Below are positions 1-64,000 of a stretch of 64,000 nucleotides of DNA, piece after piece. Location: the NCBI GenBank assembly GCA_902531515.1, contig CACAEJ010000001.1, positions 62,001 to 126,000 of the forward strand. The letters run 5' to 3'. Position numbers and translations under genes: made by a program. The notes beneath the pieces are model-generated. The model searched no databases. It saw only the letters and a program-made list of their open reading frames with translations, and had not been told where the DNA came from. Positions within the stretch are counted from its first letter, which is position 1. Each line of letters starts with the position of its first letter. This DNA comes from an uncultured Pseudohongiella sp. Lineage in GTDB: Bacteria; Pseudomonadota; Gammaproteobacteria; Pseudomonadales; Pseudohongiellaceae.

Positions 1-629
1 GCATATGCACTCTTATGCTTGCTTCGTGCACGAGCACCACCGTAGATGAATTTAGACAAGGTGAGACTGGCATTGAGAGTGACGAATCTGTAGTGATTCT
101 TGGGCGCCGTCAGGCAAGTGACTTCGAGACAAAATCAGATTTTGTGGAATGCGTAGGGGATCGAATGAGTCAGGGAGAAAATGCGATATCGATTATTCCC
201 GAGAGAGAATTTATTGATGCAATGTTTCCTTGGTTTGAACCACGAACCGCACCATTGCGTGCAAGCGACCTCGAACAGTTGCTTGCCGAGGATGTGGTTG
301 CCCAAAAGATGAATGAATTCGGTATTAGGTACATGGTTTGGGTCGAAGGATTTACTGAGACAACTGGCAGAACAGGTTCAATATCTTGTACAGTAGGCCC
401 TGGAGGAGGGGGCTGCTTCGGCTTCGGTACCTGGGAAGATGATGCTAATTTCGATGCGAGAGTTTGGGATGTGATTTCCTTAAGAAATGTAGGAACTATT
501 AATACAGATGCAACCGGTCAATCTTATCTTCCAGCACTCGTTGTTCCTATACCGTTGATTGCTAGGGTAGAAACGAATGCTTGTAATCGTCTCGCAGCCC
601 AACTAAAAGACTTTGTGAATGGCGAGTAA
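1..629 (+). CDS. Putative lipoprotein, 5' end outside the window
   Basis: The frame is open from the first bases of the window and reads ICTLMLASCTS before the rest of the protein. LASC is a good lipobox, so the visible ATG at 15 is probably inside a signal peptide whose start lies upstream; the gene is treated as 5'-partial. The mature part is about 200 residues with a Gly-rich turn (GPGGGGCFGFG) and a few further cysteines. I recognise no family. It ends three bases before the M48 protease gene on the same strand, so the two are probably co-transcribed and may both act in the periplasm or at a membrane. The lipoprotein call is supported by the lipobox only; the function is unknown. Confidence 0.6.
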   Translation, partial: ICTLMLASCTSTTVDEFRQGETGIESDESVVILGRRQASDFETKSDFVECVGDRMSQGENAISIIPEREFIDAMFPWFEPRTAPLRASDLEQLLAEDVVAQKMNEFGIRYMVWVEGFTETTGRTGSISCTVGPGGGGCFGFGTWEDDANFDARVWDVISLRNVGTINTDATGQSYLPALVVPIPLIARVETNACNRLAAQLKDFVNGE

Positions 630-632
630 GTC

Positions 633-2174
633 ATGCTTAACCTTAGAATTAGAACTGGCTCTACTATGAGAAATAACAGCTGTAATGAGAAAGTAGAATT
701 CCCTTGTACTGTTAGAATAATTCTTCCTATGATGTGCTTGTTGACTTTTCTTCCTATCATAAATTCTTGCGCGGTTAATCCAGCGACGGGCAGTACAAAT
801 TTAGTACTCATGTCAGAGAACAGGGAAAAAGAAATAGGTCTTGAGGAACATGAAAAAGTACTTGATAGCATGACGCTTTTTGAAGATGAAAAATTGCTCA
901 ATTATGTTCGGGATGTGGGCAATCGAGTAGCTCGAGTCAGTCATCGACCAGACTTGGAATATCAGTTCCATATTATAGATAGTCCAGAGATAAATGCCTT
1001 TGCTCTGCCAGGAGGGTATGTATACATAAATCGCGGATTACTAACTTATTTAAACTCAGAGGCAGAGCTCGCTGCTGTTTTAGCTCATGAGATTGGCCAT
1101 ATAACTGCAAGGCATGCTGTTCAGCAACAGGCGAGGGGTGCTTTGGCTAGAGGGGCTGCTGTGGCGGGCGGGATTGTTGCTGGAATTGCAACAGGGTCCG
1201 GTTACGCAGCATCTCAAATCAGTGAAGTTGCTTCTATTTGGGCTCAGACCGGTTTAAGTGGTTTCGGTAGAGATAACGAACTTGAGGCAGACAGCCTAGG
1301 AGCCGAATATCTCTTGGCTGCTGGTTATGATCCGGCAGCCGTAATAGATGTGATTACTGTATTGAAGAATCAAGAGGATTTTAATCGCTTAGTAGCTGGC
1401 GGGGGAGGTACCTATCATGGGCTTTTTGCCACCCACCCTCGGAATGACAAACGTCTTCAGGAGGCTGTTGCACAAGTAGGTAGACTAGAGACTGATGAAG
1501 TCAAGATGATTGATGAAGAAGTATTCAGAATTAACCTTGACGGATTAATTATCGGACAAAGCAACGCTTCTCAAATGACAGACACACGAAATCGGTACTA
1601 TCAGGATTTGCTTGGATACACTGTAGTTTTCCCAGATGATTGGGAAATTGAAACGACTACGACCACGGCAACCGCAAAAGACTCAACGTTAGGATCTCTT
1701 CGGATAGAAGTGCAGCGCCTTCAAAATAGCGTTGACCCTCGATCTTTTATTCAAAATGTTTTGGGCATACGGAATCTCACAAAGTCAGAGGGTTTGTCTC
1801 AATTTCGCCTTCAAGGCCACACTGGAGTCACGGAAAGTGACAGTGCCGGTATCAAAGAGCGGGTTGCTGTTATTTATTTAGGCCCTAGGGCTTTTATCTT
1901 TAGAGGTGACATAGTTCCTAATGCCAACGAAGCAGAGGTAGACCAGATGATGCTATCTTCAATTCGATCTTTTCGCGCAATTCAAAGAGGAGAGGTGGCT
2001 ACTGGCGGGGAGCTAAAAATAAAATTTGTTCAAGCGACAGAATTCTTTGACTTTTCGGTCGTATCTCAGAATAGTAAGATAACCAACTTCCCCGAGGAAA
2101 CCCTGCGATTGTTAAATGGTTATTATCCTCGCGGTAATCCTGAAGAAGGTGAGTGGATAAAACTCGTCGAATAA
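633..2174 (+). CDS. M48-family zinc metalloprotease, probable lipoprotein
   Basis: The zinc site is AHEIGH with His152, Glu153 and His156, and the third ligand is probably in NELEADS near Glu218. This is the layout of M48 peptidases of the BepA/YfgC and LoiP type, which act on outer-membrane proteins in the periplasm. The N terminus has a hydrophobic segment ending in NSCAVNP, compatible with a lipoprotein signal although Asn at -2 is unusual. The C-terminal half (about residues 300-513) is not an obvious TPR region; it resembles the extended C-terminal part of large uncharacterised M48 proteins. The start could also be the ATG at 666. It follows the putative lipoprotein gene by three bases. 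The protease call is secure; the substrate is not known. Confidence 0.88.
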   Translation: MLNLRIRTGSTMRNNSCNEKVEFPCTVRIILPMMCLLTFLPIINSCAVNPATGSTNLVLMSENREKEIGLEEHEKVLDSMTLFEDEKLLNYVRDVGNRVARVSHRPDLEYQFHIIDSPEINAFALPGGYVYINRGLLTYLNSEAELAAVLAHEIGHITARHAVQQQARGALARGAAVAGGIVAGIATGSGYAASQISEVASIWAQTGLSGFGRDNELEADSLGAEYLLAAGYDPAAVIDVITVLKNQEDFNRLVAGGGGTYHGLFATHPRNDKRLQEAVAQVGRLETDEVKMIDEEVFRINLDGLIIGQSNASQMTDTRNRYYQDLLGYTVVFPDDWEIETTTTTATAKDSTLGSLRIEVQRLQNSVDPRSFIQNVLGIRNLTKSEGLSQFRLQGHTGVTESDSAGIKERVAVIYLGPRAFIFRGDIVPNANEAEVDQMMLSSIRSFRAIQRGEVATGGELKIKFVQATEFFDFSVVSQNSKITNFPEETLRLLNGYYPRGNPEEGEWIKLVE

Positions 2175-2263
2175 CTAATAAAGCCGATAGACTCTATGAG
2201 AATCTGCGTCTAGCTAGAGGTGCGAAACGTCGGATAATCACTATTAAATAAATACAACTGACT

Positions 2264-2513
2264 ATGGCTGAAAAATATAGAGAAAAAGTTTTAATAGTTG
2301 GTCCTGCGTGGGTTGGTGACATGGTTATGTCTCAAGCCCTTTATCGAGCACTTAAAAAAATAAATCCTGAAACTCATATCTCGGTATTGGTTCAAGGAGG
2401 ACTTAAGCCATTGTTTTAAAAGATAGTGCCCATTTGGCCATCTTCGGTGCCTTACAGAGATTAAACTTGAGCGAGTACTTGGAGCTATAGCTTCTTTTAA
2501 TTTAAGCACTTAA
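2264..2513 (+). pseudogene. waaF: waaF relic: ADP-heptose:LPS heptosyltransferase II with internal deletion
   Basis: This fills most of the gap before waaC. From the ATG at 2264, 51 codons read MAEKYREKVLIVGPAWVGDM and on to QGGLKPLF before a TAA at 2417. That is the recognisable N terminus of WaaF (IxVIGPSWVGDMxMSQxLYR). From 2427, in another frame, 28 codons read CPFGHLRCLTEIKLERVLGA and stop at 2513. That matches the C-terminal CxFGHxxCLxxIxxxRVL end of WaaF. About 270 internal codons are missing and the two ends are out of frame, so no heptosyltransferase can be made. Position upstream of waaC is the usual place of waaF. The identification rests on remembered family motifs; a search with a WaaF profile would confirm it. 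Confidence 0.82.
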
Positions 2514-2528
2514 TAAGGAAGAATTGAA

Positions 2529-3482
2529 TTGCGTATTCTAATAGTTAAAGTATCCTCTTTAGGAGACATTATTCATACCCTTCCTGCTGTAACTGACGCT
2601 CAGAGAGCCCATCCAGGATTGACGTTTGACTGGGTTGTCGAGGAAAATTTTGTTGAAGTGCCCTCTTGGCATCCGGCCATTAACAAGGTAATTCCTGTAG
2701 CCATAAGACGCTGGCGCTTGAATCTTTTCAAAACTTATTTAAATCGCGAGTTTCTATCATTTAAGGAAATGCTACAGGGTGTTCATTATGATTTGGTGAT
2801 AGACGCGCAAGGGCTTATAAAGAGCGGAATTATTAGTCGCCTCTCCCGAGGGCTCACAGTTGGATTAAGCAATAGTACTATTAAGGAACCATTAGCGAGC
2901 CTTTTTTATAACAAGGCTTATTCCGTTTCGTGGGAAGAACATGCGGTCGATCGAGTCCGGCAGCTTTTCTCTAGGGCTTTAAATTACGAGTACCATCAAT
3001 ACCCACTTGATTATGGTATTGAGTTAGAAAAAGGTAATGTGAATCATACTGAGGGGAAAAGAAATCATATTATCTTTCTGCATGGGACTACAAGAGCAAG
3101 TAAATACTGGCCCAAGGAAAAGTGGCGTTACCTTGCGGAGTTAGCCACAGGATATGGATATGATGTTGTTCTACCTTGGGGGACATCGAATGAAAAAAAG
3201 AGAGCAGAATTCATTGGCGAAGGAAATCTTAACGTTAAGATCCTTGGGAAAAAGTCTCTTTCAGATATCGCTACGGTTATTATTAGTTCGAAGGGCGTTA
3301 TCGCTGTGGATACCGGACTAGGCCACCTCGCAGCGGCATTATCCAAATCAACAGTCTCTCTTTATGGGCCAACAGATCCGGCATTATGCGGAACTTACGG
3401 CCGAAATCAGATACATTTAAGACTAGAAAATGACCCAAACGTTGTATGGGATAAATTTGAAAAACTAACAAATAGTTTATAG
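2529..3482 (+). CDS. waaC: ADP-heptose:LPS heptosyltransferase I
   Basis: This is a GT9-family enzyme that adds the first heptose to Kdo2-lipid A at the inner face of the cytoplasmic membrane. The N terminus RILIVKVSSLGDIIHTLPA is the family signature. The C-terminal nucleotide-sugar region shows FLHGTTRASKYWP, then IAVDTGLGHLAAAL and SLYGPTDP. Length (317) fits WaaC. The start is TTG at 2529, preceded by TAAGGAAG; no ATG fits better. It lies 15 bases after the waaF relic and is followed at 155 bases by waaG, in the usual core-LPS gene order. Confidence 0.93.
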   Translation: MRILIVKVSSLGDIIHTLPAVTDAQRAHPGLTFDWVVEENFVEVPSWHPAINKVIPVAIRRWRLNLFKTYLNREFLSFKEMLQGVHYDLVIDAQGLIKSGIISRLSRGLTVGLSNSTIKEPLASLFYNKAYSVSWEEHAVDRVRQLFSRALNYEYHQYPLDYGIELEKGNVNHTEGKRNHIIFLHGTTRASKYWPKEKWRYLAELATGYGYDVVLPWGTSNEKKRAEFIGEGNLNVKILGKKSLSDIATVIISSKGVIAVDTGLGHLAAALSKSTVSLYGPTDPALCGTYGRNQIHLRLENDPNVVWDKFEKLTNSL

Positions 3483-3637
3483 AGTTTCGATGCTCAGCTA
3501 AGAGCATGCTACGGACGCCAAAACGTCATGCTAATGATGCGGCTCACACTAGAAAGGAGATTATATGACTACATTCTGTTAGATCTTACTATGCCAACGG
3601 CTGATTTTTCGACTGATTACAGTATTAGATTTTTTCT
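3483..3637 (+). other. Intergenic waaC-waaG with an orphan ribosome-binding site and five-codon ORF
   Basis: There is no gene of normal size here. AAAGGAG at 3553-3559 stands at ideal distance from an ATG at 3565, but the frame reads only MTTFC before a TAG at 3580-3582. A second short frame from 3591 (16 codons) ends on a TGA overlapping the waaG ATG. The heptamer CATGCTA occurs twice about 20 bases apart. This could be the decayed start of another gene or a translational leader for waaG; nothing in the sequence decides between them. Confidence 0.35.
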
Positions 3638-4765
3638 ATGAAAATAAGTTTCCTGATTTATTCATATTTCCCTTATGGCGGCCAGCAGCGTGATTTTTTT
3701 CGCATAGCAGAAAAATGTGCACAAAGAGGAAATCAAATAGACGTCTACACATTATCTTGGCAAGGTGAAGTCCCAAAAAATTTCAACGTCATAATAGTTC
3801 CCATCAACGCGCTTACGAATGTAGGGCGTTACAGAAAATATACTTCTTGGGTCACTGATCATTTGCGACAGACCGAGCCGAGTTTCGTTGTTGGCTTCAA
3901 TAAGATGCCTGGTCTCGATCTTTATTTTGCTGCCGATCCATGTTTTCTCGAAAAAGCTGATAAACAAAGAGGCTTTTATTATAATTTAACTCCTCGCTTC
4001 GGGCATTTTGCGAAGTATGAAAAAGAGGTTTTTGGAAAAAATCAAACCACACAGATTATGATTCTGACCGAGCAACAAAGGGAAGGTTTTGAAAAATATT
4101 ATCCCGGTTGCGCATCGCGCATGCATTTATTGCCTCCGGGAATTGATTCTGATCGAAGACTAGATGACACCTTTAAAGAGAGACGCTTTGAATTTAGAAA
4201 AAAATTAAGCGTCACAGACGATCAGTTTGTCATACTACAAATTGGTTCAGGTTTTAAAGTAAAAGGAGTAGATCGGTCTCTCAAGGCGATAGCATCACTG
4301 CCGCTTGAGCTTAGACGAACGATTAAATTCGTTTTGGTTGGGAAAGACAACCCAAAGCAGGTGTTAAAGTTAGCGCGGAATTTAGGAATACTAGATAGGC
4401 TAATGATTGTGTCAGGTAGCGACGATATTCCCAGTTTTTTAGCAGGCTCCGATCTAATGCTCCATCCTGCTTACAGAGAAAGTGCAGGGCATGTGTTGTT
4501 GGAGGCAGCGGTGTCTGGGCTTCCAGTGTTGACGACATCTACCTGCGGGTACGCTTTTCATGTAGAAAAAGCTGGTTCTGGTTTGGTTTGTTCAGAACCT
4601 TTTCTTCAAAATGATCTCAATCAAAAGTTGGGCTCGATGATTAGAAATATCGATAATGCAAATTGGTCAGGCAATGGTTTAAATTATGGAAGGAATTGTG
4701 ACTTATACTCTTTACATCTAGAAGCAGCAAATTTGATTGACAAATTTGCGAGAAATATGTCGTGA
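3638..4765 (+). CDS. waaG: LPS core glycosyltransferase WaaG (GT4)
   Basis: The protein follows Enterobacterial WaaG along its whole length: YFPYGGQQRDFFRIAE near residues 10-27, VGFNKMPGLDLYFAADPC around residue 85-100, and the LPPGID segment. The C-terminal GT4 donor-binding motif is ESAGHVLLEAA. WaaG transfers the first outer-core hexose from a UDP-sugar onto heptose II of the inner core at the cytoplasmic membrane. That acceptor would be made by WaaF, which is a relic in this window, so WaaG either uses another acceptor here or depends on a heptosyltransferase elsewhere. The stop is seven bases before the waaP ATG, indicating an operon. Confidence 0.93.
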   Translation: MKISFLIYSYFPYGGQQRDFFRIAEKCAQRGNQIDVYTLSWQGEVPKNFNVIIVPINALTNVGRYRKYTSWVTDHLRQTEPSFVVGFNKMPGLDLYFAADPCFLEKADKQRGFYYNLTPRFGHFAKYEKEVFGKNQTTQIMILTEQQREGFEKYYPGCASRMHLLPPGIDSDRRLDDTFKERRFEFRKKLSVTDDQFVILQIGSGFKVKGVDRSLKAIASLPLELRRTIKFVLVGKDNPKQVLKLARNLGILDRLMIVSGSDDIPSFLAGSDLMLHPAYRESAGHVLLEAAVSGLPVLTTSTCGYAFHVEKAGSGLVCSEPFLQNDLNQKLGSMIRNIDNANWSGNGLNYGRNCDLYSLHLEAANLIDKFARNMS

Positions 4766-4772
4766 GACGTTT

Positions 4773-5558
4773 ATGCTATATTTGAATGCAGAGCTTAAAA
4801 ATTTTTTTTCAGACTCTGATCCTTATGAAATTTTAAAGGATTTGAACGGCACCGTTTACAGACAAGTTCAAACACGTAAGACATTTCGGTTCGAGCATAA
4901 TGGTAAAAGCTATTTTGCAAAGGTTCATACTGGTGTTGGCTGGATAGAGATATTCAAGAATTTTATCCAGCTTAAGAAGCCAGTTTTAGGAGCAAGAGAT
5001 GAGTGGATCGCATTAAATTTTCTAAAACAAATTCCAGTTAGTACAATGAACGTGGTAGCGTATGGAGAAAAGGGTTGGAACCCTGCCAAACTAAAATCAT
5101 TTGTTATCACTGAAGAGCTAAAGCAAACAATTAGCTTAGAAGATTACTGTCTTAATTGGTTAGACGCAAAGCCTTCACTTTCTATTCGAAGAGCACTGAT
5201 ACGCGAAGTCGCTAATTTTGCATCTGCAATCCATGCGCATGGTGTTTGCCATCGAGATCTGTATTTATGTCATTTCCTGTTACACAAGGATGGAGACTAT
5301 TTTCCAAAACTTTCGTTAATTGATCTACATCGAGCATTACTTCGAAAAAAATTGCCAAAGAGATGGATTATAAAAGATATAGCAGGCCTTTATTATTCAG
5401 CTATGGGGATAGGTCTTTCCAAGCGAGATCTTTTGCGTTTCATTCGCCAATACACCATTCTAAACGAGGGATTGACGTATAGGGCCAACAGGAGGTTTTG
5501 GAAGATAGTAGAAAGCAAAGCGGACAGTATGCATAAAAAGTTAGGGCCTGCGAGGTAA
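4773..5558 (+). CDS. waaP: LPS core heptose I kinase
   Basis: WaaP phosphorylates the first heptose of the inner core, using ATP, in the cytoplasm; the charge stabilises the outer membrane. Family-typical stretches are visible: EVxxLxGxVYRxVxTRxTxRFxxxGKSYF-like N terminus, KPVLGARDEW, YGEKGWNP, ITEELKQTISLEDYC, and the kinase catalytic loop CHRDLYLCHFLLH followed by LIDLHRA. The ORF track starts at a TTG inside waaG (4737); I chose the ATG at 4773, seven bases after the waaG stop, which gives 261 residues, matching the family. The next kinase gene starts four bases after the stop. Confidence 0.93.
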   Translation: MLYLNAELKNFFSDSDPYEILKDLNGTVYRQVQTRKTFRFEHNGKSYFAKVHTGVGWIEIFKNFIQLKKPVLGARDEWIALNFLKQIPVSTMNVVAYGEKGWNPAKLKSFVITEELKQTISLEDYCLNWLDAKPSLSIRRALIREVANFASAIHAHGVCHRDLYLCHFLLHKDGDYFPKLSLIDLHRALLRKKLPKRWIIKDIAGLYYSAMGIGLSKRDLLRFIRQYTILNEGLTYRANRRFWKIVESKADSMHKKLGPAR

Positions 5559-5561
5559 GTT

Positions 5562-7013
5562 TTGAAAATCTACCGGTCTGCAGAATTAGTTCGACTTGGA
5601 AGGCACATTTCCACACCATATCTTTTAGAGATCTATGATAAAAATTCCTTAGAAACTATAGAGGTTAGGGAAATTCTGCGAATTGTTCCAAAACGACGGT
5701 TGACCGCTAAAGCAGAATGGCGGGATAGCAGCGTTATCGTAAAATTGTTTTTCTCACCAAGCCACTGGAAGCGGAATTTGTCTCGCGATTTATCAGGGAT
5801 TAATCTCCTTATAAAGAGAAACCTTCGAACTCCCGCTATATTGCATGAAACGCAAATTGCAGGGGGACGAGGTGCTGCGTTAATTTTGGAATATATTAAC
5901 GATGGAAAAACTATTAGCGAATGTCTTGATGAGGCTAAAACAAATAGCGAGAGGCGGCGGTGGTTATCCCTTGCGATTGGCTCAATAGCTGCTTGCCACC
6001 GCCAAGGTCTATGGCAACCAGACATTCATATGAAAAATTTCTTAGAATCAGATAACCAAGTTTATTACCTAGATGGCGGTGATATTCGGGCGCTTGAAAG
6101 ACCTCTTCCGAGCGAATTAGCATCACAGAACCTGGCGTTATTTTTTGCACAGTTTACGGTTGACAACGATGAGAATATTGAGCGCCTGCTAAAAGAGTAT
6201 CAGCTAGAGAATAAAAACTTACATACCAAAGATTTAAAAGGCATGTTTTCTGCAGTTAAGGAAGCTAGGGCTCAGAGAATTTCAAGCTATGAGCGAAAAT
6301 TACTTAGATCAACTACCGCTCATCGCAGGGTCAGGTCGCTAGGTAAACTAGCTGTTTATGATAGAGAAATCGATTCTTCCACTCTAGACAATCTCATATC
6401 AGACCCAAATCGTTATATCCAGAAAGACAGGTTATTAAAGGATGGTAACTCTACAACGGTAGCTGAATTTATATTTGAGAATAAGAGATATGTTGTAAAA
6501 AGATATAATTTGAACTCGCTGTGGCAAAGTGTTAAGTATCTTTTCAAAATGAGTCGAGCTGCCCGTTGCTGGAGAAGTGCCTCGATATTGAGTATGTTAG
6601 GTGTTCACACTCCAAAACCTTATATGTTTATAGAAGACAGGTGGCTCTGGTTTTTAAGAGCTAAATCTTATTTTGTCAGCGAAAAAATAGAGGCCGCAAA
6701 TCTTCTAGAACATATAAAAGCCAAAGGTCTGAGGCAGAACGAATTAGAAGCGATCATAATCTCTTTCAGACTGCTTTTTAAGATTATGATTGATTATAAA
6801 ATTAGCCATGGCGACATGAAAGCTTCAAATTTTCTCTATTGGAACAACAAGTTAGTAGTTTTAGATCTTGATGGGATGCGAAGACACCGAAGCAAAAGGG
6901 TTTTTAAAAAGGCAATAAAAAAAGACTTCGATAGATTTTTGAAAAATTGGAAAGGAACTGAGTATGAACAGCCCTTTGGAAATATAATTGATGAGTTGGA
7001 AACTTCTTTTTAG
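5562..7013 (+). CDS. Two-domain LPS core kinase (tandem WaaP/Kdo-kinase-like)
   Basis: Two kinase-like domains are fused. The first (about residues 1-230) has a catalytic-loop-like segment WQPDIHMKNFL and a metal-loop-like YLDGGDIRAL. The second (about 270-483) has SHGDMKASNFLYW and VLDLDGMRRHR. This resembles the large 'lipopolysaccharide kinase' that accompanies waaP in the Pseudomonas core cluster (the PA5006 type). It probably phosphorylates Kdo or heptose of the inner core; the exact sugar is not deducible. The start is TTG at 5562, four bases after the waaP stop, with GAGGTAAG overlapping that stop as ribosome-binding site. Both domains keep an Asp in the catalytic loop, so neither looks obviously dead. 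Confidence 0.75.
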   Translation: MKIYRSAELVRLGRHISTPYLLEIYDKNSLETIEVREILRIVPKRRLTAKAEWRDSSVIVKLFFSPSHWKRNLSRDLSGINLLIKRNLRTPAILHETQIAGGRGAALILEYINDGKTISECLDEAKTNSERRRWLSLAIGSIAACHRQGLWQPDIHMKNFLESDNQVYYLDGGDIRALERPLPSELASQNLALFFAQFTVDNDENIERLLKEYQLENKNLHTKDLKGMFSAVKEARAQRISSYERKLLRSTTAHRRVRSLGKLAVYDREIDSSTLDNLISDPNRYIQKDRLLKDGNSTTVAEFIFENKRYVVKRYNLNSLWQSVKYLFKMSRAARCWRSASILSMLGVHTPKPYMFIEDRWLWFLRAKSYFVSEKIEAANLLEHIKAKGLRQNELEAIIISFRLLFKIMIDYKISHGDMKASNFLYWNNKLVVLDLDGMRRHRSKRVFKKAIKKDFDRFLKNWKGTEYEQPFGNIIDELETSF

Positions 7014-7020
7014 TTTTTAT

Positions 7021-8538
7021 TTATGGATCTATTCTTTTATAAATAGCAAGTTGAATATCTCGATTGCTAGGGAACGCTGCCTGCAGTTCAAGGTAGGGTT
7101 TAAGAGAATTTTGATTCAAGATTCGCGACATTTCATAATTCATCTCCAATATAAGTAAGTCGTCCGGCTTTAGTTCATGTATTTCACTCTCTGAAATTAT
7201 TCGCGTCACCCTGTCATAATTTTCGACTCTACCACTGAAATAAGCGATAGCATGATTATTTGTCGCCACTTGAGGATTTAGAGGGCTTTCTGTTTCCAGC
7301 CAAGCTAGCGATTCATTAATATAACTTTTTGAAGAGCCGAAGCTTATAAACGAGTCAAAGGCGCAATAGCCAAAAAACAATATTAAGGTCCTCATCCTTA
7401 AATTTTTCGATGAACTCTTCCGAAATTCATTAATTAAATTATCAAGAATCAGTGGTACAAATAGGATTAAAACTAAACAAAAGATCATCGAATAACGAGC
7501 CGAAACAAATTTTGTGACAAAAATAAATCCGAAAACTATAGCTAGGTTGGTAAATAAAAAGATAATAACCGGAGCTAAGAAAATTCTTTCCAATCTTACT
7601 AGACGTTTAATAGCGCCATACGCCAGCACCCAAAAAAAAGGCCCGCCAATACCTTCAAATAACTTAACTATCAATATCGCGAATAACCCTGCGATCAAAA
7701 ATAAGCCGAGGTAAGGACCAGAGTACGTCATTGCATATTCCCCAAAGATTCGGCTGCTCAATGAGTAACTTTCAGCTTCACTGGGATTTAAAATATTGTT
7801 CAAAAACGGTTCATAGACGGAGATAAACTTTTGGAAAACGGATATAACGTCTATTCCGATTAATCCAATCATTAAAACTACCACGGCCAATGAAAAAAAT
7901 ATGATTGCCATACATTTTAGTACTATCCTATATCGTATCCCACTTTCATACCTGCTATCGAGAAGTAGGCATATTGGTAGGGAGAATAAATAAACTATCG
8001 CCTCTGCTCTGAAGAACGAGGCTAGAATAATTGAAAGGCAAAAACAGATAAAATTTGGTAGATGATTTAGTTTCACAAACAGTAAAAATTGCCATAATGC
8101 AAAAAGACTAAGTGCCCACATTGCAATGTCTCGAATAATATCAGATCTTAACTCATTCAATGGAGGGTATAAGAGGATGCAGATTGCGGCTAAGATGGAA
8201 ACGGTTTTCGAATTGTTAAAGCAATTTACAATACTAATAAAAGAATAAACCAAAACAGATAGAAAGAAAGCATTTATTAATTGTGCTGCGGTTAACAGGT
8301 CTATACCTGTCTTACTGACAAACGCAATAAGTAACGAATAGCTCGCCCATGAATAGTACTGTATTGCTGCGTTTATACCATCACTCAGAGCGATTTCTGC
8401 TGTACGAATATATGCATAGGCATCGTCATTAGGCAGACCAGGATTAAGCAAAGTAAAAAACGAAACCAGCAGACTAATCAGGGCTCCTAAGATTCGCACA
8501 TCAAGATGCCTGAATTGTTTTTTATTGGTTAGGTCCAC
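7021..8538 (-). CDS. Polytopic membrane protein, probable GT39/ArnT-like glycosyltransferase
   Basis: The protein has 505 residues, roughly ten or more hydrophobic segments and a soluble C-terminal tail. The first extracytoplasmic loop carries PGLPNDDAYAYIRTAE. Acidic residues in that loop are the hallmark of lipid-linked-sugar transferases of the GT-C fold (PMT, ArnT and relatives). The name is therefore inferred from topology and this motif, not from a full family match. It starts with GTG at 8538, 23 bases downstream of lpxL on the same strand, and lies within the LPS island. A role in decorating lipid A or core with a polyprenyl-linked sugar is plausible. It converges with the double kinase gene, with seven bases between stops. 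Confidence 0.5.
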   Translation of the reverse strand: MDLTNKKQFRHLDVRILGALISLLVSFFTLLNPGLPNDDAYAYIRTAEIALSDGINAAIQYYSWASYSLLIAFVSKTGIDLLTAAQLINAFFLSVLVYSFISIVNCFNNSKTVSILAAICILLYPPLNELRSDIIRDIAMWALSLFALWQFLLFVKLNHLPNFICFCLSIILASFFRAEAIVYLFSLPICLLLDSRYESGIRYRIVLKCMAIIFFSLAVVVLMIGLIGIDVISVFQKFISVYEPFLNNILNPSEAESYSLSSRIFGEYAMTYSGPYLGLFLIAGLFAILIVKLFEGIGGPFFWVLAYGAIKRLVRLERIFLAPVIIFLFTNLAIVFGFIFVTKFVSARYSMIFCLVLILFVPLILDNLINEFRKSSSKNLRMRTLILFFGYCAFDSFISFGSSKSYINESLAWLETESPLNPQVATNNHAIAYFSGRVENYDRVTRIISESEIHELKPDDLLILEMNYEMSRILNQNSLKPYLELQAAFPSNRDIQLAIYKRIDP

Positions 8539-8561
8539 TATTTCAATATACCTGCTTTTAT

Positions 8562-9497
8562 CTAATAGGGTCGAGCTAATTTCCCTGCAGACTGAGTTTT
8601 AAAACGTTTATGCAACCACAGATATTGTTCTGGATTTTTGCGAATGGCTTGTTCAATAAGGTTATTGATTATTGAGGCGTCTGCTCTGGGTTCGCCTGTG
8701 GGATAATTTTCTAATACATTACTGAACTGAAGTTTATATCCCGAATTGTCTTCATCGCGATAATGGCTGAAAAAAATTACGGCAGAATTGTTGAATTTCG
8801 CAAACCGAGTTGTAGCAGTAATAGTTGCCGCCTCAATGCCGAAAAAAGGGACAAACACTGAATGCTTTGGCCCATAATCTTGGTCTGGCGCGTACCAAAT
8901 AACCCTCCCGTTTTTAAGGCTCCGTAGCGCGCTACGGATATTTTTTCTATCTATAACCGATGGATAATGACGCAATCGGCCATTAAACATGGCACTATCA
9001 AAAAGAGTGTTTTTAAAGGGGCGGTACGTCACGTCCATTTCTTGAAATAAACTCAAAAGGAATCCACCAAATTCTAAAGTTGTAAAGTGAGCGCAAATCA
9101 AGAGTACACCTCGACCTTCGGATATTGCATTTTTTAAATTTTCTAGGCCGGAAACAGTCACTCGAGACTTAAATTCCTCAGGAGTTCTATGCCATGTAAT
9201 AGCGGTTTCGATTAATCCAATACCATTAGAGATGAAGGTTTTTTTAACTAAATTTTCCAACGCTCTTTGACTTAGCTCTGGGAAACAAAGTTTGAGATTA
9301 ACCTCACAGATATGCCTTCTACTTTTAGCTAGATGATAAGTCAAAAAACCTAAGAATTGTCCGATCTTAATCTGGAAAGGGAATGGTAGGTAAGTAACTA
9401 TTTTCATGAACCCAAGTAGTATCCAAGTTGGCCAATATTTTGGTGGCCAAAATTCTGCAAGGGAGCGTCTCTCTCCTCTAGTACTTGCCTTGGGCAT
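8562..9497 (-). CDS. lpxL: Lipid A biosynthesis lauroyl/acyl-acyltransferase
   Basis: This member of the LpxL/HtrB family moves a secondary acyl chain from acyl-ACP to Kdo2-lipid IVA on the cytoplasmic side of the inner membrane. The catalytic HX4E motif is in ICAHFTTLEFGG. Other family marks are VTYRPFKNTLFD and WYAPDQDYGPKHSVFVPFFG, then EQYLWLHKRFKTQ near the C terminus. An N-terminal hydrophobic anchor lies around residues 20-45. Length (311) is normal. It is divergent from hldE across 243 bases and upstream of the membrane transferase-like gene in a probable two-gene unit. LpxM cannot be fully excluded, but the sequence reads as LpxL. Confidence 0.9.
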   Translation of the reverse strand: MPKASTRGERRSLAEFWPPKYWPTWILLGFMKIVTYLPFPFQIKIGQFLGFLTYHLAKSRRHICEVNLKLCFPELSQRALENLVKKTFISNGIGLIETAITWHRTPEEFKSRVTVSGLENLKNAISEGRGVLLICAHFTTLEFGGFLLSLFQEMDVTYRPFKNTLFDSAMFNGRLRHYPSVIDRKNIRSALRSLKNGRVIWYAPDQDYGPKHSVFVPFFGIEAATITATTRFAKFNNSAVIFFSHYRDEDNSGYKLQFSNVLENYPTGEPRADASIINNLIEQAIRKNPEQYLWLHKRFKTQSAGKLARPY

Positions 9498-9740
9498 AGA
9501 TGGTTACTCTTCTGCTACTCAGTAGTCTGTGATTATACTGAAAGCCGATTACTTTCCTATTTCAGTATCTATTCTAAAGGACTGGCAGCCTTAATTTTAG
9601 ACTCTTTACAAAGCTATATAGGCATAACAATAGTAGCAACAATACCAGGAGCCTCTTTATCTACATTTCCTTATGCTATCATGAATTGTAAATTAGCCTC
9701 ATATTTTGGAAAATAAGCTAGGCTAGATTGGAGAGTATGT

Positions 9741-11171
9741 ATGAAACTCGAGATGCCAAAATTTCAGAAGGCCAGGCTTTTGGTTGTCGGAGATATAATG
9801 CTCGATAGATATTGGCACGGGGCCGCCTCTCGTGTGTCGCCGGAGGCTCCTGTACCTGTAGTGTGTGTTGATAGTAGGGAAGGCAGACCTGGAGGTGCAG
9901 CCAACGTGGCTCTAAACATCTCTGCGCTTGGCTCAGCTGCTCGTTTGATTGGGATTGTCGGAAAAGATGAAACCGGTGAAGAGCTGCATTCCCAACTTCA
10001 AGCGGCTGGTGTTTACTGCGATTTCCTATGGTCTGCTAAAAAGCCGACAATCACTAAATTACGAGTAATAAGCCAGCATCAACATTTAATTAGACTAGAT
10101 TTTGAACAATTGTTTGAAAATCAAGATGTGGTAGGCCTCTTTGAAAAGGTTGAAGAATTAATTCAAGACTCTGACTTAATAGTTTTTTCAGACTATAACA
10201 AAGGAGCTCTATGTGAAATGCATAAACTTATAGAACTGTGCCGCTCACAGAATAAACCGATAATTATCGATCCAAAAGGGGCTGATTTTCAAAAGTATAG
10301 GGGAGCGACAATAATTACGCCTAATCTATCTGAATTTGAGTCCGTTGTAGGCAAGAGTAAAAATGAACAAGAGCTTGTTGATAGAGGACTTGAGTTAGTC
10401 AAAGATTTATCTTTGGAAGCACTTTTGATTACTCGAGGCGAGTCTGGGATGACTTTAATTCGGCCGAATTCGCCCGAGTTGCATTTGCCTGCCCGAGCTC
10501 AAGAGGTATTCGATGTAACTGGGGCGGGTGATACTGTAATTTCGGTCCTGGCGGCAGCCATGGCATCTGGAGAGAGTATTTCAGACGCAACTGCCCTTGC
10601 CAATGTTGCCGCGGGTTTAGTAGTAGGTAAGTTAGGGACCGCTGCGATAAGTGGCCCTGAGTTACGCCGCTCAATTTTGGAGGAGCACGGCTGGGGTGGC
10701 GGAATAATGACGGCGCAGCAGCTCTCATTCGCAGTGGCAGATGCTAAAGAACATGGCGAGAAGATTGTATTTACAAACGGTTGTTTTGACATCATTCACG
10801 CAGGCCACGTTGGATACTTATCAGAAGCAAAAAAGTTGGGTGACAAATTAATAGTAGCGATCAACGATGATCATTCGGTAAAAAAGGTTAAAGGTGTGGG
10901 TCGTCCAATCAATCCTGTAGAGCGTAGGATGGCGGTTTTAGCAGGATTGGAAGCTGTCGACTGGGTTGTTTGTTTTCCTGAGGAAACTCCTGAGGAACTG
11001 TTAAGAAAGTTAAAGCCGAATGTTTTAGTCAAGGGCGGGGACTATACCTTAGACAAAGTGGTAGGCGGAGAATACGTTAAGTCCTACGGCGGCGAAGTAA
11101 AAGCTCTTGAATTCCTTGACAACTGCTCCACTTCAGCGATAGTAGAAAAAATGAAAAAAGTGGAAAATTGA
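9741..11171 (+). CDS. hldE: Bifunctional heptose-7-P kinase / heptose-1-P adenylyltransferase
   Basis: HldE makes ADP-D-glycero-beta-D-manno-heptose, the donor for WaaC. The N-terminal ribokinase-like domain (about 1-320) shows GDIMLDRYWHGAASRVSPEAPVPV-type opening, RPGGAANVALN and the anion-hole motif DVTGAGDTV. The C-terminal nucleotidyltransferase domain (about 340-476) shows FTNGCFDIIHAGHVGYL and VKGGDYT. Length (476) equals the usual fused enzyme. The start ATG is preceded by GGAGAG. Its retention shows that heptose is still put into LPS, although waaF in this island is deleted. Confidence 0.96.
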   Translation: MKLEMPKFQKARLLVVGDIMLDRYWHGAASRVSPEAPVPVVCVDSREGRPGGAANVALNISALGSAARLIGIVGKDETGEELHSQLQAAGVYCDFLWSAKKPTITKLRVISQHQHLIRLDFEQLFENQDVVGLFEKVEELIQDSDLIVFSDYNKGALCEMHKLIELCRSQNKPIIIDPKGADFQKYRGATIITPNLSEFESVVGKSKNEQELVDRGLELVKDLSLEALLITRGESGMTLIRPNSPELHLPARAQEVFDVTGAGDTVISVLAAAMASGESISDATALANVAAGLVVGKLGTAAISGPELRRSILEEHGWGGGIMTAQQLSFAVADAKEHGEKIVFTNGCFDIIHAGHVGYLSEAKKLGDKLIVAINDDHSVKKVKGVGRPINPVERRMAVLAGLEAVDWVVCFPEETPEELLRKLKPNVLVKGGDYTLDKVVGGEYVKSYGGEVKALEFLDNCSTSAIVEKMKKVEN

Positions 11172-11187
11172 TTAGGTAGTTAATTAT

Positions 11188-11967
11188 TTAACTTGTCAAA
11201 GCGTTACTCACAATGGATACATTTTTGACTAGATGTTCCTGATTTATTGTTCCTATTATTGCGCTGGTTACTCCAGGTGTACTTAGTACAAAATTTAGGT
11301 TAGTTTCAAGACTATTCTTAGCAAGATGTCCGCTATTTAGTGCTTTCTTCACGAGCACTCCTTTATTTTTCGACGAAGCATAGTCAATCACGGGTAGATC
11401 TTGAGTATTTGAAGGGTTCAAAGTTACCATTACCGCATCAGTCAGATCAGCAGCTCTGAGCCCGCCCCTGACACTTTTAGTTGACATTCCGTATGCCCTA
11501 ATGATTCCCTTTTCTTTTAGTTTAGCTAAAGTTTCTAAACAGTCAGTGGAATCAATTATAGTTTCATCATTTCCATCAGAGTGAACTAAGACTAAATCTA
11601 AATAATCTGTCTTTAGATATTTTAAGCTACGCTCAATGCTTTTCTGTGTGTGTTGGCCGCTAAAATTAAAAGATGATTTTCCAGCGATAAATTCTTCTCC
11701 AACCTTAGTGCAGATTATCCAGTCTAATCGGGCTCTCAAAGCTCGGCCAATTCTTTCTTCACAGTTCCCATATGCTGGTGCCGTGTCGAGGAAATTGATA
11801 CCTAGCTCGTTTGCTTTATCTAATAATCTCTCTAAATCTTTGAGGGAAGGCAGAGAGAATTTTTTCGGGTATTTAACCTCTTGATTTCGTCCAAATTTGA
11901 CGGTTCCCATACCCAGACAGGAAATACAGATCCCACTTTCGCCTAATGAGCGCTTCACTAATTCCAA
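11188..11967 (-). CDS. Aldo/keto reductase family protein
   Basis: The protein is an (alpha/beta)8-type NAD(P)H-dependent reductase. FLDTAPAYGNCEERIGRAL contains the Asp and Tyr of the catalytic tetrad, ICTKVGEEF supplies the Lys and LVLVHSDGN the His. The C terminus has STPGVTSAIIGTINQEHL, a family-typical end. At 259 residues it is on the short side for the family. It starts six bases after the FAD oxidoreductase stop, so the pair is an operon, and converges on hldE with 16 bases between stops. The substrate is unknown; the location suggests sugar or cell-envelope metabolism but this is only context. Confidence 0.85.
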   Translation of the reverse strand: MELVKRSLGESGICISCLGMGTVKFGRNQEVKYPKKFSLPSLKDLERLLDKANELGINFLDTAPAYGNCEERIGRALRARLDWIICTKVGEEFIAGKSSFNFSGQHTQKSIERSLKYLKTDYLDLVLVHSDGNDETIIDSTDCLETLAKLKEKGIIRAYGMSTKSVRGGLRAADLTDAVMVTLNPSNTQDLPVIDYASSKNKGVLVKKALNSGHLAKNSLETNLNFVLSTPGVTSAIIGTINQEHLVKNVSIVSNALTS

Positions 11968-11973
11968 AATAAA

Positions 11974-13176
11974 TCAATCCCAATGAGTACTGGCTAAAGA
12001 CGGTGTTTTAAATAAAGATTGTAATTTATCCAAGGATAAGGTCTTTTCTAGCAAAGTCCTCTCCAGTCGAGCAACATATGTAAGTACTTGATCAGCCAAT
12101 GAAGGTACCAACGTAAGTTTTGTTGGCCAGGCAACTAAAACGTTTCTCTCATCTCTCACGATAGCATCTTCGGGGCGAGAACCACTTTGAACTTGACCCT
12201 CAGAGCGATTAATGAGGAAAGACTCCCATTTTGCACCAGTCAGATTCATCCATGGGAACGTTTTTAGCATCAATTCTTCAGCAGTCTTGATTTGTTCGCT
12301 TTTCGATTTATCGATACCTGATTCAGCAATATCACCTCCTAGGTACCAAACAATTTGACCATTTCTCGTCTCATGAGACGTCACCGTCATTAAAGGGTTT
12401 AAGCTGAAATTATTCCCAATGCAATGCACATAAACTTTAGGCAGATTCGATTTTTTGAGATAAACCATATGAAGGGGGCGCGTTTGTGATTTAATAGTAT
12501 TTAACTTTGCTTTGCTAATTAACTCACTATTGCCTTCGCCGGCGCAGAAGATAAACAAATTTGCTTCTATAGTAACGATTTTGTCTTGCGTCACGATTTC
12601 TAGTTTTTGCTTAGGAGTATTTTCTTCGGAGAGAAATTTATATTTACAGTTTGCTAAAGAGAATATTCTTCCATGGCTTTCGAAGACTAGTTTTTGCAAT
12701 AGGCTGTTCGTATCCATGACAAAATCGGGCAACTTATAAAGCGTACCTTTAACAGACGACTGTCGAAAAAAATTTGGATAACTGTCCTTTGACACGACAT
12801 CCACCCTACCTCTTAAGCTCTTACTACCTAAATAGCTCTTTAGTCGACTCCTCAATCCCCCGTCGGACCACATGTAGTAATTCTCATCGAGTACTTTTAC
12901 ACCAGTTAAATCAACTTCACCTGTTCCATTTAGACATTGCCTCCAGCGATTTGGCATATTTGCAATATTCTTAGAATCTTCCCCCAAAGCTCCTTTTAAC
13001 GCATACTTGAGCCCGCCATGGATAATTCCTTGAGAAGCCAGAGTTTGTTTGCCTCCTAAGGCCTTGGTTTCAAAAAGTATAGGGTCATGCCCTTCAGTTT
13101 GCATTCGGTTTAGTAACCATAAGCCGGCTATACCGCCTCCTAAGATGACGATGTTAGTTGAATAGGTTAAGTTCAT
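11974..13176 (-). CDS. FAD-dependent oxidoreductase (DAO/GlpD-like fold)
   Basis: The N terminus NIVILGGGIAGLWLLNRM is a dinucleotide-binding GxGxxG fold for FAD. ETKALGGKQTLASQGIIHGG is the next conserved block and matches glycine-oxidase/glycerol-3-phosphate-dehydrogenase-like enzymes of the DAO superfamily. FIFCAGEGN around residue 210-220 fits the second nucleotide-contacting stretch. The substrate cannot be told. It is upstream of and six bases from an aldo/keto reductase gene, and divergent from waaA across about 100 bases. The two-enzyme unit sits between hldE and waaA, which is unusual for a core-LPS island. Confidence 0.8.
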   Translation of the reverse strand: MNLTYSTNIVILGGGIAGLWLLNRMQTEGHDPILFETKALGGKQTLASQGIIHGGLKYALKGALGEDSKNIANMPNRWRQCLNGTGEVDLTGVKVLDENYYMWSDGGLRSRLKSYLGSKSLRGRVDVVSKDSYPNFFRQSSVKGTLYKLPDFVMDTNSLLQKLVFESHGRIFSLANCKYKFLSEENTPKQKLEIVTQDKIVTIEANLFIFCAGEGNSELISKAKLNTIKSQTRPLHMVYLKKSNLPKVYVHCIGNNFSLNPLMTVTSHETRNGQIVWYLGGDIAESGIDKSKSEQIKTAEELMLKTFPWMNLTGAKWESFLINRSEGQVQSGSRPEDAIVRDERNVLVAWPTKLTLVPSLADQVLTYVARLERTLLEKTLSLDKLQSLFKTPSLASTHWD

Positions 13177-13274
13177 TAGTTACCTTTACCATTTGAGAAA
13201 GAGTCGGTATAGCATGGCCTGAGTATATCTGTATAAAACTTAATTTCCCAATTAAAGGAAGTTAGTACTTCAAT

Positions 13275-14573
13275 TTGTTTACACTTTTTATGTTTCGTTT
13301 TTTTTATGACTTAATTGTAATTATTTTAATGCCACTAATCTTAGTGCGCCTTTTTATGCGTGGGTATAAAGCCCCGGCATACAGAAGACGGATTAGTGAG
13401 CGTTTTGGGTTTTATCGTTTCCCTAAGTATTTCAAACCCGAAATAACTACTATCTGGGTGCATGCAGTTTCTGTAGGAGAAGTATTTGCTGCCCAACCTT
13501 TGATACGTGAATTAGAGAAATTGTATCCTCACTACCAAATATTTATCACAACAATGACGCCAACAGGATCAGATCAGGTTCGGCGTCTGTTTGGAGAGCA
13601 AGTTTTTCACAGCTATTTGCCTTATGATTCTTCACTGATGTTGTCTCGTTTTATACGTCGAATGGACCCTAAATTATTAATAATTATGGAAACAGAAATC
13701 TGGCCCAATTTGATAACTGTCACTAGAGGAATGGGGATTAAAATACTTTTAGCTAATGCACGTCTCTCAGAAAAATCTGCTTCTGGTTACTCCAAATTTC
13801 GTAGTGTTACAAAGAGAGTATTAGAGCAAATTGATATCATAGGCGCGCAGTCCGAATATGATTCTGAGAGATTGATAAAGCTTGGAGCAAAACCCGAAAA
13901 AATTGTGGTGGCTGGGAATTTAAAGTATCACGTAAATATCAGTATAGAGGATAAATCCAATAAACCCTTATTCAATGAGCTTAAAGCATCTGCGCGACCA
14001 ATAGTAATTGCGGCTAGCACAAGAGACGGTGAAGAGGAAAAACTATTAGTAACCATCAAAGCAGTGCTTAGAAAGTTCCCAAAAGTGCTCTTTATTGTAG
14101 TGCCCCGCCACCCGGAGCGCTTTGATAAAGTTTTCTCTGATCTGAAGAAGTCTCGTGTGATTTGCGCCCGCAGGTCATCCATCGCTAACTTAGGCGATAA
14201 CGTACAGGTTTTAATAGGAGATAGTTTAGGTGAGATGAACTCATATTATGCGGTTTCGCATATAGCTTTTGTCGGGGGCAGTCTCGTAAATACCGGTTGT
14301 CATAACGTGCTCGAACCAGCCGCGATGTCTTTACCTATTTTAGTTGGACCATCACAGTATAATTTTGCTCAAATTTGTGAGCGATTAGAAAAGGCAGGCG
14401 GACTTTTGACTGTTCGGGACGAGAGTGAGCTGGCCGAAAGAATCATCAATCTTCTAGAAAATAAATCAAAAAGGATGAAGATGGGATCAATTGCCAAAGA
14501 AGAAATATTGGCTAACCAAAAGGCCTTACCCATGTTGGTCAAAATGATTGAAGACTTACTCTTTACTGATTAA
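13275..14573 (+). CDS. waaA: Kdo transferase (3-deoxy-D-manno-octulosonic-acid transferase)
   Basis: WaaA attaches Kdo residues to lipid IVA at the cytoplasmic face of the inner membrane. The N-terminal membrane anchor is followed by KAPAYRRRISERFGF, VHAVSVGEVFAAQPLI and ETEIWPNLI. The C-terminal donor domain has SLGEMNSYYAVSHIAFVGGS and GCHNVLEPAAMSLPILVGP. All are hallmark stretches of the GT30 family. The track start is a TTG at 13275, 13 bases after AAAGGAAG; the ATG at 13290 gives the N terminus MFRFFYDL, which looks more like the family, so the start is uncertain by five codons. Its stop overlaps that of pepQ by 11 bases. Confidence 0.95.
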   Translation: MFTLFMFRFFYDLIVIILMPLILVRLFMRGYKAPAYRRRISERFGFYRFPKYFKPEITTIWVHAVSVGEVFAAQPLIRELEKLYPHYQIFITTMTPTGSDQVRRLFGEQVFHSYLPYDSSLMLSRFIRRMDPKLLIIMETEIWPNLITVTRGMGIKILLANARLSEKSASGYSKFRSVTKRVLEQIDIIGAQSEYDSERLIKLGAKPEKIVVAGNLKYHVNISIEDKSNKPLFNELKASARPIVIAASTRDGEEEKLLVTIKAVLRKFPKVLFIVVPRHPERFDKVFSDLKKSRVICARRSSIANLGDNVQVLIGDSLGEMNSYYAVSHIAFVGGSLVNTGCHNVLEPAAMSLPILVGPSQYNFAQICERLEKAGGLLTVRDESELAERIINLLENKSKRMKMGSIAKEEILANQKALPMLVKMIEDLLFTD

Positions 14574-15885
14574 TTGCTTCAAATTGCCTTGTAAGATTTT
14601 CAGATCCTTCATCAGTGACTAGAATGTTATCTTCAATTCTAACTCCTCCACACGGGTACAATTGCTCGACTACTTTCCAATTAATCACCTCGCCTCTTGT
14701 TGTATCTCTCTGAGGCTCGAGAAGAATAGGAATAAAATAACAGCCCGGTTCTATCGTGAAAATCATATCTTTTGCAATGATTCGTGTATTTCTTAAATAT
14801 GGGGAACTAGCTGGGGGAGATTCAACTGCGCCTTTTACATCTCTCTGATGCCCGCCCACGTCATGAACTTGTATGCCAAGAAGGTGACCCACACCGTGAG
14901 GCATAAAAAGATTCGAAATTTCCATTTCCAATAAATCGTCTACAGAACCAGAGCAGATAGAGAGTTCAAGTAAAAGTTCACTTATCTTTGCTAAAGCTTG
15001 CGAGTGAAGTTCAGGATATTTAACTCCGGGTTTGACAAGTGTTACTAGGCTGCGTTCTATGTCTTCCACTCCAATCAAAATATCCTCAAATATAGAATTG
15101 ACGTTCTCTTTTACGACGGTGCGAGTTATATCAGATGCATATCCGTTTACTCGACAACCAGCATCGATTAGTAAAACTTTATCTTTTTCAGCATCGCCTT
15201 TGCGTTTTTTCTGATAGTGGAGAATTGCACTTTTCTCACCTAGAGCCACGATATTTGTGTAGGGACATTCACTTTCTAAAATATTACATGCTCTTAAATA
15301 AGCCATATGGATGTCATATTCATTTCCGTTTGCTAAAAAGCATTCCTTTGCTGCCCGATGCCCTATGAGAGCCAACTTGTTGGCATTTCTAACTTGATCT
15401 ATCTCGTACTGTGTTTTATAGGCTCTTTGGAAGTCAAGATAAGAGATGACTTTTTGTGGGTTTATGTTATGAGTTGAAATGTCAAGTGATGTAGCTACGT
15501 CAGGACAAGGTCCCAGATAGCATAGTTTAAGATTTTTTATGTGAATCTTTATATCGCTGACTACTTTGGTACGTATGACACTTAAATCTTTTTCGAGAGG
15601 CGCCTCATTTTCAACTACTTGGTCATACCAGTAATCCGTCGGGACTACCTGAAAATACCTAGGCGTTTCGCCAGGGATAAAAAGCAGAAATTGATCAGGT
15701 TTGTTTATAGGTATCCATCTTAGATAGTGACCATAAGCGCTAAACTCAATAGATCTATCATCAGCAAAATATAAGGTATCACTGCCGCTATGAAGGAGGA
15801 TGCCCTCTGCTTCAACTGTTTCAAGGGCTGCCTCATGAATCTTGCGGAGAGAATCTATGTGTTTAGAATAATGCGTGTTGTTCAA
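14563..15885 (-). CDS. pepQ: Xaa-Pro dipeptidase (M24, PepQ type)
   Basis: This cytoplasmic dimetal peptidase splits dipeptides with C-terminal proline. The ligands are visible in order: LLIDAGCRVNGYASDITR (two Asp), MPHGVGHLLGIQVHD (His), FTIEPGCYFIP (Glu) and GGVRIEDNILVT (Glu). The N-terminal creatinase-like domain has WIPINKPDQFLLFIPG and DYWYDQVVE, close to the PepQ/organophosphate-acid-anhydrolase branch. Length (440) equals the E. coli enzyme. It converges with waaA and the two reading frames overlap by 11 bases at their stop codons. It looks monocistronic. Confidence 0.9.
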   Translation of the reverse strand: MNNTHYSKHIDSLRKIHEAALETVEAEGILLHSGSDTLYFADDRSIEFSAYGHYLRWIPINKPDQFLLFIPGETPRYFQVVPTDYWYDQVVENEAPLEKDLSVIRTKVVSDIKIHIKNLKLCYLGPCPDVATSLDISTHNINPQKVISYLDFQRAYKTQYEIDQVRNANKLALIGHRAAKECFLANGNEYDIHMAYLRACNILESECPYTNIVALGEKSAILHYQKKRKGDAEKDKVLLIDAGCRVNGYASDITRTVVKENVNSIFEDILIGVEDIERSLVTLVKPGVKYPELHSQALAKISELLLELSICSGSVDDLLEMEISNLFMPHGVGHLLGIQVHDVGGHQRDVKGAVESPPASSPYLRNTRIIAKDMIFTIEPGCYFIPILLEPQRDTTRGEVINWKVVEQLYPCGGVRIEDNILVTDEGSENLTRQFEAINQ

Positions 15886-16061
15886 AACTTCCTCATCTCA
15901 AACTATCATATTCGCCGTTAAGTAAATCGAGTATCGCTATAAATGCCCCGGCTGTCTAGGGGACTCCTTTAGTTAAGCCTGCCACGCTGTTCTTGCTCTT
16001 GTTGCAAAAGTAGAGCCTTAAGTTTAACTTAATGATTTTAGCAAATCAGATGGAGATTATA

Positions 16062-16376
16062 ATGTACGAAGTAGGAGTCTATATGATTGCGAATTTGACT
16101 GTGCGTGATGCTGAACAATATCGTAAGTATGAGAAGGGATTTTTCCCTATACTAAAAAGATTTGGTGGAGAGTTTGTGACTTTTGATGATAAGCATGAAA
16201 CTTTTGAGGGGACTGATCCACTTCAAGGGCGGGTAATCATCTTTAAGTTTCCTTCAGAAAAAGCAGCTAGGGATTGGTACGATGACGACGAATATCAGGT
16301 TCTATCGGAATTTCGCAGATCTGGGACCGTTCTGAAGGCGTTGACTCTAGTACATGAACTCCCCCCGCGCCCATAA
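16062..16376 (+). CDS. DUF1330 family protein
   Basis: This small ferredoxin-fold protein of about 104 residues is related to the dimeric alpha/beta-barrel superfamily. YMIANLTVRDAEQYRKYEKG and ARDWYDDDEYQVLSEFR are typical of DUF1330. The ORF track begins at 16032, but GGAG at 16051-16054 is seven bases before the ATG at 16062, which gives the usual N terminus MYEVGVY. Biochemical function is unknown for the family. It is monocistronic and converges with gcvP with 33 bases between the stops; no terminator hairpin is visible there. Confidence 0.85.
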   Translation: MYEVGVYMIANLTVRDAEQYRKYEKGFFPILKRFGGEFVTFDDKHETFEGTDPLQGRVIIFKFPSEKAARDWYDDDEYQVLSEFRRSGTVLKALTLVHELPPRP

Positions 16377-16409
16377 CAAAACTCCTATTCCCTAAAAGGT
16401 ACCCGAATT

Positions 16410-19376
16410 TCAAGCCTGATTCTCGTATGACTCGATGGCAGGGCAAGCACAGAACAAATTTCTGTCTCCATAAACATTGTCTATGCGATTCACTGAAGGC
16501 CAGTATTTTGTGCTGTTAGGGCTTTCAGCCGGATAACAAGCTTGAACTATCGAGTAAGGTCGATCCCAATTACCATCAATAATATCTTCCATGGTGTGAG
16601 GTGCATTCTTGAGAGGATTGTTTTCAGAATCGATTGCTCCCGATTCGATTTGTTGAATCTCTCCTCTTATTTTAATCATTGCTTCTAAGAATCGATCCAA
16701 TTCCTCTAGTGATTCACTTTCTGTTGGTTCAATCATTAATGTTCCCGGAACAGGGAACGACATGGTGGGAGCATGAAAACCGTAATCGATCAACCTCTTT
16801 GCTATGTCTTCCTCACTTACACCTGAACTCTGTTTGAAGGGTCTGATATCTATTATGCACTCATGAGCGACCATTCCATTTTGGCCTTTATATAGAATTG
16901 GGTAATGTAATGAGAGCTTTTTCGCAATGTAGTTCGCGTTAAGTATCGCGACTTGAGTCGCCTTAAGAAGTCCTTCCTTACCCATCATGGTGATATACAT
17001 CCAAGATATCGGAAGTATTCCACTACTCCCCCATGGGGCTGCGGAAATCGCACTATTCGACAATTTTGGACCGCTAATTTCCACTAGCGAGTGATTAGCT
17101 AAGAATGGTGCCAAGTGTAATTTAACACCTATTGGGCCCATTCCTGGACCACCACCGCCATGGGGAATGCAAAATGTCTTATGGAGATTGACATGTGAGA
17201 CATCGGCACCTATCTCAGCAGGACGTGCTACTTCGACTTGGGCATTAAGATTGGCTCCGTCCATGTAAACTTGACCACCATTTTGGTGAACTATTTCGCA
17301 GATGGTTTTAATTTTCTCTTCATAAACACCATGTGTTGATGGATAGGTTATCATTAACGCAGCGATCTCATCAGCGTGCAAGCCGACCTTATTCTTGAGA
17401 TCATAAATATCTATATTCCCTTTTTGGTCGCACGCGACAAGCACAACCCTCATTCCTATCATCTGTGCGCTAGCTGGGTTAGTTCCGTGCGCTGAAGTTG
17501 GAATCAGACAAATATTACGGTGACCCTGCCCAATGCTCTGAAGGTATTTCTTGATCGCGAGAAGGCCAGCATACTCTCCCTGTGCGCCCGAATTAGGCTG
17601 CATACTGATAGCGTCAAAGCCGGTAATTTGTGCAAGCATTTTCTCCAGCTCAGTAATCATTTTGTGGTAGCCTGACATCTGTTCGAGAGGTGCAAACGGA
17701 TGTGGCTCTGAAAACTCTGGCCAACTGATAGGTATCATCTCGCTTGCGGCATTAAGTTTCATAGTGCATGAGCCTAACGGAATCATTGAGTGAGTTAGAG
17801 AGATGTCTTTATTTTCGAGTCGTTTTAGATACCTCATCATATCAGTTTCACTATGAAATGAATTAAAGATCGGATGCGTCAGAAATTCCGATTTTCTATA
17901 GAGATAATCTGGGATAACTGGTTCTATTAAACCAGAACATATTGCAGAATCGAAATCCTGGACCGAGTTCGATTTCTCTGAAGGCCCGAGTATAATTGAC
18001 CACAATTTTTTTATTTCACTCTCAGTTGTACATTCATCTAAACTGATACCGATAGTCCCTTCTTCTTTCAATTTTCCTGTCCACAAATTTATCTGAGCAT
18101 CATGGGCTCTCTCTAATACACTTCTTGTCTCAATTGATTTTATCCTAACTGTGAGGGTATCGAAGTAGTTTTTATTGACTATTTGTATACCCGATTTTTG
18201 TAAGCCCATTGCGAGGATTGAAGTAAATCTATGAATGCGGTTTGCTATTTTGCGAATACCCTGCGAGCCATGATACACAGCGTATAGGGCAGCTATATTT
18301 GCCAGTAACACCTGTGCGGTACAAATATTGCTATTTGCCTTCTCGCGCCGTATGTGTTGCTCCCGGGTCTGCAGAGCCATTCGATATGCTTGTTTGCCTC
18401 TAGAGTCGACTGACACACCGATAATGCGACCTGGGACAGCGCGCTTGTATTCGTCCTTGGTAGCAAAAAAAGCCGCGTGAGGTCCACCATAACCCAAAGG
18501 GACACCAAAGCGCTGAGTGTTGCCTACAACCACGTCCGCACCCATTTCTCCTGGTGGTTTCAGAACCGCGAGGCTCATTATATCGGCAGCAATGATGGAA
18601 ATAACCTTAGCTTCATGCAAGGACGTTATGACTTCAGTAAAGTCTTGGGCTTCTCCCGACATAGAGGGGTATTGAAATAATGCGCCAAATAACCCATCGG
18701 CATTAATATCGTCAATCTCGCCTATCACTAGTTCAAAGCCAAAACATTCTGCTCGGGTTTTCACCACATCAATTGTCTGGGGGAAGCATTGGTTATGAAC
18801 GAAAAATTTATTCGAATTTCGGTTCTTACTTACCCTTTTAGCAAGCGCCATTGCTTCCGCTGCGGCAGTAGCTTCATCTAGCAGAGACGCATTGGCTATA
18901 TCCATGGCTGTCAGATCAATTACCATTTGCTGAAAGTTTAGTAAAGATTCCAGCCGTCCCTGGGAGATCTCTGGTTGATAAGGAGTGTAGGCGGTATACC
19001 AGCCAGGATTCTGGAGTACATTCCGTGAAATTACACTGGGAGTATGAGTTGCGTAGTAGCCCAGCCCAATAAGTGACCTTGATGCTTTATTTTGCGATGC
19101 GATTTGCTTAAGTTTTTCGATAGCCTGATTTTCAGCCAGCGGGGGGGCCAAAGAACTTTCAGTAGAAGTAAGAATTTCCGAGGGAATAACTTTATGTATT
19201 AACTTTTCGAGAGACGCTAGCCCTATTTCAGCAAGCATTGACTCTATTTGGGCATTACTTGGCCCGATATGCCGATCAATGAACTCTTCAGAATATTGAA
19301 GTTCCCGTATTGAGGGCGCTGAATCGTTTTGCGCAGGAACTTTAGGAGAGGTGTTTGTCTTAGCTTGAGACTGCAT
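16410..19376 (-). CDS. gcvP: Glycine dehydrogenase (aminomethyl-transferring), P protein
   Basis: The PLP enzyme of the glycine cleavage system decarboxylates glycine and passes the aminomethyl group to lipoyl-GcvH. At 988 residues it is the fused homodimeric form. [14 protein letters not shown] opens the protein; [14 protein letters not shown] and [22 protein letters not shown] belong to the N-terminal half. The PLP lysine is in [17 protein letters not shown] with the glycine-rich loop following. It is the last gene of gcvT-gcvH-gcvP, 93 bases after gcvH. All motifs are intact. Confidence 0.97.
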
Positions 19377-19469
19377 TGATAATTACACTCACTTTAGGGT
19401 TTTTGACTGAGGGAACTAAGTATGTTTTGTATCGTACTTGGAAATCAAACCTAGGCGAGTTAGCACTCT

Positions 19470-19859
19470 TCATTCTTCATCACAATGTTCAGAATAGGTA
19501 TCACTGTTCATTAAATCGTCTAATTCAGCTTCATTTTCCATCCGTATTTTAAAAAACCAGCCAAGCTCATAAGGGGACGCGTTGACAGTCTCTGGAGAAT
19601 CAATAAGTGTCTCGTTCACCTGGATAACTTCGCCGGTGATAGGGCTGTAGATGTCAGAAGCTGCCTTCACGGATTCAACCACCGCGACTTCTTCTTTGGC
19701 GTTAACACTAGTGCCAACTTCAGGTAGTTCAATAAACACGATGTCTCCGAGTGCTTCCTGCGCATGGTCGCTTATGCCAATCGTTACAAGCCCCTCTTCA
19801 TTGATGTTAATCCATTCATGGGTTGAAGCATATTTCAGATCATCTGGAATGTTACTCAA
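19470..19859 (-). CDS. gcvH: Glycine cleavage system H protein
   Basis: GcvH carries the aminomethyl intermediate on a lipoylated lysine and shuttles between P, T and L proteins. The lipoyl site lies in [20 protein letters not shown] (the Lys of VKAAS). The ORF track starts at 19910, but AAGGAGGA lies seven bases before a TTG at 19859. That start gives [16 protein letters not shown] as the N terminus and exactly 129 residues, the usual length, so I use it. The C-terminal [12 protein letters not shown] is slightly degenerate relative to typical YxxxxE ends but not damaging. Middle gene of the gcv operon. Confidence 0.94.
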
Positions 19860-19920
19860 GTAACTATCCTCCTTATTCTTGAGACTCAGAGTATCCCTCT
19901 TTGATGTCACCTAGCAAAAA

Positions 19921-21009
19921 TTATTTACAAACTCTCTTTCCGAATCGGACAAAATTGGGCTCAACTATTCGCAAAGCAGTGGTTACCCCGCGCAGTTCAA
20001 CTTTGCAGGATAAACTGTTACTTGGGATTCTAGCTAAAGCGATGGAATGCTTCAACGTGGGAGAAAACCCTCCGCTGGTTATCATACCCTCGCCGAGTTC
20101 AGTGGAAACCTTCTGTCCGGCTCTAAGTACACCCCTGCTTTCCAGGGTTAAACCTACTAAAACTGGAATCTTTCCAGCCTTCCGTAACTCATTATGCGCG
20201 ATTAATGCAGGCCTACCGATGAATTCTCTATTGGGAGGATCGTAGGCGATTGTTCGCTCCATATTTGCAGAAAGGGGCGAAGTCAGTTCATCCATATCTT
20301 GCCCATATAGATTCATACCCGCCTCTAGTCGAAGGGTGTCTCTTGCTCCTAGACCGATTGGTTTAACACCTAACTCTAACAATCTAGTCCAAAAATCTGG
20401 AGCGTCTTCTGCTGGGATAATAAACTCTAATCCGAGCTCTCCAGTGTAGCCGGTTCTAGCAACAAACCATTCCCCAAGGTCTGTGCCCTGAAAATACTTA
20501 AGTTCCTTTATCCTTTTCGCGTGTTCTGAGCTGACTAATTTACAACACTTGCTTATCGAATCTGGGCCATTTATTGCTAAAATAGCAAGGCGAGGCTTTT
20601 CCTCAATTGACACTCTAAACCCATCACTGTTTTGAATTAACCAACGTAAGTCCTTTTCTCTCGTAGCACAATTGACAACCAGTCGGTAGCCGCTTCCCAT
20701 TCGGTATACGATTAGATCATCAAGCACATAGCCATCGTGGTTAAGCATAGCGCTATATAGAGCCTGCCCAGGAGTTGTCAGTTTGGCAATGTCATTTGCT
20801 AGCAGAAAACGTAGATATTTTTCAGCGTCAAGACCCCCAAGGTCTATAATTGTCATGTGTGAGACATCGAAAACTCCGGCAGAACTTCTAACAAAATTAT
20901 GCTCCTCGATCTGAGAACCATAATTTACAGGCATCTCCCATCCAGCGAAATCAACAATTTTTCCACCAAATTCCAAGTGCTTTTCAAAAAGGCAGGTTCT
21001 TTTACCCAA
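19921..21009 (-). CDS. gcvT: Glycine cleavage system T protein (aminomethyltransferase)
   Basis: GcvT moves the methylene group from GcvH to tetrahydrofolate with release of ammonia. DFAGWEMPVNYGSQIEEH and GVFDVSHMTIIDL open the protein; FVARTGYTGELGLEF and RDTLRLEAGMNLYGQDMDE are the folate-domain hallmarks. The start codon is TTG at 21009; an in-frame stop shortly upstream leaves no ATG option, and no strong ribosome-binding site is seen. It is the first gene of the operon, 61 bases before the gcvH TTG. The 120-base upstream gap shows no glycine-riboswitch-like tandem aptamer. Confidence 0.96.
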   Translation of the reverse strand: MGKRTCLFEKHLEFGGKIVDFAGWEMPVNYGSQIEEHNFVRSSAGVFDVSHMTIIDLGGLDAEKYLRFLLANDIAKLTTPGQALYSAMLNHDGYVLDDLIVYRMGSGYRLVVNCATREKDLRWLIQNSDGFRVSIEEKPRLAILAINGPDSISKCCKLVSSEHAKRIKELKYFQGTDLGEWFVARTGYTGELGLEFIIPAEDAPDFWTRLLELGVKPIGLGARDTLRLEAGMNLYGQDMDELTSPLSANMERTIAYDPPNREFIGRPALIAHNELRKAGKIPVLVGLTLESRGVLRAGQKVSTELGEGMITSGGFSPTLKHSIALARIPSNSLSCKVELRGVTTALRIVEPNFVRFGKRVCK

Positions 21010-21129
21010 AGTAAATACTCAATAAGTTCTTAAAGATAATAGTGTGCATGCTAGCGTTTGGATCATGATTTTTAAAGGCGGATGGAAAATTTTCATTTCA
21101 GTCCAAATGTCTAGAATAGAAAGTTTTTA

Positions 21130-23367
21130 CTATGGCTGCCAAGCATAGCTGAATTTGGCAAAAAAGGTTCGATTGGTGTACTCGATGGAATCATAAATGT
21201 CGTTTTGAAAACCTTTGTCGGAATATCCTACAAAAAAACGTGTCGCAGCATTGAGCTTATAGCTGTAAAGCAATTGAGCGCCTAAGTCCTTACTAGTCGC
21301 ATCCACTGCTCGAATATAATTCTCGACATTTCTTTCACGGTCGGCATATTGAACTGTAAGTCTAACAAAGCTGCGGGCGTCAAATTGATAAGTTGCCCTC
21401 AGATCGGTTAAATTTGCTCTAAATAGGGGCTTACTATCTGACTTAAATTCTTGTAACTGGTGCCTTAAGTTAACCTGGAAATGTCTTCCGAACCTATAAT
21501 TAATGTTTGGCCCCCACCGTTTTGAATAACCGAGCCGCGTATTTGCAAAATCAACCACATCCTCATATCGGACCATAGAACTGAGAGTTAGGTTTGGACT
21601 GGGCGAAAATCCTACGTTGACCATATTGAATTGCTCATCGAAGTACCTCCCGTTCCAATATGTTTCGCTACTTCCAAAAAGTCCATTTAAATAGGATTGG
21701 AGAGGGCCGTTCATATTGACAAAGAATTCGGTTTCTTCCTCCAGCTGCAATCCAGATTGGTCTTCTGTGCGATCATAATCAGCGGCAAAACGTATTCGAC
21801 TAAAAAATCCATCTCCATCCCATCGCCATGTCCGCCCAATCGTCGCCACCATGTGCTTGAAGTCGACCCGATTTACGAAGCCTAGATCAGCCCGGAAGTC
21901 GTCCCCCCAGTCGTAGTATCCCACTCGCCAGTCCCACCGGCGGTCGTTATGCTGATATTCGATTACATAGCTACTGTCGTTTAACTCAGCTTCTTGTTGG
22001 TGTTCTGTTTGAATGTTGTTGGGGTACTCAGAAGCCGAGTGCATAGCCTGTATTGAAATTGTGTCTTGAGCAGTTGGCCGCAGAGTTGAGTCAAGACTTA
22101 GCACCGTGTTGCTATAGTTTTTTCCTCTTCGATCAGTTACTAGGGCTCCAAGTGTGGAATTCTCAAATATATCTCGTCGATAGCGACCGATTGCGACTTT
22201 ACTCTCCAAACCCTCAATTGAAGCCAAACGAGAGCTTAGGCTGCGAGGAATGATAAAGTTTGTGGTTTCATCATTGGCTGCCACTAGACCATAAGTGTTT
22301 TGATTAGTCTTCCCTGTCAACTTAAGTCCATATTCTGGAGAGGCGATGTTTCTGGTGTGAACTAAGTTCTCATAGGTGTCAAAATAATCTGCCCCATCTA
22401 GGAAGAAAGTTCGACGCTCTGGGAAAAAAAGGCTAAACGTATTATTCACATCTAGTTGCAAACTATCCGCTTCTACTTGCGAAAAATCTGGATTAATTGT
22501 GGCGTTCAAATATGTATCTTGGGAAATTCCCCAGCGAAGATCTAGACTCCCTTGAGAATTGTTCTCTCGCTCCCAGCCTCCACCCTCAGGATTGCGGCTT
22601 TCAGAGGAGGAGGACGTGATCGTTGGAATAACTTCCAAGTTTCTACTTTGCTCTAAATTTTGGAAACCTTCTAACTTACTAATCTGGCATAGGTAACAGG
22701 AAATGTCCCAATCAATTCTTTGACTATGTATGCTGGTGCTCCGATCCCGAGGGTAATGTCGAAAAAAATCGACTCCCCAAACCTTTACGGATTCGGTTTC
22801 CGAAAAACGCAGTTGCTTCAACGGAATAGCAAGCTCTACTGTGTAACCTGATTCTGTAATTTGTCCAACACTATCCCAAATAGCATTCCATGATTCGTCT
22901 TCCCTCTGATTTACGTCGTCGTAGATCGCGTCCATCTGAACGCCGAATGGATTGACCAGAAATTCGAAGGCTCGCCTTTCATCATTGAATGTATCTAGAA
23001 TTATACCCATAACGTCGCCGTCCCATCCGCTATCCCTATCCTCATAAAAACCGCGAATTTGATCTGGGTCTGGGTCTTGTGCTTTGAAGGCGACATAAAT
23101 CTTCTCACCGTCCTCCATCAGTAACGCCTGGGCCGTAACTGCAGCTTCGATATTATCACCGGGGTCAACTTCTATATTGACTTGAACGACCCGAGCTTCT
23201 CTCCACTCAAGTTCACCTACAGTACCATCGATGACTGGAGGTGTTGTAATCCGAGGAACTGTGATTTCTAATCCTTGCCCCAGCACTATCTTCGCTGCTA
23301 GAGATATCAAGATGATGAACAAGCGTGTTGTTCTGAAACTCCAATCTTTTAAAGCAAAAATGGGCAC
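21130..23367 (-). CDS. CBM9-like / DUF5916 outer-membrane beta-barrel protein
   Basis: An N-terminal hydrophobic signal (LFIILISLAAKIVLGQG) precedes a CBM9-like domain (about 35-230): PVIDGTVGELEWREA, then YVAFKAQDPDPDQIRGFYEDRD and NPFGVQMDAIYDD. From about 240 to the end, repeated amphipathic stretches with FSQVEADSLQLDVNNTFSLFFPERRTFFLDGADYF match DUF5916. This is a predicted outer-membrane barrel common in marine Proteobacteria and Bacteroidota. Its function is unknown; a role in glycan or metal uptake is speculative. The start is GTG at 23367. It precedes gcvT by 120 bases on the same strand. Confidence 0.8.
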   Translation of the reverse strand: MPIFALKDWSFRTTRLFIILISLAAKIVLGQGLEITVPRITTPPVIDGTVGELEWREARVVQVNIEVDPGDNIEAAVTAQALLMEDGEKIYVAFKAQDPDPDQIRGFYEDRDSGWDGDVMGIILDTFNDERRAFEFLVNPFGVQMDAIYDDVNQREDESWNAIWDSVGQITESGYTVELAIPLKQLRFSETESVKVWGVDFFRHYPRDRSTSIHSQRIDWDISCYLCQISKLEGFQNLEQSRNLEVIPTITSSSSESRNPEGGGWERENNSQGSLDLRWGISQDTYLNATINPDFSQVEADSLQLDVNNTFSLFFPERRTFFLDGADYFDTYENLVHTRNIASPEYGLKLTGKTNQNTYGLVAANDETTNFIIPRSLSSRLASIEGLESKVAIGRYRRDIFENSTLGALVTDRRGKNYSNTVLSLDSTLRPTAQDTISIQAMHSASEYPNNIQTEHQQEAELNDSSYVIEYQHNDRRWDWRVGYYDWGDDFRADLGFVNRVDFKHMVATIGRTWRWDGDGFFSRIRFAADYDRTEDQSGLQLEEETEFFVNMNGPLQSYLNGLFGSSETYWNGRYFDEQFNMVNVGFSPSPNLTLSSMVRYEDVVDFANTRLGYSKRWGPNINYRFGRHFQVNLRHQLQEFKSDSKPLFRANLTDLRATYQFDARSFVRLTVQYADRERNVENYIRAVDATSKDLGAQLLYSYKLNAATRFFVGYSDKGFQNDIYDSIEYTNRTFFAKFSYAWQP

Positions 23368-23558
23368 TTCGTTCTACTCCCAGCTCGTGTGCTGCGCGAA
23401 TTTTGTCAGAAATCAATATCGGCAGAGTGTAATAGACATCTTGTGCTGATTGCTTGGCAATTTGTAACGAGTTTTCAGCAGAAACGAAATCGGTTTCAGG
23501 AGATTGAATAAGAATATCTTTCACTTTTGGCTTACACTAATTATTCGAATCTACCTAG

Positions 23559-24281
23559 CTAATCCAACTCGGACAGAAATCTGTTACCTCGGGGTAAGTA
23601 ACGGTTATTGCTGTCTAAAGAAAATACGACCGACGATGAGCGCCCAATAATTTCTCCGCGGGGGACAAAGCTGTAGACTCTGCTGTCCGCGCTGTTATCG
23701 CGATTATCTCCTAGCACAAAATAGCTACCCTCTGGCACAAGTGTAGGGCCATAGCTGCGAGCATTTCGATTTACAAGCCCGCTGGATAAACGAACCTGAT
23801 GGGTTCTATCTGGAAGGTGTTCCTGGATAATAATATCTCTCTCGTTTTGTTCGAGAATATCGTAGTCTGCGGATATACCGTTGATAACTAGAGCATTGTT
23901 TTGCATGTAGATTGTATCACCCGGTAAGCCAACGATGCGCTTAACTAGCCGCTTATTAGCAACCGCAGAGTCGATGATAACAATATCGCCTCTCTCCGGA
24001 TCAGATAATTGGGCTAAAGAGACTTCGGTGAAAGGGATCTTTACATCATACGCTAACTTATTGACCCACACTTTATCACCATCAAGCAGAGTCGGTGTCA
24101 TTGATGCTCCAGATATTGAACTCAGGTCAGCAATAGCACTTTTAAAAAAAATGATGCAAAGAAGTAGTAAGAAAAATTGTCGATTTTCTTGCCAAAATAA
24201 ACTTATATGTGCACGGATGCGTTTAAATATATTTTGGTCGTTGGCTTCAATCAAGATCTTATTCTCTAAAATCAAATCCAA
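23559..24281 (-). CDS. lepB: Signal peptidase I
   Basis: The membrane serine/lysine protease removes signal peptides from exported proteins. The catalytic Ser is in SGASMTPTLLDGD, the Lys in ANKRLVKRIVGLPGD, and box E is VLGDNRDNSADSR; all are intact. One hydrophobic anchor lies at about residues 35-55, preceded by a charged N terminus. At 240 residues it is shorter than E. coli LepB but normal for many Gram-negatives. It stands alone here and is not next to lepA or rnc, its usual neighbours. Confidence 0.94.
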   Translation of the reverse strand: MDLILENKILIEANDQNIFKRIRAHISLFWQENRQFFLLLLCIIFFKSAIADLSSISGASMTPTLLDGDKVWVNKLAYDVKIPFTEVSLAQLSDPERGDIVIIDSAVANKRLVKRIVGLPGDTIYMQNNALVINGISADYDILEQNERDIIIQEHLPDRTHQVRLSSGLVNRNARSYGPTLVPEGSYFVLGDNRDNSADSRVYSFVPRGEIIGRSSSVVFSLDSNNRYLPRGNRFLSELD

Positions 24282-24408
24282 AAACTAGCGTTACAAGCGC
24301 ACTATGTCAACGTGGCCTCTGAAGAAGGCCGTTTCTCGAAAATGTTGGAATAGTTGTATGTTTATACAGTATGTTTTAGGCTGAACGCAAGAAGTTGGGG
24401 TATATAAA

Positions 24409-24805
24409 GTGGCACTGGAAGATTTTCATCCTGCTAGCCAGCAGTGGTTTAGAGCGCAGTTCAAAAAACCTACAAAAACGCAGATTGAGGCTAGGCGCGC
24501 TGTTCGAAGCGGAAAGCATACACTCGTTTCCGCACCAACAGGGAGCGGAAAGACGCTGGCTGCGTAGTGCTACTGACCCGCTTAATCTCTTAAGTTTGAC
24601 TTCGAGAGACCAAAAATTATCGCGTCTCCAAAAAAATCGTGTTTTATATCAAGGAGGGAATCCCGTAGCAGTCTTAGAAAGTGGGCAAGTACGAAAGATA
24701 AAAAACACCGATTCAGTTTCTACTTGGGATATTCTACAAATGCTGACTAATAGAAATTTTAAGTTTCGGCGATTAAAAACTCCTTTGCTAATTGCTGTTG
24801 ATTAA
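24409..24805 (+). pseudogene. lhr: lhr relic: large DEAD/H-box helicase with internal deletion
   Basis: The 136-residue ORF in the track is not a real gene. From GTG at 24409 one frame reads VALEDFHPASQQWFRAQFKK and TKTQIEARRAVRSGKHTL, then SAPTGSGKTLAA and a TAG. That is the N terminus of Lhr-type helicases through Walker A. Immediately after, in the next frame, the sequence reads SATDPLNLLSLTSRD and NRVLYQGGNPVAVLESGQVR, then STWDILQMLTNR to a TAA at 24805. This matches the extreme C terminus of the same helicases (ADPLNLxGxLT..NRVLFRDGVPVA..E.G.V). Well over a thousand internal codons are gone, with a frameshift at the junction near 24566-24575. Assignment is from recalled Lhr sequence features. 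Confidence 0.8.
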
Positions 24806-24829
24806 GAACCAATAATCACAAAAGAAAAA

Positions 24830-24856
24830 TCCCGCTTCGATTTAATCGAAGCGGGA
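24830..24856 (-). terminator. Rho-independent terminator on the minus strand
   Basis: TCCCGCTTCGAT, a three-base loop and ATCGAAGCGGGA form a perfect 12-bp stem. On the minus strand it is followed by TTTTTCTTTT; on the plus strand there is no T-run after it, so it terminates minus-strand transcription. It sits 19 bases after the TAA of the small open frame. Confidence 0.85.
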
Positions 24857-24874
24857 CCAATCACGTACGGGAGC

Positions 24875-25037
24875 TTAAGAAAGTTGTAGATTCAACTGTT
24901 CTTCTCCAGCTAGATAGTTAGTCAGACTAACTAACGTAACTGGAGGCTCCCTTAATAGATTGACTATTGATGGGATCACCTCCTTAGTATTGTCAGGGTA
25001 GACAAGAATGTTAGGAGGCCCCCCCTGTTGGAACCAC
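24875..25037 (-). other. Small open frame of about 54 codons next to a G7 run
   Basis: From TGG at 25036 the minus strand is open to a TAA at 24875 and reads FQQGGPPNILVYPDNTKEVI, then PSIVNLLREPPVTLVSLTNY and LAGEEQLNLQLS. A GTG at 25037 is in another frame (VVPTGGAS, stop) and would join this frame if the run of seven G (25019-25025) were one base shorter. The composition looks like protein, but there is no good start codon for the frame as it stands, and I recognise no family. It could be a frameshifted small gene, the C-terminal relic of a larger gene, or chance within a structured RNA. Confidence 0.3.
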
Positions 25038-25053
25038 TAACTTACCAGTCCTT

Positions 25054-25082
25054 TTTATATAACAGGTTCCTTGAAGTGTAAA
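25054..25082 (-). promoter_or_regulatory. Sigma70-type promoter of the candidate small RNA
   Basis: Reading the minus strand, TTTACA (25082-25077), a 17-base spacer and TATAAA (25059-25054) form a near-consensus promoter. The expected start point is near 25047. The element reads away from the DUF6164 gene and toward the terminator at 24831. GGAACC in the spacer and GGTTCC just downstream form an imperfect dyad across the start region, which might bind a regulator. Confidence 0.55.
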
Positions 25083-25193
25083 GTGCTTGATATAATATAG
25101 TTAGCTAAAGAATTTACTTTAGCTTCAAGTTGAACTTTATTAGGGTGCAAGCCTGAAAATATTTCTTGACCTGGAGGAAGAAGAATTCTTATT

Positions 25194-25553
25194 TCAGAAG
25201 ATGAGAAAAAAACGTAAGGATAGATATAGCACGATTAGAATTGCAATAATGCTAAATATGAAACGCGGAGGGTTCTGAAAAAATACTTTCGCGATAGTTA
25301 ATGTCTCTCCCTTAATTTTCCGATCTATTAGACCTTGTTTCACCCTGGCGGTTCTACCTATCTGATACTCTTCGATAAGTTCACGCGCTTTTTCAAATTG
25401 CTCGTCATGGCTGACCCAGAGCGATGGAACTGAAATACTCCAGTTGCCAGCGAAGGTTTCGAAAAACTCGATGTTGTTTTCTTTGAGAAGATCGCGGACC
25501 TCTTGCGCCTCGTCCTCAGGGACATACCTCATTTTGAATAGTAATTTGGACAC
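25194..25553 (-). CDS. DUF6164 family small membrane-anchored protein
   Basis: At 119 residues, the N-terminal domain MSKLLFKMRYVPEDEAQEVR with NNIEFFETFAGNWSISVPSLWV resembles the DUF2007/DUF6164 type found in many gammaproteobacteria. A single hydrophobic segment near the C terminus (FSIIAILIVLYLSLRFFLIF) anchors it. The molecular function is unknown. It is transcribed on its own, with the candidate small RNA unit beginning about 110 bases downstream on the same strand. The family name is from memory of the sequence pattern. Confidence 0.7.
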   Translation of the reverse strand: MSKLLFKMRYVPEDEAQEVRDLLKENNIEFFETFAGNWSISVPSLWVSHDEQFEKARELIEEYQIGRTARVKQGLIDRKIKGETLTIAKVFFQNPPRFIFSIIAILIVLYLSLRFFLIF

Positions 25554-25669
25554 GGGCCCGTTCTTTAGCTAGTCGAATAGTGAACAAATTTGAGGTTCAA
25601 CTCATTACCTACTAGATAATGATCGAAGATTGTTAGTCTTTCGTTTGCAATGTCAGAATCATACGTTTT

Positions 25670-25855
25670 CTAGCTAGATTTATGGCTCAAAACAATTTGT
25701 CGTGGACCGCTAGTTGACGTCTGGCCACTCACTCCCGATGGAATTTGTTGGACTTTACCGCCAGCCTTGAGAAAGGCCTCTATGTGTCCAGCCAAATCGT
25801 CCCGAGCGCGCTCGGCCTCAACTCCTTTAGCCCCTTTAGATGTTCTGTTCGCCAT
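25670..25855 (-). CDS. Small conserved hypothetical protein
   Basis: The likely start is the ATG at 25855 (MANRTSKGAKG) rather than the track start at 25900, giving 61 residues. The pattern, a basic N terminus, RARDDLAGHIEAFLKAGGKVQQIPSGVS and a polar tail, is like small proteins found across Pseudomonas relatives whose function I do not know. No membrane segment or metal site is visible. It is about 115 bases upstream of the DUF6164 gene on the same strand and is divergent from slyD. Confidence 0.55.
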   Translation of the reverse strand: MANRTSKGAKGVEAERARDDLAGHIEAFLKAGGKVQQIPSGVSGQTSTSGPRQIVLSHKSS

Positions 25856-26006
25856 TAGTTTTATTTCCGAAGATTTCAAAGGGCGTGAATTATATATCAA
25901 ATAAAGGGCTTCCGCTAATTTGTCTTTGGTATATACGTAATATACATCTTTAAAAGTTTATTAGAATCACTGGTTTAAACCTGGATAGGGAAATTGTTTC
26001 ATTGAC

Positions 26007-26035
26007 TTTAACTCGATAGTGAACTGGGATATAAC
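26007..26035 (+). promoter_or_regulatory. Possible sigma70 promoter for the SlyD-like gene
   Basis: TTTAAC (26007-26012), a 17-base spacer and TATAAC (26030-26035) fit a sigma70 promoter with a start near 26042, giving a leader of about 54 bases before the ATG at 26096. Confidence 0.35.
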
Positions 26036-26095
26036 TGTTACGTCTCGCATAAATTTACTCGTTAGCGGCTTTGAGAAAGTAATCGGAGAATAAAA

Positions 26096-26656
26096 ATGAC
26101 CGCAAAGTATAAAGCTTTAAGCGCAGTAGAAGACTCAACTTCAGATTCAGAAATAACTATTGAGGTAAACAAGGTAGTTGGATTTCACTATCGACTCTGT
26201 GAAGTGAACTCTGAAGGCAATAAAGGAGATTGGTTTGAAGAGTCTAAAAATAAAGGACTACTTTACTATCTACATGGATATCATAATGTTGTTATCGGCT
26301 TAGAGAGGGCTCTCGAGGGAAAGAAAATCGGAGATAAAGTGGAAATTACCTTGAAGCCCGATGATGCGTATGGGTTTCGCGACCCAGCTGCGGTTCTTCG
26401 AGTTCCATTGAAGAAACTGCAGCTGGCAAAAGGGGCGGAAAAAGCAAAGACTGGAGGTTTAGTTAGAGTTCGGTCTGAAAAAGGCTGGCGAAATGGAATT
26501 ATACTGAAGCCGGGTAAGTTTAATGCTGATGTTGATTTCAACCACCCTTTGGCCGGCAGAGTGCTGCATTACGAGGTAGAGGTCGAATTAATTAGGAAAG
26601 CAAGTCAGCAGGAAGTAGAGAGCGGGCGGCCACTTGGGCCGAGCGTCGAAGACTAA
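26096..26656 (+). CDS. SlyD-type FKBP peptidyl-prolyl isomerase
   Basis: The FKBP core is interrupted by an insert-in-flap domain as in SlyD: LLYYLHGYHNVVIGLERALE, then GDKVEITLKPDDAYGFRD, an insert of about 60 residues, and FNHPLAGRVLHYEVEVELI. The role would be folding catalyst and chaperone in the cytoplasm; no signal peptide is seen. It lacks the His/Cys-rich metal-binding tail of E. coli SlyD. An N-terminal extension of about 20 residues precedes the domain. It is monocistronic, divergent from a small conserved gene. Confidence 0.82.
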   Translation: MTAKYKALSAVEDSTSDSEITIEVNKVVGFHYRLCEVNSEGNKGDWFEESKNKGLLYYLHGYHNVVIGLERALEGKKIGDKVEITLKPDDAYGFRDPAAVLRVPLKKLQLAKGAEKAKTGGLVRVRSEKGWRNGIILKPGKFNADVDFNHPLAGRVLHYEVEVELIRKASQQEVESGRPLGPSVED

Positions 26657-26840
26657 AAATTAGTAAAACGAATTAATTGACCCGTTCTATGTAAGAAGTG
26701 AATTTGGTTGTCTATAGAGTATACAATTTTGGTGTAGGCTCCAAGAGCTTCATTATGATAAGGTGCTCAAGGTAAGTGTTGGTAATAAATAAGAGAACAG
26801 AAATTTGAATGCAATTTTGCTTAAAGTTTAGGGGAAGAAA

Positions 26841-28016
26841 ATGACAGCAAATAACCCAAAAGATCAAGGTCGGCGTGAAGTTCTGAAAGGCGCTTTGAGT
26901 ATTGGCGGAATAGCCGCAGGTATTTCGACTACTTCTAATCTGCTCTTCCCCGCCTTAGCACAAGGGGAAAGGTTGATTCCCTTTACGGATGAAGCTTCAG
27001 ACGCGTTTTCCTGGCGACCAATCGAGCCTAATACGACTCATTGGCAGGATACTCGAGAGATAACATCTTTTTTCACAGATAACGAAGATTTCTATTTGGT
27101 CCAACACTATGGTCAGCCAGAGGTTGATAATGATTCATATAGGTTAAAAGTTACGGGCATGGTGGATAACGAGTTAGAGTTGTCTTTAGATGATTTACAA
27201 GCAGGGGATGTAATTGAACAACAGGTCGGTTTTGAATGCGGTGGAAACAGTCAAAGATTACTATACGGGCTGATTGGTAATGCGAACTGGAGAGGGGCGA
27301 CGTTATCATCAATTTTGAGTAGAGCTGGTATTCAGGAAGGAGCTAAAGAAGTTGTTTTTTTCGCTCAAGATGTTGATACAGAGGAAATACGTGGACGTGA
27401 AGTGGAGAAGGCGTTTGCCAGAAGCCTGTCGATTGAAGATGCGATGCGCACAGAAAACATGCTAGCTTTCGAAATGAACGGGGATCCATTACCCCACTTT
27501 CACGGGAAACCAGTCAGGTTATTGGTTCCTGGTTGGTACGGAGTCGCAAATGTAAAGTGGTTAACCCAAATACATGTCCAGGATACTCGTTACATGGGCC
27601 GGTTCATGGGTAGAGATTATGTTACATTAAAACGCACCAATGTAGGTGGGGTAGAACGCTGGGTTGAAAACTCTGTGACGACTATGAATCTGAAATCTGC
27701 GATTGTTCGAGTGATTGAGTCTGGCGGAAGCTACCTAATTCAAGGATTTGTTTTAAATGATGGAACACCCTTGGAGAGTGTGGAAGTAAAAATAGACGAT
27801 GGTCCATGGCAAAGGGCTCAGCTAAATCCGCGTAACACTAAATTTTCTTGGAAGTTGTTTCAGTATGATTGGGTTGAGCCAAATAGTGGGCCGCATACAC
27901 TTGTATCAAGAGTGACTGACATAAACGGGAATGTTCAGCCAACGAACGACGAACTCCCCGAAAAAGTAAGCTTTTGGGAAGACTTTGGTCAGTTTCCGAG
28001 AGAAGTGGTTATATGA
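26841..28016 (+). CDS. Tat-exported sulfite-oxidase-family molybdoenzyme
   Basis: A twin-arginine signal (GRREVLKGALSIGGIAAG, cleavage after FPALAQ) precedes a molybdopterin oxidoreductase domain. The Mo-ligating Cys lies in VGFECGGNSQRLL, and GDPLPHFHGKPVRLLVPGWYGVANVKWL is the classic sulfite-oxidase/SoxC signature. The C terminus (about 290-391) is the dimerisation domain with VEVKIDDGPWQRA. It would oxidise a sulfur compound in the periplasm. SoxC is the closest recall, but no soxD-like cytochrome gene lies next to it, so partner and substrate remain open. Confidence 0.85.
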   Translation: MTANNPKDQGRREVLKGALSIGGIAAGISTTSNLLFPALAQGERLIPFTDEASDAFSWRPIEPNTTHWQDTREITSFFTDNEDFYLVQHYGQPEVDNDSYRLKVTGMVDNELELSLDDLQAGDVIEQQVGFECGGNSQRLLYGLIGNANWRGATLSSILSRAGIQEGAKEVVFFAQDVDTEEIRGREVEKAFARSLSIEDAMRTENMLAFEMNGDPLPHFHGKPVRLLVPGWYGVANVKWLTQIHVQDTRYMGRFMGRDYVTLKRTNVGGVERWVENSVTTMNLKSAIVRVIESGGSYLIQGFVLNDGTPLESVEVKIDDGPWQRAQLNPRNTKFSWKLFQYDWVEPNSGPHTLVSRVTDINGNVQPTNDELPEKVSFWEDFGQFPREVVI

Positions 28017-28148
28017 GCTAATTAGCACGATCAATACTTAGTAACATCCATAGTCAATCTTAGCAGCCTGGTTTCTGTTTAAAGAATAAGATTTAATTTA
28101 TAAGTTGGCTTTCAGCTGTACTGGTCTTGTTCTATCGAGAGGCAGTGA

Positions 28149-28655
28149 ATGAGAACATATTTAGTCCTTACGGTCATTGGTGAAGATAAGCCAGGGATCG
28201 TCGAGTCATTAGCCAAATTAATTAGTGATCATTCTGGCAATTGGCTAGAGAGTAGTATGAGTCAGCTCGCTGGGAAATTTGCAGGTATATTACGCCTGAG
28301 TGTTAGCGAAGATGAATGCGACTCGCTAATTTCTTCCTTAAATAGTTTATCTGATGAGCTCAAACTTGTAATCGAGAGGGTCTCGTGGGACAACTATGAC
28401 GAGACTCATCAAATCATTGAGGTCAGTTTGATAGGAAATGATAGGCCGGGAATAATTCGTGAAATTTCAAAAACCGTGACTGATCTGGCAGTAAACTTTG
28501 AGAAGTTAACCTCTGAATGCACGCCGGCACCAATGTCCGGCGATATTCTTTTCAAAGCATCTGCGAGTTTAAAAGTTCCTCACGGTTTAAGCGTAGATCT
28601 TCTACAAAATGCTTTAGAAAATCTTGCTGATGATCTTATTGTTGATATTACCTAG
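28149..28655 (+). CDS. GcvR-like tandem ACT-domain regulator
   Basis: Two ACT domains are visible: YLVLTVIGEDKPGIVESLAK at the N terminus and IIEVSLIGNDRPGIIREISK at about residue 95. This is the arrangement of GcvR, which binds GcvA and represses the glycine cleavage operon in enterobacteria. The gcvTHP operon lies about 7 kb away in this window, which supports that role but does not prove it; no gcvA is present here. Some relatives are unlinked 'glycine cleavage system transcriptional repressor' homologues next to bcp. Monocistronic, convergent with the HAD gene. Confidence 0.72.
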   Translation: MRTYLVLTVIGEDKPGIVESLAKLISDHSGNWLESSMSQLAGKFAGILRLSVSEDECDSLISSLNSLSDELKLVIERVSWDNYDETHQIIEVSLIGNDRPGIIREISKTVTDLAVNFEKLTSECTPAPMSGDILFKASASLKVPHGLSVDLLQNALENLADDLIVDIT

Positions 28656-28699
28656 TCGGAGACTTGTTGAATTCAACGCTACTCTCAAATAGGAAATGC

Positions 28700-29365
28700 T
28701 TATCTCAAGCTGATTATTTTCCAACCTCTTCTTCGACTTACTTGAAGTAATGTATCGTCTGGATCAACAGCAACGGGAATTTGGACAGCTTCCAATAATG
28801 GCAAGTCGTTGATTGAATCAGAGTAAAAAGTACTATTAGCTAAACTATGAAGGCCGTCGCTATTTTCTAACCATTGGTGAAGTTTATCTAACTTACCCTT
28901 CCGATAACATGGGAAGCCAGAGATCACGCCCGTAAAATTGCCGTTCTTTTTTTCAAGATCCGTAGCTAACAATAGATCAACATTAAAGGTGTGGGCGATT
29001 GGTGCAGTAATATAACTATTTGTTGCTGTTATTATAACGCAAAAATCTCCTCGTGACTTATGCTCGCGAACGAGCTCTATCGCTTTTGGCAGGATGGCAC
29101 CGTTGATCGCAAAAACCATGAACTCCCTATGAAGTTTGGTTCTCTGCTCTTCCGACAATTTTATTATCGGCTTTGTCGTGAACGCAACGTATGCATCAAT
29201 ATCAAGACTTTCGTTTAGGTAATCCTCATAGAACCGGTCGTTTTTTGCTCTATGGCTATTTTCTGTAACTAAGCCTTTGTAAATCAGGAATTCGCCCCAA
29301 GCATGATCGCTATCTCCATCAAGCAGAGTATTATCTAAATCAAAAAGTGCAAGACACTTGGGCAT
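28700..29365 (-). CDS. HAD superfamily IB hydrolase (SerB-like phosphatase)
   Basis: The nucleophile motif is ALFDLDNTLLDGDSD. Motif II falls in VIITATNSYI and motif III/IV in SDSINDLPLLEAV. The order and spacing are those of HAD-IB hydrolases that pair with rppH in Pseudomonas. Phosphatase activity on a small phosphoester is likely; the substrate is unknown. It diverges from rppH across 200 bases. In the third motif the sequence reads YSDSINDLP, the usual acidic pair. Confidence 0.82.
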   Translation of the reverse strand: MPKCLALFDLDNTLLDGDSDHAWGEFLIYKGLVTENSHRAKNDRFYEDYLNESLDIDAYVAFTTKPIIKLSEEQRTKLHREFMVFAINGAILPKAIELVREHKSRGDFCVIITATNSYITAPIAHTFNVDLLLATDLEKKNGNFTGVISGFPCYRKGKLDKLHQWLENSDGLHSLANSTFYSDSINDLPLLEAVQIPVAVDPDDTLLQVSRRRGWKIISLR

Positions 29366-29565
29366 TAATTTTTAATCCATAAATTATGTAACCACGACTC
29401 GGATTATAAACCTCAGAAATAAATTTTAAAGATAGTTCCTGGTTGGAATTGCCTGTGATTAGTCTGGGTTAGGTCCGTAAACTATAAATGCGGATGCCTA
29501 TTATTGGTCGAAATAAAGAAATTGTGAAACAATACAAACAATATTGAGTGCAAGGTTAAACCTTA

Positions 29566-30054
29566 ATGATCGATTCAAACGGCTTTCGTCCAAATGTGGG
29601 CATTATTATATGTAATAAGCTGGGCCAATTACTCTGGGCAAAAAGAATCAGGCAAAATGCTTGGCAATTTCCTCAAGGAGGCATAAAAGAGACAGAAACA
29701 CTTGAACAGGCCTTATTTAGGGAGTTGAGTGAGGAGGTTGGCCTAAGAAAGAGCGATGTTAAAATATTGAGTCAGACATCTGAGTGGTTGAAATACCGTC
29801 TACCAGAAACTTATATTAGACAGAAAAAGGCGCCAGTATGTATCGGTCAAAAACAGAAATGGTTCTTGTTAGGATTGCTAAGCGAAGAAAACTGCGTAGA
29901 CCTTGAAAGCACTCGTCAACCAGAATTTGACGATTGGTGTTGGGTGAATTACTGGTATCCTGTAGACCAAGTAATTAATTTCAAAAGAGGTGTGTATCGA
30001 AAAGCTCTAACGGAGTTGGAGGAATCTGCCCAAAAATACGCTAAAGGCAATTGA
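29566..30054 (+). CDS. rppH: RNA pyrophosphohydrolase
   Basis: RppH removes pyrophosphate from the 5' end of transcripts and so starts RNase E-dependent decay. The Nudix box is [23 protein letters not shown]. The N terminus [13 protein letters not shown] and the interior WQFPQGG are characteristic of RppH. Length (162) is normal. Start ATG at 29566. It is followed by ptsP at 120 bases, as in Pseudomonas and enterobacteria. Confidence 0.94.
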
Positions 30055-30115
30055 GTATTCCTAACTAAGTTTGACCCATTTATTTTCAACTAGTAACAGT
30101 TAATTAATGCCTTAC

Positions 30116-30137
30116 CTCCTTACTAATAAATAAGGAG
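30116..30137 (+). other. Hairpin in the ptsP leader that masks an SD-like AAGGAG
   Basis: CTCCTTA (30116-30122) and TAAGGAG (30131-30137) can pair around an eight-base loop. AAGGAG is followed five bases later by a TTG frame of 23 codons (30140 onwards) that overlaps the start of ptsP. ptsP itself uses the ATG at 30175 behind GAGG. The arrangement could couple or regulate translation, but it may be accidental. Confidence 0.3.
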
Positions 30138-30174
30138 AATTTGAGAGAGATATTCAAAGTGGACGAGGTAATTT

Positions 30175-32448
30175 ATGCTCGGCGAACTGCGTATTATAGT
30201 CCAGAAGGTTAACTCAGCCAGCGACTTACAGTCCGCCTTAAATATTATCGTCAGTTGTGTCAGAGAGAGCCTCCATACTAAAGTTTGTTCGGTTTATTTA
30301 TACGACTCTGATGTTGACGGCTATATGTTGATGGCATCTGAAGGTCTTAATGAAAAGGCTGTTAGGCAAGTTAGCTTGCGAGCAGACGAAGGTTTAGTTG
30401 GTTTGGTAGCAAAAAATGCCGAACCGATAAATTTAGAGGATGCATCTAATCATCCAAGTTACTACTATCTTGAAGAAACCGGGGAAGAAAGTTTCAACGC
30501 TTTTCTGGGTGTACCGATTATTCATCACCGAAAAGTCCTTGGTGTATTGATTGTTCAGAACGAAGAAGTACGTCGCTTTGATGAGGGAGAGGAGGCATTT
30601 CTTGTTACGCTTTCTGCTCAATTGGCGGGGGTTATAGCTCATGCCGAGGCTACAGGAGCGATCTCGGGTCTCAGTCCATCGGGTCACAAAGTAAAAGATA
30701 CTATATTTCAAGGAATATCTGGATCTTCAGGCGTTGCTATCGGAAAAGCTGTAGTAGTATTTCCTCAAGCTGAATTGAGCCAAGTTCCTGAACGGCAAGC
30801 GGAAGATATCGAAAAAGAGATAGAATTCTTCAATAATTGTCTTAAAGCTGTTCAACAAGACATGAAATCGCTTCATGCTAAAATTGAACATCAAATTGCT
30901 GAAGAAGAGCGTCAGCTTTTTGATGTATATGCGCGTATGTTAGATGATGATGCATTGGGCAATGAAGTTGTTGAACGAATCAGATTAGGATCTTGGGCTC
31001 AAGGCGCTCTCGCTTATGTTGCTCATGAGCATTTAAAAGTATTTGAAGCGATCGAAGATGAATATCTAAGAGAGCGTGCAGTTGATGTAAAAGATTTGTG
31101 TAATAGAGTTTTACTTTATCTTCAGAGAAAAAAACCTTTTATTCCAGAATACTCTGAAAATTCTATCCTAGTGAGCGGTGAACTCACGCCTTCAATGATT
31201 GCAGAGGTGCCCAGAAGCAAACTGAAAGGGTTAGTTTCGATTAATGGGGCAGGGAATTCTCACGTGGCAATTTTAGCTCGAACGATGGGCATACCTACGG
31301 TAATGGGCGCGACTGATTTGCCTTTGAGCCTTGTGGAAGGGAAGAAGATTGTACTCGATGGAAACGAAGGCGTTGTCTTTAGTAACCCATCAGAGCTTCT
31401 GCTCAAAAATTACTCTGAGGCAATAATTGAGCAAGACCAATTTATTGCGGGCCTGGAAAGGTTAAAGGACTATCCTTGCGAGACTATAGACAATCATAGA
31501 GTGCATCTATGGATGAATACTGGTCTTATGTCGGACATTACAACTTCCTTTGACCAGAGTGTGGAAGGCGTAGGTTTGTTTCGTACGGAAGTTCCTTTTA
31601 TCTTAAATGAACGATTTCCGTCAGAAAAAGAGCAAGTACAAATTTATCGGAAGCAATTAGAATCTTTTGCGCCTAGAACGGTAACAATGAGAACTTTGGA
31701 TGTTGGTGGTGATAAAGATTTACCTTACTTTCCAATTGAAGAGGCTAATCCTTTTTTAGGGTGGAGGGGGATCCGTGTAACTTTAGACCATCCTGAGATA
31801 TTCATTTTGCAGATTAGAGCAATGCTGCGAGCAAGTTATAAGCTAGAGAATCTTCAGATTATGTTACCGATGATAAGTAACGTTGGGGAAGTAGAAGCAG
31901 CAATTCAGTTAATAAAACGCGGTCATCATGAACTATTGCAGGAGGGGCTGTCTATAAAATTCCCTCCAGTCGGAGTTATGATAGAACTTCCTGCAGCAGT
32001 TTATCAGGCGAGAGCGCTAGCCAAGTTAGTAGACTTTATTTCAGTGGGAAGTAACGATTTGACGCAATACTTGCTCGGTGTAGACAGGAATAATCCCCGA
32101 GTGGCGGGTTTGTATAGTGCTTTTCATCCCGCCGTTTTAGGTTCACTTAACTCTATTGTAAAGGAGGTAAAATTGGAGGGTAAGCCAGTAAGCATATGTG
32201 GCGAGATGGCGGGCGATCCTGGAGGAGCGGTTCTTTTGATGGCAATGGGGTTCGATATTTTATCTATGAATAGTGCAGCACTGCTTAAAGTTAAGTCAGT
32301 AATAAGGAGTGTAAATTATCTTGGAGCCAAAGACCTTTTAGATAGTGTAATGAAAATGGATGATATGCGTGCAATTCGAAAAGAAGTGGATCTAATGCTC
32401 TACAACTCAGGTGTCGATAGGGTTTTGCGATCATCTCGCGCAAATTAA
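30175..32448 (+). CDS. ptsP: Phosphoenolpyruvate-protein phosphotransferase PtsP (nitrogen PTS enzyme I)
   Basis: An N-terminal GAF domain (about 1-165, with EGLVGLVAKNAEPINLEDAS) is followed by enzyme I. The phospho-His is in GNSHVAILARTMGIPTVMG, the PEP-binding site in GLFRTEVPFI, and GVMIELPAAVYQA with DFISVGSNDLTQY belong to the C-terminal barrel. PtsP phosphorylates NPr and thereby EIIA-Ntr and links nitrogen status to regulation. Length 757 is normal. The next same-strand gene is lgt, but an NRDE gene on the other strand is inserted between them. Confidence 0.96.
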   Translation: MLGELRIIVQKVNSASDLQSALNIIVSCVRESLHTKVCSVYLYDSDVDGYMLMASEGLNEKAVRQVSLRADEGLVGLVAKNAEPINLEDASNHPSYYYLEETGEESFNAFLGVPIIHHRKVLGVLIVQNEEVRRFDEGEEAFLVTLSAQLAGVIAHAEATGAISGLSPSGHKVKDTIFQGISGSSGVAIGKAVVVFPQAELSQVPERQAEDIEKEIEFFNNCLKAVQQDMKSLHAKIEHQIAEEERQLFDVYARMLDDDALGNEVVERIRLGSWAQGALAYVAHEHLKVFEAIEDEYLRERAVDVKDLCNRVLLYLQRKKPFIPEYSENSILVSGELTPSMIAEVPRSKLKGLVSINGAGNSHVAILARTMGIPTVMGATDLPLSLVEGKKIVLDGNEGVVFSNPSELLLKNYSEAIIEQDQFIAGLERLKDYPCETIDNHRVHLWMNTGLMSDITTSFDQSVEGVGLFRTEVPFILNERFPSEKEQVQIYRKQLESFAPRTVTMRTLDVGGDKDLPYFPIEEANPFLGWRGIRVTLDHPEIFILQIRAMLRASYKLENLQIMLPMISNVGEVEAAIQLIKRGHHELLQEGLSIKFPPVGVMIELPAAVYQARALAKLVDFISVGSNDLTQYLLGVDRNNPRVAGLYSAFHPAVLGSLNSIVKEVKLEGKPVSICGEMAGDPGGAVLLMAMGFDILSMNSAALLKVKSVIRSVNYLGAKDLLDSVMKMDDMRAIRKEVDLMLYNSGVDRVLRSSRAN

Positions 32449-32512
32449 TATCGTGAATTTCATGAAAAATAGAAACAATCTGATTCTAAGTGTTTCACTA
32501 AGATAAATTTTA

Positions 32513-33307
32513 TTAAACTGTCGTTTGTTGCAGCGAGTATTCAAAATAGTGGCTACTGGTGGGAGATCCATCTTTGCCGTAGTTTTGCTCTAAGAATTGG
32601 GCTCTACCGGCAGAAGTGGCAACAAATGCCGTTGAACAGACAGTTCCGTAATTGCGATCGGGGTCAGACACAAAAGCAGCAGATAATTTTCTTTCTAGGC
32701 TTTTTGATATCCCAGTATTTGGAAGTAGGTTATCGACGGCAACCGTCCGATCACACATCATCTTGATAAGAAAATCCGGGGTTACTTCTGTTCCGCTATT
32801 CAAAAGTTTAGAGAGTTTATTTCTGCCTTGAATTACCTTTAGATAGTTTGAATTTAGAGTTTCGTTCGAGAATGCGTAAACTCCGGGCTCAATGCTTGAG
32901 ATTGATTTTTCTCTGCTATTCATAAAAACTACTTCATCCCTGCGTCCGAGTAATAGGTTGAAGCCTCTATAGTTGGGAAGGTCCTCGGTGATGGCTTCAG
33001 CAAAATTCTGGGGAGATTCTTTTCCAATGAGATATTCCAAGGTAAGGCTGCCTCTCGAGAGCAATGCTTGATCGTCCTCTGAATTACTCCGTAAGTTAGT
33101 TATGGCGGCAAATTTTCCATCCAACGTAACTCCAATCCAAGTTCCTCCTGCTTGTAAGTCTTTTCCTGCAAGAAGATTTGAACAACCAACTTCCTCACTC
33201 CAAAATTGTGCCTCTCTGGATTTTCGATAGAAAAACTCATCTCGGTTTGCTGAAAATATTAGAGGGTACTGTTCGTTGGCCTGGTGCGCAAAGATTATGA
33301 GGCACAT
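32513..33307 (-). CDS. NRDE family protein (TANGO2-like)
   Basis: The protein starts MCLIIFA and carries FSANRDEFFYRKSRE, the Asn-Arg-Asp-Glu signature that names the family, plus GGTWIGVTLDGKFAAITN. Cys2 is in the position expected for an N-terminal-nucleophile-like fold. Bacterial members are uncharacterised; the eukaryotic relative is TANGO2, linked to haem and lipid handling. It sits convergently between ptsP and lgt, two genes that are neighbours in many related genomes. Confidence 0.85.
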   Translation of the reverse strand: MCLIIFAHQANEQYPLIFSANRDEFFYRKSREAQFWSEEVGCSNLLAGKDLQAGGTWIGVTLDGKFAAITNLRSNSEDDQALLSRGSLTLEYLIGKESPQNFAEAITEDLPNYRGFNLLLGRRDEVVFMNSREKSISSIEPGVYAFSNETLNSNYLKVIQGRNKLSKLLNSGTEVTPDFLIKMMCDRTVAVDNLLPNTGISKSLERKLSAAFVSDPDRNYGTVCSTAFVATSAGRAQFLEQNYGKDGSPTSSHYFEYSLQQTTV

Positions 33308-33351
33308 GAATACACCTTCAAGGCATTTACTGGTTCAAATTGTATAGAACC

Positions 33352-33379
33352 TTCACAATATTGGTATACTTAGTATAGT
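33352..33379 (+). promoter_or_regulatory. Possible promoter of lgt-thyA-folA
   Basis: TTCACA (33352-33357), a 16-base spacer and TATAGT (33374-33379) lie between the divergent NRDE gene and lgt. The leader would be about 40 bases. No further regulatory motif is seen. Confidence 0.35.
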
Positions 33380-33424
33380 TAATTCCGAGAAGCTTAACAT
33401 TTAATAGTATGGAAATAATGAGTT

Positions 33425-34222
33425 ATGCTTGTCTTCCCGCAGTTTGATCCGGTCGCCATTAGCATTGGACCAATTAGTATCCACTGGTATGGAGTTATGT
33501 ACCTTTTTGCTTTTGGCGGTGCTTGGGCTCTAGCAAGTTCTCGGAGAGAGAAATTTACCCACAGCTGGTCTAAAGAGCAGATCTCAGATTTAGTCTTCTA
33601 TAGTTCGATGGGAGCGGTCTTGGGTGGGCGCATGGGGTCGGTTTTTTTCTATAATTTCGACAGATTTTTAGAAGATCCGCTGTGGTTGTTCCGAGTATGG
33701 GAAGGAGGGATGTCATTCCATGGGGGCTTTTTAGGGGTTCTTATTGCTGTATTTTTTTATTCACAGTCAATCAAGAGAGGGTTCTGGGAAACTATCGATT
33801 TTGTGGCACCTTGCGTACCCTTCGGTCTTGGCGCGGGACGTTTCGGAAATTTCATAGGGGGAGAGCTGTGGGGTCGTCCCACCGAAGTCCCTTGGGGCAT
33901 GGTCTTTCCTCATGTGGATGATCTGGCACGCCATCCGTCTCAGTTGTACGAACTTGCACTAGAGGGTATAGCACTATTTATCATAGTCTGGTGGTTTTCA
34001 TCTAAACCGAGGCCACGTATGGCCGTTTCGGGAATATTTGCTCTTTTCTACGGTTCATTTAGATTTTTTGTAGAATTTTTCAGAGAGCCAGATATGCACA
34101 TCGGGTTTGTGTTTTTTGATTGGCTAACCATGGGCCAATTACTTTCGTTGCCGATGGTAATTTTAGGTCTACTTTTACTCTTTTTGGCATTTGGTAGTTC
34201 TCGCGATATCAGTCACCGCTAG
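33425..34222 (+). CDS. lgt: Prolipoprotein diacylglyceryl transferase
   Basis: Lgt attaches diacylglycerol to the lipobox Cys of prelipoproteins at the inner membrane. The protein has about seven hydrophobic segments. The family signature is GAGRFGNFIGGELWGRPTEVP, and the N-terminal catalytic region includes IHWYGVMYLFAF and EGGMSFHGG. Length 265 is normal. It is the first gene of a lgt-thyA-folA operon. Confidence 0.95.
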   Translation: MLVFPQFDPVAISIGPISIHWYGVMYLFAFGGAWALASSRREKFTHSWSKEQISDLVFYSSMGAVLGGRMGSVFFYNFDRFLEDPLWLFRVWEGGMSFHGGFLGVLIAVFFYSQSIKRGFWETIDFVAPCVPFGLGAGRFGNFIGGELWGRPTEVPWGMVFPHVDDLARHPSQLYELALEGIALFIIVWWFSSKPRPRMAVSGIFALFYGSFRFFVEFFREPDMHIGFVFFDWLTMGQLLSLPMVILGLLLLFLAFGSSRDISHR

Positions 34223-34243
34223 TTCAAAAGGAAATTATCACTA

Positions 34244-35095
34244 ATGCTTCAATATCTTAAGCTATGTCAAAGAATCGTTGATGACGGTAAATGGATTCAT
34301 AACAAACGCACTGGTAAAAAGTGCCTCACAGTAATTGATGCGGACATGGTTTATAACGTTTCAGGAAATGAATTCCCATTGATTACTACGAGAAAAAGTT
34401 ATTGGAAAGCGGCTATCGCAGAACTACTCGGATATCTCCGCGGTTACGACAGTGCTTCCGACTTTCGAGTTTTGGGCACAAAGACTTGGGATGCTAATGC
34501 TAATGAAAATTTGTCCTGGCTTCAAAATCCGGCAAGGCGAGGGAAAGATGATATGGGGCGAGTTTACGGTGTCCAGGGGCGGTCCTGGGAAAAACCTGAC
34601 GGAAGCGTTTTAGACCAATTAGCGAAGATTGTGGACAATCTTTCTGCATGTATAGATGATAGAGGTGAAATTCTCACGTTTTATAATCCAGGAGAGTTTG
34701 AGCTGGGTTGCTTGCGGCCTTGTATGCATACCCATACATTTTCGTTAGTCGACGACGAACTCTTTCTCACAAGTTACCAGAGGTCCTGTGACGTTCCTTT
34801 GGGACTAAATTTCAACCAAATACAGGTTTTTACGTTATTAGCGCTCATAGCTCAGATAACCGGCACAAGGCCCGGGAAGGCATTTCATAAAATCGTAAAT
34901 GCGCACATATATGAAGATCAAGTCGCCCTTATGAGAGACGTACAATTACAAAGAAAGCCTTACCCGTCTCCCAAATTGTTGATTAATCCAGATATAAAAT
35001 CTCTAAGTGATATAGAGACTTGGGTGTCCCTTGAAGATTTTGCAATAGAGGGGTACCGACATCATGATGCGATAAATTACCCCTTTTCGGTTTGA
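34244..35095 (+). CDS. thyA: Thymidylate synthase
   Basis: ThyA methylates dUMP with methylene-tetrahydrofolate. The catalytic Cys is in [16 protein letters not shown], and [30 protein letters not shown] and [14 protein letters not shown] are standard. At 283 residues it is slightly longer than the E. coli enzyme (264). The start follows lgt by 21 bases and folA follows by nine, so the substrate-recycling pair is co-transcribed. Confidence 0.96.
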
Positions 35096-35104
35096 GAAAA
35101 GCTT

Positions 35105-35608
35105 ATGAGATTAGCTGTGATATGTGCGATGAGTAAAAATCGGGTGATTGGCAAAGGTAATGGATTGCCTTGGCACCTTCCTGGTGACTTGAGACACTTT
35201 AAGCAAACCACTTTAGGAAGCCCCATTATTATGGGAAGGAAAACATGGGAATCAATTGGGCGTCCTTTGCCTGATCGCACTAACATTATTGTAAGTAGAA
35301 ACAGTGAAACACAATTCGATGGAGTGAAAACTTTCAGCTCACTACCAGAGGCTCTCGAACTAGCCGAAAAGAGTTTAATGAACGCTGATACAAATGAAGT
35401 TTTTGTGATTGGTGGGGCTGAACTCTATAAGGAAGCATTTCCACTAGCCAGCCGTCTTTACTTAACGAGAGTCGATTCAGTTATCGACGGCGATACTTAT
35501 TTAGAAGGATTTGATGAGGCTGATTGGGTAGAAGTTTCAAGAGCACATTTCAATGCTGCCAATAGCGAGGGACATAACTACAGTATTTGTGTTTTGGATA
35601 GACGATGA
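35105..35608 (+). CDS. folA: Dihydrofolate reductase
   Basis: FolA regenerates tetrahydrofolate from the dihydrofolate made by ThyA. RVIGKGNGLPWHLPGDLRHFK contains the substrate-binding Asp, and PIIMGRKTWESIGRPLP the NADPH-binding loop; GGAELYKEAFP is the conserved C-terminal segment. Length 167. It is the last gene of the lgt-thyA-folA unit. Confidence 0.96.
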   Translation: MRLAVICAMSKNRVIGKGNGLPWHLPGDLRHFKQTTLGSPIIMGRKTWESIGRPLPDRTNIIVSRNSETQFDGVKTFSSLPEALELAEKSLMNADTNEVFVIGGAELYKEAFPLASRLYLTRVDSVIDGDTYLEGFDEADWVEVSRAHFNAANSEGHNYSICVLDRR

Positions 35609-35684
35609 AACGTTCGTTAACCGTCTTCAGTAGAAAATTACTGTCTAGTAAAGTACCTGCAAAAATTAAAAAATCGACTCTTTT

Positions 35685-36845
35685 TCAATTAGATTTTAAG
35701 CAATAATCCGAAACTAACTTACGCAAAACATCTATGGTGGGCCTGATCATTTCTATTGACATGTATTCGTCTGGCTTATGAGCTTGATCTATATTTCCTG
35801 GTCCCATAATTATCGTATCCATACCTAGATCGCGTAAAAATGGACCTTCAGTTCCAAAACCAACAGTTACTCCATTATGGCCAGTAAGAGTCTCAGCAGC
35901 TTTCAAGAGTTTGCTATTCTCTTCAGCGAAAAAGGCAGGTATCCCTGTAAAAATTTGATTCATCTCAAAGTTTAGGTTCAGAGGCTCAGTTATTTTCTTT
36001 AATCTAGTTTTTATATCAGTCCTTACCGAATCTACATTCATCCCGGGGGTCAGCCTTACATCAAATTTAAGTTCACATTCACCGCATATTCGATTTGGGT
36101 TATCTCCGCCATGAATGCATCCGAGATTTAATGTTGGCTGGGGCACAGAGAAGAGGTTTGAACTATATTTCTCTCGTAGTTCATCTCTATACAGTATTAA
36201 ATCTGTGATAACTTTGTGCATTCCATCCAGGGCGTTTACTCCCAGAGTTGGGTCTGATGAATGACCGCTTTTCCCAATTAAGCGGATAGAGTCCATCATC
36301 ATTCCTTTGTGTGCCTTTACTGGTTGTAGGCCAGTCGGCTCACCAATAATGGCAGCTCTTGCAACTGGACGACCTATTTCTGCGATAGTTCTAGCTCCTT
36401 GCATTGAGGTCTCTTCATCGGCGGTTGCAAGTATAATCAAGGGCTCCTTGAATGTTTCTCTGAGTAAAGGTTTTACACTTTCTAAAACTATTGGGAAAAA
36501 ACCTTTCATATCTGTGATACCTAGCCCATATATTCTTCCCTCAGATTCCGAAGCTCTAAAAGGATCAAATGTCCATAGTTTTTCGTCAAATGGGACGGTA
36601 TCCGTATGGCCAGATAAAACCAAACCTCCAGGGCCATTCCCATAGGTTGCTATTAGGTTAAGTTTATTACTATTTATATCGCAAGTTATGATTTCGCAGG
36701 AAAAGCCTAATGAATCGAAAGAATTTGCCAGGAACTCTATGACTTCTTTATTGCTCGTGTCCAATTTCGGAATAGCAGAACTTACGCTAGGTAGGCTTAC
36801 AATAGCGTTAAATTGTGACATTAAGTTTTTAACTTCGATTGACAT
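35685..36845 (-). CDS. argE: Acetylornithine deacetylase
   Basis: This M20-family di-zinc hydrolase makes ornithine from N-acetylornithine in arginine synthesis. Metal-site and catalytic stretches are LVLSGHTDTVPF, YGLGITDMKGF, ATADEETSMQGAR and IGEPTGLQPVKAHKG. Length 386 fits ArgE; dapE would be shorter on the substrate loop, and ArgE is the better match. It begins 16 bases after phhB, in a long minus-strand run of genes. Confidence 0.9.
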   Translation of the reverse strand: MSIEVKNLMSQFNAIVSLPSVSSAIPKLDTSNKEVIEFLANSFDSLGFSCEIITCDINSNKLNLIATYGNGPGGLVLSGHTDTVPFDEKLWTFDPFRASESEGRIYGLGITDMKGFFPIVLESVKPLLRETFKEPLIILATADEETSMQGARTIAEIGRPVARAAIIGEPTGLQPVKAHKGMMMDSIRLIGKSGHSSDPTLGVNALDGMHKVITDLILYRDELREKYSSNLFSVPQPTLNLGCIHGGDNPNRICGECELKFDVRLTPGMNVDSVRTDIKTRLKKITEPLNLNFEMNQIFTGIPAFFAEENSKLLKAAETLTGHNGVTVGFGTEGPFLRDLGMDTIIMGPGNIDQAHKPDEYMSIEMIRPTIDVLRKLVSDYCLKSN

Positions 36846-36861
36846 AATAAACTCTTAGAAA

Positions 36862-37206
36862 TCATTCAACAGACTTTGCTATTGCATCTGTTTTAGCCGC
36901 CATTATAAAGTCATTAAGATGGAGACCGCTAATCGTGTGAGTCCACCAAAAAACGTTAACCTTACCCCATTCTGTGACTAATTTTGGATGGTGATTTTGC
37001 TCATCCGCTAAAACAGCAATTTTCGATGCGAACTCAAACGCGTCTTTATATCTCTCAAATTTGAATTCGCGCGTCAGCATATACCCAAACTCATGAGTGG
37101 TCCTCGTCCATAGAGGTATATATTGTAATAAATTGTCAGTCTCACTATCAGAAACTGAGGGCGATCCGACCTTGCAGTCATAGCAAGACATCTTTTCTAA
37201 TTCCAT
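36862..37206 (-). CDS. phhB: 4a-hydroxytetrahydrobiopterin dehydratase (PhhB/PCD-type)
   Basis: The protein is 114 residues long. It has EFKFERYKDAFEFASKIAVL, DEQNHHPKLVTEWGKVNVFWWTH and the core His-His-Pro motif of pterin-4a-carbinolamine dehydratases. It recycles the pterin cofactor of phenylalanine hydroxylase or acts as a dimerisation cofactor. No phhA is in this window. The stop lies 16 bases from argE; it begins two bases after hemW ends. Confidence 0.9.
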   Translation of the reverse strand: MELEKMSCYDCKVGSPSVSDSETDNLLQYIPLWTRTTHEFGYMLTREFKFERYKDAFEFASKIAVLADEQNHHPKLVTEWGKVNVFWWTHTISGLHLNDFIMAAKTDAIAKSVE

Positions 37207-37208
37207 AA

Positions 37209-38366
37209 CTATAAAAATTCCCCTAGTAGGGTATTGAGAAATCGATACCCTTTTCTCGTGGCTGAGTAAAAAGTTTCTTTCTCGATAAAATTGATTTCAA
37301 TGAGCCCATCTTCAATAAGATTTGAAACCTTGTTAGATATTATTGAAAATTCATTACCGGTCCTTGATTCAAATAAACTCCGACTAAAACCTTGTTTCAA
37401 CCTGAGTGCATTCATAAGAAACTCAATGGTCCTCTCCCCGGAAGATATCTCATGCAAATGCGTCACTGAGTTTAGAGTTTGACCCATATAATGATTCGGT
37501 CTCGTGGGCTTTTTAGTTCTTATTAACTTGTTCTCGAGTGGAAAGGTCAACTTACCATGAGCACCAGAGCCAATGCCAAGATAATCTCCAAAGCTCCAAT
37601 AGTTATGATTATGAGAGGATTTCATAGAATTTTGAGTGAATGCCGAGACCTCATATTGAGAAAAGTTACTATCAGTCAATATTTTCATACCTTCTTCAAG
37701 AATACTATCTTGGATAGTGTCTTTCGGTAATTTAGGAGGGTAGCTATAGAAATAAGTATTTGGCTCAATTGTTAATTGATACCAACTTATGTGCGATGGT
37801 CCTTGCTCAACGGCAATTCGTAAATCTCTGATTGCTGCCTCTGTCGACTGGTCAGGTAGGCCATGCATTATATCTAGATTGATGTTCTCAAATCCCACGG
37901 ATTTCGCTACTTCAATTGCCCTTATTGCATCTCCGCTGTTATGGATTCGTCCAAGTTTCGAGAGGTGTGTATCGTTAAAGCTCTGAACACCTATCGATAA
38001 GCGGTTTATACCAGCTTCGATGTAGGAGTGGAATTTTTCGCTATCCACGGCCCCGGGGTTCGCTTCAATGGTGATCTCTATATTTTTATTGAAATTCAGG
38101 TGATTTCTAATGCCGGCTAAAAGAAAACGAAAAGAGTCCCCTTTGAATAAGCTTGGGGTACCTCCTCCAATAAAAATCGATTGCAGTTCTCTTTCGTTAT
38201 CATTCAGCCTGTTGAACTCGATCAAGAAATCATCGTAGAGTTTGTCTTTGTAGTTGTCTTCGTCGAAAGCTCCTTCAAACTGGTGTGAGTTAAAATCACA
38301 GTAAGGACACTTTTTTATGCACCACGGAATGTGGATATAAAGGCTTAGAGGAGGTTGTTCCAACAT
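37209..38366 (-). CDS. hemW: Radical SAM protein HemW (haem chaperone)
   Basis: The radical-SAM cluster motif CIKKCPYCDF is close to the N terminus, followed by FIGGGTPSLF, EANPGAVD, GINRLSIGVQSF and DIMHGLPDQS. This matches HemW, formerly called oxygen-independent coproporphyrinogen oxidase-like, which carries haem to target enzymes. The track starts at 38444; I use the ATG at 38366 (MLEQPPLSLYIHIPW), giving 385 residues. This overlaps the rdgB 3' end by 22 bases, indicating coupling. Confidence 0.92.
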   Translation of the reverse strand: MLEQPPLSLYIHIPWCIKKCPYCDFNSHQFEGAFDEDNYKDKLYDDFLIEFNRLNDNERELQSIFIGGGTPSLFKGDSFRFLLAGIRNHLNFNKNIEITIEANPGAVDSEKFHSYIEAGINRLSIGVQSFNDTHLSKLGRIHNSGDAIRAIEVAKSVGFENINLDIMHGLPDQSTEAAIRDLRIAVEQGPSHISWYQLTIEPNTYFYSYPPKLPKDTIQDSILEEGMKILTDSNFSQYEVSAFTQNSMKSSHNHNYWSFGDYLGIGSGAHGKLTFPLENKLIRTKKPTRPNHYMGQTLNSVTHLHEISSGERTIEFLMNALRLKQGFSRSLFESRTGNEFSIISNKVSNLIEDGLIEINFIEKETFYSATRKGYRFLNTLLGEFL

Positions 38367-38947
38367 TTTATAAACTGACGTAGCGCCTGACCTCGGTGAC
38401 TTAAAGAATTCTTGATTTTGGGATCGAGTTCGGCTGATGTACATTTATGAGAAGGCACATAAAACAAAGGGTCGTAACCGAAACCGTTAACGCCTGACGT
38501 GCTGGTTAGAATTCGCCCTTCCCATACGCCGCTGCATATTATAGGTGTTGGATCTTTTTTATGTCTTAAAAAAACTATTACGCAATGAAATCTAGCGGAC
38601 CTTTTATTTTCCGGCACTTTGTCCAATGAGGCTAATAATTTTGAGTTATTTGCGGCATCACTATTTTTTCCTTCAATTCCAGCATAGCGTGCTGAGAATA
38701 CACCAGGCTTGCCGTGCAAAGCATCGACTTCTATACCGGAATCGTCAGCAATGCTGGGTAGCCCTGTCTTAGTGCTTGCGTGTCGCGCTTTGATCAAAGC
38801 GTTCTCAACGAAAGTGCAGCCAGTCTCCTCGGCATCTACTAGGCCAAATTCAGATTGAGCTATTAAGTCAGCATCTGGCAACTCCAGTATTGACCTAAAC
38901 TCTTTGAGCTTACCTTGATTGCTACTGGCAAGCACTATACGACTCAT
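38345..38947 (-). CDS. rdgB: XTP/dITP diphosphatase
   Basis: RdgB cleans non-canonical purine triphosphates from the nucleotide pool. LASSNQGKLKEF opens the protein; ADDSGIEVDALHGKPGVFSARYAG is the catalytic stretch, and GFGYDPLF with KNSLSHRGQALR closes it. Length 200. Its ATG overlaps the metW stop by four bases, and its end overlaps hemW. Confidence 0.94.
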   Translation of the reverse strand: MSRIVLASSNQGKLKEFRSILELPDADLIAQSEFGLVDAEETGCTFVENALIKARHASTKTGLPSIADDSGIEVDALHGKPGVFSARYAGIEGKNSDAANNSKLLASLDKVPENKRSARFHCVIVFLRHKKDPTPIICSGVWEGRILTSTSGVNGFGYDPLFYVPSHKCTSAELDPKIKNSLSHRGQALRQFIKCWNNLL

Positions 38948-39552
38948 TGATCTCTAATCTTATTGCGAGTTAGATGGTAAATTGCCGTTTCTCCCAATAA
39001 ATTGGGTAGTATTCCAACGCCCCAACCTCTTTTGTGCTTCGAGTCGACTACCATTCGTGTCAATACTTCAATGTCCTTATTGGCACAAAGCTCATCAAAA
39101 TCTTTTACAGTACAAAAATGTATGTTTGGAGTGTCATACCACTGGTAGGGCATAAATTTTGAAACCGGCATCCTTCCTTTAGATGCAAGGTAAATTCGAC
39201 TTCTCCAGTTTCCAAAATTAGGGAAGGTCACGATACCCCTCTTCCCTATACGCAGCATCTCGTCGATCAATTCATCAGGGCTACTGAGAGCTTGCAACGT
39301 TTGAGTTAGCACTACAGTATCAAAGCTGTCAGTTTCAAAATTTGAAAGTCCCTTATCTAGATTTTGTTCGATAACATTTACGCCATTTTTAATACACTGC
39401 TGTATGTTAGTTGCGTCAATTTCAAGGCCTATTGACTCTACTCTTTTTGCCTCCTTTAAAAGTGTAAGTAGTGTCCCATCACCACACCCTAAGTCTAGAA
39501 CTCTGGTTTCGGGTTCTATCCATTTTTGAATTATCTCTAGGTCAGGGCGCAT
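38944..39552 (-). CDS. metW: Methionine biosynthesis protein MetW
   Basis: A class I SAM-methyltransferase-like fold ([15 protein letters not shown]) with [20 protein letters not shown] and [10 protein letters not shown] is typical of MetW. It works with MetX in many gammaproteobacteria, where the pair is required for the homoserine acylation step; its own reaction is not settled. It overlaps metX by 11 bases and rdgB by four. Confidence 0.92.
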
Positions 39553-40741
39553 TGTCTTTTATCTCGTCATACATTCGATACAAATATGATTTTAAAGCGC
39601 TTGTGTATCGAGGTATAGGCATTAAGAATGCATCGTGACCTTGATCTGCTTCTATCTCTAAGTAACTAACTTCTTTTCGTGTGTTTAATAAAGCGTTCAC
39701 TATCTCTCTGGAGCGCTCTGGGGGGAAGCGCCAATCAGTACTAAATGAAACGAGTAAGAATTTACATTTAGAAGCAGAAAAAGCTTTGCTTAAATCGCCA
39801 TTAAAATCGAAAGAGGGATCAAAGTAATCAAGCGCTTTGGTCATCAGTAGATATGTATTTGCATCAAAGTTCTTGGAAAAGCGCTCACCCTGATAGTGTA
39901 AATAACTTTCGACCTGAAAATCTACATTAAAGCCAAAGCTTAATGTGCCTGCTCTTAAGTCTCTCCCAAAATTGTCTCCCTCTTTTTCAAAATCAGAGAC
40001 AGTCTTGCCAAATTTTGCGCGCATCGCGCTATCTGACAGATACGTGATATGTCCGACCATACGAGCTAAGGTTAGACCTCTTTTCGGATAGGTGCCTTTA
40101 TCTAGGTAGTGGCCTTTGCAGAAATCGGGATCATTGGTGATTGACTGGCGCGCTACTTCATTGAAAGCAATATTCTGAGCTGAAAGTTTTGGCGCCGCTG
40201 CGATACAAATCGCACTATGCAATCGCTCTGGGTAACTGATTGCCCACTTTAGTACTTGCATTCCTCCCAAACTTCCGCCAATTACTGCTGCCCACTTAGA
40301 AATCTTAAGTTTATCAGCCAGCATTGCTTGACTATTAACCCAATCGTCTACAGTCACCACGGGGAAATCTGGACCAAAGAATTTGCCTGTTTCAGGCTTA
40401 ATTGAGGCCGGCCCAGTACTCCCTGCACAACCTCCTAGATTATTTGGGCAAACCACAAAGAAAATATTTGTATCTATTACTTTTCCGGGCCCAATGCATG
40501 CGTCCCACCATCCGGCTTTTTTGTCCTCTGAGGAGTGAAATCCGGCGGCATGGTGATCTCCGCTGAGGGCGTGGCACACTAGTATGGCATTCGATCGGTT
40601 TGTGTTGAGCTTACCATAGGTTTCAAAAACTAAATCAAAATTAGGTAAGACCTTACCACTCCTCAAATGGAGAGGACTGCCGAAGTGGAATTTCTGCGGC
40701 TTAACAATCCCTACAGAATTTTTTAATAAAGACTCATTCAT
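39542..40741 (-). CDS. metX: Homoserine O-acyltransferase MetX
   Basis: An alpha/beta hydrolase with nucleophile elbow [14 protein letters not shown] activates homoserine for methionine synthesis. [11 protein letters not shown] and [14 protein letters not shown] are early conserved blocks and [12 protein letters not shown] holds the catalytic His. The acyl donor may be acetyl- or succinyl-CoA; MetX with MetW in gammaproteobacteria is often a succinyltransferase, and sequence alone does not decide. It is followed by metW with an 11-base overlap. Confidence 0.93.
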
Positions 40742-40794
40742 CGTATTGAATTTTATGCTCTATTGCATTCTCTTTTTAATTTAAGGAGAATTTT

Positions 40795-41427
40795 CTACAG
40801 GCCAATTACTAAATCACCAATTCGCTTAACTGTGTTTCCCAACGCTATTTGCTCGTTAACACCAAATGATTGATAAATAAAGTTACGAATCAAGCCAATG
40901 ATTAGAAAGATGAATATTGGCGAAAAATCTAATCCTCCCATAGGAGGAATTATCCGTCTGACAGGCGACATTATTGGCTCCGTTATCTGCCAAACTAATA
41001 ATAGTATTGGATGAGGGTTCATGTTGCCTGAAAACATCATGACAAATGACATGACAATCGATGCTATGAGTGCATAATAATAGAACAAGATAATGAAATT
41101 CAATACTCCGATAAAACTCCAAGTAACAATGAAACTTAACGACGGGATAGCACTAAAATAAAGAAAAAAAGTTACAGAGATGGCAACAAACTGAACGACG
41201 AACGCAAGGAATAAACTTGAAAAATCAATACCTCTATAGCCAGGGATAAAGCTTCTAAATAGTCTTACCATTGGATCAGTAGCTTTAAAGACAGCTTGAG
41301 ATATGGGGTTATAGAAGTCAGCTTTTGCTACTTGTAAAAGAAACCTAGCGACTACGAATAGCAGATAGAGACCTGCAATTGTGTTAAATATCTGTGCTAC
41401 CGCATTTCCTGCTTGTCCCATAGTCAA
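40795..41427 (-). CDS. yggT: YggT family membrane protein
   Basis: Two repeats of the YGGT domain are visible, each with PMVRLFRSFIPGYRGIDFSSLFLA or PIMSPVRRIIPPMGGLDFSPIFIFL. About four to six membrane segments. The family is found next to proC in most gammaproteobacteria; its role in membrane or osmotic/potassium biology is not established. It starts seven bases after proC ends. Confidence 0.9.
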   Translation of the reverse strand: MTMGQAGNAVAQIFNTIAGLYLLFVVARFLLQVAKADFYNPISQAVFKATDPMVRLFRSFIPGYRGIDFSSLFLAFVVQFVAISVTFFLYFSAIPSLSFIVTWSFIGVLNFIILFYYYALIASIVMSFVMMFSGNMNPHPILLLVWQITEPIMSPVRRIIPPMGGLDFSPIFIFLIIGLIRNFIYQSFGVNEQIALGNTVKRIGDLVIGL

Positions 41428-41433
41428 TTCTCG

Positions 41434-42249
41434 CTAATTGGAAAAATCCTCCGATAGCTCAAGCGAACGGTCTTTGGCGGCAATGAGAGCATTGCGCACT
41501 AATCCTCTTAAGTTACCAGCTTCAAACTCGTCAACTGCCCTTTCAGTCGTTCCCCCTGGAGAGGTTACTTTCTTTCGTAAGGCAACGACCGAATCTTCGG
41601 CATTTCGAGCAAGTTGAGATGCACCAATAGCTGTTTGATAGACAAGATTCTTTGCTACCTCTTGTTCTAAACCCAGTTCTTGAGCAACTTCTTGCATAGC
41701 TTCCATTAGCAAAAAGAAGTATGCGGGTCCGCTGCCTGACAATGCAGTGACAGTGTCAATATCTTCTTCATTGCTCAGCCAAGCAGTTAGCCCTACCGCA
41801 TCCATGATCGACTGTGCTAATTCCTTTTGACGATTATTTACGAGATTATTTGCAAATAAACCTGTTGCCCCCTCACCAATTAAGGCGGGCGTATTTGGCA
41901 TGCATCTGACAATAGCACTTTTGCTATTTAACCAATTTTCTAGCTGAGTAGTTCTAATTCCAGCTGCTACCGAAATTATGAGTTGAGATGCACGAATATC
42001 TGCAATTTCTAGACAAACGACCTTCATTACTTGCGGTTTTACCGCTAAAACTAGAACTTCAGCAAAAGTGCATACCTCAGTTGTTGTCGCTGGCTTTATG
42101 CTGGTTTCATCCGTAAGGGTTTCTAGCTTGCTTTGATCTATATCTGTAACAAAAATAGAACTCGGTTTCTTGCCGGCCTCAATTAAGCCCCGAACAATGC
42201 TACTGGCCATGTTGCCAGCACCTATGAAACCGATCACTGTCTCTTTCAA
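41434..42249 (-). CDS. proC: Pyrroline-5-carboxylate reductase
   Basis: This is the NAD(P)H-dependent last step of proline synthesis. IGFIGAGNMASSIVRGLIEAG is the nucleotide fold, VLAVKPQVM and RCMPNTPALIGEG are conserved, and LSGSGPAYFFLLMEAM with SPGGTTERAV completes the C-terminal domain. Length 271. It lies between yggS and yggT on the same strand. Confidence 0.95.
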   Translation of the reverse strand: MKETVIGFIGAGNMASSIVRGLIEAGKKPSSIFVTDIDQSKLETLTDETSIKPATTTEVCTFAEVLVLAVKPQVMKVVCLEIADIRASQLIISVAAGIRTTQLENWLNSKSAIVRCMPNTPALIGEGATGLFANNLVNNRQKELAQSIMDAVGLTAWLSNEEDIDTVTALSGSGPAYFFLLMEAMQEVAQELGLEQEVAKNLVYQTAIGASQLARNAEDSVVALRKKVTSPGGTTERAVDEFEAGNLRGLVRNALIAAKDRSLELSEDFSN

Positions 42250-42334
42250 ACTAGCTCCGTTTATTTATCGAAGAAAAAAATCTAATTCATACCGATCTAT
42301 TCTATCTCATTAAACTCTGTCAGGATAATCTGAT

Positions 42335-43018
42335 TCATAATCTAGCGCCAAAAAGTGCAGTACCAAGCCGAACCATAGTGGACCCTTCGGCTATAGCAGC
42401 CTCAAAATCATCGCTCATTCCCATAGATAAAATGTCGATGCTGGGATGATTAGTTTTAAGAGCATTAAATTCTCTCAATAGTTTTCGGAAGTTTTTTCTC
42501 TGGAGTTGAAAATCTGGCTGTGGGGCCGGTATTGCCATTAGCCCTCTCAATTTTAAATTCGGTAATTCTTCAACAAGTTCACAAAGCTCCCTAGCTTGGT
42601 TTATAGGCACACCAGATTTAGTTTCTTCGCCAGAGAGGTTAACTTGCACGCAAACATTCAAGGCACTCAAGGTATTGCCTCGATGCTCATTTAATTTCAC
42701 GGCTATTTTTTCTCGATCTAAGCTTTGGATCCAATCAAAACTCTGCGCGATTTCTCGTGTTTTATTTGACTGTATTGATCCGATAAAATGCCATTTGAGG
42801 TTTAATTCTCTTAGCCTCTCTATTTTTTCCATAGCTTCTTGGAAGTAGTTCTCCCCAAAGTGCGAGATTCCCAAACTCGCAGCTTTTACAATTTCCTCAG
42901 GTGGTTTCTTCTTGCTAACTGCCAATAAAGAAACGGAGCCCTTAGGGCGACCATATTTAGCCTCTAATTCATAAATTTTTGAAATACTGGATGCAATGGG
43001 CTCCATTTTTTTGACCAC
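42335..43018 (-). CDS. yggS: PLP homeostasis protein (YggS/PROSC)
   Basis: A TIM-barrel PLP-binding protein without catalysis that buffers vitamin B6. LLAVSKKKPPEEIVKA holds the PLP lysine; ISHFGENYFQEAMEKI and WHFIGSIQSNK follow, and LSMGMSDDFEAAIAEGSTMVRLGTALFG closes. Length 227. Gene neighbours proC and yggT are as expected; a pilT gene, its usual upstream neighbour in Pseudomonas, is absent. Confidence 0.94.
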   Translation of the reverse strand: MVKKMEPIASSISKIYELEAKYGRPKGSVSLLAVSKKKPPEEIVKAASLGISHFGENYFQEAMEKIERLRELNLKWHFIGSIQSNKTREIAQSFDWIQSLDREKIAVKLNEHRGNTLSALNVCVQVNLSGEETKSGVPINQARELCELVEELPNLKLRGLMAIPAPQPDFQLQRKNFRKLLREFNALKTNHPSIDILSMGMSDDFEAAIAEGSTMVRLGTALFGARL

Positions 43019-43103
43019 TATTTAATTGTTGTGTTAAATGAATCTATTAAAGTATCTTCAGACAATTAACTTGGTTATTTATCTTATTAAATTACCCGCT
43101 TTA

Positions 43104-43565
43104 TTAATCAGTTACTTTTTTATTATATTCAGCTAACCAGGTCTCCAAAATAATCTGAGCGGCAATATCATCTAAGCCTGCGTCACACGTTTTTCTTCTA
43201 TTTTCGTTCTTAAGCTTTTCCTCAGCAGCTTTAGATGAAAATCTTTCATCAATCCCAAAAGTAGGAATATTAAACCGGCCATTGAGGCGGTTTGCAAACT
43301 TTGATGCTCTTCGTAGAAGTTCACTTTCAGACCCATCCAAATTATATGGTAGTCCCACAATCAAGAAGTCAGGTTTCCAGGTTTTTATAAGATTAGCGAC
43401 TATATCCCAATTTGGTACTCCATCTTTTGCTGGTATAACGGTTACCGCCTCAGTAGTTGACGTGATACTTTGTCCGAAGGCAATCCCTATTCTTTGTGTG
43501 CCGTAGTCGAACGATAAGGCCGTCACTGGTATAGAGCAATCGGCAGGCAAAATTCTCGTAGTCAT
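43104..43565 (-). CDS. ruvX: Holliday-junction-resolvase-like protein RuvX/YqgF
   Basis: An RNase H-like fold with SFDYGTQRIGIAFGQSIT at the N terminus, DFLIVGLPYNLDGSES and IPTFGIDERFSSKAAEE. The YqgF family takes part in 16S rRNA 5' processing. The track begins at 43622; the ATG at 43565 (MTTRILPADC) gives 153 residues and lies 13 bases after the yqgE stop. It is followed at 85 bases by yggS. Confidence 0.9.
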   Translation of the reverse strand: MTTRILPADCSIPVTALSFDYGTQRIGIAFGQSITSTTEAVTVIPAKDGVPNWDIVANLIKTWKPDFLIVGLPYNLDGSESELLRRASKFANRLNGRFNIPTFGIDERFSSKAAEEKLKNENRRKTCDAGLDDIAAQIILETWLAEYNKKVTD

Positions 43566-43578
43566 AGTAAAATTAAAA

Positions 43579-44160
43579 TTATGAATGTCCAGCTTCTTGA
43601 GGCAACCGTCGAATATTAACACCCAAGATGTCTGCCGCCTCAGTTAATTTAGAGGAATGGCTTTGCGAGAAAATTAATTCAGAATTTGCTGGAACTGTAA
43701 GCCATGAATTTTTTATTATTTCCTGTTCGAGCTGTCCAGCTTCCCAGCCAGCACATCCTAACGCAATCAGATAATTCTTTGGCCCTTTACCTCTAGCTAT
43801 ATCTTGTAAAATAGTTCTTGAAGTACATATTTTTATTTCTGGTGTAACATTTATCGACGATTCCCATTCATCCAAAGAGTCGTGAATAATAAAGCCTTTG
43901 TCTCTTTCAACAGGCCCGCCAGAAAGCACTTGGCGCTTAATAGTCATCTGTTGCTGCTCCACTTTGTAATCTATTTCCAACTCGTCGAAAATATCCACCT
44001 CCCTTAACAGAAGGGGTTTGTTTATAACTATTCCGATCGCTCCGTCCTCATTGTGCTTCCAAAGATATGTGACTGTGTCTGCAAAATAGGAGCCTTCTAG
44101 TTGAGGCATCGCTATGAGAAATTGATTTTCGAGTGAGTTAGTATTGATTTTTTCTGTCAT
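43579..44160 (-). CDS. algH: YqgE/AlgH family protein
   Basis: The protein begins LENQFLIAMPQLEGSYFADTVTYLWKHNEDGAIGIVINKP, the family signature, and has VLSGGPVERDKGFIIHD and ALGCAGWEAGQLEQEI. The structure is known in the family; function is not, although it is named for an effect on alginate in Pseudomonas. It lies between the TonB-like gene and ruvX, as in Pseudomonas. Confidence 0.93.
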   Translation of the reverse strand: MTEKINTNSLENQFLIAMPQLEGSYFADTVTYLWKHNEDGAIGIVINKPLLLREVDIFDELEIDYKVEQQQMTIKRQVLSGGPVERDKGFIIHDSLDEWESSINVTPEIKICTSRTILQDIARGKGPKNYLIALGCAGWEAGQLEQEIIKNSWLTVPANSELIFSQSHSSKLTEAADILGVNIRRLPQEAGHS

Positions 44161-44172
44161 TGAATAATTTAT

Positions 44173-44856
44173 CTAAAGTATTTCTCGCGACGTTCCTTCG
44201 TGGAAGCGCCAAGTCCGGATTATCTCAAGTATATCAGTTTCAACGCTGATTTCTTCAGGCAAAGGGTCAAATGGCGCAGCCAAAAGAACAATCCTCTCTG
44301 CTGCGTCATCGAGCACTTTGGAGCCTGAGGTTTCAAGTATACGAATATCCTCCACTTGGCCATCCGCACGAACCGCTACTAAAATCCTTAAATTACCAAA
44401 AACTCCATTCCTTCTTGCTTGCTCTGGGTAATATTGATTCCCTACTTCCTCAATTCGCTTACGCCAGGTTTCAAGATAAATAGCCTGCTCTTTCTGTGCA
44501 GAAACTGATGAAATAATTTGGCGTTGCGGTCGTTGCTTGTTGTTTTTTCTCCGGGCTTCAATTTTTATTTGAAGATCTTCAATCATAAGTTCCAGAATGG
44601 GACTTGCCTCCTCGGTTGGAGGCAAGGTTTCTATCTGGACCCTGAAATTTTCAACTGTCGGGCCTTGGACTGCATCTAAGAATAAGAATTGCTGATTCAG
44701 ATTTTTCCGCGCTAGGTTGATCGTTATCGACTCGTTCATTTCTTTTGAAGGAAGCTTGAGTCCAAAGCCCATTAAAATTATTGCGTGCAAACTTATAGAA
44801 AGGAACATGGTGAACCCTAATCGATCTTTCTTTGTTTCCTGTTTTAATTGGTTCAT
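44173..44856 (-). CDS. TonB-like periplasm-spanning protein
   Basis: The ORF track starts within gshB; I prefer the ATG at 44856 (MNQLKQETKKDRLGF), giving 227 residues. A single N-terminal membrane segment (FLSISLHAIILMGFGLKL) is followed by a charged spacer and a C-terminal TonB domain with RRNGVFGNLRILVAVRADGQVEDIRILETSGSKVLDDAAERIV. The usual proline-rich spacer is weak. It would energise outer-membrane receptors with ExbB/D, which are not here. It follows gshB by 43 bases. Confidence 0.82.
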   Translation of the reverse strand: MNQLKQETKKDRLGFTMFLSISLHAIILMGFGLKLPSKEMNESITINLARKNLNQQFLFLDAVQGPTVENFRVQIETLPPTEEASPILELMIEDLQIKIEARRKNNKQRPQRQIISSVSAQKEQAIYLETWRKRIEEVGNQYYPEQARRNGVFGNLRILVAVRADGQVEDIRILETSGSKVLDDAAERIVLLAAPFDPLPEEISVETDILEIIRTWRFHEGTSREIL

Positions 44857-44899
44857 AAAAGTTATCTGACTAGATGAATTCCTGCAAACTGAAATGTAA

Positions 44900-45853
44900 T
44901 CAACGCGAAGGCAGTTTTTTGAGCATGGTGTCAATAAGTTTTCCAGGGATATCTATATTGCAAACTTTATCTATTTCTTTAATGCAGGTAGGACTCGTGA
45001 CATTAATTTCCGTTAAATAATCACCGATTACGTCTATGCCAACAAATATTAGACCTTTTTGTTTAAGAGCCGGACCTACTTGTTCACAAATCCATCTATC
45101 TCGATCACTTAATTCTTGGACTTCGCCGCTACCACCTGCTGCGAGGTTGCCCCTGCTTTCTCCAATAGCAGGGACTCTAGCCAAACAATAATCTATGGGT
45201 GATCCGTCAATAAGTAATATTCGCTTATCTCCGTACTTGATTTCTGGAAGATACTTTTGAGCCATAGTTTGCCGTCTACCGCCCTCCGTAAGAATCTCCA
45301 ATATAACACTTAAATTAGTATCATCGTTTTTTACTCTGAAGATTGAACTACCACCCATACCGTCGAGCGGTTTAAATATTACATCTCCATGTTTTTGATG
45401 AAAGACTCTGAGCCTTTCCGTAGCGCTCGTCACGAGGACAGGCGGGCAGCATTGAGGGAATTGTGTAGCATAGAATTTTTCATTACAGTCCCTCAAACTC
45501 TGTGGATTGTTTACCACCATAGTCCCCAGCTGATGGGCTGCTTCGAGCAGGTAAGTCGAGTAAATATAGTCAAGATCAAAGGGCGGGTCCTTCCTCATGA
45601 GAATTATATCAAGCTCTGATAACTCTCTTTCATGCGCCTTTTCTAATTTAAACCACTCGTTCTCATCGTCATATACTAACAAGGCTCGCATCGAAGCCCA
45701 GGGAGTTCCTTGATCAGCATAAAGATCTGATTGAAGCATATAGAAAATTTCGCAATCCCGTGTTTGAGCCGCTAATAAAATAGCAAGAGTGGTATCTTTC
45801 TTAAAATTGATAGACTCAATTGGGTCCATAATTATTCCGATTTTTATTGCCAT
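44900..45853 (-). CDS. gshB: Glutathione synthetase
   Basis: This ATP-grasp enzyme joins gamma-glutamylcysteine to glycine. GIIMDPIESINFKKDTTLAIL opens it, MRKDPPFDLDYIYSTYLLE and NNPQSLRDCNEKFYATQFP are typical, and KPLDGMGGSSIFRV with PEIKYGDKRILLIDG belong to the ATP-grasp domain. Length 317. It is first in a minus-strand gshB-tonB-algH-ruvX unit. Confidence 0.95.
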   Translation of the reverse strand: MAIKIGIIMDPIESINFKKDTTLAILLAAQTRDCEIFYMLQSDLYADQGTPWASMRALLVYDDENEWFKLEKAHERELSELDIILMRKDPPFDLDYIYSTYLLEAAHQLGTMVVNNPQSLRDCNEKFYATQFPQCCPPVLVTSATERLRVFHQKHGDVIFKPLDGMGGSSIFRVKNDDTNLSVILEILTEGGRRQTMAQKYLPEIKYGDKRILLIDGSPIDYCLARVPAIGESRGNLAAGGSGEVQELSDRDRWICEQVGPALKQKGLIFVGIDVIGDYLTEINVTSPTCIKEIDKVCNIDIPGKLIDTMLKKLPSR

Positions 45854-45981
45854 TAAAATGCCTGCTCTACCTTCACTTCTGATGAATTAATTTTATCAAC
45901 TTAGCGATACTAAGAACTATATCCCACTTCATTGTCATTTTCGATTTTAGCATCTACAGCCTCACAATTTCGAACTTGTTT

Positions 45982-46010
45982 TTCTTATCATAAGCATTCT
46001 GTTCTATACT
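45982..46010 (+). promoter_or_regulatory. Possible promoter for the polysaccharide gene group
   Basis: TTCTTA (45982-45987), a 17-base spacer and TATACT (46005-46010) precede the membrane-protein gene at 46041, giving a leader of about 25 bases. The -10 box is good, the -35 weak. Confidence 0.35.
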
Positions 46011-46040
46011 TAGACCTCAATATGATATCGATGCGGATGA

Positions 46041-46562
46041 ATGATGAAAGCTTTAGGTTATATATGGGGTGTTGGTGGAGTGCTTTTGCTCCTGCTATTT
46101 GCTATCTATAGACTTGCACCAATGGCATTTGCTCTCCAGGATGCGACCATGGGGTTGGTTCATTGGCCTCTATTGCTGCTTAGTGTCACATATATGGCCT
46201 ACGCCGAAGGCTTTAAGGGATTTCACTTAGGCTTTGCTCCTCGGGTGGTAAAAAGAGCGCTGTATTTGACACAAAACCCAAAGTTGAGCCACGTTGTATT
46301 CGCGCCTTTATTCTGTATGGGTTACATCCATGCTACCAAACGACGAAAAATTTCATCTCTTGGACTTACTGGTTTGATAGTCTGTTTCGTTATTTTGGTA
46401 AGGTTGCTTCCTCAGCCTTGGCGAGGCATTTTAGATGCTGGGGTGGTCACGGGGTTGACGATTGGATGTTTTTCGATAATGTATTTTATGTTTCTTGCGG
46501 GCGGAAGACCTGAAGTTATTTCAATTTCCGCTGATGTTCCTAAGGAAAGCAAGGAGAACTAA
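46041..46562 (+). CDS. Conserved hypothetical membrane protein
   Basis: The protein of 173 residues has about five hydrophobic segments, for example YIWGVGGVLLLLLFAIYRL near the N terminus and LGLTGLIVCFVILVRLL in the middle. I recognise no domain. KGFHLGFAPRVVKRALYL between two segments may be a conserved loop. It is 15 bases upstream of a GT2 gene on the same strand and probably co-transcribed, so a role in export or modification of a surface glycan is possible but unsupported. Confidence 0.6.
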   Translation: MMKALGYIWGVGGVLLLLLFAIYRLAPMAFALQDATMGLVHWPLLLLSVTYMAYAEGFKGFHLGFAPRVVKRALYLTQNPKLSHVVFAPLFCMGYIHATKRRKISSLGLTGLIVCFVILVRLLPQPWRGILDAGVVTGLTIGCFSIMYFMFLAGGRPEVISISADVPKESKEN

Positions 46563-46577
46563 TAAGTTTTCTGTTAT

Positions 46578-47486
46578 ATGAGCATTTCATCTCACAAAAG
46601 TAGCTGTGCCATTATTGTTACCCACAATCCAGATATTACAGCTTTATTGGAACTAACTGCCCAACTTAGGAAAGAGACTGATTTCATAATAGTTGATAAT
46701 GGCACGGTCGGAATTTCTAGCATTGTTGAATCAATTAATATTTATGAGCAATGCAAGGAGATTATATGCTTAGACAAAAATAAAGGTCTGGCAAAGGCTT
46801 TAAATGTCGGAATAAATTGGTCTTTAAGACAGAGTTATGAATTTGTATTTCTATTTGACCAAGATAGTAGTTTATGTGATTTATTTGTTGAGAGAATGAT
46901 AAGGGCTTATACAGATGCTAGAGAGAAAGTAAAAGCAAATATTGCCGCGGTTGGGCCCCGAATCATAAATCCGCAAACAATGCGCCAAACAAGTTTTAAA
47001 TTATTCAACAGACTTATATTTCGTTCAGATGTGAAATACGCGGAAAGCACTTCTCATTATGCCGCTGATTTTTTGATAACATCAGGAACTTTACTTAGTT
47101 TAGAAACGATAAATCACATTGGTGGTATGAAAGAAAGTTATTTCATCGATAATATTGATTTAGAGTGGTGTTTTAGAGCAAAGTCAAAAGGATATGAGCT
47201 AATCGGTACTGATGATGCCATATTGTATCATGCGATAGGTGAGCGAAGTTCAAACCCACTTGTTCGGGCCGGTATTATGGCCCAGCATAACCCCCAGCGT
47301 TCTTACTTTTCCTCTAGAAATCGAGTTCATTTGTACGGAGTAGATTATTCTCCAGCTGGATGGAAGTATCGTGACATAATTAGATTTATTGCAAAGACGA
47401 TTTGGCTATTAATCACATCTCGTGATAGGAAAGAGTATTTTAAGAACATATCCTCCGGAATAAAGGACGCGAAACAGCTAGCCTAG
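46578..47486 (+). CDS. GT2 glycosyltransferase, rhamnosyltransferase-like
   Basis: The GT2 fold starts CAIIVTHNPDITALLELTAQ, with DNGTVGIS as an early donor-binding stretch and FLFDQDSSLCDLF as the metal-binding DxD-like motif. DNIDLEWCFRAKSKGYELIG is the typical ED-type acceptor motif of dTDP-rhamnosyltransferases such as RfbN. Likely adds a sugar to a lipid-linked surface polysaccharide on the cytoplasmic side. Its stop abuts the next ATG directly, a two-gene unit with the following GT2 gene. Confidence 0.85.
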   Translation: MSISSHKSSCAIIVTHNPDITALLELTAQLRKETDFIIVDNGTVGISSIVESINIYEQCKEIICLDKNKGLAKALNVGINWSLRQSYEFVFLFDQDSSLCDLFVERMIRAYTDAREKVKANIAAVGPRIINPQTMRQTSFKLFNRLIFRSDVKYAESTSHYAADFLITSGTLLSLETINHIGGMKESYFIDNIDLEWCFRAKSKGYELIGTDDAILYHAIGERSSNPLVRAGIMAQHNPQRSYFSSRNRVHLYGVDYSPAGWKYRDIIRFIAKTIWLLITSRDRKEYFKNISSGIKDAKQLA

Positions 47487-48419
47487 ATGAATAAAACTCC
47501 CAAAATTGTTATCCTTCTTTCTACCTTTAACGGGGCCGATTATCTAGCCGAGCAATTGAATTCGTTATTGAAGCAAACATATACTAATTTCATCATTATT
47601 ATTAGGGATGATGGCTCTACCGATGATACAAAACAAATAATCAGCAAATATGTCGAAAAAAATGAAGGTAAGATTCATAGGTTATCTGGGAGTTATGAAA
47701 ATGTCGGTCCAAGTGCAAGTTTCTGTCTTTTAATTCAGCATGTCTTGGAAGAAAAGAATTCATTAGGATTGTCGCGCGCTTACATTATGTTGTGTGACCA
47801 AGATGATATTTGGGTCGACAACAAAATTGAAATACAGATAGCGGAAATGTTAAATATAGAAAAAAGGACGGGATGTCAGCCTGTTTTGATTCACACTGAT
47901 CTTAGTGTCATTGATGCGCGAGAAAAGCTTATCTCTGATTCGTTTATCAAATATCAGGGGTTGGAAATCGATCGTAATCGATTCACGCACATGGTTTTGA
48001 GCAATCTTGTTACAGGTTGCACTTCTCTTTTTAATGAAGAACTTGCTCTAAAAGCACTACCTATACCAGATAAGGCTATCATGCATGATTGGTGGCTAGC
48101 TTTAATTGCCTCTGCTTTTGGAAGAGTAGTCTTTTTAGACCTGCCATTAGTAAGATATCGACAACATGGAAATAACGCAATTGGTGCAAAAGAATTTAAA
48201 AAACATCATCCGTCTAATAATAAATTTTGGCGAGTTGTCTTTGCTCCTAAAAAGAGTGATCACCTTGTAGATGTTGCGCATCAGGCTTTTGAATTTAAAG
48301 CTCGCTTTGGTAATTTGTTGAGCTTTCAGAAAAAGACATGTCTATGGTTGTCATCTATGATGAACCTAAAAAATGGGTTTTACCAGAGGATCTTCTACAG
48401 ATTAGCTCGGCTATTTTAG
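47487..48419 (+). CDS. GT2 glycosyltransferase
   Basis: The N terminus reads IVILLSTFNGADYLAEQLNSLLKQTY with IIIIRDDGSTDDTKQII, a standard GT2 opening, and LCDQDDIWVDNKIE is the DxD region. MHDWWLALIASAFGRVVFLDLPLVRYRQHG is typical of rhamnosyl-type O-antigen transferases. It begins on the base after the previous gene's stop and ends 9 bases inside the convergent 1078-residue glycosyltransferase gene. Confidence 0.85.
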   Translation: MNKTPKIVILLSTFNGADYLAEQLNSLLKQTYTNFIIIIRDDGSTDDTKQIISKYVEKNEGKIHRLSGSYENVGPSASFCLLIQHVLEEKNSLGLSRAYIMLCDQDDIWVDNKIEIQIAEMLNIEKRTGCQPVLIHTDLSVIDAREKLISDSFIKYQGLEIDRNRFTHMVLSNLVTGCTSLFNEELALKALPIPDKAIMHDWWLALIASAFGRVVFLDLPLVRYRQHGNNAIGAKEFKKHHPSNNKFWRVVFAPKKSDHLVDVAHQAFEFKARFGNLLSFQKKTCLWLSSMMNLKNGFYQRIFYRLARLF

Positions 48420-51400
48420 AAAGAGCTGCTCAAGAGTATCTTTAAACTTGGTTTTGGAGCATTCCTGTTTTATCGCTTCTAAGCTATTTTCTCTGATTTT
48501 TTCCCAAAGCTCACCATCCTGGTGGAGTCGAACGCACTGATCAGCAAAATCTCGTGCTGTTAATCCAGTAAGCAATTCTTTATTATGAGACCATTGAAGT
48601 TGCTCGGCCAGTAACTTTGAGGCGACGCACGGGACACCCATTTCACCCGCTTCATGTATTTTGTGAGGTATTCCTGCCGCGAATCTAGTTGGCGCTATGA
48701 AAACTCTACAGCGGTTGTAGATAGTTTCTAGATTTCTCAACTTACCGTGGAATAAGACATTAGGTTTATCTACGGCAATAAGAGAGGAAGCAGAGTTCTC
48801 GCCGACGATATGAAACTCGACTCCCGGAATTTTTTCTTCAACGAGAGGGAATACATTTATTAAAAACCATAAAAGCGAATCAACGTTGGGAGAGCCATCG
48901 TCCCTTAATGCTCCAACAAAAAGAAAACCAGTGCGATCTTCAAAAGTACTATCTCCAGGTGTTGCTTCAATCATATGCCCGAGGACATGCACATTGCTTA
49001 CGCCATTCTCTTGGTAAATTTCAGCTTCCCTTTGGGATACGGCGATAACAGAGTTGGCGATTTTGGTTTGGTCGATTTCACTCCTTATCAGCCCAAGCTC
49101 TTCTTCCTTAGTTAATGGCGTAGGGGTTAATGCCCGTCTCCTTATTTCCCTCGTAGCAGTTAATGCTTCTGCATCATAGATAATCTCAACTTCGTCTATC
49201 AAGCTTTCTCTATCTGAAATTATGTGCCTAAAAAACTCCATATTGTGAATGCGACTTATTAGAATAAATTGGTAGCTCCCTTCTCTCAGCGTCAAGAAAT
49301 CTAGCAAACCCTCTTTACCACTGGCTCTCATGACTTCGATATTTCCCGGCAGGGTTGAGTGGATATCTATCCATGGGTCATCTGGGAAAAGAAGGGGATA
49401 GAAGGTCACATTGATTGGCATTTTACTGAGCTCAAAAAGAATATCGTTGCAGCGAGGATAACCTGCTCCGAGGTCAGGATGAGGTACTCGATCATCTATC
49501 ATCAATAAGTGCGGATATTGGTTGGCAAACCTCGCGTGGGTAATATTCGCACTACTGTGTTTATGCTGCGTTCTTAAATAATCAAAATGTTTAGAATAAA
49601 AATCTTTTTGGTGGCTAGCCTGCAAGACTTTTGCCTCTTGTAGCCCGCCAGTGCTTGCAAACTCGTAGTGTGTAATCTCTACACTTGGCTCATACACGAT
49701 ACGAAAACCTTTTTCTTGCAAACGAACACAAAAGTCGGATTCTTCATAATAAGCAGGAGAAAAAGCTTCATCAAGACCGCCAACTTCTTGAAACAAATTT
49801 ATTGAAGTGAGCAGGAAAGCCCCTGAGCAATAATCAACATCTCGGGTGAAGTTAAACTCTGGCGAATCCGGATTACCGTTTCGACCGTATCCTGAGCACG
49901 CGCCGTTATCCCAAATTATGCTTCCTGCTTCCTGTAAGCTTCCGTCCAGCAATTTGATCTTACCTCCAACAGCTCCAACGTTTTTTTGAGTTCTGAAAAC
50001 AGATACTCCTCTTGATAGGGCCTTGGGCGCCAAGGTTGCATCGTTATTTAAAAGTAACAAGTATTTTCCTCTAGCTCGACTCGCGCCTGAGTTTACCGCT
50101 TTGACAAAACCTAAATTGACTTGATTTCTGATGACAGTGGCATTTTTTAGAGTTTTTAGGAGCTTGGATGTAGAGTCATTAGAATTATTGTCTACTATAA
50201 TGATCTCATAGCTCTCGTCTGCGTTTTTCACTATGGATTCTAAGCAGAGAAGACTCAAACGCACTTGGTTATAGAATACTAATATTATTGATACTGTTGG
50301 TTGGTCTGAGTATGGGAAATGGATTGTTTTTGCCATACTCAAATAAGTCGAAAGGTTTAACTCCGCTCGATCGTCATGCTGTTTTTTAACATCGCCGTCT
50401 TTCTTTTTTCCATATTGATTTTCTGCCAGGCTCTCAATCTTGTTTTCGTCTCCATAGTCTTCTTTCACGACAGTTTTCAATGATGGTAAGACTATTTGTA
50501 AACAGTCTCGAAAAATTCTTAGGGGCCAAGTGAATCTCCAGAATAGGGATTTCTCAATTAGTAAATGCGCCTTCTTAAGCCGTTCAGCATGAGCTTCCAA
50601 CTCGGAATATTGCAAAGAAAGCTCACTATACTTAAGTTCCCAGTTACTTGGGTGGTTGCTCTTGGCATGAGCCTGATATCTCTCTTGAGATAAATTTGGT
50701 CCTGATGGAAAATATTTTTCTGCTATTTGATAGTCTCTGTACAGCGCATCGGCAGATAGCTCAATCAGCCTATCTAATTCCCCGTGAGATTCCTTGATAA
50801 GGTTATCAGCTATTGTAGGAATACCACTTTCGTACTTCTTTCCAGCCAGCCTGTGTTGCCAGCGGTATTTTACGTAGTTAAATTCGTTTACCGCCCTGGC
50901 ATGGTTCGATGGAAGTTCGTCGCTTTGTCTCGTTATTGACTCATAATGCAGCAGCTTGACATCCGGCTCGATCAGTATCACTAACCCCTTTTCGGACATC
51001 CTAAGGCAGAGGTCAACGTCATTGTAACCGACAGTTAAGTATTTCTCATTGAAACCACCAAGTTTTAAAAAAAGATCCCGTTTAGTGAGTAAAAAAGCAG
51101 CGGTCGCACAGTCAACGGGGAAAGGGCAGGGAATATAATGCTTGTCTAGAAAATCTGAATCTTCGTTCAACGCTATATGCTTTGCGATAGACGATTCCTC
51201 AAGAGCAATACCTGCGTGCTGAATGCGCGAATTTGGATAAAGAAGCACACATCCTACCGCGCCCACACCCTCGCGTTCAGCGAGAGGTATCATCTTCGAC
51301 ACCCAATCCTTATCAGTTACTACTATATCGTTATTTACAAAGCATAAAATTTTACTTTTTGCTTTTCTAGCAGCAAAATTATTGATTGCTGAAAAATTAA

Positions 51401-51647
51401 ACGGTTCAGGCCAATTTAAGATTTGGAAGTTTTCTTTCTGCTTCAGAGTTTCAAGATAAGCATGCGTCTCTCTCTGACTGCTCTGGTTATCAACTACAAT
51501 AATTTCAAGGTATTCACTTTTTCTTGACCTCAGGATACTATCGATACAACGCTTAAGGTAAGAGAGATGATCTTTTGTAGGAATGATTATTGAACAGTAT
51601 AACTTCTTTTCGAGGAAAGTGTTTTTAGCCATAATGCTTTCACTCAT
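48411..51647 (-). CDS. Three-domain glycosyltransferase (GT2-GT2-GT4/1)
   Basis: Of 1078 residues, the first GT2 domain (about 10-290) has CSIIIPTKDHLSYLKRCIDS and FVNNDIVVTDKDW. A charged linker with LLIEKSLFWRFTWPLRIF follows. The second GT2 (about 425-680) has VSIILVFYNQVRLSLLCLES and LLLNNDATLAPKAL. The C-terminal GT4/GT1 domain (about 725-1078) has FLFVGALRDDGSPNVDSLLWF and FIAPTRFAAGIPHKIHEAGE. Such multi-domain enzymes build repeating surface polysaccharides. Its start overlaps the end of the following coiled-coil GT gene by eight bases. Confidence 0.85.
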   Translation of the reverse strand: MSESIMAKNTFLEKKLYCSIIIPTKDHLSYLKRCIDSILRSRKSEYLEIIVVDNQSSQRETHAYLETLKQKENFQILNWPEPFNFSAINNFAARKAKSKILCFVNNDIVVTDKDWVSKMIPLAEREGVGAVGCVLLYPNSRIQHAGIALEESSIAKHIALNEDSDFLDKHYIPCPFPVDCATAAFLLTKRDLFLKLGGFNEKYLTVGYNDVDLCLRMSEKGLVILIEPDVKLLHYESITRQSDELPSNHARAVNEFNYVKYRWQHRLAGKKYESGIPTIADNLIKESHGELDRLIELSADALYRDYQIAEKYFPSGPNLSQERYQAHAKSNHPSNWELKYSELSLQYSELEAHAERLKKAHLLIEKSLFWRFTWPLRIFRDCLQIVLPSLKTVVKEDYGDENKIESLAENQYGKKKDGDVKKQHDDRAELNLSTYLSMAKTIHFPYSDQPTVSIILVFYNQVRLSLLCLESIVKNADESYEIIIVDNNSNDSTSKLLKTLKNATVIRNQVNLGFVKAVNSGASRARGKYLLLLNNDATLAPKALSRGVSVFRTQKNVGAVGGKIKLLDGSLQEAGSIIWDNGACSGYGRNGNPDSPEFNFTRDVDYCSGAFLLTSINLFQEVGGLDEAFSPAYYEESDFCVRLQEKGFRIVYEPSVEITHYEFASTGGLQEAKVLQASHQKDFYSKHFDYLRTQHKHSSANITHARFANQYPHLLMIDDRVPHPDLGAGYPRCNDILFELSKMPINVTFYPLLFPDDPWIDIHSTLPGNIEVMRASGKEGLLDFLTLREGSYQFILISRIHNMEFFRHIISDRESLIDEVEIIYDAEALTATREIRRRALTPTPLTKEEELGLIRSEIDQTKIANSVIAVSQREAEIYQENGVSNVHVLGHMIEATPGDSTFEDRTGFLFVGALRDDGSPNVDSLLWFLINVFPLVEEKIPGVEFHIVGENSASSLIAVDKPNVLFHGKLRNLETIYNRCRVFIAPTRFAAGIPHKIHEAGEMGVPCVASKLLAEQLQWSHNKELLTGLTARDFADQCVRLHQDGELWEKIRENSLEAIKQECSKTKFKDTLEQLFLK

Positions 51648-52797
51648 CTGATTTTTTCTTTTCGACTAAGGCGCGAAGCATACTTCGAGATAATCTTATC
51701 AAGAATCTTCCGGGCGCGGTTATTCTCCAGCTCCATGATTTTCTTAATTCAGTCAAAAGTGCAAGTACTCGTTGTATCTCGTCATTCTTTTCTGTAATTT
51801 GAGTCTCTAGGCCCCTGGATTTCTGCGTGCTAACGTTTCTTTCGTGAACTGCGGCTTCCATTTTAGTTAAGAGCTTTTGTATCTCCTCTTGGTGGTTTAG
51901 ATTGTTGTTGTGCTCTTCGGAAAGCTTCTGTTTGATATCCTCGAGGTCTATCCTTTTTTGGGAAAGTTTCTGTTCGCTTATATTTCTTTGGTGAATTGAT
52001 TCCTCAAGCTTTGCATTAGACTGTACAAGAGAATTATTTAGCTGACCAATCATTCGATTTACCTCTTCACCCGTCCACCGCTCTTTCCATTTTTTGTATA
52101 TTGCTGCGCGAGCTTTGCCAATTTTTGTGTTTAGAGAAAAACGATCGCTAGGATCTAATACAGTGGTCTCAGATTCACCGCCGTCACGGTAAAATGCGGT
52201 TATCCCCTTACTATGATAGAAATTAGTGTGCTGACTTACTTGGAGCCAAAAATCCCAATCCTCATATATTTCGAACTTTTCATCAAAACGACAACCTTTA
52301 TCCAATAGCGACCGCTCAAAAACTACGGCGTGAATAGGTATATAGTTATCTCGCATTAACAGAATAGGATCAAATGAATATGAAAAAGTGAAGTGTTTTT
52401 TGAAACCATCTCTATCAGTTTTTTGTACACTGCAATAACTTGCTTTGAAATTAGGATTCTCTCTCAATGTATCCACTAAAGTTTGTATATGGCTTTTATC
52501 TATCCAGTCATCCTCATCGAGAAAAGTAACAAATTGGCCCTTCGCTTTTTCTAGACCTGCATTGGCGGCTTCGGAGCGGCTTAAAGCTTTTCCGAGGTCT
52601 ATTAATTTTATGGGAGCCGAGGAGCAATCTGAGACGTGCTCACTCAAGTCAATATGCCCTGCTTTTATTAAGAGAATCTCAATATTGGAGTAGGTTTGTG
52701 ACCGTATAGAGCTCAATGCTAGTTTCAGCTCTGGGCGCCCCATGCTTCGACATACAACAGTTACGAGTTCTTCTTTTGAATTATCGTCTTTAGCCAT
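51640..52797 (-). CDS. GT2 glycosyltransferase with C-terminal coiled coil
   Basis: GT2 domain at about residues 10-240: ELVTVVCRSMGRPELKLALS, then FVTFLDEDDWIDKSHIQTLV as DxD motif. From about 235 to 350 the sequence is highly charged and heptad-like, with two near-repeats HQRNISEQK and HERNVSTQK, a probable coiled coil. The end SWRITAPGRFLIRLSRSM resembles the WRxTxPLR membrane-proximal element common in O-antigen transferases. It is translationally coupled to the three-domain enzyme. Product unknown. Confidence 0.8.
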   Translation of the reverse strand: MAKDDNSKEELVTVVCRSMGRPELKLALSSIRSQTYSNIEILLIKAGHIDLSEHVSDCSSAPIKLIDLGKALSRSEAANAGLEKAKGQFVTFLDEDDWIDKSHIQTLVDTLRENPNFKASYCSVQKTDRDGFKKHFTFSYSFDPILLMRDNYIPIHAVVFERSLLDKGCRFDEKFEIYEDWDFWLQVSQHTNFYHSKGITAFYRDGGESETTVLDPSDRFSLNTKIGKARAAIYKKWKERWTGEEVNRMIGQLNNSLVQSNAKLEESIHQRNISEQKLSQKRIDLEDIKQKLSEEHNNNLNHQEEIQKLLTKMEAAVHERNVSTQKSRGLETQITEKNDEIQRVLALLTELRKSWSWRITAPGRFLIRLSRSMLRALVEKKKSDE

Positions 52798-52838
52798 GGG
52801 AGCAAGGTTTTAATCCTCGGAAGTTTGCTGTATAGATA

Positions 52839-53576
52839 TTAGATGAGCTTGTTTTTATCGTTACTGTCTAGCAAAGAGAATATTCTGCTACCTAGTACTT
52901 GACAAATAAAATCTAAAAACAGCGTATCCAGATGTATATTAAAGTAATTATCAGTCTTGTTACCAAGGGCGAGCAGAGCTAAGGATTTGCCGTTCCTAAC
53001 CACTGGGCATAACGCTGTTGAGGAAATACTATTTTCTGAAGACTGAAAAACGTGCCCGATTTGATCTATCCCCAATTTGCCACAATAAGTTTTTTCGAGT
53101 CTAAAGACATCGCTATATTCCTCTATCATGGTTTCTAATTTTTCTGTGCGAATAGCGTCTGACTTACCTAAGTTAGGATGATCTATAAAAATTATTTCAC
53201 AGGCGTCGACGTTGGTTAAGTTCGTAAACTGTTCTTGAACAGAGATGCAGATTTCCGCGATGTTCTCTGCATTAAGTAACGCTAGGATTAAAGTTTTTGT
53301 GGTATCAAAGATTTCGTCATTACTCCTCGCATTCTCTAATAAATCTTTTAATTTCTTTGTTGCTTCAATTCCTTGTTCTCGAAGTATGTTAACTTGCTTT
53401 TCAACTAAGGAAATTGCTTTTCCACTTTCATGAGGTAGTTTGATCCTGGAAAGTAATTCGTGATGATGTAAAAAAAATTCAGGGTTATGCTGAAGATATT
53501 TGGCGACTTGTTCTTCCGTAACATCAATCTCAACATTGCCGGATAGGTCTTCAGCGATTGAAAATTCTTCACTCAT
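52839..53576 (-). CDS. DUF484 family protein
   Basis: An N-terminal HTH-like segment (VAKYLQHNPEFFLHHHELLSRIKLPH) and a GAF-like C-terminal part (TALCPVVRNGKSLALLALGN) are the marks of DUF484. It lies directly after dapF with a four-base overlap. In Pseudomonas and relatives it is followed by xerC; here the next genes are glycosyltransferases and no xerC is seen. Function unknown. Confidence 0.88.
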   Translation of the reverse strand: MSEEFSIAEDLSGNVEIDVTEEQVAKYLQHNPEFFLHHHELLSRIKLPHESGKAISLVEKQVNILREQGIEATKKLKDLLENARSNDEIFDTTKTLILALLNAENIAEICISVQEQFTNLTNVDACEIIFIDHPNLGKSDAIRTEKLETMIEEYSDVFRLEKTYCGKLGIDQIGHVFQSSENSISSTALCPVVRNGKSLALLALGNKTDNYFNIHLDTLFLDFICQVLGSRIFSLLDSNDKNKLI

Positions 53577-54412
53577 AATTCTATTGTCCCTTCATAAACA
53601 GTTTGAGTTGGCCCTTTCATCGTGACCGAATTATTCGGATCCCAACTCACTTCTAAGTACCCGCCAGGCAGCTGCACTTTAACCTTTGAGTCGAGTTTCT
53701 CTAGTAGTCTTCCCGCCACAACGGCTGCACATGCTCCACTTCCGCAGGCTAGAGTTTCGCCGGCACCTCGTTCGAAAACCCGGAGTCGGATTTCACTCCT
53801 TGAAAGAATTTCCATGAAGCCAACGTTTACACCCTCGGTAAAATCAGGGTGATTGCCAAGCGCCTCTCCAATATCTTTTACGGCAGTCTGCCCCAGGTCT
53901 TCAACACAAATTACTGCATGAGGGTTTCCCATCGATAATGCTGAGAAAGAAACTATCGACTGTTTGCTAGAAATTTTGATAGACCTTTCGTAGATACTCA
54001 GTCTTGAATCACATAAAAAGGGTATCTTCGATGGTTTAAATTCTGGGGCTCCCATATCTACGGAGACCTCTCCGTCATCGTGAATGGTTAATGACAGCGT
54101 GCGGTTAACAGTTGAAACCCTGAGAGGGTTTCTATCTGATAATCCTTTATCGCGAATATATGTAGCAAAACAACGTGCGCCATTACCACAATGCTCAACT
54201 TCGCTTCCGTCGGTATTAAATATCCGGTAGTGGAAATCCACAGTATTCTCAGAAGCCGTTTCGACCAACAAAAGTTGGTCGAATCCAACTCCAAAGTTTC
54301 TATCTGAGAGCCCTTTAATATTTTCAGGTGTAAGTCCCAAATCTTTTCCAGTCGAATCTATGACCATAAAGTCATTTCCAAGGCCGTGCATTTTTGTGAA
54401 TGGAATTTTCAT
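53573..54412 (-). CDS. dapF: Diaminopimelate epimerase
   Basis: DapF converts LL- to meso-diaminopimelate for lysine and peptidoglycan. The two catalytic cysteines are in VEHCGNGARCFA and GETLACGSGACAA. FTKMHGLGNDFMVID opens the protein. Length 279. It starts 14 bases after lysA ends and overlaps DUF484 by four bases. Confidence 0.96.
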   Translation of the reverse strand: MKIPFTKMHGLGNDFMVIDSTGKDLGLTPENIKGLSDRNFGVGFDQLLLVETASENTVDFHYRIFNTDGSEVEHCGNGARCFATYIRDKGLSDRNPLRVSTVNRTLSLTIHDDGEVSVDMGAPEFKPSKIPFLCDSRLSIYERSIKISSKQSIVSFSALSMGNPHAVICVEDLGQTAVKDIGEALGNHPDFTEGVNVGFMEILSRSEIRLRVFERGAGETLACGSGACAAVVAGRLLEKLDSKVKVQLPGGYLEVSWDPNNSVTMKGPTQTVYEGTIEL

Positions 54413-54426
54413 TAATTTAAATTGAG

Positions 54427-55677
54427 TTACGCTGGTAATAGATGCTCGTTTCGAAAAAGATCAGGAACGACCTCTCTTTCCCGAATAAGATGGATATTAG
54501 ACTTGCTTATCATGAGTTCAGGCGCCCGCAAGCGAGAGTTATAATTTGAACTCATCACAAATCCATATGCACCTGCAGATTTTACAGCAAGTAAATCTCC
54601 GGGTTTAATATTTAGGGACCTATTTTTTCCAAGGAAGTCTGCAGATTCACAGATTGGCCCGACAACGTCGTAGTTTAAATTTTCAATACTCGCAGTCTTC
54701 TTAACGGGCACTATATTTTGCCACGCGCCATATAATGCCGGCCGAATTAAATCATTCATTGCACCATCGACAATTGCGAAATTTTTGCCTTCATGCCCTT
54801 TCAGATATTCAACTCGAGTCACAAGAACACCGGCATTGGCAGCTATTGAACGACCAGGTTCGATTACTATCTTAAGATCGATACCAGAGAATTTGCGCTT
54901 TATGGTTGAAATGAGCTCGCCAGGCGTGGGTGGCTTTTCATCGCCATATGTCACCCCCAATCCGCCCCCGATGTTAACATGATCAACCGTAATTCCTTTT
55001 GATACAAGTTGATCATTCATAGTTAGTATTCTATCTAACGCATTTAGTATGGGCTTAATATTAGTAAGTTGAGACCCAATGTGAAAATCGATACCCGTAA
55101 TTCTAATCCCTCTCATCTTAGAAGCTTTTACGTATAGTTGCATTGCTGGCTCCATAGATATTCCAAATTTATTCTCTTTAAGACCAGTGGAAATATACGG
55201 ATGAGTTTCAGCATTGACGTCTGGGTTAACTCGGATGGAAACAGGCGCTATTTTTGATTCGCCTACAGCAATATCGCTTATGCGTTGAAGTTCTGCTTCT
55301 GACTCAACATTGAAGCAGTGAATATCGGCATCTAGACCCATACAAATTTCATCAGTGGTTTTGCCAAGTCCTGAAAAAGTCACTTTCTTTGGATCACCAC
55401 CGGCGGCAACAACTCTAGCTAGTTCGCCGCCGGAAACAATATCAAATCCAGCGCCTAGCTTGGCCAGAACATTCAGAACAGCTATATTGGAGTTTGCTTT
55501 TACCGCATAGCAGATTAAATGAGAATGATCGTCAAAAGCTTCCCTATATGCTCCATAACCCTCTTCTAGAGCGGCTCTAGAGTATATAAAGCATGGAGTA
55601 CCATATTGTTCCGCGACCGTTGCGATAGGTACTCCTTCTGCTACTAAATTATTCTCTTTATAAAAGAAGTGTTCCAT
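54427..55677 (-). CDS. lysA: Diaminopimelate decarboxylase
   Basis: The PLP enzyme for the last lysine step. The PLP lysine is in LICYAVKANSN, HIGSQ and GGGLGVTYGDE are barrel motifs, VIEPGRSIAANAG the C-terminal site and VVGPICESADFLGKNR the catalytic Cys loop. The N terminus MEHFFYKENNLVAEGVPIA is standard. Length 416. It lies 44 bases downstream of lptM. Confidence 0.96.
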   Translation of the reverse strand: MEHFFYKENNLVAEGVPIATVAEQYGTPCFIYSRAALEEGYGAYREAFDDHSHLICYAVKANSNIAVLNVLAKLGAGFDIVSGGELARVVAAGGDPKKVTFSGLGKTTDEICMGLDADIHCFNVESEAELQRISDIAVGESKIAPVSIRVNPDVNAETHPYISTGLKENKFGISMEPAMQLYVKASKMRGIRITGIDFHIGSQLTNIKPILNALDRILTMNDQLVSKGITVDHVNIGGGLGVTYGDEKPPTPGELISTIKRKFSGIDLKIVIEPGRSIAANAGVLVTRVEYLKGHEGKNFAIVDGAMNDLIRPALYGAWQNIVPVKKTASIENLNYDVVGPICESADFLGKNRSLNIKPGDLLAVKSAGAYGFVMSSNYNSRLRAPELMISKSNIHLIREREVVPDLFRNEHLLPA

Positions 55678-55721
55678 GGTTCTTCGGTGCAGTCCAATTA
55701 TTCAAAGTGTTAAGAAGAAGC

Positions 55722-55844
55722 TCAAAAACTGACAGATGTTACAAAACTAGTTTGTTCTGGTCTGGTCAACCCGCCTTTCTGTCCACAATAGACGTTGGCC
55801 GAGGCTAGAAAGATAATTATGGTTATTCGCAGTAAATTTTTCAT
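55722..55844 (-). CDS. lptM: Small lipoprotein LptM (LppL/YifL family)
   Basis: This gene is too short for the ORF track. The minus strand reads MKNLLRITIIIFLASANVYC, then GQKGGLTRPEQ and TSFVTSVSF before a TGA: 40 residues. A signal peptide ends in a lipobox-like VYC, and CGQKGxL is the signature of the small outer-membrane lipoprotein upstream of lysA. In E. coli LptM helps assemble the LPS transporter LptDE. The position ahead of lysA-dapF-DUF484 is canonical. Confidence 0.88.
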   Translation of the reverse strand: MKNLLRITIIIFLASANVYCGQKGGLTRPEQTSFVTSVSF

Positions 55845-55879
55845 AAGACTACGCGGAGCCTGAAGTTACTTTCGTGTAG

Positions 55880-55909
55880 ATTATACCGCTGCAAATCTAA
55901 TAAACCCAA
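55880..55909 (-). promoter_or_regulatory. Promoter of lptM-lysA-dapF-DUF484
   Basis: On the minus strand TTGGGT (55909-55904), 18 bases and a perfect TATAAT (55885-55880) precede lptM. The start point would be near 55873, leaving about 28 bases of leader. Confidence 0.5.
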
Positions 55910-55982
55910 CCTAAAAGATAAGGCATATTCTGCTAAAGCTCCCTGCTCTATCGGCCTTATCAGTCAAAGAATAGGACATAGC

Positions 55983-56011
55983 TTGAAAATTGATGAAACT
56001 CCGCATATATT
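55983..56011 (+). promoter_or_regulatory. Promoter of the Gld-type ABC operon
   Basis: TTGAAA (55983-55988), exactly 17 bases and TATATT (56006-56011) precede the ABC ATPase gene at 56107, with a leader of about 90 bases. The remaining intergenic sequence up to the divergent lptM promoter shows no other motif. Confidence 0.5.
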
Positions 56012-56106
56012 TCACACCTCAAAATTAACGCTGAAAATCTTTGATTTAAGAGTTGGACAGGTATTGCCAGCCAAAACAATCTTGATCTCGAAGGGGTTCA
56101 AAACGA

Positions 56107-57033
56107 ATGATAGAGATAAAAAACCTAACAAAGAAATTCGATCAGTTTGTTGCTGTTGATGACTTAAGTTTTAGTGTAAGAGAAGGCGAGGTACTTGGAT
56201 TCTTGGGCCCAAATGGCGCGGGAAAATCGACTACCATGAAGTTAATCACGGGGTTTTTATCACCTTCGGTGGGCACTATTTTGGTTGATGGTAATGATAT
56301 AAGCACTAACCCGATAGAGGCAAAAGCACTTATAGGCTATTTACCGGAGGGCGCTCCGTGTTATGGAGATATGACCCCTCTCGAGTTTCTCAAATTTATT
56401 GCAGAAATTCGCGGCTTTCAGGGTCAAGAATGCGTGGATCGTGTTCAACATGTGATCAGAGAAGTTGAACTACAGTCGGTATGTATGCAATCGATAGAAA
56501 CTCTTTCGAAAGGTTTCAAGAGAAGGGTCGGATTAGCGCAAGCGATTATTCATGATCCGAAGGTTTTGATTTTAGATGAGCCTACTGATGGCCTAGACCC
56601 CAATCAAAAGCATCATGTTCGAGAATTAATTACAAATCTTGCCAAAGATAAAATTGTTGTTATCTCAACGCATATTTTGGAGGAAGTGACGGCGGTGTGC
56701 AGTAGGGCTATCATAATAAACGATGGGAAGATTGTGGCCGACGGCACACCAGCGGAGCTGGAATCTCAATCAAAATTTCATCATGCTGTAAGTGTCGAGC
56801 TTTCTACTAAACATGATTTAGCAGAGGATTTAGCTGGTTTCCCAAACATTGGTTTGCAAGAAGAAGAGGATAATGTCTATACAATCCTTTCAAAAAATGG
56901 AGAGCCTATATTTTCAGAAGTCTCGAAAATAGCACAGGAGAAAAATTGGCCTATTTCTGAATTTCATGTGAAGCGAGGACAGCTTGAAGATGTTTTTCGA
57001 TCAGTCACACAAAGTTCCCGGGAGATCAGCTAA
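56107..57033 (+). CDS. ABC transporter ATP-binding protein (GldA-like)
   Basis: Walker A GPNGAGKSTT, signature region LSKGFKRRVGLAQA and Walker B VLILDEPTDGLDP are intact; the signature is LSKG rather than LSGG, as in many ABC-2 ATPases. EGAPCYGDMTPLEFL is the Q-loop region. It pairs with an ABC-2 permease and a GldG-like protein in a three-gene operon. GldAFG complexes are known for gliding in Bacteroidota; in proteobacteria the same triad is common and its cargo is unknown. The stop overlaps the next start. Confidence 0.9.
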   Translation: MIEIKNLTKKFDQFVAVDDLSFSVREGEVLGFLGPNGAGKSTTMKLITGFLSPSVGTILVDGNDISTNPIEAKALIGYLPEGAPCYGDMTPLEFLKFIAEIRGFQGQECVDRVQHVIREVELQSVCMQSIETLSKGFKRRVGLAQAIIHDPKVLILDEPTDGLDPNQKHHVRELITNLAKDKIVVISTHILEEVTAVCSRAIIINDGKIVADGTPAELESQSKFHHAVSVELSTKHDLAEDLAGFPNIGLQEEEDNVYTILSKNGEPIFSEVSKIAQEKNWPISEFHVKRGQLEDVFRSVTQSSREIS

Positions 57034-57767
57034 TGAAAAACTTAGGAATAATCTTTAAAAGAGAACTATCTAGTTATTTTGCTACCCCCTTGGCATATAT
57101 TTTTATCGTGATCTTTTTGATCGTAAATGGGATATTTACTTTTGATCTTGGAGGTTTCTACCTCCGTGGTCAGGCAGATCTTCTACCCTTTTTTAGTTTT
57201 CACCCATGGCTTTATCTGTTCATGGTTCCGGCTATTGCTATGACGCTTTGGGCCGACGAGAGGAAAACTGGTACTATTGAATTGTTACTGACGTTGCCTA
57301 TTAAACTTAGTGAGGCAGTTTTTGGGAAATTCTTTGCAGCATGGGTTTTAACCGGCATTGCCTTGTCACTTACTTTCCCAATCTGGGTCACGGTAAATTA
57401 CTTAGGAGACCCTGATAACGGGGTTATAGCTGCTGCATATATTGGTAGCTGGTTTATGGCTGGGGGATTCCTCTCAATAGGCTCGTGTATGTCTGCATGT
57501 ACTAAAAATTCAGTGATCGCGTTTATTCTGACAGTATCTATATGTTTTCTTTTTGTCATAATGGGCTCTCCAATTCTCCTTAACTCATTTCCTGAGTGGA
57601 TCCCTCAATTTCTCATGGATGCGATTTCGGCGCTCGGATTTTTAAGTCATTTCGATTCAATATCAAAAGGAGTTTTGGATATTCGAGATATTTTGTATTT
57701 TACGATATTTATCGCTTCCTGGCTTTTAGCTAGCGCGATAGTAATCGAAATGAAAAAAGCTAATTAG
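57033..57767 (+). CDS. ABC-2 type permease (GldF-like)
   Basis: A 244-residue membrane protein with about six hydrophobic segments. The opening IFKRELSSYFATPLAYIFIVIFLIVNG is typical of GldF/NosY-like permeases, and DERKTGTIELLLTLPI is the conserved cytoplasmic loop. The ATG overlaps the ATPase stop by one base and the GldG-like gene follows after 12 bases. Confidence 0.9.
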   Translation: MKNLGIIFKRELSSYFATPLAYIFIVIFLIVNGIFTFDLGGFYLRGQADLLPFFSFHPWLYLFMVPAIAMTLWADERKTGTIELLLTLPIKLSEAVFGKFFAAWVLTGIALSLTFPIWVTVNYLGDPDNGVIAAAYIGSWFMAGGFLSIGSCMSACTKNSVIAFILTVSICFLFVIMGSPILLNSFPEWIPQFLMDAISALGFLSHFDSISKGVLDIRDILYFTIFIASWLLASAIVIEMKKAN

Positions 57768-57779
57768 GAGCGTATGTAA

Positions 57780-59756
57780 ATGAAAAAGAAATTACTATTT
57801 TCTTCTTTTGGGTTAGCGACCATCGGCCTAATACTGCTTCTTGGTGTTTTGATCATAAGTACACTTCCAAGCTTACGAGTTGATCTTACGGAGGACAGGC
57901 TATATTCACTTTCAGATGGGACACGAAATATTCTTTCTAATCTAGATCAGCCAATAGAGCTTATGTTTTTCTACTCTGACTCTGCTACTGAGGATGTGCC
58001 CCAGCTTCGTGCCTATGGAAACCGAGTGCAAGAGCTATTAAGGGAGATAGTTATAGCGAGCGAAGGAAACCTTAGACTTAGCGTCATTGATCCAGGTCCT
58101 TTTTCGGAAGAGGAGGATCTAGCTACTCAATACGGTGTGAGAGCTGTTCCGGTAACTCAAGGAGGAGAAGGTGTTTATTTTGGTCTAGTAGCCGCTCAAG
58201 ATGGCGACGGAGTCCCAGAAGCTCTTAGAGTAACAGAAACTATGCCGCTAATTCGCCCCGACCAGGAAGAATTCCTAGAGTATGAATTTATGAAAGTTAT
58301 TACTCAGGTTAGTAACCCGGAAAGGACAATTATAGGTTTAGTAACGCAGTTGGATATCGATGGTGGATTTGATCCGATGACAGGTCAAGGAACGCAACAA
58401 TGGATGATTATGGATTTAGTTCGGCAGCTCTATGAAGTGCGCAGGGTCGATACAACTAGCGACTTTATTGAGGAAGACATTGATATCTTGATGATTGTTC
58501 ATCCCCAGGGGCTATCGGATCGATTTTTGTATGCAGTTGATCAGCATATCTTGCGTGGGGGCGATGCATTGGTATTTTTAGATCCAAATGCAGATTCTAT
58601 GGTCGGTCGGTCTCCACAAGGGAATTTAATACCAGCAGGTATGAGTTCAGAGTTACCGGGATTACTAGAAGCATGGGGGGTCGAATTTGATAACAGCAAA
58701 GTTCTTACCGATAACGTACTTGCGCTTCGCGTCATGATGGGGCAGGGACAGAGGCCTGTCCCGCACTTGGGAATGCTTGGGGTTCAGAGCGAGTTCCTTA
58801 CACAAGACGACATCATAACGAGTCGTTTGGAGACTATTAACTTATCTTCGGCAGGCGCTATTAACCAATCTACCGAAGGGAACATAAGTTTTGAGCCTCT
58901 TATAGTTTCTTCTTCGGACGCGATGCTAATGGATAGATCTTTTGTAGAGAGCGTGACTGATCCAACTGTACTTTTTGATGAATTTCAATCAGAGGATAGG
59001 AGCTTCGTAATTGCCGCTCGGATAAGCGGAGTTATCGAGACTGCGTTCCCTAATGGGCAGCCTGCTATAGAAGAGACTGAGGAAGAAAACGATACCGGGG
59101 AGGAGGAAAGAGAGGCTTCAGAGATTTCCATAACTGATACAAACAATGCCAGCGAAGTCGTGGAGGAAATCGAGCTGGAGCACCTAGACACTTCTTTAGA
59201 GCCAGTTAACATAGTTATCTTTGCTGACTCAGATATATTGAGTGATAGGTTATGGGTGCAAGTTACTCAATTTTTTGGGCAGCGCATTCCTCAACCTTTC
59301 GCAAACAATGGTGATTTGATAATCAATGCGATGGATAATTTGAGTGGAGGCGCAGATCTTTCAAGTATCAGAAGCCGAGGACGTTACTCGAGACCTTTCA
59401 CAAGAGTACTCTCCTTGCAGCGTGAGGCAGATGATCGCTTGCGTGAAGAGGAAGGCGAGCTATCGGCAAGAGTGGCCGAGACTGAAGCGTCGCTGGCCGA
59501 TTTAAACACGGATGAAGAGGGCAACCCAATAGGTGAAATTACCTCAGAAATACAAGCCGAAATAGATCGCTTTAACGCAGAATTAATAGAAACTCGCAGA
59601 CGCCTGCGAGAGGTCCGGTTTCAATTAACTGAAGATATTGAACAGTTAGGCAGTAATTTAAAAGCCGCTAACACCGCTTTAGTGCCGATTTTATTAACTT
59701 TGTTTTTCTTTGGGAGTTACTACCGTAGATCACGGAGAAGCAGAGGATTGGGTTGA
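57780..59756 (+). CDS. GldG-like ABC-transporter auxiliary protein
   Basis: One N-terminal membrane segment (LATIGLILLLGVLIISTLP) leads into the extracytoplasmic domain with VDLTEDRLYSLSDGTRNIL and LDQPIELMFFYSDSA, the GldG/ABC-auxiliary signature. A strongly acidic insert (EETEEENDTGEEEREASE) interrupts the domain around residue 440. The C terminus has a long coiled coil (about 540-635) and a final membrane segment ALVPILLTLFFFGSYY with a basic tail. Third gene of the operon. Cargo unknown. Confidence 0.88.
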   Translation: MKKKLLFSSFGLATIGLILLLGVLIISTLPSLRVDLTEDRLYSLSDGTRNILSNLDQPIELMFFYSDSATEDVPQLRAYGNRVQELLREIVIASEGNLRLSVIDPGPFSEEEDLATQYGVRAVPVTQGGEGVYFGLVAAQDGDGVPEALRVTETMPLIRPDQEEFLEYEFMKVITQVSNPERTIIGLVTQLDIDGGFDPMTGQGTQQWMIMDLVRQLYEVRRVDTTSDFIEEDIDILMIVHPQGLSDRFLYAVDQHILRGGDALVFLDPNADSMVGRSPQGNLIPAGMSSELPGLLEAWGVEFDNSKVLTDNVLALRVMMGQGQRPVPHLGMLGVQSEFLTQDDIITSRLETINLSSAGAINQSTEGNISFEPLIVSSSDAMLMDRSFVESVTDPTVLFDEFQSEDRSFVIAARISGVIETAFPNGQPAIEETEEENDTGEEEREASEISITDTNNASEVVEEIELEHLDTSLEPVNIVIFADSDILSDRLWVQVTQFFGQRIPQPFANNGDLIINAMDNLSGGADLSSIRSRGRYSRPFTRVLSLQREADDRLREEEGELSARVAETEASLADLNTDEEGNPIGEITSEIQAEIDRFNAELIETRRRLREVRFQLTEDIEQLGSNLKAANTALVPILLTLFFFGSYYRRSRRSRGLG

Positions 59757-59766
59757 TATTTATTAA

Positions 59767-61080
59767 CTAACGGACATGAGCGCGAGGCAAGCTGATAGAT
59801 ATTCGCGTGCCCTGCTCTATTTGGCTAGTAATTATCATCTCGCCACCGTGCGCTTGTGCAATCAGACGGCATAAATACAGCCCTAATCCAAATCCACCCG
59901 TGTTACGCTGCCTAGCGCTGTCCGCTCGGTAAAAAGGTTCAGTGATTTGGGAAATATGCTCCTCCGAAATTCCTTCACCATTGTCATTTACTTGTATGAT
60001 CCCTTGATTTTCAGAAAAACTGACTCGTACTTTTATAAGGTTACCTTTGCCATGCCTAATTGCATTATTTAATAGATTCGTGATTAGAAGCCTTATTCTC
60101 AATTTGTCTATCTCAAATTCTAAATCATGAATTGGAGTATTGACTTCGAGCTCTCCAGCGTAGGATTGGAATTGCTCGGTAATTGAGCGAACAAAGTTCG
60201 CTAACATTACAGGCTCTGAAACAAGAACCGAGTGGTCGTTATTCAACCTCTCTGCTTCCAAAAGATCTGAAATTAGAAGGTCAATTTCATCGATGTCCTC
60301 TTTAAGTTGATCTTTTTCGTCGCTTTCAGGCATAAACTCCATTCGCAATTTAGCCTTGGTAATTGGAGTCCGAAGTTCATGACTTATCGCCATAAGTAAT
60401 TGCCGCTTTGCTTCGAGCATCGATTGGAGTGAATCGGCCATATGATTTATACTTTCAGTTAATTCACCCAGCTCGTCTTGTAAATTACTTTTAACCCGAT
60501 AACTTAAGTCCCCTTGTCTAATTCTTTCTGCTCCTTGTTTTAGTAGGCGCACAGGATTCAACATCTTGTTTACCATGAAATAGTTTAGGAAAAGTATTAA
60601 GGCCGCCAGTGCGAGCGCAGTATATAATACAAAGTAATCGAAACTCTGTTCATCTTGCGCACTTCGATACATATAAAAGTCGTAGCCGCCTCGTCCAACT
60701 CGGATAATGTCTTCACCGTTTATTGTTCTCATCTCCGAGTCAACGGTCAGAGATTCTTGATATTGAGATGCATCCACATTCAATCGGTTTTCAGGATCTG
60801 AGCTCCACTCCATAATGGGGTTTCGTATATTTATTGTCCAGTTAAGTTCACTTGCAAGCCTCATCGCGTTGGAAAGGTTTGGTGGTGTGCCAATATCTTC
60901 AATTATTGATTCAACATGACGAGTGAAATAATCTGGGATAGTCTCTATTGTCTCATTATCGCTATTGATAGCCTGAAGTGAGATTAAGATAATCACCAAA
61001 AATAGGATTACTGTTATTCCGAAAATTGCTAGCAGTCTAAAAAAAAGAGACTTACGAATGTATTGAACTAAAGTGGTCAC
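59767..61080 (-). CDS. Sensor histidine kinase (HAMP type)
   Basis: Two membrane segments flank a periplasmic sensor of about 120 residues, followed by HAMP (MLNPVRLLKQGAERIRQGDL), the dimerisation/phosphorylation site SHELRTPITKAKLRM and catalytic boxes LITNLLNNAIRHG, VNDNGEGI and GGFGLGLYLC. I use the GTG at 61080, which forms a GTGA overlap with the regulator stop, rather than the track start at 61116. The signal is unknown; the periplasmic domain shows nothing recognisable. Confidence 0.92.
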   Translation of the reverse strand: MTTLVQYIRKSLFFRLLAIFGITVILFLVIILISLQAINSDNETIETIPDYFTRHVESIIEDIGTPPNLSNAMRLASELNWTINIRNPIMEWSSDPENRLNVDASQYQESLTVDSEMRTINGEDIIRVGRGGYDFYMYRSAQDEQSFDYFVLYTALALAALILFLNYFMVNKMLNPVRLLKQGAERIRQGDLSYRVKSNLQDELGELTESINHMADSLQSMLEAKRQLLMAISHELRTPITKAKLRMEFMPESDEKDQLKEDIDEIDLLISDLLEAERLNNDHSVLVSEPVMLANFVRSITEQFQSYAGELEVNTPIHDLEFEIDKLRIRLLITNLLNNAIRHGKGNLIKVRVSFSENQGIIQVNDNGEGISEEHISQITEPFYRADSARQRNTGGFGLGLYLCRLIAQAHGGEMIITSQIEQGTRISISLPRAHVR

Positions 61081-61775
61081 AGCACTTGACCGACGAAGGT
61101 ATAACCTCGGCCCCATACCGTTTTGATAAATCTAGGAGTTTTTGAAGTGTCGCTTAATTTATGACGAAGGCGACTCACAAGTGTGTCTACTGCCCGTGAA
61201 AAAAGCTCTGCGTCAATTCCTCGCAGTCGGTTCATGAGTTCATCTCGGGTAAACGTCTTATTGGGGAACTGCATAAATAGGATCAATAACTCATATTCCA
61301 TTGTAGTCAGATCTAGCACCCCCCCGTCTAATTTCACCTCTCTTCGTGATACGTCTACTTCCAAACCGTTTATAGGTTTAATTTCCCTCATGCGGTGATC
61401 ATCGCTACTCCGTCTCAGAATATTATGGATTCGGGCGACGAGCTCTCTTGGTTCGAATGGTTTTGGAAGATAGTCGTCAGCCCCTAATTCCAGTCCTACT
61501 ATTCTATCGGTCACTTCAGCATGTGCAGTCAACATAAGGATAGGGAGCTGGCCATAAATTGATGACTTTGCTCGAATTTCTCTGCAAATTTCGAACCCGT
61601 CTTTTTCCGGTAGCATTACATCAAGAATCAGCAAGTCCGGTTTTATCTTCTTGATTAGCTCAAAGCCCCTCGACGGCGTCATCGCGACGTGGACTTTCAT
61701 ATCATAACGTTCAAGATACTGGGTGAGTAATTGACCTAGCTTTTCATCGTCATCGATTATCAGAATTTGTTTCAT
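61077..61775 (-). CDS. OmpR-family response regulator
   Basis: Receiver domain: IIDDDEKLGQLL acidic pocket, LLILDVMLPEKDG with the phospho-Asp, MLTAHAE and YLPKPFEP. A winged-helix output domain follows (LTTMEYELLILFMQFPNKTFTRDELMN, then SRLRHKLSD). The gene precedes its histidine kinase with an overlap of four bases. It is divergent from the ABC-F gene across about 110 bases. Targets unknown. Confidence 0.94.
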   Translation of the reverse strand: MKQILIIDDDEKLGQLLTQYLERYDMKVHVAMTPSRGFELIKKIKPDLLILDVMLPEKDGFEICREIRAKSSIYGQLPILMLTAHAEVTDRIVGLELGADDYLPKPFEPRELVARIHNILRRSSDDHRMREIKPINGLEVDVSRREVKLDGGVLDLTTMEYELLILFMQFPNKTFTRDELMNRLRGIDAELFSRAVDTLVSRLRHKLSDTSKTPRFIKTVWGRGYTFVGQVL

Positions 61776-61888
61776 GGATTGATCTTATCTAGTTTCCTGA
61801 CGCTGATGTTAGTTAATAGTACGAATTCGTTCTGTCGAAATCAATCAGAGAGTGGTAATTACGCCCCTTGAGTCGTTATCATTGATTG

Positions 61889-63781
61889 ATGATCTCTTTC
61901 AATCATGTATGCCTATCTAGAGGAAGTAAGAAACTCCTGGATGACGTTAGTTTTTTGATTCCAAAAGGTAACCGAGTAGGGGTTGTGGGGCGCAATGGCA
62001 GTGGGAAAACAAGTTTATTTCGGGCTATCCTAGACGAGATCCATCTGGAAAGCGGCAACATTGATAAACCTTCTGACTTGCGCCTCTCTCTGATGGAGCA
62101 AGAAACTCCTGGAATTGATAGATCAGCAATTGATTTTGTTATTGATGCCCACATTGAATATCGTTTTTTAGAAAAACAACTACTGACTGCTGAAGAGCTC
62201 GACGACAATGAAGCGCTGACCGATGTCCTTTACAGGTTAGATGCAATAGAAGGCTACAAAGTAAAAAACACAGCGCAACAGATTTTAACGGGGCTAGGAT
62301 TTTCTTCTAAAGATTATAAAAATCCTGTAAAAAGTTTTTCTGGGGGTTGGCGCGTGAGACTCAACTTGGCAGCATCACTGCTCTGTCCTTCGGATTTGTT
62401 GATGTTGGACGAACCAACAAATCACTTAGATCTTGAAGCCACAATTTGGCTGGAGCAGTGGCTGTTACGATATAAAGGGACTCTATTGTTGGTCTCACAC
62501 GATCGGACGTTTTTAGACAGGATCATTGATCATGTGATTAGTTTTGAGTATTGCCAACTTAAGATGTATGTAGGTAATTACAGTGCTTTTGAGCGGCAGC
62601 GAGCAGAGAGACTTGCTCTGGAGGACTCTCTCTACAAAAAACAGCAGGTAAGGAAAAAGAGAATTGAAGAGTTTGTTCGCCGTTTTCGTGTGAAAGCTTC
62701 AAAAGCGAAACAAGCGCAATCAAGATTGAGGGAACTGAATCGAATGCAAGATATTTCACCAGCGCATGTTGATTCGCCGTTTCAATTTAGATTTCCTAAG
62801 CCTAGATCTAAGCCAAATTTTCTCATGCATTTGAATAAATTATCGTTTGGCTTTGACGCCCCCCTTGCAAGTCAAGTAAATCTCTCCGTGTTATGTGAGT
62901 CAAGGATCGGGTTACTCGGTTTTAATGGTAGCGGTAAATCTACTCTAATTAAGGTTTTAGCGGGTCAGTTAGATCCCCTATCTGGAGAATTGAGAAAGTC
63001 AAAAAACATTAAACTTGGTTACTATGCTCAGCATCAAGTAGATGCACTAGATCTAGAGAAGACGCCCGTGCAGCTGATCACTGAAGTTCAGACACGGGTT
63101 AGAACCTCAGCTGCGAAAAAAGAACAGGAAATTCGGGATTTTCTTGGCGGTTTTGATTTTCGAGGTTCTCGAGCTGATGAGGCAATTAAAAATTTTTCTG
63201 GAGGTGAGAAAGCTAGGATGGCTTTAGCGATAGTGGTGTCATCTGAGCCGAATTTGTTACTTCTAGATGAGCCGACAAATCACCTTGACTTAGAAATGTG
63301 TCATGCTTTGGAGCTTGCTCTTCAAGAATATGAGGGCGCGATGATCGTGATTTCTCATGATCGCCATCTACTAGCAAATACTGTTGATGAATTTTATGCA
63401 ATAAATAATAGTAATTTTTCGGAATTTTCAGGGTCTATTCATGATTATGAAGCTCGGCTTAGAGAAAGTGAAAGTCTTCTGTACGATAGTGATAGTAAAA
63501 TTAGTAGAACTGACAGAAAGGAGGCTCGAAAAAAGGCCGCGGAAGAACGGGAAAGAATGACCCCTTTAAAGAAGCAACTCAAGTTACTAGAAACGGAGAT
63601 CGAAAAGATATCAAGTGAACTGAAACTCATCGAAAAAGAGTTACTAGATGAAAGTATTTATGGTCTAACTCATAAAAACCAATTGAAGCTTACATTAGAA
63701 AAGCAAGGTAGATTGAAATCTTTATTAGTAAAGAAAGAAGAGGGTTGGTATGAAATCCAAAAAAAGTTGGATTTCTACTAA
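61889..63781 (+). CDS. yheS: ABC-F family ATPase (YheS-like)
   Basis: Two ABC domains with no membrane part: Walker A GRNGSGKTS and GFNGSGKST, signatures FSGGWRVRL and FSGGEKARM, Walker B LLMLDEPTNHLDLE and LLLLDEPTNHLDLE. A charged linker joins them and a C-terminal coiled-coil tail (about 540-630) follows, giving the length of YheS (about 635). ABC-F proteins act on the ribosome E site. The ATG at 61889 follows a TTG used in the track. Confidence 0.92.
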   Translation: MISFNHVCLSRGSKKLLDDVSFLIPKGNRVGVVGRNGSGKTSLFRAILDEIHLESGNIDKPSDLRLSLMEQETPGIDRSAIDFVIDAHIEYRFLEKQLLTAEELDDNEALTDVLYRLDAIEGYKVKNTAQQILTGLGFSSKDYKNPVKSFSGGWRVRLNLAASLLCPSDLLMLDEPTNHLDLEATIWLEQWLLRYKGTLLLVSHDRTFLDRIIDHVISFEYCQLKMYVGNYSAFERQRAERLALEDSLYKKQQVRKKRIEEFVRRFRVKASKAKQAQSRLRELNRMQDISPAHVDSPFQFRFPKPRSKPNFLMHLNKLSFGFDAPLASQVNLSVLCESRIGLLGFNGSGKSTLIKVLAGQLDPLSGELRKSKNIKLGYYAQHQVDALDLEKTPVQLITEVQTRVRTSAAKKEQEIRDFLGGFDFRGSRADEAIKNFSGGEKARMALAIVVSSEPNLLLLDEPTNHLDLEMCHALELALQEYEGAMIVISHDRHLLANTVDEFYAINNSNFSEFSGSIHDYEARLRESESLLYDSDSKISRTDRKEARKKAAEERERMTPLKKQLKLLETEIEKISSELKLIEKELLDESIYGLTHKNQLKLTLEKQGRLKSLLVKKEEGWYEIQKKLDFY

Positions 63782-63915
63782 ACTGGATTGATGTCTGCGG
63801 GAGGATTGCCAATGATTTAATCATTCTTCTGAAACGAGCAATGGTCTTGAAACGCGCAAAATCGATCCCATTTAATAATTCCAGCCACTAACAATATAAC
63901 GACATTAAGAGGTTT

Positions 63916-64000
63916 ATGGACATGAGGGTACTTCAAAACCTGCTAATCACATTGACAATAATCTCTTCTCCGTCCTTGGTTATGGCTCAGGATCTCAATT
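63916..64000 (+). CDS. 5' end of a secreted protein, cut by the window
   Basis: AAGAGG precedes the ATG at 63916; the frame reads MDMRVLQNLLITLTIISSPS then LVMAQDLN and runs off the window. This is a signal peptide with cleavage likely after VMA. The mature protein is not visible, so no function can be given. It is 134 bases downstream of the ABC-F gene; AATGAT/ATCATT forms a weak hairpin between them. Confidence 0.6.
   Translation, partial: MDMRVLQNLLITLTIISSPSLVMAQDLN

Follow-up and report, generated by a model that had tools for sequence, protein, structure and literature searches.

Native waaF, the heptosyltransferase II gene of this marine gammaproteobacterium, very probably owes its decay to a small insert that carries foreign copies of waaF and of hemH, the gene for ferrochelatase, and that took the place of the two native genes, which are not linked to each other. 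What is left of it lies at positions 2264-2513 of the window, the whole stretch of 64,000 nucleotides analysed here, and is by alignment a pseudogene; its foreign counterpart lies on another contig, C20. The host assembly (G000), in which the window forms part of contig C1, is a MAG of 1.92 Mb in 81 contigs that is 67% complete, and among the close loci used for comparison within the genus, several belong to records titled 'uncultured Pseudohongiella'. Judged by the flanking DNA, the closest relative of the host is SAT1358 (genome G084, locus L050), which has an intact waaF; a second congener, TMED139 (genome G001, locus L033), in which waaF is likewise intact, enters the argument at several points. 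The features concerned are the following.

633-2174, + strand: M48-type peptidase gene forming the left flank, collinear with L050 (84% nucleotide identity over 14-2413) and with L033 (75%)
2264-2413, + strand: 5' remnant of the native waaF gene, covering codons 1-49 with the GPAWVGDM motif (85% nucleotide identity to the 5' end in L050; TIGR02195)
2411-2413, + strand: deletion join at TTG, with 794 bp absent and the frame shifted (alignment with L050)
2417-2419, + strand: stop of the 51-aa left frame (ORF reading)
2412-2513, + strand: 3' remnant of the native waaF gene, roughly its final 33 codons and the stop (79% nucleotide identity to the 3' end in L050; TIGR02195 positions 309-337)
2424-2426, + strand: in-frame TAG in the 3' relic (comparison with L050)
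2529-3482, + strand: waaC (heptosyltransferase I), intact, 317 aa (PRK10964/TIGR02193 match)
3483-3637, + strand: intergenic gap of TMED139 type (similar gap after waaC in L033; the genes overlap in L050)
9741-11171, + strand: hldE, intact (PRK11316, 724.5 bits)

The relic consists of two collinear pieces of waaF beside waaC, at the syntenic position. Its left piece matches the heptosyltransferase II model TIGR02195 over model positions 1-43 of 339 (E=2.4e-12) and its right piece over positions 309-337 (E=0.0025, with the stop entered as X), while at the DNA level the two are 85% identical over 239 nt (E=4e-75) and 79% identical over 118 nt (E=2e-22), respectively, to the intact waaF of SAT1358. 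Forced pairwise alignment places the relic edges at L050 4568 and 5363, so that exactly 794 bp (L050 4569-5362, codons 50-314) are missing, and TTG, the triplet found at the join in the window, stands at both edges of the deleted segment in the intact gene. As 794 is not a multiple of 3, the waaF frame is shifted at the join; the left ORF (2264-2419, 51 aa) meets its stop codon just past it, and the right piece reads CFKR, a stop, CPFGHLRCLTEIKLERVLGAIASFNLST and a final stop in another frame, whose end is at 2511-2513. The in-frame TAG at 2424-2426 occupies a place where SAT1358 has a sense codon, and so reads as a second, independent lesion, by which decay would have extended past the deletion. 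Codon differences from L050 are mostly synonymous in what has been retained (17 synonymous and 4 non-synonymous on the left, 13 and 6 on the right), which suggests that the loss was recent relative to the split from SAT1358.

The original prediction, made from the letters of the window alone, had described both ends of waaF, the frame change and the stops, all of which are as it said, and had proposed a single internal deletion of about 800 bases, a model that alignment to intact relatives bears out. A WaaF match to each half had been set beforehand as its test, and both halves match TIGR02195 and the L050 gene significantly and collinearly. What it missed was the intact foreign waaF on C20, next to a foreign hemH whose native counterpart is also a relic, which makes displacement likelier than simple loss; to conclude from the relic that the WaaF step has been lost would probably be mistaken. 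The lesion itself is peculiar to this genome among those compared: almost every congener in which the region is assembled has an intact waaF next to waaC, and a DNA search of 84 congeners found the two ends joined in no other genome.

A whole-genome search recovered only two intact Glyco_transf_9 (GT9) genes in the host assembly, waaC in the window and one on C20, whose product of 337 aa matches TIGR02195 over its full length with 378.9 bits (cut-off 134.6), compared with only 46 and 58 bits for the heptosyltransferase I and III models, and aligns over its entire length with the structure of WaaF from E. coli (PDB 1PSW). Set against this family, the C20 protein is a full-length member, whereas the relic in the window derives from the family, is frameshifted, carries an additional stop and has lost residues 50-314. 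The C20 protein is 37-47% identical to the genus's own WaaF, finds its best match among 369 genomes of the class at about 46-47% identity and stands, in a tree, on a very long branch apart from the genus clade, which together mark its gene as a foreign heptosyltransferase II gene. It also lacks the Cys-rich CxxxxCxxGHxxC tail of the genus's own WaaF, its tail resembling the enterobacterial one. No close relative of it was found in any collection searched, viral contigs included, and a viral origin was for this reason set aside; the matches in phage records are to enterobacterial-type waaF at about 45% and are apparently misfiled or contaminating sequence. Composition is uninformative as proof of foreign origin (GC 0.40 v 0.41). 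Contamination as the source of the gene was also rejected, since C20 runs collinear with SAT1358 as far as the insert and resembles the genus beyond it, GC is normal and native hemH is a relic as well.

Adjoining this gene on C20 is hemH (372 aa; TIGR00109, 206.8 bits, cut-off 124.6), which by sequence comparison is foreign too. Its product is 32-38% identical to the native type, the one found in most congeners, and at most 41% identical to those of the other genomes sampled in the phylum, the best ordinary cellular match being at about 40%. It is 78% identical to the product of a gene on a T4-like viral contig (L211, IMGVR_UViG_3300025137_005831), where genes for a phage primase and a DnaB-like helicase are among the neighbours, and 79-81% identical to those of genes in two congeners, G010 and G085. 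In these the foreign-type gene lies at another locus and has no waaF beside it, and no other hemH was found in either genome, so that they are possibly a second case of hemH displacement. Its neighbours there are class I aldolase-like and photolyase-like genes, between which it occupies L227 8384-9502 in G085 and L228 8692-9813 in G010. The viral contig carries, besides its full-length ferrochelatase gene, a TonB-receptor-like gene and a carbamoyltransferase gene. Ferrochelatase genes carried by marine phages have been described as phrog2954 (PMC11561400, PMC3620275), and the present case is like these in that a ferrochelatase-type gene sits on a marine viral contig; the HemH discussed here, however, is full-length (370-372 aa) and gave no PHROG match, and thus lies outside the phrog2954 family.

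The native hemH has suffered the same type of lesion as native waaF. Where congeners have an intact hemH, contig C2 of the host carries a relic (L168 6248-6549, about 149247-149548 of the contig) in which both ends of the gene are kept: a left part of 249 nt, 80% identical to the 5' part of TMED139 hemH and interrupted by an in-frame TAA, is followed after a jump of 754 bp by the last 53 nt, with a repeat of about 7 bp (TGCAAAA) at the join. The two native genes are unlinked and on different contigs, and their foreign counterparts are neighbours. Nothing else speaks as strongly for displacement as this correspondence, or as strongly against contamination and assembly error.

The foreign pair occupies an insert of about 3.3 kb at a tRNA-Asn gene (C20 5869-5943), and the rest of C20 reads as native DNA around it: positions 2-6086 are collinear with SAT1358 at 81% identity, and the right side of the insert matches both TMED139 and SAT1358. 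A direct repeat (C20 5926-6136 and 9207-9396, about 212 and 190 bp, 80% identical) flanks the insert, starting inside the first 18 nt of the tRNA gene, and between its copies only an ORF of 117 aa, hemH and waaF are found. TMED139 provides the empty site, in which tRNA-Asn and its upstream region run straight into a cold-shock-protein-like gene, and SAT1358 has different DNA at the same tRNA. No integrase was found within the insert, which may have entered by site-specific integration at the tRNA or by homologous recombination through the repeat. In tRNA-associated islands the usual integration site is the 3' end of the tRNA. The insert resembles such genomic islands and tycheposons in its small cargo beside a tRNA, in a direct repeat that takes in a portion of the tRNA and in the other DNA that the nearest relative has at the same tRNA; it differs from them in that its repeat lies over the 5' end of tRNA-Asn and the sequence upstream of it, and in that no integrase was found in the insert.

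In the sequence of events that we propose, foreign waaF and foreign hemH would have arrived together in the insert at tRNA-Asn; native waaF, freed by the foreign copy, would then have lost 794 bp at the 3-bp repeat and been eroded by a further stop, while native hemH, released by the same insert, would have lost its 754-bp middle between the repeats of about 7 bp. We infer that the foreign genes arrived before the native losses and that the two came in a single event, and the family models predict that both are functional. The occurrence of foreign-type hemH in G010 and G085 with no adjoining waaF indicates that the pair itself may have been put together stepwise. With hldE kept, the supply of ADP-heptose would be retained, and since waaC is also kept and C20 encodes a predicted heptosyltransferase II, addition of the second heptose most likely continues in the cell.

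The history of waaC bears on one of the other ways in which the relic could have arisen. Most of window 1-8400 is closest to SAT1358, and the segment at about 2501-3500 is closest to TMED139 (0.72-0.78 v 0.62-0.74), the nearest relative switching right after the relic, near 2514-2528. In the WaaC tree the gene of the window is sister to that of TMED139 with a support of 100/99, and the TMED139-type gap at 3483-3637 is probably the right end of the exchanged tract. Taken together, identity profile, tree and gap suggest that waaC, in a tract at 2514-3640, was probably exchanged within the genus from a TMED139-like lineage, so that the two sides of the relic have no one common history. It is therefore conceivable that the waaF deletion came with this tract by homologous recombination, independently of the insert on C20, as the position of the switch and the waaC tree might suggest; we regard this as unlikely, for the relic is closer to SAT1358 than to TMED139 at either end, its tail as far as 2513 included, which places the deletion outside the imported tract and led to its rejection as part of the waaC exchange, and TMED139 itself has an intact waaF. 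The Cys-rich tail segment of the SAT1358 waaC is absent from that of the window, which is a short form.

Simple loss offers another account, in which waaF was deleted to leave an inner core with one heptose, maybe under selection by phages that recognise the inner core, and in which the gene on C20 is unrelated or adds another sugar. For E. coli, waa genes are reported to change under pressure from phages, a pattern with which such a loss would agree, and the exchange of waaC next door could be read the same way. The C20 protein, however, scores as a heptosyltransferase II far above the models for I and III and aligns with E. coli WaaF over its whole length, hldE has been kept, and the parallel hemH relic and the paired foreign genes fit displacement better, so that we consider simple loss improbable. 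An assembly artefact, in which the MAG would be collapsed or chimerically joined at the deletion and the cell would have an intact waaF, has the incompleteness of the source in its favour, but appears very improbable: a 3-bp repeat at the join is too short to mislead an assembler, the tail carries its separate second stop, the same pattern recurs in the second displaced gene on another contig, a replacement waaF exists and no further intact Glyco_transf_9 gene emerged from the whole-genome search. Displacement of native waaF and native hemH by the insert on C20 is accordingly the reading that we prefer.

Odd phylogenies are the usual grounds for inferring displacement by a foreign homologue, because the native copy has vanished. 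The present case is like xenologous gene displacement, in which a laterally acquired homologue at a different locus takes over from the native gene, in that an intact foreign homologue is present and the native homologue has been inactivated in place, with intact homologues above the TIGR02195 and TIGR00109 cut-offs, a foreign phylogeny and an empty site in TMED139. It is distinguished by involving two unlinked native genes whose foreign counterparts stand side by side in one small insert, and by native relics that can both still be recognised, each consisting of two ends on either side of one internal deletion. A gene relic by itself is ordinary; a pair of displaced genes whose relics both survive is moderately interesting: two native relics, two adjacent foreign replacements and, in a relative, the empty site can all be seen, which makes the order and mechanism of displacement testable. 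A ferrochelatase lineage common to a T4-like virus and bacteria, moreover, provides the sole intact hemH that was found in this bacterial genome. A rather improbable reading, which we suggest only tentatively, is that core genes in foreign copies, partly shared with phages, are carried by small tRNA-associated inserts of the genus, which stabilise themselves by displacing unlinked native genes. If this were so, the tRNA-Asn site would be a route for viral-type metabolic genes into core cell functions, and the insert would become indispensable by making the native copies redundant, their relics remaining.

Short repeats around the insert prompted consideration of an origin as integron cassettes, which was rejected when no integron integrase was found: TIGR02249 is absent from the 67%-complete host MAG and exceeds its cut-off only in G012 among 11 genomes. 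At least one of the repeat types is, from its translation, a shared signal-peptide coding segment. A repeat of 57 nt (L143 6490-6546, and five copies in L222) appears to encode a common signal peptide with which several small exported proteins of the genus begin, proteins that otherwise differ. An element of about 45-52 bp (CATACCCAGAAGATACTATAGATAT..GGCTAA..AAGGAAG) occurs in arrays at a spacing of 1.5-3 kb in G026 and on C20, with copies at L143 9010-9061, 9823-9889, 11876-11940 and 12166-12211 and six copies in L222; it is possibly a promoter or a recombination site, and one copy lies about 90 nt upstream of the foreign waaF.
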